Source: Alteromonadaceae bacterium (GTDB taxonomy: Bacteria > Pseudomonadota > Gammaproteobacteria > Enterobacterales > Alteromonadaceae). Taken from it: DNA of 34,686 nucleotides. Within the stretch, counting starts at the first letter, position 1, and every line of letters begins with the position of its first letter. A model generated the notes under the pieces. That model was given only the letters and a program-made list of their open reading frames with translations. It was not told the origin of the DNA and did not search any database. The position numbers and the translations under genes were made by a program. Location of the stretch: the NCBI GenBank assembly GCA_016765535.1, contig JAESPQ010000101.1:1-34686 (forward strand), written 5' to 3'. Positions 1 to 34,686 of the stretch are shown here, piece by piece.

Positions 1-548
1 TCTTGGTAACTTTTGCCACTAAAGCCTTTTGTAGTAAGCTGACGTAAATCTAGTGTTAGGCCAACTCCCGCTAAAATAAGTTTATCAACACGCACTTTTG
101 GCTCTTGTTGTTGCTGTTTTATTTGCTGTTGCTGTTTTTCTTTAGAAAGTTTTTTGGTAATAGCGTCAAGAATATCTTTAATATTTGCTTGACCCGATTT
201 CGTAAATTCTACAAAGGCTTTAGCATTATTTATGGTGAAGCTTTCAATAACAATCGGTTCTTTGGCAAGACTAGCGATATCAACATCAAGTGCTATAGAA
301 CCCAATGTGAATGCATAGGGTTGTTGGTAGCCTTTAGGATTACTAATAGATAAACCGTTAATAGCGGCTATACCTTGAGTTAATTTAAAATCTACTTCAT
401 TAACTTTTACGGTTTGTTCAGTTGTTTCACTACCAATGACTTCGATTTGTTCTTTTATAAAATCGTTAAAGGCATCTGGTGCAAGCAACCACAGTGCAGC
501 GCCACTGATCAATAATAGTGATATAGCTAATGCAGCCAATTTATTCAT
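1..548 (-). CDS. AsmA/DUF748-like membrane-anchored protein (5' part only)
   Basis: The gene is read leftward from an ATG at 546-548 and runs off the window edge, so only about 182 N-terminal residues are visible and no stop is seen. The protein opens with one hydrophobic segment (residues about 4-24), an inner-membrane anchor or signal anchor, followed by a soluble region. The pattern NGLSISNPKGYQQP, then a beta-rich stretch with DVDIASL and EPIVIESFTI, is typical of AsmA-related proteins (AsmA/DUF748/TamB-like), which sit in the inner membrane, face the periplasm and are linked to outer-membrane or lipid homeostasis. A glutamine-rich stretch follows at residues about 136-148. It is divergent from the EAL-domain gene at 770, with about 220 bp between them. 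The family assignment rests on pattern recognition and the partner or substrate is unknown. Confidence 0.7.
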   Translation of the reverse strand, partial: MNKLAALAISLLLISGAALWLLAPDAFNDFIKEQIEVIGSETTEQTVKVNEVDFKLTQGIAAINGLSISNPKGYQQPYAFTLGSIALDVDIASLAKEPIVIESFTINNAKAFVEFTKSGQANIKDILDAITKKLSKEKQQQQIKQQQQEPKVRVDKLILAGVGLTLDLRQLTTKGFSGKSYQ

Positions 549-769
549 GTTAGTGTCCGTTTTGTTGGTGTTATTTTATTTAAATAAAGTATTTTTTAAT
601 GCTATTCTATTATAGCGGCATAAGTGACTAAATTGCTAAGCTATATTATTGATCTTGTAATATTTTCAACGTTGCTAGTGTCTTATTAATTAATCAATAA
701 ATAAATGCTATTAACGGTTATGGCTGACTGTTTTTAGTCTAGGTTATTATCCTTTAAAAGGACGTTACC

Positions 770-3049
770 ATGACAACCATGATTAAGCCCTATCTATTTA
801 GAGCCTCTTTATCGGCAGGCTTTGCGCTGGTGTTAGGTATTTTATTATCTTTAGTGATCTATTTATCTAGTGATTTAGTACGAGATAATAGTATTGATTT
901 AGTTAAAAATCGTGTGCCGGTACTCAGTAGTATTAATCGCGTCATTGCTGATATTAGTGAACAAGAGCGTATTGTTTATGAATATTATGCTAATCAAAAG
1001 CAGTCATTATTTAAACCTGCTATCAAACTTAACCAAGACAATATTTTTGCTCACAGCCAAGAACTTGCCAAGCACCCAAGCTTTTCGGTTGACTTTAGCC
1101 ACATTAGAGCCCAACAAGAAAAAATAGCATTATTAATTAATCAATTTGATCAAATAATGCAGTTACCAAGTAATAATTGGAATAAGTTACGGCACTTATT
1201 GGCGCAAATGTCGCAGTTGCGTCGAGATATGCTGCCTATTTTATATAAAATAGAACAACAAACGGAATTAGCGGTGAAGCAAGGGCATAAAACCGTACTG
1301 GCGCAAATGAATTTTAATCATAATATGGTTGTTATTTACGCTATTTCTTTGGTTTTGTTGTCATTATTAATTGCTTGGTATGTTAAACAATATGCATTAA
1401 CCAATGCACAAAATACCCGTTTAGCTTTATTTCCCAAGTTAAATCCTAATGCTATTTTAAGTGTTAATAATTTAGGGGTGTTGGTTTTTAATAATCCTGC
1501 CTGTTACACCTTATTAAGTAGTATTGGTTTAGTTAAAGGAGATGTTCAACAACTAGTGCCAAGTAATTTTGATAGTTTACGTCAACAAATTAGTCAAAAC
1601 TCTAAACATAGCTTAACTATTGAAAAAAGTATCAATGACCATGTGCTGCAATTAACCATTAATTGGTTGGTTGAATTAGATGTTTATGATATTCATATTT
1701 TAGACATTAGCGAACAGAAATTGGCAGAGCAAAAAATTAATAATCTTGCTTATTATATGCAAAGTACTAATTTGCCTAATCAATTTAAACTTAATGCTGA
1801 TATTGATGAACTAGTGATAGAGCAAAATAAATTTTCTCTTGGCTTGTTTGAAATTCGTAACTTTAATCGTTTGGTTACTTCATACGGTGTTGAAGCTATT
1901 GCTGAATTGACCAAGGTATTAGCGGGTATTGTTGCTCATAATTTACCGACAAAAAGTTATTTGTATCACTTAAATCAAAACCAATTTGCTTTACTTTCAT
2001 TAGATGTTACTTCTGCAGCACTGCTACAAAAATTAGTAATAGATATAGGTATTAATGCTGAAAAACCTGTAGTTACTCACTTTGGCGAATTCTTTATAGA
2101 TTTAGATTTTGGCTTTACTCTTTTTCCTCATCATGGCGAAAATTTTAGTCAACTCTATAAAAATGCTCATACTGCATTGAATTTAGCTGCGGCAGATAAA
2201 TATATTAATACCGTAATTTTTAATGCAGAATTTTCACAGGTGTTAAAAACATCGGTCACTATGCTCAATAACTTGCATAATGCTTTAGCCAATAAAGAAT
2301 TTTTTTTAGTGTTTCAACCGCAGTTAGATATTATTAATTCGCGTATTACCGGTATTGAAACTTTAGTAAGATGGCGGCATCAAGATAATATTATTTCTCC
2401 CGTAGATTTTATTCCCCTAGCAGAGCAATCGGGTTTAATTGTGCCTATTGGGCAATGGATATTAGAGCAAGGGTGTTATTTTGCCAAACGTCTTGTTGAT
2501 AGTGGCTATCAAGATATTGTGGTCGCTATAAATGTGTCACCACGACAATTTTCTCATCCAGATTTTGTTCAATGTGTCATTAATGCGTTGAAATTATCAA
2601 AATTGTCAGCAAAAAATTTAGAATTGGAGATCACCGAAGGTGTTTTTATGCATAACGAGCAGGAAATGTTGTCGGTGCTTAAGCAATTAAAAGCATTAGG
2701 GCTACAATTATCGATTGACGATTTTGGTACGGGCTATTCGTCTTTATCTTATTTGAAAACCTTCCCCGTAGATAAACTTAAAATAGATCAGTCATTTATT
2801 CGAGATTGCCATGAAAATGAAGAAGATAAAGCGTTAGTTAAAACTATTATCGCTTTGGGGAAAAATTTAGGTATGTCTCTTATCGCCGAGGGCGTTGAAG
2901 AATATCAGCATTTAACTTTTTTACAAGGGCTAGATTGTGATGAAATTCAAGGCTACTGGTTTAGTAAACCTTTACTACCTAACGACTTAGTTGATTTTTT
3001 AAGTAAAAATATAGAGGTTGATATTACTCAATATAAAGTTAATGGTTAA
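770..3049 (+). CDS. Membrane-bound c-di-GMP phosphodiesterase, degenerate GGDEF plus EAL
   Basis: The 759-residue protein has TM1 at about 12-33, a periplasmic sensor region at about 34-185 with no family I recognise, TM2 at about 186-204, a PAS-like segment at about 213-315, a GGDEF-type domain at about 325-485 and an EAL domain at about 500-745. The GGDEF signature is replaced by NQNQF (402-406), so diguanylate cyclase activity is unlikely. The EAL domain keeps the catalytic set: E530 (as ETL instead of EAL), N588, E620, DDFGTGYSSL with D650/D651, K671, E707 and Q727. Active hydrolysis of c-di-GMP is therefore expected. Such enzymes usually promote motility, which fits the flagellar genes 16 kb downstream, although co-regulation is not shown. 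The ATG at 770 follows an AAAGGA ribosome site. A second in-frame ATG three codons later is possible. It converges on suhB across a terminator. Confidence 0.93.
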   Translation: MTTMIKPYLFRASLSAGFALVLGILLSLVIYLSSDLVRDNSIDLVKNRVPVLSSINRVIADISEQERIVYEYYANQKQSLFKPAIKLNQDNIFAHSQELAKHPSFSVDFSHIRAQQEKIALLINQFDQIMQLPSNNWNKLRHLLAQMSQLRRDMLPILYKIEQQTELAVKQGHKTVLAQMNFNHNMVVIYAISLVLLSLLIAWYVKQYALTNAQNTRLALFPKLNPNAILSVNNLGVLVFNNPACYTLLSSIGLVKGDVQQLVPSNFDSLRQQISQNSKHSLTIEKSINDHVLQLTINWLVELDVYDIHILDISEQKLAEQKINNLAYYMQSTNLPNQFKLNADIDELVIEQNKFSLGLFEIRNFNRLVTSYGVEAIAELTKVLAGIVAHNLPTKSYLYHLNQNQFALLSLDVTSAALLQKLVIDIGINAEKPVVTHFGEFFIDLDFGFTLFPHHGENFSQLYKNAHTALNLAAADKYINTVIFNAEFSQVLKTSVTMLNNLHNALANKEFFLVFQPQLDIINSRITGIETLVRWRHQDNIISPVDFIPLAEQSGLIVPIGQWILEQGCYFAKRLVDSGYQDIVVAINVSPRQFSHPDFVQCVINALKLSKLSAKNLELEITEGVFMHNEQEMLSVLKQLKALGLQLSIDDFGTGYSSLSYLKTFPVDKLKIDQSFIRDCHENEEDKALVKTIIALGKNLGMSLIAEGVEEYQHLTFLQGLDCDEIQGYWFSKPLLPNDLVDFLSKNIEVDITQYKVNG

Positions 3050-3054
3050 AAAAT

Positions 3055-3102
3055 GCGCTAACTTAATCAATTTGGTATAATTAAGTTGCGCGTTTAGTTT
3101 TT
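3055..3102. terminator. Bidirectional rho-independent terminator between the EAL gene and suhB
   Basis: GCGCTAACTTAAT (3055-3067) pairs with ATTAAGTTGCGC (3080-3091) apart from one bulged T. A T-rich tail follows on the plus strand, and a run of six A on the left becomes a T tract on the minus strand. The two genes converge here, so one hairpin can serve both. Confidence 0.8.
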
Positions 3103-3114
3103 AATCGTAAAAAT

Positions 3115-3915
3115 TTATTTTAGGCTAGGTGTTAAATGTGGACGAATATTTTTTACCATCACTTTTAATAAGCGTGGGCAAGCAGCAACAATATTGCCAG
3201 AATTAACATGTTCATGACCGCCACTTAAATCACTGACTAAGCCACCCGCTTCAATCACTAATAATTCACCTGCGGCGGTATCCCAAGGTTTTAAACCTAA
3301 TTCAAAATAACCATCTACACGACCAGCGGCAACATATGCTAAGTCTAATGCGGCAGAACCAGCTCTGCGCATATCAGAAGTTTGTACAAATAAGTCTTTA
3401 AACATACCCATGTAAGCATCGGTATGCTGTTTTTGTTTATGAGGGAAACCCGTTGCTAAGATTGTGCCAGATAATTCTTTATGTTGTTTAACGCGAACAC
3501 GTAGATTGTTTAATTGGGCACCTTGACCACGGCTAGCGGTAAATAATTCACCACGGATAGGATCGTAAATAACGGCTTGATCTAATTTACCTTTAACTTT
3601 TAAGGCAATAGAAACGGCAAAATGAGGAATGCCTTTGATGAAGTTAGCGGTGCCATCAAGTGGATCAATAACCCATTGATAGTCACTGTCTTCACCTTTT
3701 AGTTCGCCACATTCTTCACTAATTATTGAATGTTTAGGGTAAGATTTTCTAATGGTGTCTATTATTGTTTGTTCTGCTTTAATATCGACACTGGTAACAA
3801 AGTCGTTATCACCTTTTGATTCTATTTCAATTTTATCGTGTTGCTCAAAAGCACGAGAAATTACTGTACCTGCACTACGCGCAGCGCGCACAGCAATATT
3901 TAGCATTGGATGCAT
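3115..3915 (-). CDS. suhB: Inositol-1-monophosphatase SuhB
   Basis: The 266-residue protein is colinear with E. coli SuhB from the start (MHPMLNIAVRAAR). It is a Mg2+-dependent inositol monophosphatase. In E. coli SuhB also joins the NusA/NusB rRNA antitermination complex and affects ribosome assembly; that second role is inferred here from similarity. Metal-binding residues are all visible: E67 in the SEECGE stretch, D84 and D87 in DPLDGT, and D212 in PWDTAAGELLVIEAGG. The gene is divergent from trmJ, the arrangement seen in many gammaproteobacteria, with an unusually roomy 456-bp gap. The start is fixed by the conserved N-terminus. Confidence 0.97.
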   Translation of the reverse strand: MHPMLNIAVRAARSAGTVISRAFEQHDKIEIESKGDNDFVTSVDIKAEQTIIDTIRKSYPKHSIISEECGELKGEDSDYQWVIDPLDGTANFIKGIPHFAVSIALKVKGKLDQAVIYDPIRGELFTASRGQGAQLNNLRVRVKQHKELSGTILATGFPHKQKQHTDAYMGMFKDLFVQTSDMRRAGSAALDLAYVAAGRVDGYFELGLKPWDTAAGELLVIEAGGLVSDLSGGHEHVNSGNIVAACPRLLKVMVKNIRPHLTPSLK

Positions 3916-4371
3916 ATTATTACCCTAAGTCGTTAGTCTATTGCTTTTTTATTTAGCATAGACCATTCAATAATCAATGTTGTAAAAGAACGAGGCTTAA
4001 GACTAACAAGTATCATTCTACTTGTAGCCACAGATTTAAGCGCGCAAATTATAGCAATAAAAAAAATGTTTTACGACTAGTTTTGCTTCTTACTCTAATT
4101 TATCATCTGTATGAGTCTAAAGCATAATAAAATTAATAGCTTAAATAACAATCAATACAAGGCTGTGTTGTTGTTTATAGAAGTAAAGGCTCTAATACAG
4201 AATAAATTACGCTAGATAAATGGTCATTTGATTAATGCTTTTTAGTTAATGGCTGGTTATTGTTAGTACTAATACCATGTTTACTCTCTTTGGCTGGTTT
4301 GAGTACAAGCTTATTAAACTCTGTGCTAAACTGCGCGTAATTTTAGCCGTCTAGATAGTTAGTTATTTAAA
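3916..4371. promoter_or_regulatory. Divergent suhB-trmJ intergenic region
   Basis: No open reading frame of note lies in these 456 bp. It must hold both divergent promoters. A candidate extended -10 for trmJ (TGcTAAACT) is at 4324-4332, without a convincing -35. A perfect 7-bp hairpin, ACAAGTA then six bases then TACTTGT, is at 4006-4025, about 90 bp upstream of suhB. It lacks a T tract and could be an operator or a leader structure. Neither assignment is certain. Confidence 0.4.
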
Positions 4372-5142
4372 ATGTCAATTTCTTTAAAAAATGTCCGTAT
4401 AGTTTTAGTTAATACCTCCGATTGTCGTAATATTGGTAGTGCTGCACGCGCTATGAAAACCATGGGTTTAAGCCAACTGGTGTTAGTTAATCCCGTTGAA
4501 ATGCCAAATGGTCAAGCGCAAGCTTTGGCTGCTGGGGCAACTGATGTATTAGCTAGTGCGCAAGTGGTTGCTACTGTGCAAGATGCAGTAAAAGATTGTG
4601 GTTTGGTTATTGGTACAAGTGCAAGGTCGCGCACTTTACCTTGGCCAATGCTTGAACCGCGTGAATGTGGTGAAAAATTAGTGAGTGAAATGAACGATTT
4701 TCCTGTCGCTTTGGTGTTTGGTCGTGAAAGTAGTGGTTTAACTAACGAAGAATTACAACTGTGTCATTTTCATGTGCAAATTCCAGCTAACCCAGAGTAC
4801 AGTTCACTTAATTTAGCCATGGCGGTACAAACACTTAGCTATGAAATTAGAATGAATGCGCTTGCTGCTCAAAAACAGACGGTTGATAAAATAAAAACAG
4901 CTGATGCAATTAATGACAGGATGGAAGACGAATATCCTGTGGTTGAAGAAATAGAGCGTATGTATCAACATTTTGAAGAGGCGTTAAAAGGCACAGGTTT
5001 TATAACGCCAAGCCATCCTGGATTAGTGATGACTAAATTACGCCGTTTATTAAATCGTGCACGTCCCGATGTTAAAGAAGTCAGAATGTTGCGCGGCATT
5101 TTGTCATCGGTAGATAAAGCGAGTGCAAATAAAAAGCCGTAG
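4372..5142 (+). CDS. trmJ: tRNA (cytidine/uridine-2'-O-)-methyltransferase TrmJ
   Basis: The 256-residue protein is a SPOUT-family methyltransferase that 2'-O-methylates position 32 of tRNAs with S-adenosylmethionine. Motif 1 has the family sequence [15 protein letters not shown] (residues 14-28). The knotted cofactor site shows FGRESSGL (116-123) and [17 protein letters not shown] (137-153). A C-terminal helical extension of about 90 residues matches the normal TrmJ length (E. coli 246). It sits between suhB and the isc locus, as in Enterobacteria and Vibrio. Its stop codon TAG (5140-5142) lies inside a GTAGGAG motif that begins a weak inverted repeat. Confidence 0.95.
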
Positions 5143-5194
5143 GAGCTTTTTAAACGCAAAACTTATCGGGGATAAATTTCCTTCTACTCCTACA
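5138..5194. repeat. Weak GTAGGAG inverted repeat (possible REP doublet)
   Basis: GTAGGAG at 5139-5145 is repeated in inverse as CTCCTAC at 5187-5193, with 41 bp between. GTAG-headed inverted pairs are the hallmark of REP doublets, and other loci in this window show the same layout more clearly. The inner hairpins are degenerate here. An alternative is a chance inverted repeat or a weak terminator after trmJ. Confidence 0.35.
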
Positions 5195-5241
5195 GGGTAA
5201 TAATTGATTGAAGTTAACAAAAATGAATAAAGGAAAACAAT

Positions 5242-6054
5242 ATGTTTAGCCGTATCAAAGAAGATATTAATAGTGTCTTTGAACGTGATCCTGCCGCCCG
5301 TACTTTTTTTGAAGTGCTAACCAATTACCCTGGTTTGCATGCTATTTGGTGGCATAGATTGGCTAAATGGCTTTGGCTGAAAAACTTTAAATGGCTAGCA
5401 CGCTTTATTTCTACCGTTGCACGTTGGTTAACTGGAGTTGAAATCCATCCAGGAGCTACCTTAGGACGACGTTTTTTTATAGATCATGGTATGGGTATTG
5501 TGATTGGTGAAACGGCTGAAATTGGAGATGATTGTACTATTTATCATAGTGTTACTTTAGGTGGTACTAGTTGGAATGCAGGTAAACGCCACCCTACACT
5601 CGGTAATAATGTAGTTATTGGTGCTGGTGCGAAAGTATTAGGGCCGTTAATGATTGGTAATAATGCACGTATTGGTTCAAATGCGGTCGTGGTAAAAGAC
5701 GTGCCAGAAAAAGCCACAGTAGTTGGTATTCCGGGTCGTATCGTTAATACTAAAAAAGATAGTGATCCTAGCCACGAACAACGTACTGAAATTGCTAAAA
5801 AATATGGCTTTGATGCCTATGCGGTATCACCAGACAATCCTGATCCCGTCGCCAAAGCTATTGGTCGCATGCTTGATCATGTACATTTAATGGATAGTAA
5901 AATTGGCGATCTTTGTAAAGAAGTTAATAATTTAGGTGGTAATGTTTGCGACAAAGCTTTACCAGAGCTACGTGTTGGTGAATTTATTGAAGATGAAAAA
6001 GCCGCTGCAGAGCGCCGCGAAAGTAAAGTTGCCGCCTTTGATCCCGAAATATAA
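5242..6054 (+). CDS. cysE: Serine O-acetyltransferase CysE
   Basis: The 270-residue enzyme acetylates L-serine with acetyl-CoA to O-acetylserine, the precursor of cysteine. It belongs to the short-N-terminus (EpsC/NifP) type often found next to iscR: a helical N-domain of about 65 residues, a left-handed beta-helix of hexapeptide repeats (about 66-165) with the active-site pair D81-H82 and H117, then a tail of about 100 residues that includes a likely helix at 184-210 and a charged end. The last residue is isoleucine (DPEI), as needed in other CysE proteins to dock into the CysK active site. AGGA precedes the ATG. It lies upstream of the sulfur-mobilising isc operon but is separated from it by a terminator. 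Confidence 0.95.
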
Positions 6055-6078
6055 TTAACAAAAGAGTAAAATAGCATC

Positions 6079-6112
6079 AGGGTATTGATATAAATCAATA
6101 CCCTTTATTTTT
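6079..6112 (+). terminator. Rho-independent terminator after cysE
   Basis: GGGTATTGAT (6080-6089) and ATCAATACCC (6094-6103) form a perfect 10-bp stem with a four-base ATAA loop, extended by one A-T pair and followed by a T-rich tail. It separates cysE from the isc operon. Confidence 0.9.
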
Positions 6113-6152
6113 ACTCAAGTATTATTTGCGCTCTTTTGTTAACTCGCGTATA

Positions 6153-6209
6153 ATACCTTAGTAAATTACTCGGGTATTTAATTGACTATTTTATAGGGTT
6201 ATGTAAAAT
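6153..6209 (+). promoter_or_regulatory. iscR promoter with two adjacent IscR type 1-like operators
   Basis: A sigma70-like promoter TTGACT (6182-6187), 16 bp, TAAAAT (6204-6209) predicts a start near 6216. Upstream, 6153-6177 matches the E. coli type 1 IscR consensus (ATASYYGACTRWWWYAGTCRRSTAT) at 22 of 25 positions by my count. The directly adjacent 6178-6202, over the -35, matches at 19 of 25. Tandem sites over the promoter are the known layout for [2Fe-2S]-IscR repression of isc. A perfect TATAAT at 6149-6154 could be a second, upstream -10, but its -35 is poor. Confidence 0.75.
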
Positions 6210-6290
6210 TGCGCGATTATTCATTCCAGTTTATTAATTTTAGCTGCTTTTAGTCAACTAAACATTAATGATAGAGAATTAAGGGCTAAA

Positions 6291-6818
6291 ATGAAATTAA
6301 CGTCTAAAGGCCGTTATGCGGTAACAGCAATGCTTGATGTGGCAATTCATGCCGTATCTGGGCCAGTCTCTTTAGCCGACATATCTGAAAGGCAAGATAT
6401 ATCGCTATCCTATTTAGAACAGTTATTTTCGCGTTTACGTAAACACGGGTTAGTGATCAGCATACGTGGACCTGGAGGTGGTTATCGCTTAGGTAAATGC
6501 TCTGCAGAAATTGCTGTTGCTGATGTCATTTTCGCCGTCGATGAAAATGTAGACGCGACTAAATGCTCAGGAAAAATTGGTTGTCAAGGTGGGCAAAAAT
6601 GCCTTACCCATAACCTCTGGGTAGGTTTAAGCAAACGCATTGAAGATTTTTTACAAGGCATTTCTTTGTCAGAGTTGATCGAACAAAGAGATGTTCAATC
6701 AGTGTCTAAACGACAAGATACTTTTCAAAAAGAGCATCAGCAAGAACAACATCGAGCGCATGCACAGAAAAGCTCGTTAAATACACTGATCACCACCGCA
6801 ATTATTATGCCGACTTAA
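6291..6818 (+). CDS. iscR: Fe-S cluster sensing regulator IscR
   Basis: The 175-residue protein is an Rrf2-family winged-helix repressor. The N-terminal DNA-binding domain ([15 protein letters not shown] through [10 protein letters not shown]) is followed by the cluster ligands C92, C98, C104 and H107 in the same numbering as E. coli. Holo-IscR should repress the isc operon through the two operators just upstream, and apo-IscR would act on type 2 sites elsewhere. The C-terminal tail after residue 135 is glutamine- and histidine-rich and variable. It is the first gene of the isc operon, 38 bp before iscS. A hairpin overlaps its stop codon. Confidence 0.97.
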
Positions 6819-6842
6819 CTTAAGTCGCTTTGTTTTATTTTG
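6811..6842 (+). terminator. Terminator-like hairpin between iscR and iscS
   Basis: The palindrome CGACTTAACTTAAGTCG (6811-6827) gives a 6-7 bp stem overlapping the iscR stop codon. It is followed by CTTTGTTTTATTTT and then the TGGAGA ribosome site of iscS. Its position suggests partial termination or RNA processing that sets iscR apart from iscSUA. In E. coli, structure in this same interval protects iscR mRNA during RyhB-dependent decay; whether that applies here is unknown. Confidence 0.5.
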
Positions 6843-6856
6843 GAGAATGTTAGCTT

Positions 6857-8071
6857 ATGAAGCTGCCAATTTATTTTGATTATTCAGCCACAACCCCTGT
6901 TGATAAACGTGTTGCTGAAAAAATGATGCAATTTTTAACTACTGATGGCGTATATGGCAATCCCGCGTCACGTTCACATAAATTTGGCTGGCAAGCTGAA
7001 GAAGCGGTTGATATCGCGCGTAATCAAGTTGCCGATTTAATTAATGCTGACCCACGCGAAATTGTTTTTACTTCGGGCGCGACAGAATCAGATAACCTTG
7101 CTATTAAAGGTGCTGCACATTTTTACAATAAAAAAGGCAAGCATATTATAACGTCTAAAACCGAGCATAAAGCGGTATTAGATACGTGTCGTGAATTAGA
7201 GCGTCAAGGTTTTGATGTCACTTATTTAGATCCCGAAAGTAATGGTTTAATTGATTTAAATAAATTACAAGCAGCGATGCGTGATGACACTATTTTAGTG
7301 AGCATAATGCATGTAAATAATGAAATTGGTGTTATTCAAGATATTAGCGAAATAGGCGAAATGTGCCGTGCGCGTAAAATTGTATTTCATGTTGATGCGG
7401 CGCAAAGTGCAGGCAAAGTTACTATTGATATGCAGCATTTAAAAGTTGATTTAATGTCGTTCTCAGCACATAAAATTTATGGTCCTAAAGGTATGGGTGC
7501 CTTATATGTGCGTCGTAAACCGCGCATTCGTCTTGAAGCACAAATGCACGGTGGTGGTCATGAGCGTGGTATGCGTTCTGGCACTTTACCAACTCATCAA
7601 ATTGTTGGTATGGGTGAAGCCTTTAGACTTGCTAAAGAAGAGATGGCACAAGATTTAGTACATGTTACTGCAATGCGTGATCGCTTATGGGCGGGTTTAA
7701 ATACCATGGAAGAAGTATTTATTAATGGTGATAGCGACAAACGTTATGCGGGTAACTTAAATGTTAGCTTTAACTTTGTTGAAGGCGAGTCATTAATTAT
7801 GGCGCTTAAAGACTTAGCGGTATCGTCAGGCAGTGCTTGTACTTCAGCAAGTTTAGAACCGTCTTATGTATTACGTGCATTAGGTTTAAATGACGAAATG
7901 GCGCATAGTTCAATTCGTTTTAGTTTCGGTCGCTTTACGACTGCAGAAGAAATAGATTATGCCATTGAATTAATTAAAAATTCTATTGGTCATTTACGTG
8001 ATATGTCACCGCTTTGGGAAATGTTCAAAGACGGTATTGATTTAGATTCTATTGAATGGGCTGCTCACTAG
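6857..8071 (+). CDS. iscS: Cysteine desulfurase IscS
   Basis: The 404-residue protein equals E. coli IscS in length and numbering. It is a PLP enzyme that takes sulfur from L-cysteine as a persulfide and passes it to IscU, and in other bacteria also to tRNA thiolation proteins. The PLP lysine is K206 in [12 protein letters not shown], and the persulfide cysteine is C328 in the mobile loop [20 protein letters not shown] (178-187) is the cofactor-contact motif. TGGAGA precedes the ATG. iscU follows after 19 bp. Confidence 0.98.
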
Positions 8072-8090
8072 AGCGTTTAGGAGAAATATT

Positions 8091-8471
8091 ATGGCTTATA
8101 GCGAAAAAGTAATTGATCATTACGAAAATCCACGCAATGTTGGTTCAATGGATAAAAACGATCCACAAGTAGCAACAGGGATGGTTGGCGCGCCAGCATG
8201 TGGCGATGTAATGAAATTACAACTTAAAATCTCAGATGACGGCATTATCGAAGATGCTAAATTTAAAACCTATGGTTGCGGCTCTGCTATTGCTTCAAGT
8301 TCATTAGTAACCGAATGGGTAAAAGGCAAAAGCATTGAAGAAGCGGGCAAAATTAAAAATACCGATATTGCTGAAGAATTAGCCTTACCACCCGTTAAAA
8401 TTCATTGCTCTATTTTAGCAGAAGATGCGATTAAAGCGGCGATTGAAGACTATCGTTCTAAACAGTCTTAA
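8091..8471 (+). CDS. iscU: Fe-S cluster assembly scaffold IscU
   Basis: The 126-residue scaffold holds the nascent [2Fe-2S] cluster on C37, C63 and C106, with D39 tuning cluster release. LPPVK at 99-103 is the motif bound by HscA. I chose the ATG at 8091 because it follows an AGGAGA ribosome site and gives the conserved MAYSEKVIDHYENPRNVGS start; an in-frame extension upstream to 8052 overlaps iscS and has no ribosome site. A repeat element begins four bases after the stop. Confidence 0.98.
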   Translation: MAYSEKVIDHYENPRNVGSMDKNDPQVATGMVGAPACGDVMKLQLKISDDGIIEDAKFKTYGCGSAIASSSLVTEWVKGKSIEEAGKIKNTDIAEELALPPVKIHCSILAEDAIKAAIEDYRSKQS

Positions 8472-8474
8472 TTA

Positions 8475-8526
8475 TTGTAGGTTGTAGCTCGCTGCAACAT
8501 TTATTGAGGCAAGCCTCAACTTACAA
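8475..8526. repeat. REP doublet between iscU and iscA
   Basis: The outer arms TTGTAGGTTG and CAACTTACAA can pair with one G-T wobble. Inside are two hairpins, GTTGTAGC/GCTGCAAC and TTGAGGC/GCCTCAA. A GTAG (or GTAA) tetranucleotide heads each inverted half, the layout of REP pairs mobilised by RAYT (TnpA-REP) enzymes. Confidence 0.65.
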
Positions 8527-8542
8527 AAATCAACTATTACTA

Positions 8543-8616
8543 TGTAGGTCGTAGCTTACGTTACATGGATGGTATTATTAGACAATGCAGGAGATGTATA
8601 TTGTCCTGCGGCGACA
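8543..8616. repeat. REP-like element with enlarged loop
   Basis: It starts with TGTAGGTCG and ends near CGACAT, but the loop is filled by a roughly 50-bp module (8558-8608). The module contains GTTACATGGATG and GCAGGA...TCCTGC and recurs at 13642-13690 (inverted) and 34636-34684. This copy is the most diverged of the three. Confidence 0.6.
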
Positions 8617-8643
8617 TTTTTATTGTAAAGGCGGAGTAGTAAC

Positions 8644-8967
8644 ATGTCAGTAACCATGACATCAGCAGCGTCAGAGCGCGTAAAATCTTTTATGGAAAAC
8701 CGTGGCAAAGGCTTAGGTTTACGTTTAGGTATTAAAACTACAGGTTGTTCAGGTTTGGCTTATGTACTTGAATTTGTAGATGATTTAAATGACGACGATG
8801 AAGTTTTTAATATTGATAATGTAAAGATTATTATTGATGGCAAAAGTTTAGTGTATTTAAATGGTATTGAGCTAGATTTTGTTAAAGAAGGGCTAAATGA
8901 AGGCTTTAAATTTACCAACCCTAACGCTAAAGGTGAGTGTGGGTGTGGGGAGTCTTTTAACGTCTAA
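8644..8967 (+). CDS. iscA: A-type Fe-S carrier IscA
   Basis: The 107-residue protein has the three conserved A-type carrier cysteines, C35 in TTGCSGLAY and C99/C101 in GECGCGESF, in the same positions as E. coli IscA. It carries iron or Fe-S clusters to apo-proteins, notably [4Fe-4S] enzymes. GGCGGAG precedes the ATG. The gap from iscU is 172 bp, much longer than usual, because two repeat elements occupy it. A separate promoter in this gap cannot be excluded, but I see no clear one. Confidence 0.97.
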
Positions 8968-8989
8968 AGATAAGTTTATTTCTTCGCTC

Positions 8990-9064
8990 TTGGGTTTGAT
9001 ACGGCGTTAAAAGTACTCATTGACTCGCGTCAACTCCGTGCTTTCGCCTTGTCTCAATTCCCAA
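8990..9064. repeat. Short repeat-like insertion between iscA and hscB
   Basis: The segment has inverse ends, TTGGGTTTGA at left and TCAATTCCCAA at right, and a central hairpin TTGAC-TCGC-GTCAA (9020-9033). It is richer in G and C than the flanks. I believe related segments are common interspersed repeats in Alteromonadales, but this is from memory. It does not resemble the GTAG family. Confidence 0.45.
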
Positions 9065-9169
9065 TATCTTTGAAATAACCAATATTTTAAATTGTAGAAA
9101 AAATTAGTGAGACATTTAGTCTTGTTTTAATTCTTTTATTCGCATTGTTTTACCCGTGGAATATTCACT

Positions 9170-9697
9170 TTGAATTATTTTGATTTATTTGCTTTACCAC
9201 ACTCTTTTGAGATTGATTTAGCTAAATTAAGCGCCGCATTTCAATCGTTACAAAAAATGGCTCATCCTGATAAGTTTGCCCATGCGTCATCACAACAGCA
9301 ATTATTAGCAGTGCAAAAATCTGCAAATATTAATGACGCTTATCAAATACTAAAAACCCCTATAAAACGTGCCGAATACATGTTGCAACAACGTGGTACT
9401 GATATGCCAAGTGAGCAAACTTCGTTTCAAGATACCTTGTTTTTAATGCGACAAATGGAATTGCATGAAATGTTGGAAGAATTGCCACACGCTGATGATA
9501 TTGATGGTGCAGTCAATGCAGCGAATGAAACATTAGACAACGAATATCAAATTCTTTTTTGTCAACTACAGCAACTTATGCAAGACAACAACACGGCAAG
9601 TGATAAAATAGCCAGCGAAATAGTGCGTAAACTCAAGTTTTATCAAAAATTACAGCTTGAATTAGAACGCATTGAAGAACAATTGTTTGATGAATAG
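9170..9697 (+). CDS. hscB: Fe-S co-chaperone HscB, TTG start
   Basis: The 175-residue protein is a J-domain co-chaperone that delivers IscU to HscA and stimulates its ATPase. The N-terminal J domain (residues about 1-75) has the HPD motif at 32-34 within MAHPDKF. The C-terminal three-helix bundle (about 95-170) binds IscU, with L-x-M-x-Q-x-E-L-H-E-M-L-E resembling the E. coli face. The start is TTG at 9170, chosen because it gives NYFDLFALP, colinear with the E. coli N-terminus, and follows GTGGA at a suitable distance. No ATG or GTG fits as well. It lies 93 bp before hscA. Confidence 0.93.
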   Translation: MNYFDLFALPHSFEIDLAKLSAAFQSLQKMAHPDKFAHASSQQQLLAVQKSANINDAYQILKTPIKRAEYMLQQRGTDMPSEQTSFQDTLFLMRQMELHEMLEELPHADDIDGAVNAANETLDNEYQILFCQLQQLMQDNNTASDKIASEIVRKLKFYQKLQLELERIEEQLFDE

Positions 9698-9790
9698 AAA
9701 AGGTTATTCAGACTATCATCATTTTATACACATAAAATAATGTCATCATCAATACGATCTAAATAAAGAGAACCAAGAGAATTATATAAC

Positions 9791-11668
9791 ATGGCTTTAT
9801 TACAAATAGCTGAACCCGGTCAAAGTACCGTTCCTCATGATCATCGATTAGCCGCAGGTATCGACTTAGGTACAACAAACTCGCTTATTGCTAGCGTTAA
9901 AAGTGGTTTAGCTGAAACGTTATCAGATGATGATAATCGTACTATTTTACCGTCTATTGTTAGCTATCAAGCTAATGAAATATTAGTTGGAGATGCAGCA
10001 AAACAATATTCAATTAGCGACCCAAAAAATACTATTATTTCTGCAAAACGTTTAATTGGTCGTTCACAAGCAGATATCGAGAAAAAATACCCACATTTAC
10101 CGTATCAATTTGTTGGCAATGAAAATCACCCTGATATTCAAACACGTCAAGGGGCGATTAACCCCGTGCAAGTGTCGAGTGAAATATTGAAAAAACTGAC
10201 TAAACGGGCTGAAAAAGCTTTAGGTGGTGAACTTACTGGCGTGGTTATTACTGTGCCAGCTTATTTTGATGATGCCCAACGCCAAAGCACTAAAGATGCG
10301 GCAAAACTTGCAGGTGTTGAAGTATTACGCTTGTTAAATGAGCCAACTGCCGCTGCAGTTGCTTATGGTTTAGATTCGGGGACAGAGGGAGTGATCGCCG
10401 TTTATGATTTAGGTGGTGGTACTTTTGATATTTCGATTTTACGCTTAAATAAAGGTGTTTTTGAAGTATTAGCGACAGGTGGCGATTCGGCTTTAGGCGG
10501 CGACGATTTTGATTTGTTAATTGTTGAACTTTTAGTTGAACAAGCAGGCTTAGCACGACCATTATCAGTCAATTTAGAACGACAATTATTACAGCAAGCT
10601 TGTTTTGCCAAAGAACAATTAAGCACTCAAGACCACGTAGAAATAGTGCTAACGTTAGCCGAAAATAATGAATATAAAACCACACTGACTAAAGACTTTT
10701 TTAATACTTTAGCTAAACCGTTAGTGAGCAAAACTTTGCGCGCTTGTAAGCGCGCGATAAAAGATGCAGGTGTTAGCATAGATGAAGTCATTGAAGTGGT
10801 CATGGTAGGTGGCTCAACGCGGGTGCCATTAGTGCGCAATGACGTTGAAAAATATTTTAAACGCACGCTATTAACCTCAATTGATCCTGATAAAGTGGTT
10901 GCCATTGGCGCTGCTATTCAAGCGGATATTTTAGCGGGCAATAAACCTGACAGCGATATTTTATTACTTGATGTGATCCCATTATCACTTGGTATTGAAA
11001 CGATGGGCGGTTTAGTCGAAAAAATTATTCCACGCAATACCACCATTCCCGTGGCGAAAGCACAAGAGTTTACCACCTTTAAAGATGGTCAAACTGCAAT
11101 GGCAATTCATGTGTTGCAAGGTGAACGTGAATTAGTGGATGATTGCCGCTCGTTAGCGCGTTTTGAATTACGTGGTATCCCTGCTATGACCGCAGGCGCT
11201 GCGCATATTCGGGTAACGTTTAAAGTGGATGCTGATGGCTTGCTTGAAGTTACCGCGATGGAAAAATCAAGTAAAGTTGCTACTAGTATCGCCGTAAAAC
11301 CTTCGTTTGGTTTAGCCGATGACGAAATTACCAAAATGTTAACCGACTCAATGGCCAATGCCGAACAAGACATGCAAGCACGGATGCTGAAAGAGCAACA
11401 AGTTGAAGCCAAACGAGTGCTTGAATCTGTGCAAGCCGCACTTGCCGCAGATGGCGATTTACTTAGCGAGCAAGAGCGTAATGATATTAGTAATGCATTG
11501 TTTCAGTTAGTGGAAATTACACAAAATTCAGATCAAAATCCTACGGGGATAAAAGATATTGAAGTCGCTATAGAAAAAGTGGATAACCTAACTGCATATT
11601 TTGCCGAATTACGTATGGATACATCCATTCGTCAAGCATTGTCAGGCCAAAAGGTAGATGATATTTAG
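9791..11668 (+). CDS. hscA: Hsp70-type chaperone HscA
   Basis: The 625-residue protein is the Hsp70 dedicated to Fe-S cluster transfer. With HscB it binds the LPPVK loop of IscU and promotes cluster release. The N-terminus [10 protein letters not shown] followed by [16 protein letters not shown] matches E. coli HscA (616 residues). The ATPase domain shows [23 protein letters not shown] and [10 protein letters not shown], and the substrate-binding domain begins near residue 395 ([16 protein letters not shown]). The linker and helical lid are typical. fdx follows after 62 bp. Confidence 0.98.
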
Positions 11669-11730
11669 AACAAATTAATAGTCATGCTGAACTTGTTTCA
11701 GCATCTAAAAAATTAACTGGAAAGAAAACC

Positions 11731-12069
11731 ATGCCAAAAATTATTTTTTTACCACACGAAGAACTTTGTCCCGATGGAGCCGTAGTCGAAGCAGAAGTTG
11801 GCGAAAGCATTTTAAATGTTGCTCTTAAAAATGATATCGGTATCGAGCACGCTTGCGAAAAAGTCTGTGCGTGTACTACTTGTCATGTTATTGTTCGCGA
11901 AGGTTTTGACTCGCTAGAAGAAGGCGATGAACTTGAAGAAGATATGCTTGATAAAGCATGGGGATTAGAGCCAGAATCACGCTTAAGTTGCCAAGCCTTA
12001 GTTAAAGACGAAGATCTCGTGGTAGAGATCCCAAAATATAATGTCAATATGGTTAGCGAAGCGCATTAA
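11731..12069 (+). CDS. fdx: [2Fe-2S] ferredoxin of the isc system
   Basis: The 112-residue adrenodoxin-type ferredoxin supplies electrons for cluster assembly on IscU. Cluster ligands are C42, C48, C51 and C87, with the extra C46 also found in E. coli Fdx (ACEKVCACTTCH). AAAGAAA precedes the ATG. It is the last gene of the operon here; the small iscX gene that often follows is absent, and a strong terminator comes 25 bp after the stop. Confidence 0.97.
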   Translation: MPKIIFLPHEELCPDGAVVEAEVGESILNVALKNDIGIEHACEKVCACTTCHVIVREGFDSLEEGDELEEDMLDKAWGLEPESRLSCQALVKDEDLVVEIPKYNVNMVSEAH

Positions 12070-12090
12070 TTTGCGACAAATTAAAACTAA

Positions 12091-12126
12091 AAGGCTGATA
12101 ATTTATTTTGATTGTCGGCTTTTTTT
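12091..12126 (+). terminator. Rho-independent terminator closing the isc operon
   Basis: GCTGATAAT (12094-12102) pairs with ATTGTCGGC (12111-12119) with two G-U wobbles and an eight-base loop, followed by seven T. Flanking A residues extend the stem. Confidence 0.8.
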
Positions 12127-12143
12127 AGTGATAAATAATACAA

Positions 12144-13010
12144 ATGAATGATAAAACAATAGTAACTCACAACGGTAATTTTCATGCGGATGATGTTTTC
12201 AGTGTTGCGGCGCTTAAAAGTATAATTCCTTCTTTTAAACTCATACGTACACGCGATTTAGAGCTGATTAACAAAGCAGACATTGTTATTGATGTTGGTG
12301 ATAAATATGATCCTGATGCTGATCGCTTTGATCACCATCAACGTGGCGGCGCAGGTGAGCGAAAGAATGGTATTCCTTATTCTTCATTTGGTTTGATTTG
12401 GAAAAAATATGGTGTAGCAATATGCCAAGGTGATCAAGACGTAGCAAATTCTGTTGATACGGTTTTAGTATCAATGATTGACGCGCTTGATTGCGGTTAT
12501 GTTAAAGGTGTTTATAACGGTATTAGTCTTAGCCAAACTATTGCAATGTTTAATCCTACTTGGCAAGAAGACAGCCACTTTGATCGCTGTTTTGACGAAG
12601 CTGTTGACTTTGCCGCGCGCATTTTAACTCGATTTATAGCCGCTGCTGAAGGTGATATAAGTGCAAAAGAAATTGTGGCTAAAGCGGTTGAAAATGCAAA
12701 CGATCCCAGAGTAATAGAATTAGAAAAATATACGCCGTGGAAAGAGGTGGTTCACGCCTTATCTGAAGAGGCGTTATTTATTATTTATCCTTCTGAATCA
12801 GGTAAGTGGATAATTCATACCGTACCTGCTGAATTAGGCTCATTTGAAGACAGAAAATCGCTGCCTAAATCATGGGCTGGTTTATCTGATCAAGCGCTTA
12901 ATGAAGTAATTGGGATTGATGATGCGATGTTTTGCCATAATAATTTATTTATTGCGGGTGCAGTATCATTGACAAGCATTAAAAAAATGGCATCCATAGC
13001 ACTGCAATAA
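12144..13010 (+). CDS. MYG1 family protein (UPF0160), putative nuclease or hydrolase
   Basis: The 288-residue protein has the MYG1 signature: HNGNFHADDVFSVAAL (residues 9-24), a D50-V-G-D53 strand, and RFDHHQRG (61-68), giving a DHH-type metal site. Human MYG1 is reported as a 3'-5' RNA exonuclease, while the bacterial function is not established. C-terminal motifs WIIHTVPAELGSFEDRKSLP and CHNNLFIAGA are family-typical. It starts 75 bp after fdx but beyond a terminator, so it is probably its own unit. The ribosome site is weak. A strong terminator follows. Confidence 0.88.
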   Translation: MNDKTIVTHNGNFHADDVFSVAALKSIIPSFKLIRTRDLELINKADIVIDVGDKYDPDADRFDHHQRGGAGERKNGIPYSSFGLIWKKYGVAICQGDQDVANSVDTVLVSMIDALDCGYVKGVYNGISLSQTIAMFNPTWQEDSHFDRCFDEAVDFAARILTRFIAAAEGDISAKEIVAKAVENANDPRVIELEKYTPWKEVVHALSEEALFIIYPSESGKWIIHTVPAELGSFEDRKSLPKSWAGLSDQALNEVIGIDDAMFCHNNLFIAGAVSLTSIKKMASIALQ

Positions 13011-13032
13011 TAAAAAAATTGTTATCAAAAAT

Positions 13033-13067
13033 AAAGGTAATGATATGAAGGTATCATTACCTTTTTT
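13033..13067 (+). terminator. Rho-independent terminator after the MYG1 gene
   Basis: AAAGGTAATGATA (13033-13045) and TATCATTACCTTT (13052-13064) form a perfect 13-bp stem with a six-base loop and a run of six T overlapping its end. Confidence 0.92.
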
Positions 13068-13121
13068 GTATTTGTTCATCTATTTTTGGCTAAAATAAAA
13101 AATAATATATTTAATTCGCAG

Positions 13122-13149
13122 TCGACTATTTCCCCCTTTAGGTTATACT
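13122..13149 (+). promoter_or_regulatory. Candidate promoter of the SEC-C gene
   Basis: TCGACT (13122-13127), 16 bp, TATACT (13144-13149) resembles a sigma70 promoter and lies about 65 bp before the start codon, just after the preceding terminator. Confidence 0.45.
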
Positions 13150-13215
13150 GCCGCGCATAATCAAGTTAGTAGTCAACTTAGTAATAAAACAAGCTTTTAA
13201 TTAGCAGAGAATATT

Positions 13216-13548
13216 ATGCACGATTTGTATTACAAAGGGCGTATTCATACCCGAGTAAACCATGTAAAAACAGGTTATAACACTAAGCGTGCCGTTAAGC
13301 TTGGTAGTGAAAAAAGCCCGTTAACATTACTTGTGAACAGCGATGAAAGAAAATTAGACGTTGAAGAATTAGTTGCTGAGAATGATTTGTTTGCTAATAT
13401 TACGGTAGATAGCACGGTTGATGAAAATATTGACGAACTTAGCGTAATATTAAATAAACCGACTACCACTCGGTTTGAAAAAACACCTAGTCGAAATGAT
13501 CCGTGTTCATGCGGTAGTGGTAAAAAATATAAGAAGTGTTGTGGTTAA
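13216..13548 (+). CDS. SEC-C motif mini-protein (PBPRA1643-like family)
   Basis: The 110-residue protein ends in a SEC-C zinc-binding motif, DPCSCGSGKKYKKCCG, with C97, C99, C108 and C109. The same motif ends SecA and is found in YecA/YchJ-type proteins. The N-terminal 90 residues (MHDLYYKGRIHTRVNHVKTGYN onward) match, as far as I recall, the TIGR04102-type family of SWIM/SEC-C proteins known from Photobacterium, Vibrio and Pseudomonas; its function is unknown. The gene appears monocistronic. AGCAGAGAA lies before the ATG. Confidence 0.85.
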   Translation: MHDLYYKGRIHTRVNHVKTGYNTKRAVKLGSEKSPLTLLVNSDERKLDVEELVAENDLFANITVDSTVDENIDELSVILNKPTTTRFEKTPSRNDPCSCGSGKKYKKCCG

Positions 13549-13592
13549 TTACATTTATCTTTTAAAGACAAATAGGGTTGTTGAAGCACATT

Positions 13593-13804
13593 AATTTACA
13601 TGCCTATGTACTTGGTTCAGGTAAACTTGTAGGTTGGGCTTCAGGACAATATGCTCCTGCATTGTCGAATAAGTTACATCCATGTAACGTAGCTCATCAA
13701 TTCATGTCATTTATTCTGCCTTTGACGACATAAATGTCGACCTACAGAATAATTATCGAATTAAATAAGGGCTCCTGAGTTATCTGCATAGGCATGTTAA
13801 TTTA
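13593..13804. repeat. Composite inverted-repeat element, long form
   Basis: The outer terminal repeats are ACATGCCTATG (13598-13608) and CATAGGCATGT (13787-13797), with similarity reaching further in, including TCAGG against CCTGA. Inside is a GTAG-headed REP doublet (13627-13747) ending in CGACCTACAG. The first hairpin of the doublet, GGGCT...AGCTC, has its loop enlarged by a roughly 49-bp module (13642-13690). A shorter copy without the module is at 19332-19492. The right end supplies the stop codon of the minus-strand gene at 13797. Confidence 0.8.
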
Positions 13805-14225
13805 TTTTTAATAAGCGTTTTATCTTATTTCGGAATTGATCATAATGAGATAAAAAATAATAGTTTAGCCCTACCATAAAACCAACAAACGAAAACAATT
13901 GTACAGTTAAGTAAAAGCTTTTTTCTGCGGCAAAGGGCCAAATTAATAGCATAGGTATATCAGCAATAAATATTGAGCCTAATATTATGGTATAAAAATT
14001 AAGCCATTTTTTTCTTTTGAAAATGCCATATAAACGGCCACCGATAAAAAACATGTATATGTAGGCCACAGGAATACTACTCAAAGATATACCTATAAAT
14101 AAAGTGATGAAGCTGATTATTCCCTCATCTAAATTAAACCCGCTCATATGAGTAAAACCCCCATAAAATGAAAGTGCAAAGGGGGTGATCAGTGGTGCAA
14201 GCCCTAAAGCTTTATTTTCGGTCAT
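13797..14225 (-). CDS. Four-helix membrane protein of unknown function
   Basis: The 142-residue protein has four likely membrane helices, at about 8-26, 35-62, 75-98 and 105-125, short loops and a basic C-terminus (FRNKIKRLLKIN). I do not recognise the family. Its stop codon TAA is formed by the right terminal repeat of the composite element next to it, so the last few residues may have been altered by that insertion. It is divergent from the glutathione S-transferase-like gene with 93 bp between. No neighbour suggests a role. Confidence 0.7.
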   Translation of the reverse strand: MTENKALGLAPLITPFALSFYGGFTHMSGFNLDEGIISFITLFIGISLSSIPVAYIYMFFIGGRLYGIFKRKKWLNFYTIILGSIFIADIPMLLIWPFAAEKSFYLTVQLFSFVGFMVGLNYYFLSHYDQFRNKIKRLLKIN

Positions 14226-14318
14226 ATTATTAATTGTTCTTTACAGTCTATTAAAGCTAGTTATTACTATTAAGTTAAATAGTATAATATATTATCCATT
14301 TTTTACCCATGAATATTA

Positions 14319-14978
14319 ATGATAACCGATAACAAACCCATTCTTTATTCGTTAAAAAATTGCCCTTATGCAATAAGGGCTAGAATGGCTCTTTTGTCGT
14401 CGAAACAACAAGTAATATTACGAAATCTTGTGTTAACCAATAAGCCTAAAGCTTTTCTTATCACTTCGCCAAAAGGGAGTGTGCCAGTATTAGCGCTACC
14501 ATCATTGACAGTGCTAGATGAAAGTTTACAAATAATGCTGTGGGCGTTAAATGAAAATGATCCTGATGATTTACTACACAGTTATGATGTTAGCCAATTA
14601 ACGCAAATGTTGGCATTAATTAAAGTTTTTGATCAACAATTTAAACCCTCTTTAGAGCAATATAAGTGTGCAAAACGTTATCATGAAGATACGGTTGTTG
14701 AGTATCGTCAAGCGTGTGAGCAGCATTTAAAACGTCTAGAAAACAACTTAAATCAACATGTTTTTTTTATTTCAGATCATGCTAGTTTAGCCGATTTAGC
14801 CATATTCCCTTATATTCGTCAATTTGCGCGAGTTGAACGGCAGTGGTATTTACAATCGCCTTATCCCAAGCTCAAACAATGGCTGAATAACTATCTACAA
14901 AGTTCATTATTTACCAGAACGATGACCAAATATCCCTTGTGGGTAAAAGGTCAACCAGACGTGTTTTTTCCTGATTAG
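14319..14978 (+). CDS. Glutathione S-transferase-like protein
   Basis: The 219-residue protein has a thioredoxin-fold N-domain (about 6-78) with CPYAIRARMAL (C15 onward), the cis-proline motif GSVPVLAL (P56) and DES (67-69), which contacts the glutathione gamma-glutamyl group. A helical C-domain follows (about 90-205) with LADLAIFPYIRQFARV. A cysteine in the CPYA position suggests an omega/Grx2-like class with thiol-transfer rather than classic conjugation chemistry. The substrate cannot be read from the sequence. The ATG at 14319 lacks a clear ribosome site. Confidence 0.85.
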   Translation: MITDNKPILYSLKNCPYAIRARMALLSSKQQVILRNLVLTNKPKAFLITSPKGSVPVLALPSLTVLDESLQIMLWALNENDPDDLLHSYDVSQLTQMLALIKVFDQQFKPSLEQYKCAKRYHEDTVVEYRQACEQHLKRLENNLNQHVFFISDHASLADLAIFPYIRQFARVERQWYLQSPYPKLKQWLNNYLQSSLFTRTMTKYPLWVKGQPDVFFPD

Positions 14979-15012
14979 TTTACGACAATGGTAAGTTTTC
15001 TTTGTTAATAAT

Positions 15013-15042
15013 TTAGAGTTCTTCTTGCTTGCTTGATATAAT
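15013..15042 (+). promoter_or_regulatory. Candidate extended -10 promoter of the M14 peptidase operon
   Basis: TGaTATAAT (15034-15042) is a perfect -10 with an extended TG. The upstream TTAGAG at 18-bp spacing is a weak -35. The predicted start is about 38 bp before the coding region. Confidence 0.55.
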
Positions 15043-15086
15043 TCCCTTCAACAGCAAACCGCAATTAAATTAAACAGGTTCATATT

Positions 15087-16007
15087 ATGACGCAATCATC
15101 GGTGTATGCGATTGGTACACAAGGTAAAAAATGGGCTGATGCAGAAAGAATACAGTGGTTAACATTACAAGCGGTTAAGCGTAGCTATGCAGATGAAGTA
15201 TTAACTAAAATTAATGCTTTTAAAGAAAGCTTTATTGTAGAACAATACGGTGCCTTGAGTATTGATACCGATAAATATCCGCTTTGGGTTGTAAAAACAA
15301 AGCTTTTTTCTGTGGGTAAACCTTCTGTATTAATAACGGGTGGTGTACACGGTTATGAAACCAGTGGTGTGCAGGGGGCATTACGCTTTTTAGCGACTAA
15401 AGCAATTCAATACAGTGAACACTTTAATATTATTGTTGCGCCTTGTGTTAGCCCTTGGGGGTATGAAACAATCAATCGTTGGAACCCAAAAGCCATTGAT
15501 CCTAATCGTTCTTTTTATGAAAACAGCCCCGCAGAAGAATCAGCCGCATTAATGGCTTATATTAAGTCGTTAAATATTGAATTGTTCGCTCATTTTGATT
15601 TACACGAAACGACAGATACCGATAACACTGAATTTAGACCAGCACTTGCTGCGCGTGATGCGGTTACTCATGATAATTGGAATATTCCTGACGGTTTTTA
15701 TTTGGTGGGTGATACTCTTAGGCCTGAAGCAGACTTTCAAAACGCGATGATCAAAGCAGTTAAACAAGTTACCCATATTGCGCCAAGTGATGATGATGGT
15801 AAGCTTATTGGTGTTGACCTTGAACAATTTGGCGTAATTAATTATGCCACTAAAGCATTGGGATTATGTGCCGGATTAAGTAATGCACAATATGTAACCA
15901 CCACCGAAGTTTATCCAGACAGCCCACAAGCAAATGATGAAAATTGTATTGCTGCCCAAGTTGCAGCAATTACGGCGGGTTTAGATTTTCTTTTACAAAA
16001 CAGATAA
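15087..16007 (+). CDS. M14 family zinc metallocarboxypeptidase
   Basis: The 306-residue cytoplasmic protein (no signal peptide) has the M14 zinc site: H88 and E91 in GGVHGYET, and the histidine of DLHET (H173), with N140-R141 as the likely substrate-carboxylate binding pair and E274 in TTTEVYP as the probable general base. Its length and the DLHET motif place it nearer to the bacterial M14 enzymes related to succinylglutamate desuccinylase than to secreted carboxypeptidases. The substrate is unknown. It heads a probable operon with the TPR-like gene (41-bp gap) and mtfA. Confidence 0.88.
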   Translation: MTQSSVYAIGTQGKKWADAERIQWLTLQAVKRSYADEVLTKINAFKESFIVEQYGALSIDTDKYPLWVVKTKLFSVGKPSVLITGGVHGYETSGVQGALRFLATKAIQYSEHFNIIVAPCVSPWGYETINRWNPKAIDPNRSFYENSPAEESAALMAYIKSLNIELFAHFDLHETTDTDNTEFRPALAARDAVTHDNWNIPDGFYLVGDTLRPEADFQNAMIKAVKQVTHIAPSDDDGKLIGVDLEQFGVINYATKALGLCAGLSNAQYVTTTEVYPDSPQANDENCIAAQVAAITAGLDFLLQNR

Positions 16008-16048
16008 GCTTGATCAAAAGTAACCTTATATTATTTAAAGAGATAAAA

Positions 16049-16459
16049 ATGAAAGCACCTTTATACGATGAAATTTTAACAATTTGCCAACTAATGGCAC
16101 AAGCATCAGCTGCCGATGATGAAAAAGCAAGCGAGCTGGCTCATCAATCTTTACAAAAATTGTGTCAAACTAATCAAGGCACACCAAAAGATCACCCTTT
16201 GCAATGGGAAGCTTTAGCTGATTTTACTCATGACGGCGATCAAGCGTTAGACATTTATCAATTAGCGCTAAACAGTGCGGAAAAATTGAATTTAGTTGAT
16301 GCTAAAGCGTCTATATTTTTAGCAATGGCGCAGCGTTATCATGAGTTTGAAGAAAAAGATAAAACAGTAGAATTTAGCAATAAAGCAAATGACCTTATCG
16401 CTGAAATTAAAAATGATGAGCTTAAAGATGAAATTAGTAGTTTTATAAACTCATTATAG
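16049..16459 (+). CDS. Small TPR-like protein
   Basis: The 136-residue acidic, all-helical protein has two stretches resembling tetratricopeptide repeats: ALDIYQLALNSAEKLNLVDAKA and IFLAMAQRYHEFEEKDKTVEFS. It probably acts as a protein-interaction module. I chose the ATG at 16049 because AAAGAG lies at ribosome-site distance; an in-frame extension upstream would overlap the preceding gene. It sits between two zinc peptidase genes, in the same orientation, with an 18-bp gap to mtfA. No specific family is recognised. Confidence 0.75.
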   Translation: MKAPLYDEILTICQLMAQASAADDEKASELAHQSLQKLCQTNQGTPKDHPLQWEALADFTHDGDQALDIYQLALNSAEKLNLVDAKASIFLAMAQRYHEFEEKDKTVEFSNKANDLIAEIKNDELKDEISSFINSL

Positions 16460-16477
16460 TTTTTATTAGGCTTTTTT

Positions 16478-17305
16478 ATGTTAACTCCTTTTAGTTTTAC
16501 TGTATTAATTATTATTGTTTTTTTTGTAGTGTTCGCTATTCAATTTTATAAAAAAAAACAATATAAGCAAGCCATTAACCGTGAGTTTCCAAGTGAATAT
16601 CAAGCATTGCTTAATAAACGTTTACCTGTTTATCAATACTTACCTAAAGTGCTTAAACAACAACTTCATCAGCAAGTGTTATGCTTTTTGTATACTAAAA
16701 CTTTTATTGGTTGCAATGGCTTAACTATTACGGATGAAATTCGTGTCGTAATAGCTGCTGAGGCTTGTTTACTTATTCTTAATCGTCCTAATAGTGGTTA
16801 TGCAAGGCTAAAATGGATTTATGTTTATCCTTCGGTGTTTATTGCTAAACAAGCAGAAAAAAATGAATACGGTTTAGTGTCACAACAAAAACGGCATTTA
16901 CTGGGAGAATCATGGCAAAATGGTAAAGTTATTTTAGCTTGGGATAGTGTTGAGTCAGGTATGAGTAATTTTCATGATGGTAGTAATGTGGTCTTGCATG
17001 AATTTGCTCACCAGTTAGACCAAGAAAGTGGTCAAGCGAATGGCGCGCCGTTGTTATATACCAAAGATGGTTATCGTATTTGGTCGCAAGTGTTTAGTGA
17101 AGAATTTAGCGCTTTACAACACAGTTTAGCCGTAGGGCATCATTCATTAATAGACAGTTACGGGGCAACTAATCCAGCTGAATTTTTTGCAGTTGTTACC
17201 GAATTATTTTTTGAGCGCCCAGCAAGTTTAAAAAAAGCACATGCGCAATTATTTCAGTTATTAAAAGATTATTATCAATTAGATCCTCGAGATTGGCGCT
17301 CTTAA
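16478..17305 (+). CDS. mtfA: MtfA-type zinc-dependent peptidase (M90)
   Basis: The 275-residue protein is similar to E. coli MtfA (265 residues), a cytoplasmic zinc aminopeptidase that binds the repressor Mlc and so modulates glucose PTS expression. The zinc motif HEFAHQLD has H174, E175 and H178, and NPAEFFAVVTELFF (from 232) supplies the third ligand glutamate. This homologue starts with a hydrophobic segment (about 5-23), so it is probably membrane-anchored, as in many marine bacteria. AGG precedes the ATG at good spacing. Whether an Mlc partner exists here is unknown. Confidence 0.9.
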   Translation: MLTPFSFTVLIIIVFFVVFAIQFYKKKQYKQAINREFPSEYQALLNKRLPVYQYLPKVLKQQLHQQVLCFLYTKTFIGCNGLTITDEIRVVIAAEACLLILNRPNSGYARLKWIYVYPSVFIAKQAEKNEYGLVSQQKRHLLGESWQNGKVILAWDSVESGMSNFHDGSNVVLHEFAHQLDQESGQANGAPLLYTKDGYRIWSQVFSEEFSALQHSLAVGHHSLIDSYGATNPAEFFAVVTELFFERPASLKKAHAQLFQLLKDYYQLDPRDWRS

Positions 17306-17419
17306 TCGCAATTTTTAACCAGTTAGCCTAAGATTACATTTAACAACATTTTCACGGTAATAATACTGTTAATCTTTACATTAAATCAACTTGGTATCAC
17401 CATTATTTAGGGAACTTTT

Positions 17420-18163
17420 ATGAAAAAGAAATTATTAATATCTTATGCTGTATTATCGCTAACCTTTGGCAGTGCTAGCGCTTTAGCTAGTGAAAAAGCA
17501 GATTGGGGCTACTCAGGTCATCAAGGTCCAGAGAACTGGGCAAAGCTTAGTGGTGATAATTTAAGTTGTGATGGTAAAAATCAATCACCGATTAATTTAA
17601 CAGGTTTTATTGAAGCAGATTTAACACCACTTATCTTTGATTATCAACAAGGTGGCGAGCAAGTGATTAATAATGGTCATACTGTACAGGTTAATTATCA
17701 ACAAGGTAGCTCAATAACTATTGATGGTAAACATTTTAATTTATTACAATTTCACTTTCATGCTCCTAGTGAAAACCATATAAATGGGCACAGCTACCCA
17801 CTTGAGGCGCATTTAGTTCATGCCGATAAAAATGGAAATCTTGCTGTGGTTGCCGTAATGTTTAAGGAAGGAAAAAGTAATGCCTTATTGGCAAAAGCTT
17901 GGCAATCTATGCCAAAGCATGCGGGCGAACAACATAAATTAACCAGTAAAGTTAACGTTGATAAGTTATTACCTAAAAACCGAGATTACTATCGTTTTAA
18001 TGGTTCGTTAACCACTCCACCTTGTTCTGAAGGTGTGCGCTGGTTAGTGATGAAAGATGCCGTTAGTGCTTCTAAAACTCAAATTGAAAACTTTGAAAGT
18101 GCCTTGCATGAAGCGAATAACCGACCTATTCAACCACTGAATGCACGCAGTGTAATGCAATAA
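17420..18163 (+). CDS. Periplasmic alpha-carbonic anhydrase
   Basis: The 247-residue protein has a signal peptide (KKK start, hydrophobic core to about residue 20, cleavage near ALA-S at 24). The alpha-class fold is clear: WGYSGHQGPENW, QSPINL, then zinc ligands H112 and H114 in QFHFHAPSEN and H131 in LEAHLVH. The substrate-pocket TTPPCSEGVRW contains T198-T199. C50 and C202 can form the usual disulfide. It interconverts CO2 and bicarbonate in the periplasm. The gene appears monocistronic, with AGGGAAC before the ATG and a terminator after. Confidence 0.96.
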   Translation: MKKKLLISYAVLSLTFGSASALASEKADWGYSGHQGPENWAKLSGDNLSCDGKNQSPINLTGFIEADLTPLIFDYQQGGEQVINNGHTVQVNYQQGSSITIDGKHFNLLQFHFHAPSENHINGHSYPLEAHLVHADKNGNLAVVAVMFKEGKSNALLAKAWQSMPKHAGEQHKLTSKVNVDKLLPKNRDYYRFNGSLTTPPCSEGVRWLVMKDAVSASKTQIENFESALHEANNRPIQPLNARSVMQ

Positions 18164-18217
18164 CTATTTCCGCATCATTGGTAACTTGCATCATCAAGTA
18201 GAATGGATATATAAACT

Positions 18218-18252
18218 AAAAAGCCGATAACATATTAATTCATCGGCTTTTT
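18218..18252. terminator. Bidirectional terminator between carbonic anhydrase and the fliS unit
   Basis: AAAAAGCCGAT (18218-18228) and ATCGGCTTTTT (18242-18252) form a perfect 11-bp stem with A and T tracts on both sides, so it can end transcripts from both converging units. Confidence 0.88.
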
Positions 18253-18289
18253 ATTGAACTATGCTATGGCGCTTATTTAATGGAGTTTA

Positions 18290-18613
18290 TTATTTATTAT
18301 TTTGATAAGCATCACTGACATTTTTGTTTTTTTTGATTTTTAATATTTCTTGTTTTACTTCTTCAAGTTGCGACTCTGCTTTTTCAGCTAATTTACTTAA
18401 TGTATAAGCACATAACTGTAAACGTTTAATGTGCTGCTCTGAGGTGTGTTCATTAATGCTGGGCAGCATTTCTTGAATTTTTTGATCAATTAAGGTAATA
18501 AATTCAATAGCAGGATCTAATAACTCAGGATCTTGTATAACCGTATCTACATCTAAAATTTGATCTTCTAATTCAGATATTTGCTCTTCTGATAGTGGTT
18601 TTTGTTCGGTCAT
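18290..18613 (-). CDS. Small acidic helical protein downstream of fliS, unknown
   Basis: The 107-residue protein is acidic in its first two thirds and lysine-rich at the end, and predicted almost wholly helical with a likely coiled coil at about 70-95 (LSKLAEKAESQLEEVKQEILKIKK). AGGAT lies seven bases before the ATG. It follows fliS by 66 bp on the same strand, so co-transcription is likely. The size, helical character and position suggest a FliT/FlaI-like flagellar export chaperone, but I do not recognise the sequence and the assignment is an inference. Confidence 0.65.
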   Translation of the reverse strand: MTEQKPLSEEQISELEDQILDVDTVIQDPELLDPAIEFITLIDQKIQEMLPSINEHTSEQHIKRLQLCAYTLSKLAEKAESQLEEVKQEILKIKKNKNVSDAYQNNK

Positions 18614-18679
18614 AATATATCCTGATTATGTATTAGTCGTTATTTTAGTCTTTATTGTGATCGTACTTAATTTATAGTA

Positions 18680-19075
18680 CTAGGTTGGTTTTACCCGTTT
18701 GTCTAGTGGAATAGCATCCCAACCTTCTTTGATGGTGGCAATTAAATTGCGAACTTCTTCTAGTTTATCAACATTACTATTTAAATTTGCTTCAATAAGT
18801 GTTCGCACCACATAATCATATAAATTAAATAAGTTTTGTGATACTTCACCACCTTTTTCCATGTCTAAACTATCCTGTAATTCACCCACTAAAGCAATAG
18901 CTTTAGAGATCGCTTTGCCTTTGTTTTCGATTTCTTTTCGTGAAATTGCACCTGTGGCAATGGCGATGTTGCTGAGAATGTGTCGAAGTATCAAGCTAAT
19001 TAATTGATGTGGACTAGCATCCACAACACTTTCGGCATTGGCATTTCTATATTTTTTAATCGAGGTACTAACCAT
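18680..19075 (-). CDS. fliS: Flagellin export chaperone FliS
   Basis: FliS binds the C-terminus of flagellin in the cytoplasm, prevents premature polymerisation and delivers it to the export gate. The N-terminal KKYRNANAESVVDASPHQLISLILRHIL is the family signature, and the rest is a four-helix bundle ending in EEVRNLIATIKEGWDAIP. I prefer the ATG at 19075 (131 residues), which puts the conserved tyrosine at position 9 as in relatives; a TTG five codons upstream (19090) is the alternative. Neither fliD nor flagellin is adjacent, which is unusual. A sigma54 promoter lies upstream. Confidence 0.9.
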   Translation of the reverse strand: MVSTSIKKYRNANAESVVDASPHQLISLILRHILSNIAIATGAISRKEIENKGKAISKAIALVGELQDSLDMEKGGEVSQNLFNLYDYVVRTLIEANLNSNVDKLEEVRNLIATIKEGWDAIPLDKRVKPT

Positions 19076-19159
19076 AATATTACTACTCAAGTTTCACTAT
19101 TATTTATGTTGTTTAACTTACGTTCTTTACAAGTATCTATAGGTATATACTCAAACCTA

Positions 19160-19175
19160 AGCAAATAATAGGCCA
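19160..19175 (-). promoter_or_regulatory. Sigma54 promoter for fliS
   Basis: Read on the minus strand the site is TGGCCTATTATTTGCT. The -24 GG and -12 GC are exactly 10 bp apart and the TTGCT half is perfect. The predicted start is near 19150, about 75 bp before the fliS ATG, in line with FlrC control of late flagellar genes. Confidence 0.65.
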
Positions 19176-19331
19176 AAAACGAACTCAATCTTTAGTGATG
19201 AATTTTATTACTATCCATCAAAAAATTACCAAGTGCAATATCTAATAGCACAATAGTTTAATTATTATTGTGTTTGTTGATTTAACAAGCAAAAACAATA
19301 GTAATTCAAGGTATTATTTATACCGTTGATA

Positions 19332-19492
19332 AATTAACATGGCTATGTGCTTGGTTCAGGTAAACCTGTTGGTTGGGCTTCTGCCCATCAATCCATATCA
19401 TTTATTCTATATTTGACGACATAAATGTCGACTTACAGAAGGATCGTCGAATTAAATAAAGGCTCCTGAGTTATCTATATAGCCATGTAAAT
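19332..19492. repeat. Composite inverted-repeat element, short form
   Basis: The terminal repeats are ACATGGCTAT (19337-19346 region) and ATAGCCATGT (19479-19488). The inside matches the element at 13593-13804, including the shared segments CTTGGTTCAGGTAAAC and GGCTCCTGAGTTATCT, but lacks the 49-bp loop module. The inner doublet is decayed: GTAG reads GTTG on the left and the right arm reads GACTTACAG. The G/C swap in the terminal repeats relative to the other copy is made on both arms. Confidence 0.78.
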
Positions 19493-19576
19493 GAATTAAT
19501 TTTTGCAGACCGTTATGCAAAAAATACTTTTATTGTTTAAAAAGTCAAAAAGATGACTAATAGTGTCAAATTTTTG

Positions 19577-19604
19577 TTGATTAATTCTATTAGCCCGCTA
19601 AAAT
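19577..19604 (+). promoter_or_regulatory. Sigma70-like promoter for flrA
   Basis: TTGATT (19577-19582), 16 bp, TAAAAT (19599-19604) lies about 35 bp before the flrA start. There is no sigma54 match here, as expected for the top regulator of the cascade. Confidence 0.5.
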
Positions 19605-19643
19605 TGAACATAAGTCTATAAAAAAGTAAGTAAAATAAAAGTA

Positions 19644-21137
19644 ATGCAAGGTCAAAAACAAATTTTAGTTATCGATAATAATAACGCACGCCGTCAGCAA
19701 ATTGAAACGGTGTTAGCGTTTGTTGGTGAACATTTTCAAAGTTGTACAGAAGATGAAATGGATACCAAAATAGCAAGTATTGCTAATTTACTTACCATTA
19801 TTGTAACGGGTGAGTTAACCGCTAATGTTGTCGAGTTGATCCGCAAACATCCTAGTTGCCCTTTTCTTCTTCATGATGTTGTTGATAGTTTGCCGATACA
19901 GTCTTTAGTGAATGTTATTGGCGAATTGTCGGTGCCCTTAAATTATGCAAAATTAACTGAGTTAATTCATCATAGTCATCAATATCAAAATAAACTACCA
20001 GCAAAGCAGCGTAAAAATAAAGGAGCTAATGCTTTATTTCGTGCTTTAATTGGCGCTAGTGATGCAATGCTGCAAGTACGTTTTTTAATTGAACAAGTGG
20101 CGGCAACCGATGCTAGTGTTTTAGTGCTAGGAGAGTCAGGGACAGGTAAAGAGGTGGTCGCCCGTAATATTCATAATTTATCGACACGTGCAAAAGGACC
20201 TTTTGTGCCCATTAACTGTGGTGCTATCCCTGCTGAATTATTAGAAAGTGAATTGTTTGGACATGAAAAAGGTGCCTTTACAGGCGCTTTTTCTACCCGT
20301 AAGGGTCGCTTTGAATTAGCCGAAAGTGGTACTTTATTTCTTGATGAAATAGGCGATATGCCACAACCTATGCAAGTTAAATTATTACGAGTATTACAAG
20401 AAAGAACATTTGAGCGTGTTGGTGGCAGCAAAAGTATTAAAGCTAATGTGCGTATTATTGCTGCGACTCATCAAAATTTAGAAGAAATGATTAAATCAGG
20501 TGATTTTCGAGAAGATTTATATTATCGCCTTAATGTATTTCCTATTGAAACACCTGCTTTGCGAGAGCGTAAAGAAGATGTACCGTTATTGTTGCAAGAA
20601 TTAGTTAGCCGTTTTGAGCAAGAACAAGGTAAAACGGTACGCTTTACCGAAAAAGCACTAGAATCATTAATGGAGCATGCTTGGGCGGGTAATGTTCGTG
20701 AATTGTCTAATTTGATTGAACGCATGCTTATTCTGTATGGCGATCAAGTGGTTGATGTTGCCGAATTACCGCCAAAATACCAACACATAGATGCAGAAAC
20801 CTATCAGCCACAATACCCTGAAGAAATTCAAGAACGAGATGTTATTAATGAATTGTTTGCCGACTTTAATGATGATGACGATATAGAAAGTGATAGTGTA
20901 ATTAGTGAAGCTAATAATGATTTTGCAAATGCACCGCAAGCAACCGCAATTAATGCATTACCTGATGAAGGTCTTAATTTAAAAGAGTATTTAGCTGAAC
21001 TAGAAGTTGCCTTGATAGAACAAGCATTAGCTAAGCAAGACTGGGTGGTTGCTCGTGCTGCAGAAACGTTAGGTATGCGCCGTACTACCCTAGTTGAAAA
21101 AATGCGTAAATATGATTTACAAAAACCTGTATTATGA
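19644..21137 (+). CDS. flrA: Master flagellar activator FlrA (FleQ family)
   Basis: The 497-residue sigma54-dependent activator is the top regulator of polar flagellar synthesis; FleQ/FlrA proteins also bind c-di-GMP, which inhibits them. The N-terminal receiver-like domain (about 5-115) has no phosphoacceptor aspartate (IIVTGE occupies that strand end). The AAA+ domain has Walker A GESGTGKE (163-170), GAFTGA (210-215) for sigma54 contact and Walker B LFLDEI (231-236). A Fis-type helix-turn-helix (about 458-492, ending [20 protein letters not shown]) binds DNA. An acidic linker rich in D, E and N precedes it. flrB follows after 220 bp with its own sigma54 promoter. Confidence 0.94.
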
Positions 21138-21284
21138 TATTAACGTCGTAGGTTATGGTTGAAGGTTAAAAAATGAAATCTAACCACTAAATAAACCAAC
21201 TAAGATTGAAATAATTTCAACACAGACAAATATTTGACTGTACTTAGATGCTTTTATTTAACTGATAAGTAAAGATAAATTCCT

Positions 21285-21300
21285 TGGCATAGTAAATGCT
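21285..21300 (+). promoter_or_regulatory. Sigma54 promoter for flrBC
   Basis: TGGCATAGTAAATGCT matches the sigma54 consensus with GG and GC separated by 10 bp. The predicted start near 21311 leaves a leader of about 47 bases before the preferred flrB start. FlrA is the expected activator. Confidence 0.78.
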
Positions 21301-21357
21301 TGTTCAAGATAAATGATCACTAATTTTTTGGTGAGTTTTTTATCAAGTGAGTATATT

Positions 21358-22608
21358 ATGGCTGTGGCATTACGTTCAATTGAAGTTTCTAGATCAGGTT
21401 CAATTTTAGATCCTATTGCGAATACAATTCAAGATCCCGCTGTTCAACAAAAAGCATTAAACTCCCAACATCAAAGCTTTGTAAAATCAGCCTTTGTACA
21501 AGCCTCTGTTATTGATGCAGACACAACCCAAAAAAGCACGGTTATGTTTGCTCAAGAAGCTTTTCCCGGTGAATTAGCCTTATTACGCCAACAAAGCAGC
21601 CAAGCTAATTTGTTAATTGACGCTATGCCCACAGGTTTAGTGATGCTTGATGGTAATGGTATTGTTATTAAAATTAATCCCGTGGCGCGATTGTTACTCG
21701 ACGAACCGATATTAGGACAACCTTGGGTTAATGTTATTCAACGCTCATTTAAACCTCGCAAAGACGATTGGCATGAAGTATCACTCAATGATGGTCGTCG
21801 TGTTAAATTAGAAATACGCACACTTGGCGATCAACCAGGACAATTAATTGTTATTACTGATTTAACTGAAACACGTTTATTACAAGATAAAATTAGCCAA
21901 ATGCAGCGTTTATCTTCATTAGGGCGAATGATTTCAACCTTAGCACATCAAATTAGAACGCCATTATCTGCGGCTATTTTGTACGGAGCTAACCTATCAA
22001 ATAATAAATTAACGCTACGTGATAGAGCTAATTTTCAAGATAAATTAATGAATCGCTTACAAGACTTAGAGCAACAAGTTAATGACATGCTGCTTTATGC
22101 TAAAAGTGGAAAACAACAAGTGCTTGAAGTGTTGTCGGTAAACGAATTAATAACCGATTCAGTACAAGCATTAGATGCACAAGTTAATGATGCAGGGGCA
22201 AAAATAAGTGTTAATTATTGTCCCAATAACTGCAAAATTTTAGGTAATAAAAGAGCCTTAACGGGGGCTGTTCAAAATTTAGTGAATAACAGTTTGCAGC
22301 TTATCCCAGAACAAGCCGAAATTAACATTGCAGTGCAATGCCAAAATGATTATGTGTTTATTCATGTCAGTGATAACGGTGCAGGGATCGCAGCAGATTT
22401 ACATGATAAAATTTTCGAACCATTTTTTACCAAAAGAGCACAAGGTACAGGTTTAGGGCTTGCTGTCGTGAAGTCAGTTGCTCACGCACATCAAGGTGAT
22501 GTTAGCTTGTTGAGTAAAACCGGCGAAAGCGCTCATTTTTGTATTAAATTACCTGTTTTTTCTGCTGGCGATAAAGCGTCAGTAAATAAAACTCAGCAAC
22601 AAAGTTAA
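21358..22608 (+). CDS. flrB: Flagellar sensor histidine kinase FlrB
   Basis: The 416-residue protein is a cytoplasmic PAS-type kinase with no membrane segment. The PAS domain (about 80-175) leads to the HisKA box LAHQIRTPLSAA with phosphorylated H197, then HATPase_c with the N box NLVNNSLQLIP, DNGAGIAADLHDKIFEPFFTK and GTGLGLAVVKSVA. It phosphorylates FlrC. I chose the ATG at 21358: it follows AGTGAG at good spacing and begins MAVALRSIE. The in-frame ATG at 21313 falls on the predicted transcription start and lacks a ribosome site. flrC starts 10 bp after the stop. Confidence 0.94.
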   Translation: MAVALRSIEVSRSGSILDPIANTIQDPAVQQKALNSQHQSFVKSAFVQASVIDADTTQKSTVMFAQEAFPGELALLRQQSSQANLLIDAMPTGLVMLDGNGIVIKINPVARLLLDEPILGQPWVNVIQRSFKPRKDDWHEVSLNDGRRVKLEIRTLGDQPGQLIVITDLTETRLLQDKISQMQRLSSLGRMISTLAHQIRTPLSAAILYGANLSNNKLTLRDRANFQDKLMNRLQDLEQQVNDMLLYAKSGKQQVLEVLSVNELITDSVQALDAQVNDAGAKISVNYCPNNCKILGNKRALTGAVQNLVNNSLQLIPEQAEINIAVQCQNDYVFIHVSDNGAGIAADLHDKIFEPFFTKRAQGTGLGLAVVKSVAHAHQGDVSLLSKTGESAHFCIKLPVFSAGDKASVNKTQQQS

Positions 22609-22618
22609 GGGAGTATTT

Positions 22619-23971
22619 ATGAATACCAGTAAATTACTTGTGGTTGAAGATGATGCACCATTACGTGAAGCCTTAGTTGATACCTTATTATTAGCAGGTT
22701 ATCAATGTATTGCCGCCGACTCAGGTGAAGCAGCTTTATTGCTGTTAAAAAACCATAAAATAGATTTAATCGTAAGTGATGTACAAATGGGCGGTATGTC
22801 GGGCTTGATGTTATTAAAAAATATTAAAAATGCTCATCCCAATATGCCCGTATTGATCATGACTGCTTTTGGTAGCATTGAGGATGCGGTACAGGCTATG
22901 CGTGACGGTGCTTGCAATTATATGTCAAAGCCTTTTGCCCCAGAAGTGCTATTGAATATGGTTAGCCAATATGTACCGTTAACTATCTCCGATAATTACA
23001 CCCCCATTGTTGCCGACAGTAAAAGTTTAGCGTTATTAAAGCTCGCTGAAAAAGTCGCCACGACAGAAGCGTCAGTCATGGTGTTAGGACCCAGTGGTTC
23101 GGGTAAAGAAGTCTTAGCGCAATATGTACATAAAAATTCTCCTCGCGCTGATAAAGCTTTTATTGCCATAAATTGTGCTGCCATTCCTGAGAATATGTTA
23201 GAAGCCACCTTATTTGGTTACGAAAAAGGTGCCTTTACTGGTGCCATTCAAGCTTGTCCAGGTAAATTTGAGCAAGCGCAAGGTGGTACTATATTGCTTG
23301 ATGAAATTACCGAAATGGAGTTAGGCTTACAGGCTAAAATTTTGCGGGTATTACAAGAACGAGAAGTCGAGCGCTTAGGTGGTCGTAAAATGATTAAATT
23401 AGATGTTCGCGTAATTGCTACCAGTAATCGTGATTTAAAAGCGGCAGTTAAAAATGGTGAATTTAGAGAAGATTTATATTATCGCCTAAATGTATTCCCC
23501 CTCACATGGTTACCATTATCAAAACGTCGAGATGATATTTTACCGTTAGTGCAGCACTTAATAGAACGTCATTGCCAAAAAAGTGCTGATGTTATTCCAC
23601 AATTAACCTCGGCTGCACGGAGTAAATTAATTGCTTACGATTGGCCTGGTAATGTACGTGAGCTTGATAATGTGGTGCAACGAGCCTTAATTTTACAAAG
23701 CGGGCAAAAAATTGATGCTGAAGATTTATTAATTGAACAATTTGATACCATGTCTGTCAATGAAGTACAGCAAGAAAGTGTAAGTGAAATAAATCAAGAC
23801 GATAGATTAGGTAGTGAATTGAAACTGCAAGAACATCAAATAATTTTAGATACCTTAAACGCATGTCAAGGAAGTCGTAAAGCGGTGGCAGAGCGTTTAG
23901 GTATTAGCCCAAGAACTTTACGTTATAAAATTGCTCGTATGCGCGATTGCGGTATTCAAATTCCCGCATGA
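22619..23971 (+). CDS. flrC: Flagellar response regulator FlrC
   Basis: The 450-residue sigma54-dependent response regulator drives class III flagellar genes when phosphorylated by FlrB. The receiver domain (about 4-115) has D11/D12, phosphoacceptor D54 and K104. The AAA+ domain has Walker A GPSGSGKE (157-164), GAFTGA (204-209) and Walker B ILLDE (225-229). A Fis-type helix-turn-helix (about 405-445) has SRKAVAERLGISPRTLRYKIARM. AAGGGAG precedes the ATG. A terminator follows, so flrBC is a two-gene unit, although read-through into fliE is possible. Confidence 0.96.
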   Translation: MNTSKLLVVEDDAPLREALVDTLLLAGYQCIAADSGEAALLLLKNHKIDLIVSDVQMGGMSGLMLLKNIKNAHPNMPVLIMTAFGSIEDAVQAMRDGACNYMSKPFAPEVLLNMVSQYVPLTISDNYTPIVADSKSLALLKLAEKVATTEASVMVLGPSGSGKEVLAQYVHKNSPRADKAFIAINCAAIPENMLEATLFGYEKGAFTGAIQACPGKFEQAQGGTILLDEITEMELGLQAKILRVLQEREVERLGGRKMIKLDVRVIATSNRDLKAAVKNGEFREDLYYRLNVFPLTWLPLSKRRDDILPLVQHLIERHCQKSADVIPQLTSAARSKLIAYDWPGNVRELDNVVQRALILQSGQKIDAEDLLIEQFDTMSVNEVQQESVSEINQDDRLGSELKLQEHQIILDTLNACQGSRKAVAERLGISPRTLRYKIARMRDCGIQIPA

Positions 23972-24005
23972 TTTATAGGATCTAGAACCAAGGTCTTCGC
24001 ACTTT

Positions 24006-24041
24006 AAAACCAAGCCAGTACTATCTGTCTTGGTTTTTTTT
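24006..24041 (+). terminator. Rho-independent terminator after flrC
   Basis: ACCAAGcCAG (24009-24018) pairs with CTGtCTTGGT (24025-24034) with one internal mismatch, preceded by A residues and followed by a T tract. It sits directly before the fliE sigma54 promoter. Confidence 0.82.
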
Positions 24042-24046
24042 GATCT

Positions 24047-24062
24047 TGGCATTATGCTTGCA
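24047..24062 (+). promoter_or_regulatory. Sigma54 promoter for the fliE operon
   Basis: TGGCATTATGCTTGCA has GG and GC 10 bp apart, a TGGCA half and a perfect TTGCA half. The predicted start is near 24073, about 94 bp before fliE. Confidence 0.82.
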
Positions 24063-24166
24063 GAACTGTGTATATAGAGGCATAAATGCTCAAAGTAACA
24101 CTTTTTTGACACAAAGTTTTATTTCATGAAATTTGTTTTAGAAAGTTTGACATAGGTAGGTTCATA

Positions 24167-24490
24167 ATGAATATTCAAGGTAATTCTTTACTAGCACAAA
24201 TGCAAAGCATGTCATTAGAGGCGGGTAACTCTAAAGTTAATTCTATCGCTAATGTTAATCAATCAGGTCAAGACTTTGGCAACCTATTAAAAAATGCTAT
24301 TAATACGGTTAACGAGTTACAGCATGATGCTGGTGCGAAAAAAACGGCCTTTGAGTTAGGTGATCGTAGTATTAGCTTAGCTGAAACTATGATATCTGGT
24401 GCTAAGGCTGGCTTAGCCTTTGAGGCTACCGTACAAGTACGCAATAAGTTTGTTGAAGCGTATAAAGAAATTATGAGCATGCCAGTTTAA
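24167..24490 (+). CDS. fliE: Flagellar MS ring-rod junction protein FliE
   Basis: The 107-residue protein joins the MS ring to the proximal rod and is an early export substrate. The conserved C-terminal half shows GDRSISLAETMISGAKAGLAFEATVQVRNKFVEAYKEIMSMPV, ending with the family M-P-V. It is the first gene of the structural operon, 71 bp before fliF. Confidence 0.96.
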   Translation: MNIQGNSLLAQMQSMSLEAGNSKVNSIANVNQSGQDFGNLLKNAINTVNELQHDAGAKKTAFELGDRSISLAETMISGAKAGLAFEATVQVRNKFVEAYKEIMSMPV

Positions 24491-24561
24491 TGGCTTTTGT
24501 GATCACCATGTCGCTATTTGAAAATGCACTTCTTAATAACAAAATTAACTGGAGAGCCTAA

Positions 24562-26280
24562 GTGTCTGATACAAATTCTACTGGTTTAGCCGTTGCCGAA
24601 GGCGGTGAGTTATTAGCCACTGATAATGATGCGGCTGGCGTTGAAGATCAAAAATCAGGTTTAGCGGCGAGTTTAGGTAACGGTGATATGATGCGCCAAA
24701 TTACCTTAATTATGGCGCTAGCAATATGTTTGGCTATTGCTATTTTTGTTATACTTTGGGCTAACCAGCCAGAATACCGTATTTTAACTAAACTACCTAC
24801 CCAACAATTAATTCAAACCATGGATGTACTTGATGCGAATCAAGTTGATTATCGTCAACAAAATAATACTATTTCAGTGCCCGTTGATAAGTATCAAGAA
24901 ACAAAAATGATTTTAGCGCGTGAAGGTTTAGGCGATGAAAGTAAAGACGATGCTGATTTATTGATGAAAGATATGGGCTTTGGTGTTAGTCAGCGCTTAG
25001 AAACAGAACGTTTAAAATACAATCGTGAGCAACAAATAGCGCATACCATAGAAGAATTAAAATCAGTAGCAAGAGCTAGGGTATTATTAGCGATACCTCG
25101 CAGTAACGTTTTTTCAAGACAAAGTAAAAATCCTTCCGCAACCGTTGTGTTATCGTTAAATAAAGGTCATGTGTTATCTGAAGAAGAAGTCGATGCGGTA
25201 GTTGATATTGTTGCCTCAGCAGTGCAGGGCTTAACCCCTAGTCGCGTTACCGTAACAGACCAAAATGGACGCTTATTAAATTCAGGCTCACAAAACTCTA
25301 TTTCTTCACGCTCACGTAAACAGTTTGATCTTGTGAAAAAGCGCGAAAAACAATATTTAGATAAAATAGACTCCATTTTGATCCCTGTCGTTGGTTTGGG
25401 AAATTATACTGCGCAAGTCGATATAACCATGGACTTTTCTCATGTAGAAAGAACACAACGTAGTTTTAATCCAGATTTACCTGCACTGCGCAGTGAAATG
25501 AAAGTTGAAGACTCTAATGTCGGCGGTTTACTTGGTGCAATTCCCGGTGCATTAACTAATCAACCGCCATTAGAGTCAAATATTCCTGAAAATGCTACGG
25601 GGGCAAATGCTAAAAGAGCCATGCCTAATCGTCAGCATAAAGAATCAACGCGCAATTATGAATTAGACGAGTCAATTAGTCATACTAAGCAACAAACGGG
25701 AGTTATGCGTCGCTTGAGTATTTCGGTGGCATTAGATTATTTGTCAACCACTTCGGCTGAAGGTGAAATAACGCAAGCGTCACGTAGTGTAGAAGAAATA
25801 GCCAACATACGTCGTTTATTACAAGGTAGTGTTGGTTTTGACTTACAACGTGGTGACGCTTTAGAAGTGGTTACTTTACCTTTTTCTCGTGTACATATTG
25901 AAGCCGAACAAGAAAAACCTATATACGAGCAGCCATGGTTCTTAAAAACCCTTAAATTAATTATGGGCGCTGTGGTTATTATTATTTTAATCTTAGCCGT
26001 TGTTCGCCCAATGCTACAACGCTTAATGCACCCAGAAAGTGCACCATCAGATTATGGTGATAAGTCACTAGACTCACATATCGATTTAGGTGATGAAACT
26101 ATGGATATGCTAACTACTGAGTTTGATCCCGCTAGTGTTGGTTTTGCTGCCGATGGTAGTTTACAATTACCAGACTTACATCGTGATGAAGATGTATTAA
26201 AAGCGGTTCGAGCCTTAGTCGCCAATGAACCTGAATTGTCTGCACAAGTCGTTAAAAGTTGGTTAACCGAAGATGAGTGA
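24562..26280 (+). CDS. fliF: Flagellar MS-ring protein FliF, GTG start
   Basis: The 572-residue protein forms the inner-membrane MS ring that houses the export gate. TM1 is at about 46-67 and TM2 at about 463-483; between them are the ring-building motifs and a proline- and asparagine-rich hinge. The C-terminal end (DLHRDEDVLKAVRALVANEPELSAQVVKSWL) is the FliG-binding tail. The start is GTG at 24562, five bases after GGAGAG, giving MSDTNST. The first 45 residues are acidic and probably disordered. The stop overlaps fliG by eight bases. Confidence 0.96.
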   Translation: MSDTNSTGLAVAEGGELLATDNDAAGVEDQKSGLAASLGNGDMMRQITLIMALAICLAIAIFVILWANQPEYRILTKLPTQQLIQTMDVLDANQVDYRQQNNTISVPVDKYQETKMILAREGLGDESKDDADLLMKDMGFGVSQRLETERLKYNREQQIAHTIEELKSVARARVLLAIPRSNVFSRQSKNPSATVVLSLNKGHVLSEEEVDAVVDIVASAVQGLTPSRVTVTDQNGRLLNSGSQNSISSRSRKQFDLVKKREKQYLDKIDSILIPVVGLGNYTAQVDITMDFSHVERTQRSFNPDLPALRSEMKVEDSNVGGLLGAIPGALTNQPPLESNIPENATGANAKRAMPNRQHKESTRNYELDESISHTKQQTGVMRRLSISVALDYLSTTSAEGEITQASRSVEEIANIRRLLQGSVGFDLQRGDALEVVTLPFSRVHIEAEQEKPIYEQPWFLKTLKLIMGAVVIIILILAVVRPMLQRLMHPESAPSDYGDKSLDSHIDLGDETMDMLTTEFDPASVGFAADGSLQLPDLHRDEDVLKAVRALVANEPELSAQVVKSWLTEDE

Positions 26281-27319
26281 TGAAAACCAAGAGCTAGCCA
26301 TTCCATCAGGTTTTGATGTTGAAAAACTAGATGGTGTGGAAAAAGCAGCAATACTTTTACTGAGTTTATCAGAAGAGGATGCGGCACAAATTTTAAAACA
26401 TTTAGAGCCTAAGCAAGTACAACAAGTAGGTACTGTTATGGCGGCGATGGAGGATTTTACGCAAGAAAAAATTACCGCCGTACATAAGTTATTTATTAAT
26501 GAAATTCAAAATTTTAGTACTATTGGCTTCCAAAGTGAAGATTTTGTGCGTAAAGCGTTAACCGCCGCATTAGGTGAAGATAAAGCCAGTAATTTAATAG
26601 ATCAAATTGTATTAGGTAGTGGAGCGAAAGGGTTAGATTCATTAAAATGGATGGACTCTAAACAAGTGGCTAACATTATTCGTAACGAACATCCGCAAAT
26701 TCAAACTATTGTACTTTCTTATCTAGAAGCCGAGCAGTCAGCAGAAATATTAGCACAATTTACCGAAAAAATTCGTTTAGATTTAATGATGCGTATTGCT
26801 AATTTAGAAGAAGTACAACCCGCAGCATTACAAGAATTAAATGAAATTATGGAAAAACAATTTGCAGGTCAAGCGGGCGCGCAAGCCGCTAAAATGGGCG
26901 GCTTAAAAGCAGCAGCTGACATTATGAACTACCTAGAAAGTAATGTTGAAGGTATGTTGATGGATGCTATTCGTGAACATGATGAAGATATGAGCCAACA
27001 AATTCAAGACTTAATGTTCGTCTTTGAAAATTTAGCCGATGTTGACGACCGTGGTATTCAAGCTATCTTACGTGATGTACAGCAAGACGCCTTAATGAAA
27101 GCCATAAAAGGTGCTGATGAAGCACTTAAAGAAAAAATTCTTAATAATATGTCTAAACGTGCGGCTGAAATGCTACAAGACGATCTTGAGGCCATGGGGC
27201 CTGTGCGCATAAGTGAAGTTGAAGCGGCACAAAAAGAAATTCTTTCAGTGGCTCGTCGATTATCTGACGCGGGTGAAATTATGCTTGGTGGTGGTGGTGG
27301 TGGTGATGAGTTCTTATAA
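26273..27319 (+). CDS. fliG: Flagellar motor switch protein FliG
   Basis: The 348-residue rotor protein couples the MS ring to the stator and the C ring. The N-domain (KLDGVEKAAILLLSLSEEDAA) binds FliF. The middle EHPQIQTIVLSYLE region contacts FliM. The C-domain carries the torque-generating charged helix around KRAAEMLQDDLEAMGPVR, conserved with E. coli. The C-terminal end is a run of glycines (LGGGGGGDEFL). Translational coupling with fliF is likely from the eight-base overlap (ATGAGTGA). Confidence 0.97.
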   Translation: MSDENQELAIPSGFDVEKLDGVEKAAILLLSLSEEDAAQILKHLEPKQVQQVGTVMAAMEDFTQEKITAVHKLFINEIQNFSTIGFQSEDFVRKALTAALGEDKASNLIDQIVLGSGAKGLDSLKWMDSKQVANIIRNEHPQIQTIVLSYLEAEQSAEILAQFTEKIRLDLMMRIANLEEVQPAALQELNEIMEKQFAGQAGAQAAKMGGLKAAADIMNYLESNVEGMLMDAIREHDEDMSQQIQDLMFVFENLADVDDRGIQAILRDVQQDALMKAIKGADEALKEKILNNMSKRAAEMLQDDLEAMGPVRISEVEAAQKEILSVARRLSDAGEIMLGGGGGGDEFL

Positions 27320-27361
27320 AAACTACTTTCATGTTAATTACACCGTTTTAGGCTACCTGTT

Positions 27362-28156
27362 ATGAGAATAAAAAACCAGCAAAATCACGGTATTATTCAT
27401 CCAGATGAAGAAGGTGATTTGAAAACTTGGCCTTTGCCACATGTTGAAGATGAAAAACAACAACTTGATGAACAAGCAACTAACGCATTTGGTCTTAAAA
27501 ATACATGGAAGTATGAACCTCCAGAAGAAACTATTGAAGAGCCTAAACCTTTAACTGCAGAAGAAATTGAAAAAATTCGTCAAGCGGCTTTTGACGAAGG
27601 TTTTAGTCAAGGTAAAGACGAAGGTTTTACACAAGGTCACGAAGAAGGTATTAAAACAGGTCACCAAGAAGGTATTAAAACAGGTCATGAAGAAGGCTTG
27701 GCACAAGGTTTAGCGGCAGCAGAACAACAAATTACCGAGCTAACAACTCAATGGCAAACACTAATTGATAAACTACATACACCATTATTAAATGTTGATA
27801 AAAATGTGGAGCAGCAATTATTTATATTAGTTGAACAGTTAACCGCTGTTATTGTTAGGCATGAAGCAAAAACTAATGCTGATATTATTATGTCAGCTAT
27901 TAGTGAAGCCATAAAAGCACTGCCTGCTCATGATGCGCAAACGCAAATATATCTTCATCCCGATGATATTAAACGTGTAGAAAAAGCGTTTGGTGAAGAA
28001 CATATAAAAACTAGTGGTTGGCGCTTACTCCCCGCACCACAACTTGAAATTGGCGGCTGCCAAGTTGAAAATAGCACTTCTAATATTGATATGCGGATAA
28101 AATCTCGTTTAACCGAGGTTTTGGAACCTTTCTTGCAGAATGCCTTACATCAATAA
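27362..28156 (+). CDS. fliH: Flagellar export ATPase regulator FliH
   Basis: The 264-residue protein dimerises, holds the ATPase FliI inactive and links it to the C ring. Residues 78-117 are five tandem octapeptides of the form [E/D/Q]-E-G-x-x-x-G-x, placing ten glycines exactly four residues apart (80 to 116), the GxxxG helix-packing ladder known for FliH. The C-terminal domain (about 135-264) has the vacuolar-ATPase E-subunit-like fold with EQLTAVIVRHEAKTNADII and the end LTEVLEPFL. A 14-bp tandem repeat begins at its last codons. Confidence 0.93.
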   Translation: MRIKNQQNHGIIHPDEEGDLKTWPLPHVEDEKQQLDEQATNAFGLKNTWKYEPPEETIEEPKPLTAEEIEKIRQAAFDEGFSQGKDEGFTQGHEEGIKTGHQEGIKTGHEEGLAQGLAAAEQQITELTTQWQTLIDKLHTPLLNVDKNVEQQLFILVEQLTAVIVRHEAKTNADIIMSAISEAIKALPAHDAQTQIYLHPDDIKRVEKAFGEEHIKTSGWRLLPAPQLEIGGCQVENSTSNIDMRIKSRLTEVLEPFLQNALHQ

Positions 28157-28199
28157 GTTTACATCAATAAATTTACGCCAATAACTTGGCGCTAATAAC
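28145..28199. repeat. Degenerate 14-bp tandem repeat at the end of fliH
   Basis: Four copies of about 14 bp lie end to end: TTACATCAATAAG, TTTACATCAATAAA, TTTACGCCAATAAC, TTGGCGCTAATAAC. The first overlaps the fliH stop. The last two contain the hairpin CGCCAA-TAAC-TTGGCG (28176-28191), without a T tract. Confidence 0.7.
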
Positions 28200-28259
28200 T
28201 TCAAAGTATAGTTAACGCGATAGAATTAGCACGTTGTTAAAAATACTTGGTTAAAAAAT

Positions 28260-29612
28260 ATGAATAATAGTAGCTCTCTTTGCGCACGACTAAAAAAAAG
28301 CCAGAATTTTATTCATCCACAACCGACTGTTGTTGCGGGGCGTTTGGTACGTGTTGTTGGTTTAACGCTTGAGGCCGTTGGTGTTAGAGCGCCAGTGGGA
28401 AGTCAGTGTTTAGTTGAAACGTCTCAAGGCGATTTAATTGCTGAAGTTGTCGGCTTTGCCCAAGAAAAAATATTTTTAATGCCCGAGCAAAGTTTACGTG
28501 GTGTTATGCCAGGAGCACGAGTAGTACCTATTGGTAAAAAATATTCAATTCCATTAAGCATGGATTTACTCGGACGAGTTATTGACGGTGTAGGTAAACC
28601 GCTTGATGGCAAAGGACCGTTAAAAAATAGCGATGATTATCATTATGATGCTAGTCCTAAAAATCCCTTATTACGCCGAGCGATAACCGAACCTTTAGAT
28701 GTTGGTGTACGTGCTATCAATAGCTTTTTAACCATAGGTAAAGGGCAACGTATGGGCTTATTTGCGGGCTCAGGTGTAGGTAAAAGTGTTTTGTTGGGCA
28801 TGATGACGCGTGGTACCAATGCCGATGTAGTGGTCGTTGGCTTAGTAGGTGAGCGTGGTCGTGAAGTTAAAGAATTTATTGAAGAAATTTTAGGTGAAAA
28901 GGGACGTGAACGCGCTGTTGTGGTCGCCGCTCCTGCAGATAATTCACCGTTAATGCGTTTAAAAGGTTGTGAAACTGCGGTACAAATTAGTGAATACTTT
29001 CGCGATCAAGGGTTAAATGTTTTATTACTACTTGACTCTATTACTCGTTATGCACAAGCACAGCGCGAAATAGCCCTTGCGGTTGGTGAGCCGCCAGCGA
29101 CTAAAGGCTATCCGCCGTCAGTGTTCTCAAAATTACCACAATTGGTTGAACGCGCAGGTAATGGTGGTGAAGGCCAAGGTTCTATCACTGCTTTTTACAC
29201 CGTTTTAACCGAAGGTGATGATTTACAAGACCCTATTGCCGATGCTGCACGCGCTATTTTAGATGGCCATATTGTATTATCACGAGAGCTTGCCGATGGC
29301 GGGCACTATCCTGCAGTTGATATCGAATCTTCAATTAGCAGGGTAATGCCGATGGTGACGAGTGATGAACACCAACAATTAGTTAGGCAACTACGACAAA
29401 CTTATGCTTTATATCAACAAAATAAAGATCTTATTGCTATTGGCGCTTACACCAAAGGCAATGATCCGCGTATCGACCAAGCAATTAATTTAATGCCCGT
29501 GATCAACTTTTTCTTACAACAAGGTATGAAAGAAGTGATCCCCTATGATCAAAGTTTAGCGCAATTGCAAGAAATTATTGCGGCAGGACAAGCGCAAGCG
29601 AATGCAAATTAA
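28260..29612 (+). CDS. fliI: Flagellum-specific export ATPase FliI
   Basis: The 450-residue F1-beta-like ATPase energises export of flagellar proteins. Walker A is AGSGVGKS (169-176), the catalytic glutamate E198 is in GLVGERGRE, and Walker B LLLLD ends at D259, followed by SITRYAQAQREIALAVGEPP. The family insert YPPSVFSKLPQLVERAG is present. It starts 103 bp after fliH, with no clear ribosome site before the ATG. Confidence 0.97.
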   Translation: MNNSSSLCARLKKSQNFIHPQPTVVAGRLVRVVGLTLEAVGVRAPVGSQCLVETSQGDLIAEVVGFAQEKIFLMPEQSLRGVMPGARVVPIGKKYSIPLSMDLLGRVIDGVGKPLDGKGPLKNSDDYHYDASPKNPLLRRAITEPLDVGVRAINSFLTIGKGQRMGLFAGSGVGKSVLLGMMTRGTNADVVVVGLVGERGREVKEFIEEILGEKGRERAVVVAAPADNSPLMRLKGCETAVQISEYFRDQGLNVLLLLDSITRYAQAQREIALAVGEPPATKGYPPSVFSKLPQLVERAGNGGEGQGSITAFYTVLTEGDDLQDPIADAARAILDGHIVLSRELADGGHYPAVDIESSISRVMPMVTSDEHQQLVRQLRQTYALYQQNKDLIAIGAYTKGNDPRIDQAINLMPVINFFLQQGMKEVIPYDQSLAQLQEIIAAGQAQANAN

Positions 29613-29645
29613 ATGGTTAAGTTAACGTGCTTTGGGAAATAAATT

Positions 29646-30086
29646 ATGGCCAACAAACAATTAGTAATACTGTTGCGTTTTGAAAAAGAAAAAGAACAGC
29701 AAAGAGCACAAGAATTACAAACTGCGGAACAAGCTTATCAAGATAATTTATCGCGTTTGTCTAGCATTGGTGATTTTAGGTTGGAATATATGAAAAAAGT
29801 GCAGCAGCGCTCGTTAGAAGGAATAGATAGCGCAACTTATGGGCATTATCATGCGTTTATCAATAAACTTGATAACGCATCGGGGCAAATTGAAATAGCG
29901 ATAAAACAAGCACAAGCGTTAGCACAACAATGCAAACAACAATGGCTATTGCAGCATCAAAAAGTGAAAGCGGTAGAATTATTATTAAGTAAACAACAAC
30001 AAAAACTGGCATTAATTGCCGCTAAAAAAGAACAAAAAATGTTTGACGAAATAGCCACGCAACAATTTGTTCGCCGTCATTATTAA
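29646..30086 (+). CDS. fliJ: Flagellar export protein FliJ
   Basis: The 146-residue, highly charged, coiled-coil protein is rich in glutamine, lysine and glutamate. Its size, two long helices and place between fliI and fliK identify it as FliJ, which sits in the FliI hexamer and binds FlhA. The N-terminal RFEKEKEQQRAQELQTAEQAYQ fits the family. GGGAAA precedes the ATG. Confidence 0.92.
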   Translation: MANKQLVILLRFEKEKEQQRAQELQTAEQAYQDNLSRLSSIGDFRLEYMKKVQQRSLEGIDSATYGHYHAFINKLDNASGQIEIAIKQAQALAQQCKQQWLLQHQKVKAVELLLSKQQQKLALIAAKKEQKMFDEIATQQFVRRHY

Positions 30087-30165
30087 CGTGTTTCACTTTA
30101 TTAAGTTACTGGCAAATGCTCCTTAGTGTTTTTTAAATTCTATAATTTAGCTATAACATTTAAAA

Positions 30166-30181
30166 TGGACTGTTTTTTGCT
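30166..30181 (+). promoter_or_regulatory. Possible sigma54 promoter for fliK
   Basis: TGGACTGTTTTTTGCT has GG and GC 10 bp apart and a perfect TTGCT half, but the -24 half is weak. The 178-bp gap between fliJ and fliK, the second largest after fliE, leaves room for a promoter. Confidence 0.45.
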
Positions 30182-30264
30182 TGTTTATATTCTAACTATA
30201 AATATCAGTTATTAAGTTGTTTATTTAATCATTGTTTTTGTTTATTACCGCAAGAGAAATTATT

Positions 30265-32376
30265 ATGGAAAAAGTGAGCTCATTACCTATTGATTTAGGT
30301 AAAAGTACAGATTTTAAAAGCGTTAGCTTTACATCGGTTTATAATAATAAAGAGAATAATCGTGCTTTTTCACAAGAGTTGAATAAGCAAATGTTTAGCG
30401 GCAACAGCGGCAATAACAATAATACTAACGGCAACCGAGAACGCCCAACAACGATTAATGAAGCGCGCAGAACAGATAATAACAAGCGTACGGCGCAAAA
30501 TAGAGCGACAAAAAATAGGATCGAAGATAATCGCGTGGCAGATCAGCGAGCTAAAGATAAACGAACACTAGAAAATAGGGCGAGTAATGATCCGTCGATA
30601 AAAATTAAAACAGTTGATAATAAATCCACAGTAAATCCAGTGATTAATCGCAAATCTTCAATGCAAAAAATAACAGAGCAAAAATCAACTATTACCAAAA
30701 ATGATGATAATAAAGTTGCCATACAGAAAAATAAACAAGTAGCGAATAAAGATAATAGCGAAAAACAAGCACCGCTTAATGAGTTAGCTAATGAACAAAC
30801 GTCTAAGTCAGCGCCGAAAAAGCAGCTTGATAATAAACGAGCTACGCTCGACACTAAAGACGAAAAATTAACGGAGTCTGAGCAGTTAATTGCCTTATTA
30901 CAAAATGCAGAAAAAACGTTAGTGCCTACATCCTTACCAACAGCGCAGGGAGGTGATTCTGCTAGTAAAGCAATTAGTGATGAAGTCACTGCAAGTAATA
31001 CTACTGGAGATGATGGTGTAGCGGGGCAAAAAAATGATGCGGCCATTATGGCAGCCTTATTAGCAAAAATTAATGGTGAAAACCCACAATTATCTTCCGA
31101 CACTATCGACAATAATAAAAATACTGAGTTGTTGCAGCAATTAAGTCTATTGACAAATAATAGCGTACAAAAAAATCAAGCTAATAATATCAGTGAATTA
31201 GCTTCTTTAACGGCAAAAGCACAACAACTTGATAGTAATAATTTACCAGATGAACCATTACAACCAACGGATGAAAATGGTCAAGCACTAAGTGAAGCAG
31301 AATTAGTTAAATTTTTACAAGATAAATTATTAATAGATAAATCATTCAGCCCACAAGAGGTAGAACAAGCGCTTAAAACCTATTTAGATAGTAAAGCTGG
31401 CAGTGAAGAAAAAGCCTTAGATGGTAAGTTGGTGAATGCGTTAGGGAATAAATTTGGTAGTGACGGGGTAAGTAGTGAAGAACTAGGTAGTGAAAGTTTG
31501 AGTGACAAGGCGCTTAAAAGGGCAAACGACTTGTTAAAAACATTACAGCTTAATGCAGATAACAAATCAGTTAATGCACAAAAACCTGTACCGGCAGAGT
31601 TAACCGCAGCTGCAAATATCACAAAACAAAATATACAAACCGACGCAGAGCTTAATCGTCTAGTAAATGCGAGTGATGATGCTAGTGAAAGTGATGAACA
31701 AGATATTTCTATTGAACAATTAGTTTCTGCTGATGTGAATAAAGCTGATGCGGCTAAGCAAATAAGTAGCAATTTGGCTGGCGCGTCATTAACTGATATA
31801 ACAGCTAATATGGGCAGTAATTTAGCGGGTGAAAAAGTCTCTAGCAATGATTATACTAAAGAAGAATTACAAAATATTCAAACACTGCAGGCGATGACTA
31901 ATAAAATAAGCGACGTTAATGCACAAAAACTAGACAGTGTTAACCGTGTTGAAACCCTTGCTATTCATCGAAAAGATTTTACTAGCGCACTGCAAGATAA
32001 AGTAATGGTGTTGGTACAACAAAAAATTAGACAAGTTGATATTCGTTTAGATCCGCCAGAATTAGGTTCAATGCAAATTCGTCTAAATTTGCAAAATGAA
32101 CAAGCAAGCATACATTTTATTGTGCAAAATCAGCAAGCGAAAGAAATATTAGATCAAAATATGCCAAAACTTAGAGAAATGTTAGCAGAACAAGGCGTTA
32201 ATGTTGGCGATGCCAACGTTGGGCATCGTAATGAACAAACAAATGATCATAATGAACAAGGTCAGTTTACCCAACAGGGTAATGGCTTTGTTGGTGAAGA
32301 TATTGACGGTTCAGTACAAGTATTAACCGCGAGTTTAACTAAAGAACCAAGTGTTGGTGTTGATTATTATGCGTGA
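30265..32376 (+). CDS. fliK: Flagellar hook-length control protein FliK
   Basis: The 703-residue secreted ruler measures the hook and switches export specificity. Only the C-terminal domain (about 580-660) is conserved: RQVDIRLDPPELGSMQIRL and VQNQQAKEILDQNMPKLREML are the Flg_hook core. The remaining 570 residues are low-complexity, rich in N, K, A, S, Q and E and probably disordered. Residues 75-109 are seven tandem pentapeptides starting with arginine. I chose the ATG at 30265 because AAGAGAA precedes it; an ATG 11 codons upstream has no ribosome site. The protein is longer than E. coli FliK (375) but such lengths are usual in marine genera. Confidence 0.93.
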   Translation: MEKVSSLPIDLGKSTDFKSVSFTSVYNNKENNRAFSQELNKQMFSGNSGNNNNTNGNRERPTTINEARRTDNNKRTAQNRATKNRIEDNRVADQRAKDKRTLENRASNDPSIKIKTVDNKSTVNPVINRKSSMQKITEQKSTITKNDDNKVAIQKNKQVANKDNSEKQAPLNELANEQTSKSAPKKQLDNKRATLDTKDEKLTESEQLIALLQNAEKTLVPTSLPTAQGGDSASKAISDEVTASNTTGDDGVAGQKNDAAIMAALLAKINGENPQLSSDTIDNNKNTELLQQLSLLTNNSVQKNQANNISELASLTAKAQQLDSNNLPDEPLQPTDENGQALSEAELVKFLQDKLLIDKSFSPQEVEQALKTYLDSKAGSEEKALDGKLVNALGNKFGSDGVSSEELGSESLSDKALKRANDLLKTLQLNADNKSVNAQKPVPAELTAAANITKQNIQTDAELNRLVNASDDASESDEQDISIEQLVSADVNKADAAKQISSNLAGASLTDITANMGSNLAGEKVSSNDYTKEELQNIQTLQAMTNKISDVNAQKLDSVNRVETLAIHRKDFTSALQDKVMVLVQQKIRQVDIRLDPPELGSMQIRLNLQNEQASIHFIVQNQQAKEILDQNMPKLREMLAEQGVNVGDANVGHRNEQTNDHNEQGQFTQQGNGFVGEDIDGSVQVLTASLTKEPSVGVDYYA

Positions 32377-32527
32377 AAATAGGGATAACGTATAAAAGCG
32401 ATGAATAACTGCTCAAAAGATAGTCATAACCACGTAAAAGAGCGTAAAAATGTTGGCTAAATAGCTTTTCAAGGATATAGTTTAACTACAGGTAAATTTA
32501 TAGATTTATACATTTTAAGGTTTTGAT

Positions 32528-33085
32528 ATGGCTGATGATAAAGCGAAAGATAAAGCAAAAGATAAAGAGCTTGAGTTAGAAGAACCGAAAAAAAGTAAAA
32601 AAATGATTATTATAATCGCTGCAGTTGTGGTTTTAGCTGCTGGCGGTGGTGGTGCTTTTTTCTTTCTGGGCGGAAACGATAAACCTGCACCAGTAGAAAA
32701 TAGTGCTAGTGCTAGCGAAGGTGATACTGCAGGGGCAGTCGAAGAAAGTAGTAGTGTTGATATGGGAAATGCAATATATGTCCCTATGCCAAGACCTTTT
32801 CGTTTTAACATTCCGGGGACTGTGCGTGATCGTTTTGTGGAAATACGCGTGCAATTATTAGTGCGTAGTAGCGATCAAGAAGAAACCGCGAAAAAGCATA
32901 TTCCATTGATTGAAAGTACGTTATTAGGGGTATTTTCACAAACCAATGCCGACGATTTAGCGACCAGTGTCGGTAAAGCGTCATTAAAACAAAAAGCGCT
33001 GGCCGCAGTGCAACAAGAAATGAAAGATGTTGCCGATGAAAAAATTGTTGAAAAAGTGCTGTTTACTGGTTTTGTAATGCAGTAA
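32528..33085 (+). CDS. fliL: Flagellar basal body-associated protein FliL
   Basis: The 185-residue protein has a lysine- and glutamate-rich cytoplasmic start, one membrane helix at about 26-48, a serine- and glutamate-rich linker and a periplasmic stomatin-like domain from about 80. FliL rings surround the stator and raise torque. The end VLFTGFVMQ is the family C-terminus. AAGG lies eight bases before the ATG. It is separated from fliM by a long repeat-filled gap. Confidence 0.95.
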   Translation: MADDKAKDKAKDKELELEEPKKSKKMIIIIAAVVVLAAGGGGAFFFLGGNDKPAPVENSASASEGDTAGAVEESSSVDMGNAIYVPMPRPFRFNIPGTVRDRFVEIRVQLLVRSSDQEETAKKHIPLIESTLLGVFSQTNADDLATSVGKASLKQKALAAVQQEMKDVADEKIVEKVLFTGFVMQ

Positions 33086-33483
33086 TAGCACAAAAATTAA
33101 ATTACATTAGCTCTGTTGTACTTAACTGTTGTGCTATGAATAATTGTGGTATGAAATTTTTGTAGTTGGGCTTTAGCCCATCAATATTAACGGCATGAAT
33201 GTCGACCTACAAGGTATTGTATTGTGCTATGAATAATTGTGGTATGAAATTTTTGTAGGATGGGCTTTAGCCCATCAATATTAACGGCATGAATGCCGAC
33301 CTACAAGGTATTGTATTGTGCTATGAATAATTGTGGTATGAAATTTTTGTAGGTTGGGCTTTAGCCCATCAATATTAACGGCATGAATGTCGACCTACAA
33401 GGTATTGTATTTACATTGTTTATTGGGCTAACAACAATAAAAGGGAACATAGCCATTACCTTAATAACTAAAGAGAATATCCA
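33086..33483. other. fliL-fliM intergenic region
   Basis: The 398 bp contain no gene. About 280 bp are the tandem array described separately; the rest is AT-rich leader sequence for fliM. I see no sigma54 match or T-tract terminator here. Confidence 0.7.
33129..33409. repeat. Three tandem 93-94 bp units each carrying a REP doublet
   Basis: The units start at 33129, 33222 and 33316 and are nearly identical. Each has about 31 bp of leader starting TTGTGCTATGAATAATTG, then a 53-54 bp doublet bounded by TTGTAGG and CCTACAA. The doublet has two inner hairpins, GGGCTTTAGCCC and CGGCATGAATGTCG (a perfect CGGCATGAATGCCG in unit 2), so each can fold as a three-way junction. Unit 1 has lost one G (TGTAGTTGGG). 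Confidence 0.9.
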
Positions 33484-34551
33484 GTGAGTGATTTGTTATC
33501 ACAAGACGAAATTGATGCGCTATTACATGGTGTTGATGATGTTGAAGAAGAAGAAGTTGAAGAAGAGGTTGCCAGTGCCGAGGGTACTAGCGATTACGAC
33601 TTTTCGTCTCAAGATCGTATTGTTCGTGGCCGCATGCCGACGCTGGAAATGGTTAATGAACGTTTTGCTCGCCATTTGAGAATTAGTTTATTTAATATGA
33701 TGCGTCGTACTGCAGAGGTATCAATAAACGGTATTCAAATGATCAAGTTTGGTGAGTATGTGCATACCTTATTTGTTCCTACTAGCTTGAATATGGTGCG
33801 TTTTCGTCCATTAAAAGGTACAGCGTTAATCACCATGGAAGCGCGCTTAGTATTTATTTTAGTGGATAACTTTTTTGGTGGAGATGGTCGTTATCATGCC
33901 AAAATTGAAGGGCGTGAATTTACGCCTACTGAACGCCGAATAATTCAAATGTTACTTAAAATAGTCTTTGAAGATTATAAAGAAGCTTGGTCGCCAGTTA
34001 TGGATGTGTCATTTGAATATTTAGACTCAGAAGTTAACCCGTCTATGGCTAATATTGTTAGCCCAACCGAAGTGGTGGTGATCAGTTCTTTTCATATTGA
34101 ACTAGATGGCGGCGGCGGTGATTTTCATATTGCTTTACCCTATTCAATGCTCGAACCTATTCGTGAACTACTTGACGCTGGTGTACAAAGTGATAAAGAA
34201 GATACCGATATGCGGTGGTCTAAAGCACTTCGTGATGAAATTATGGATGTGCCCGTAGAATTATCAACAAAATTTTTAGAAGTAGAGTTAACCTTAGAAA
34301 AAATAATGAATCTAAAAGAAGGTGATATAATTCCGATTGAAATGCCGGATACCTTAACGGTATTAATAGAAGATTTACCAACGTTTAGAGCTAAATTAGG
34401 GCGTAGTCGAGATAATATCGCGCTGAAAATCGAATCAAAAATTAAACGACCAGAATCAGTTAAAAATGAATTAACCATCTTAACGAAAGGCGGTAAACGT
34501 TTAGACAACGATGCCGAGTTACAATTACTTGAAGACGATTTTGATTATTAA
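33484..34551 (+). CDS. fliM: Flagellar motor switch protein FliM, GTG start
   Basis: The 355-residue C-ring protein switches rotation when phospho-CheY binds. The N-terminal SDLLSQDEIDALLHGV is the CheY-binding segment. The middle domain has the conserved GGDGRYH motif, and the C-terminal SpoA domain pairs with FliN. A glutamate-rich linker (EEEEVEEEVASAEG) follows the CheY site. The start is GTG at 33484, eight bases after AAAGAG. fliN should lie beyond the right edge. Confidence 0.97.
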   Translation: MSDLLSQDEIDALLHGVDDVEEEEVEEEVASAEGTSDYDFSSQDRIVRGRMPTLEMVNERFARHLRISLFNMMRRTAEVSINGIQMIKFGEYVHTLFVPTSLNMVRFRPLKGTALITMEARLVFILVDNFFGGDGRYHAKIEGREFTPTERRIIQMLLKIVFEDYKEAWSPVMDVSFEYLDSEVNPSMANIVSPTEVVVISSFHIELDGGGGDFHIALPYSMLEPIRELLDAGVQSDKEDTDMRWSKALRDEIMDVPVELSTKFLEVELTLEKIMNLKEGDIIPIEMPDTLTVLIEDLPTFRAKLGRSRDNIALKIESKIKRPESVKNELTILTKGGKRLDNDAELQLLEDDFDY

Positions 34552-34592
34552 AATAAGGGGACTGGTCAAATAGCTATATTTTAGGGTAACAC

Positions 34593-34686
34593 TTGTAGGT
34601 TGGCCTTTAGGCCATCAATCTATATTTGACGGGCTACGTTACATGGATGTAACTTATTCGACAATGCAGGAGCATATTGTCCTGAA
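34593..34686. repeat. REP doublet with enlarged second hairpin, cut by the window edge
   Basis: It starts TTGTAGGTTGGCC. The first hairpin, GGCCTTTAGGCC, differs from the usual GGGCTTTAGCCC by a paired change. The second hairpin opens with GGGCTACG and then holds the roughly 48-bp module (34636-34684) with the perfect hairpin GTTACATGGATGTAAC (34638-34653). The closing arm lies beyond position 34686. Confidence 0.75.

Follow-up and report, generated by a model that had tools for sequence, protein, structure and literature searches.

A candidate mobile DNA unit of about 48 bp in the tips of REP and other bacterial hairpins

Two kinds of described system come nearest to the DNA unit reported here: REPs that lie inside palindromes (PMC3733652) and insertion sequences that target REPs (PMC1525189), as the accessible parts of these papers describe them. 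Some REP families are nested in this way; in the cases of A. variabilis and H. neapolitanus, the accessible part of PMC3733652 reports that no empty targets were found. In contrast, there are many empty targets for our unit. IS1397, IS621, ISKpn1 and ISPpu9 target REPs at a fixed place in the palindrome (PMC1525189 and PMC8450116, accessible parts). However, these REP-targeting insertion sequences are kilobase-sized and have their own transposase, whereas the unit is 48 bp long and non-coding.

The unit resembles REPs and their RAYT/TnpA-REP systems, as presented in the accessible text of PMC2817692, PMC6006769 and PMC3733652, in being short, intergenic, palindromic, multicopy and non-coding and in its compensatory stem changes, and two RAYT loci carry units in their flanking REPs. 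Unlike REPs, it consists of two hairpins of the same orientation with NGGA loops, has no conserved GTAG tag (GTAG-REPs have GTAG or GTGG directly 5' of the hairpin), keeps a near-constant length of 48 bp and occupies hairpin tips in many different hosts, among them other units like itself. With MITEs it shares non-autonomy, shortness, intergenic position and many copies; however, the terminal inverted repeats and target duplication of MITEs were not seen for the unit and are present in its host mini-element. Subterminal hairpins and the lack of target duplication, both features of IS200/IS605-like single-strand elements, are found in the unit as well.

Two kinds of RNA also look similar. TwoAYGGAY RNA (RF01731; PMC2864571, PMC4333381, accessible parts) has two GGA-loop hairpins and is a proposed CsrA binder, but the second loop of the unit is AGGA and the evidence favours DNA. 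Serial GGA-loop hairpins are shared with the CsrB/RsmZ sRNAs (RF00018). The initial annotation of this DNA knew of no description of the unit, and we found none in the literature searched, which included few subscription papers and preprints. We consider that the block, which measures about 48 bp (47-50 bp in most filled/empty pairs), is probably a mobile but non-autonomous piece of DNA that targets hairpin tips.

Copies of the unit in the window and its source genome

The window analysed here is an entire contig of an Alteromonadaceae bacterium (C101, JAESPQ010000101.1; 34,686 nucleotides, ending at 34686), and its source genome comprises 128 contigs and is 85.8% complete. The initial annotation had described one block recurring within REP hairpins at 8.56, 13.64 and 34.64 kb, and direct reading and BLAST bear this out: all three are twin-hairpin blocks of ~48 bp, those at 13.6 and 34.6 kb being identical and that at 8.56 kb related. 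Searching the source genome by BLAST with the 13.6-kb copy and its REP arms gave E = 1.2e-32 for the copy itself, 5.3e-23 for 34.6 kb and 5.6e-9 for 8.56 kb, among 35 matches in total, which excludes chance as the origin of the three-locus similarity. A covariance model built from the source genome's own copies had 38 matches in that genome at E ≤ 0.05. The relevant features of the window are the following.

8544..8615, plus strand: second REP type, host of copy 1 (GTAGGTCGTAGC...GCGGCGAC), with GTAG and GGA on one strand
8558..8607, plus strand: unit copy 1, about 50 bp, hairpin 1 degenerate (GTTACATGGATGGTAT)
13599..13796, plus strand: mini-element with REP doublet and unit, ends CATGCC...GGCATG, with TTAATTTA at 13591-13598 and 13797-13804
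13629..13700, plus strand: REP hairpin hosting copy 2, GTAGGTTGGGCTTC^AGC.CATCAA, GTAG strand opposite the GGA strand
13643..13690, minus strand: 48-bp unit, copy 2, GGA strand minus, within the first REP hairpin of the doublet
19338..19487, plus strand: the same mini-element without the unit, from sequence and repeat family comparison
19373..19391, plus strand: empty REP hairpin with unfilled unit site, TTGGGCTTCTGCCCATCAA
34595..34686, plus strand: REP doublet hosting copy 3, GTAG at 34595, unit in the tip of the second REP, truncated by the contig end
34636..34683, plus strand: 48-bp unit, copy 3, with hairpin 1 at 34638-34653 (loop TGGA), a linker and hairpin 2 at 34660-34681 (loop AGGA)

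The ends of copy 3 were set from filled and empty pairs of the same REP type, with an ambiguity of 1-2 bp. As the initial annotation had read it, the block is enclosed by the REP stem at both 13.6 and 34.6 kb, where it sits in the first and the second hairpin of its doublet, respectively; the host at 8.56 kb is a different REP. The frames flanking copy 1 are presumably iscU-like and iscA-like. Because the contig stops at 34686, the predicted closure of the stem and CCTACA end beyond it were judged on three sister copies: those on C19 and C63 run on past the break point with both (AAGCCCGACCTACAA), whereas the copy on C42 closes the stem and lacks the CCTAC end (AAGCCCGACAAATAC).

The mini-elements at 13599-13796 and 19338-19487 are one element with CATGCC ends and a REP doublet inside. 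The 19.3-kb element, which had been proposed to show the same site empty, is indeed the empty form of this host: its REP stretch is usually 68 bp long without the unit and 116 bp long where an intact unit is present, with small indels in some copies of either form. At 13591-13804 the host mini-element looks like a transposed element, with long inverted ends (CATGCCTATG...) and the 8-bp repeat TTAATTTA on each side; repeat analysis of the mini-element gave inverted repeat I8 and direct repeats D3 and D8. Elsewhere in the window, 33154-33435 holds a 94-bp REP doublet block in three head-to-tail copies (repeat family D1), between frames that we take to be fliL-like and fliM-like.

On its GGA strand, the unit comprises about 2 bases, hairpin 1 (6-bp stem, loop NGGA), a linker, hairpin 2 (loop AGGA) and 2-3 bases. 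The loops are fixed as ACA-NGGA-TGT and GC-AGGA-GC and change little among copies, while the stems are free in sequence and keep their self-complementarity; some linkers have GTAG or TTAG before hairpin 2 and others do not. The two hairpins noticed in the initial annotation are real and their stems covary. Among 59 copies (57 distinct), 98.4% of pairing cells were paired versus 81.3% in shuffles, and double-sided stem changes numbered 121 versus 29.5 in shuffles and 4-27 with the structure slid, counts that are flattered by an alignment fitted to the structure. Weaker covariation measures were less clear (10 pairs with double changes versus 7.2, and 22 further types versus 19.3, in shuffles). 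Within genome G041, the module was no better conserved than its arms, which is only suggestive as the copies were picked by module.

The source genome is fragmented and several of its contigs end in or near a copy, as an assembly artefact might have it. Nevertheless, filled and empty sites lie inside single contigs, and they also occur in genomes of one or two contigs (G041, G365), so that such an artefact is excluded for these copies and extremely improbable overall. The two-contig genome G365 is rich in units, with 115 model matches.

Filled sites, empty sites and insertion targets

A palindromic element of the source genome that has CGAGTTTAAAAGGCTTA arms and no REP tag also hosts the unit. 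Its 13 distinct copies with both arm patterns, a count from which the C64 copy, which is interrupted, and the weaker C16 and C60 copies are left out, comprise 4 filled (121 bp between fixed points) and 9 empty ones (73 bp), and the difference was 48 bp each time. A relative of the 8.56-kb REP type beside a RAYT gene (L491) forms another exact 48-bp filled/empty pair.

A flank search in the collected loci found 115 filled copies with an empty partner, falling into 29 host-site clusters. The size differences of these pairs were 48 bp (58 pairs), 49 (27), 50 (18), 47 (5), 51 (2), 44 (2) and 46, 43 and 37 (1 each), with 103 of the 115 at 48-50 bp. It should be noted that three clusters contribute 60 of the 115 pairs, and that clusters are nearer to independent events than pairs, though some clusters are perhaps related hosts. 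Of 473 filled flanks, 126 had a partner in a looser version of the search and 120 in a control version, and 353 of the 473 distinct units were without an empty partner among the collected loci. A partner shorter by 47-50 bp was found for 109 of 473 units but for only 4 of 2816 control blocks taken 90, 130 or 300 bp beside units, of which 42 gave any shorter partner.

The unit is not confined to REPs. Among the collected loci, which were mostly fetched for holding units, 473 of 513 distinct copies had no GTAGG within 24 nt before and no CCTAC within 36 nt after. Further palindromes elsewhere often carry the unit at their centre, and units also occur in loops of their own kind, giving nested copies. 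The flank complementarity of 30 out of 81 copies exceeded the 95th percentile of mismatched-flank controls (17 exceeded the 99th), and 51 copies fell below the 95th. Thus, the idea of a nested element in hairpin loops, which the initial annotation had raised for REPs, was correct as to the kind of element but set its target too narrowly: exact 48-bp filled/empty pairs uphold the nesting, whereas exclusive targeting of REPs does not survive the many copies without REP arms. Its other proposal, a long-loop REP variant recombining with the short form, does not account for units that are nearly constant, lie in either orientation and occur in hosts unrelated to each other, although the unit may well be spread by recombination among the copies of a single host.

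Tip and target preferences were tested on 23 sites, after 6 of the 29 clusters with an end ambiguity of at least 4 bp had been dropped. A perfect stem of at least 5 bp closed the loop at the insertion point in 10 of the 23 sites, versus 12% of offset positions and 6% of shuffles, and 13 sites had no such stem; for stems of at least 4 bp, the values were 15 of 23, 28% and 21%. Hosts with the unit in a REP tip include GGGCA^GAAGCCC, GGGCT^TCAGCCC and CGCCGCT^TGCCGCG, and other hosts resemble the unit's own loops, namely GCA^GGAGC (L243, L301), its complement (L180) and CAT^GGATG (L258). A G[A/G]A triplet followed the site in 11 of 23 cases versus 5.4% expected, or in 8 of 20 after hosts with a GAACAA flank were merged, a motif spotted in the same site list that was used for its test. 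IS200/IS605-like elements insert 3' of a fixed tetranucleotide and with a lagging-strand bias; no fixed left flank was seen among the 23 sites. Neither a target duplication nor terminal inverted repeats of the unit were seen, and the end ambiguity was 0-3 bp in 23 of the 29 clusters.

In the source genome, the unit has its GGA strand opposed to GTAG in one REP type and aligned with it in another, and G041 has a 48-bp unit of different sequence, reversed, in REPs close in sequence to that of the window. These opposite orientations in similar REPs suggest separate arrivals of units.

In the reading that we propose, the unit lies in either orientation, without visible target duplication, in DNA hairpin tips, often before G[A/G]A. 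Its hosts are REP hairpins, other palindromic mini-elements and the loops of the unit's own copies, in which units nest and whose NGGA loops are thus probable target sites. Since both loops contain GGA, a unit itself provides two further targets, in keeping with the nesting. Once inside a REP or mini-element, a unit would be copied along with its host. The unit presumably moves as single-stranded DNA, and it may still be moving today.

Template-switch repair of palindromes would preserve Watson-Crick pairing on both strands. An unlikely but serious alternative to insertion by the unit is that it has no transposition of its own and was rarely seeded, then spread by recombination, gene conversion, hairpin template switching and the copying of host mini-elements. 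The weight of three clusters among the pairs, the mobility of the host elements themselves (terminal repeats and target duplication) and the Watson-Crick upkeep of both strands, an outcome of template-switch repair, are consistent with this. However, it does not account for near-constant ends of 48-50 bp in unrelated hosts without shared flanking homology, nor for opposite orientations in REPs of similar sequence.

Loss rather than gain is considerably less probable. If filled sites were ancestral, empty ones would stem from exact deletion of the hairpins by replication slippage or a nuclease, and the T-element holds a unit in several genera, with empty copies found mostly in the source genome. 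On the other hand, the direct repeats of 0-3 bp at the ends in 23 of the 29 clusters offer little for slippage, different units and orientations occur at similar sites, and the REPs described in the accessible parts of PMC6006769 and PMC2817692 are ordinarily empty. We infer that insertion, not loss, made most of the filled/empty pairs.

Structure at the DNA or the RNA level

The CsrA/RsmA consensus fits the NGGA loops of the unit. For this reason, a reading as a portable CsrA/RsmA site was pursued first, in which transcribed NGGA hairpins bind a CsrA dimer and are kept for regulating neighbouring mRNAs or titrating CsrA. The GGA motifs lie in paired hairpin loops 24 or 25 nt apart in 100 of 106 units, and hairpins of the CsrA type with GGA loops generally occur in pairs (PMC4333381, accessible part). 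Furthermore, csrA is present in six of six genomes, an array of twin GGA motifs in the same genus has a weak CsrB score, and copy 1 lies in sense orientation ~35 nt before the iscA-like frame.

However, this reading lost its support with the near-even gene strands and the mismatch counts, and we regard it as rather improbable. Unit placement was taken from 605 loose-regex candidates, 228 of which passed a stem filter, with longest-ORF guesses as gene calls: 44 were sense, 37 antisense, 52 convergent and 32 divergent, the rest (37 overlapping predicted ORFs, others without a gene on one side) being dropped. Selection of the GGA strand as RNA would be expected to give more G-U than A-C mismatches and a sense placement of units. 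Between codirectional genes, there was no gene-strand bias (44 sense vs 37 antisense, p = 0.50). Across 256 modules, 2321 internal cells were Watson-Crick pairs, and the mismatches were 25 G-U, 22 A-C and 40 of other kinds, so that G-U was not above A-C (p = 0.77). A first count of 34 G-U vs 5 A-C had suggested RNA selection, but 28 of those 34 fell on the outermost pair, a position at which the linker often supplies a T, and the excess vanished when internal pairs only were counted and per-source repeats removed. The exact insertion into hairpin tips and the nesting are also left unexplained by CsrA binding.

Rfam gave nothing at gathering score in the window. In 20 loci with or near units, the only GGA-related match up to E = 1 was a sub-threshold CsrB in L279, and the RF01731 covariance model gave no match up to E = 1. 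A CsrB (RF00018) search gave nothing above cut-off in six of six genomes and nothing at all in the source genome. The array in L279:1450-1750 (G092:C37), with the sub-threshold CsrB score, is made up of twin NGGA hairpins that differ in type from those of the unit. One of four genomes yielded a dif-like site, and a hand count there, which relied on an assumed origin and carries no weight here, showed no clear replication-strand bias.

Without G-U/A-C asymmetry and gene-strand bias, the evidence points to a structure kept at the level of DNA rather than RNA. We take it to be maintained by a hairpin-reading enzyme or by template-switch repair, and transcribed copies may have a putative side role as CsrA-binding RNA.

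Candidate enzymes, distribution and significance

Y1-transposase matches numbered 13 in six genomes, and the three genes tested all scored as REP-associated tyrosine transposase. The fetched flanks held units at two of the 13 loci, in both cases inside GTAG REPs, and none at the other 11; GTAG REPs would cluster at such genes anyway. At L491, a RAYT locus of the source genome (frame ~1878 down to 1429), the same REP lies on both sides of the gene, empty upstream (1940-1963) and filled downstream (~1353-1424), with a length difference of 48 bp. The REPs of the second source-genome RAYT (L497) are unfilled. Four units lie within ~0.7 kb at the RAYT locus L496 in G041, and the GTAG REPs that host them are interspersed with unfilled ones. 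These loci tie the unit to REP systems and perhaps make RAYT its putative mover; tentatively, the enzyme could be an HUH transposase of the RAYT/TnpA-REP type. In a Methylobacter MAG (L367:2448-3871), a Y1-transposase-like frame is present in three pieces, and a unit (2877-2911) is located among them.

From L100:1501-1542 onward (G000:C64:51697-53205), ~1.4 kb of DNA with an IS110-type DEDD transposase gene interrupts hairpin 2 of the unit in one palindromic element. The two halves of the element share 2 query bases (1-81 and 80-148); ISPpu9 in REPs is reported to give an AG repeat (PMC8450116, accessible part). The presence of this gene in DNA that splits a hairpin 2 makes IS110-type enzymes a second candidate.

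The unit occurs in marine and other gammaproteobacteria. The source-genome model at E ≤ 0.001 matched 41 of 118 genomes of the family and 22 of 52 genera, and a broader model matched 59 of 369 genomes of the class and 47 of 272 genera, the source genome being included in both. A fixed pattern was found in 30 of the 369 class genomes, with zero for the backwards-pattern control among the rows shown. An exact 20-base pattern occurred in at least 119 stretches of the named collection; among the 80 matches listed, 76 were Gammaproteobacteria by name, 2 unresolved Proteobacteria, 1 Flagellimonas and 1 a Clostridia MAG. Viral contigs had few (5, 12, 2 and 0 stretches for four exact patterns).

The unit may possibly represent a class of mobile DNA of minimal size: a twin hairpin of 48 nt that an HUH (RAYT-like) or other enzyme moves into hairpin tips. 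Its NGGA loop would be both enzyme signal and preferred target, and its nesting would build many-hairpin intergenic clusters in Gammaproteobacteria. If so, insertion would be directed at hairpin tips mainly through recognition of their structure, and nested copies would be a readable record of successive insertions in such clusters. Matched filled and empty REPs at RAYT genes are ready substrates for the question of RAYT function. For motif searches of CsrA sites, the unit is a caution that GGA-loop hairpins may often be mobile DNA.
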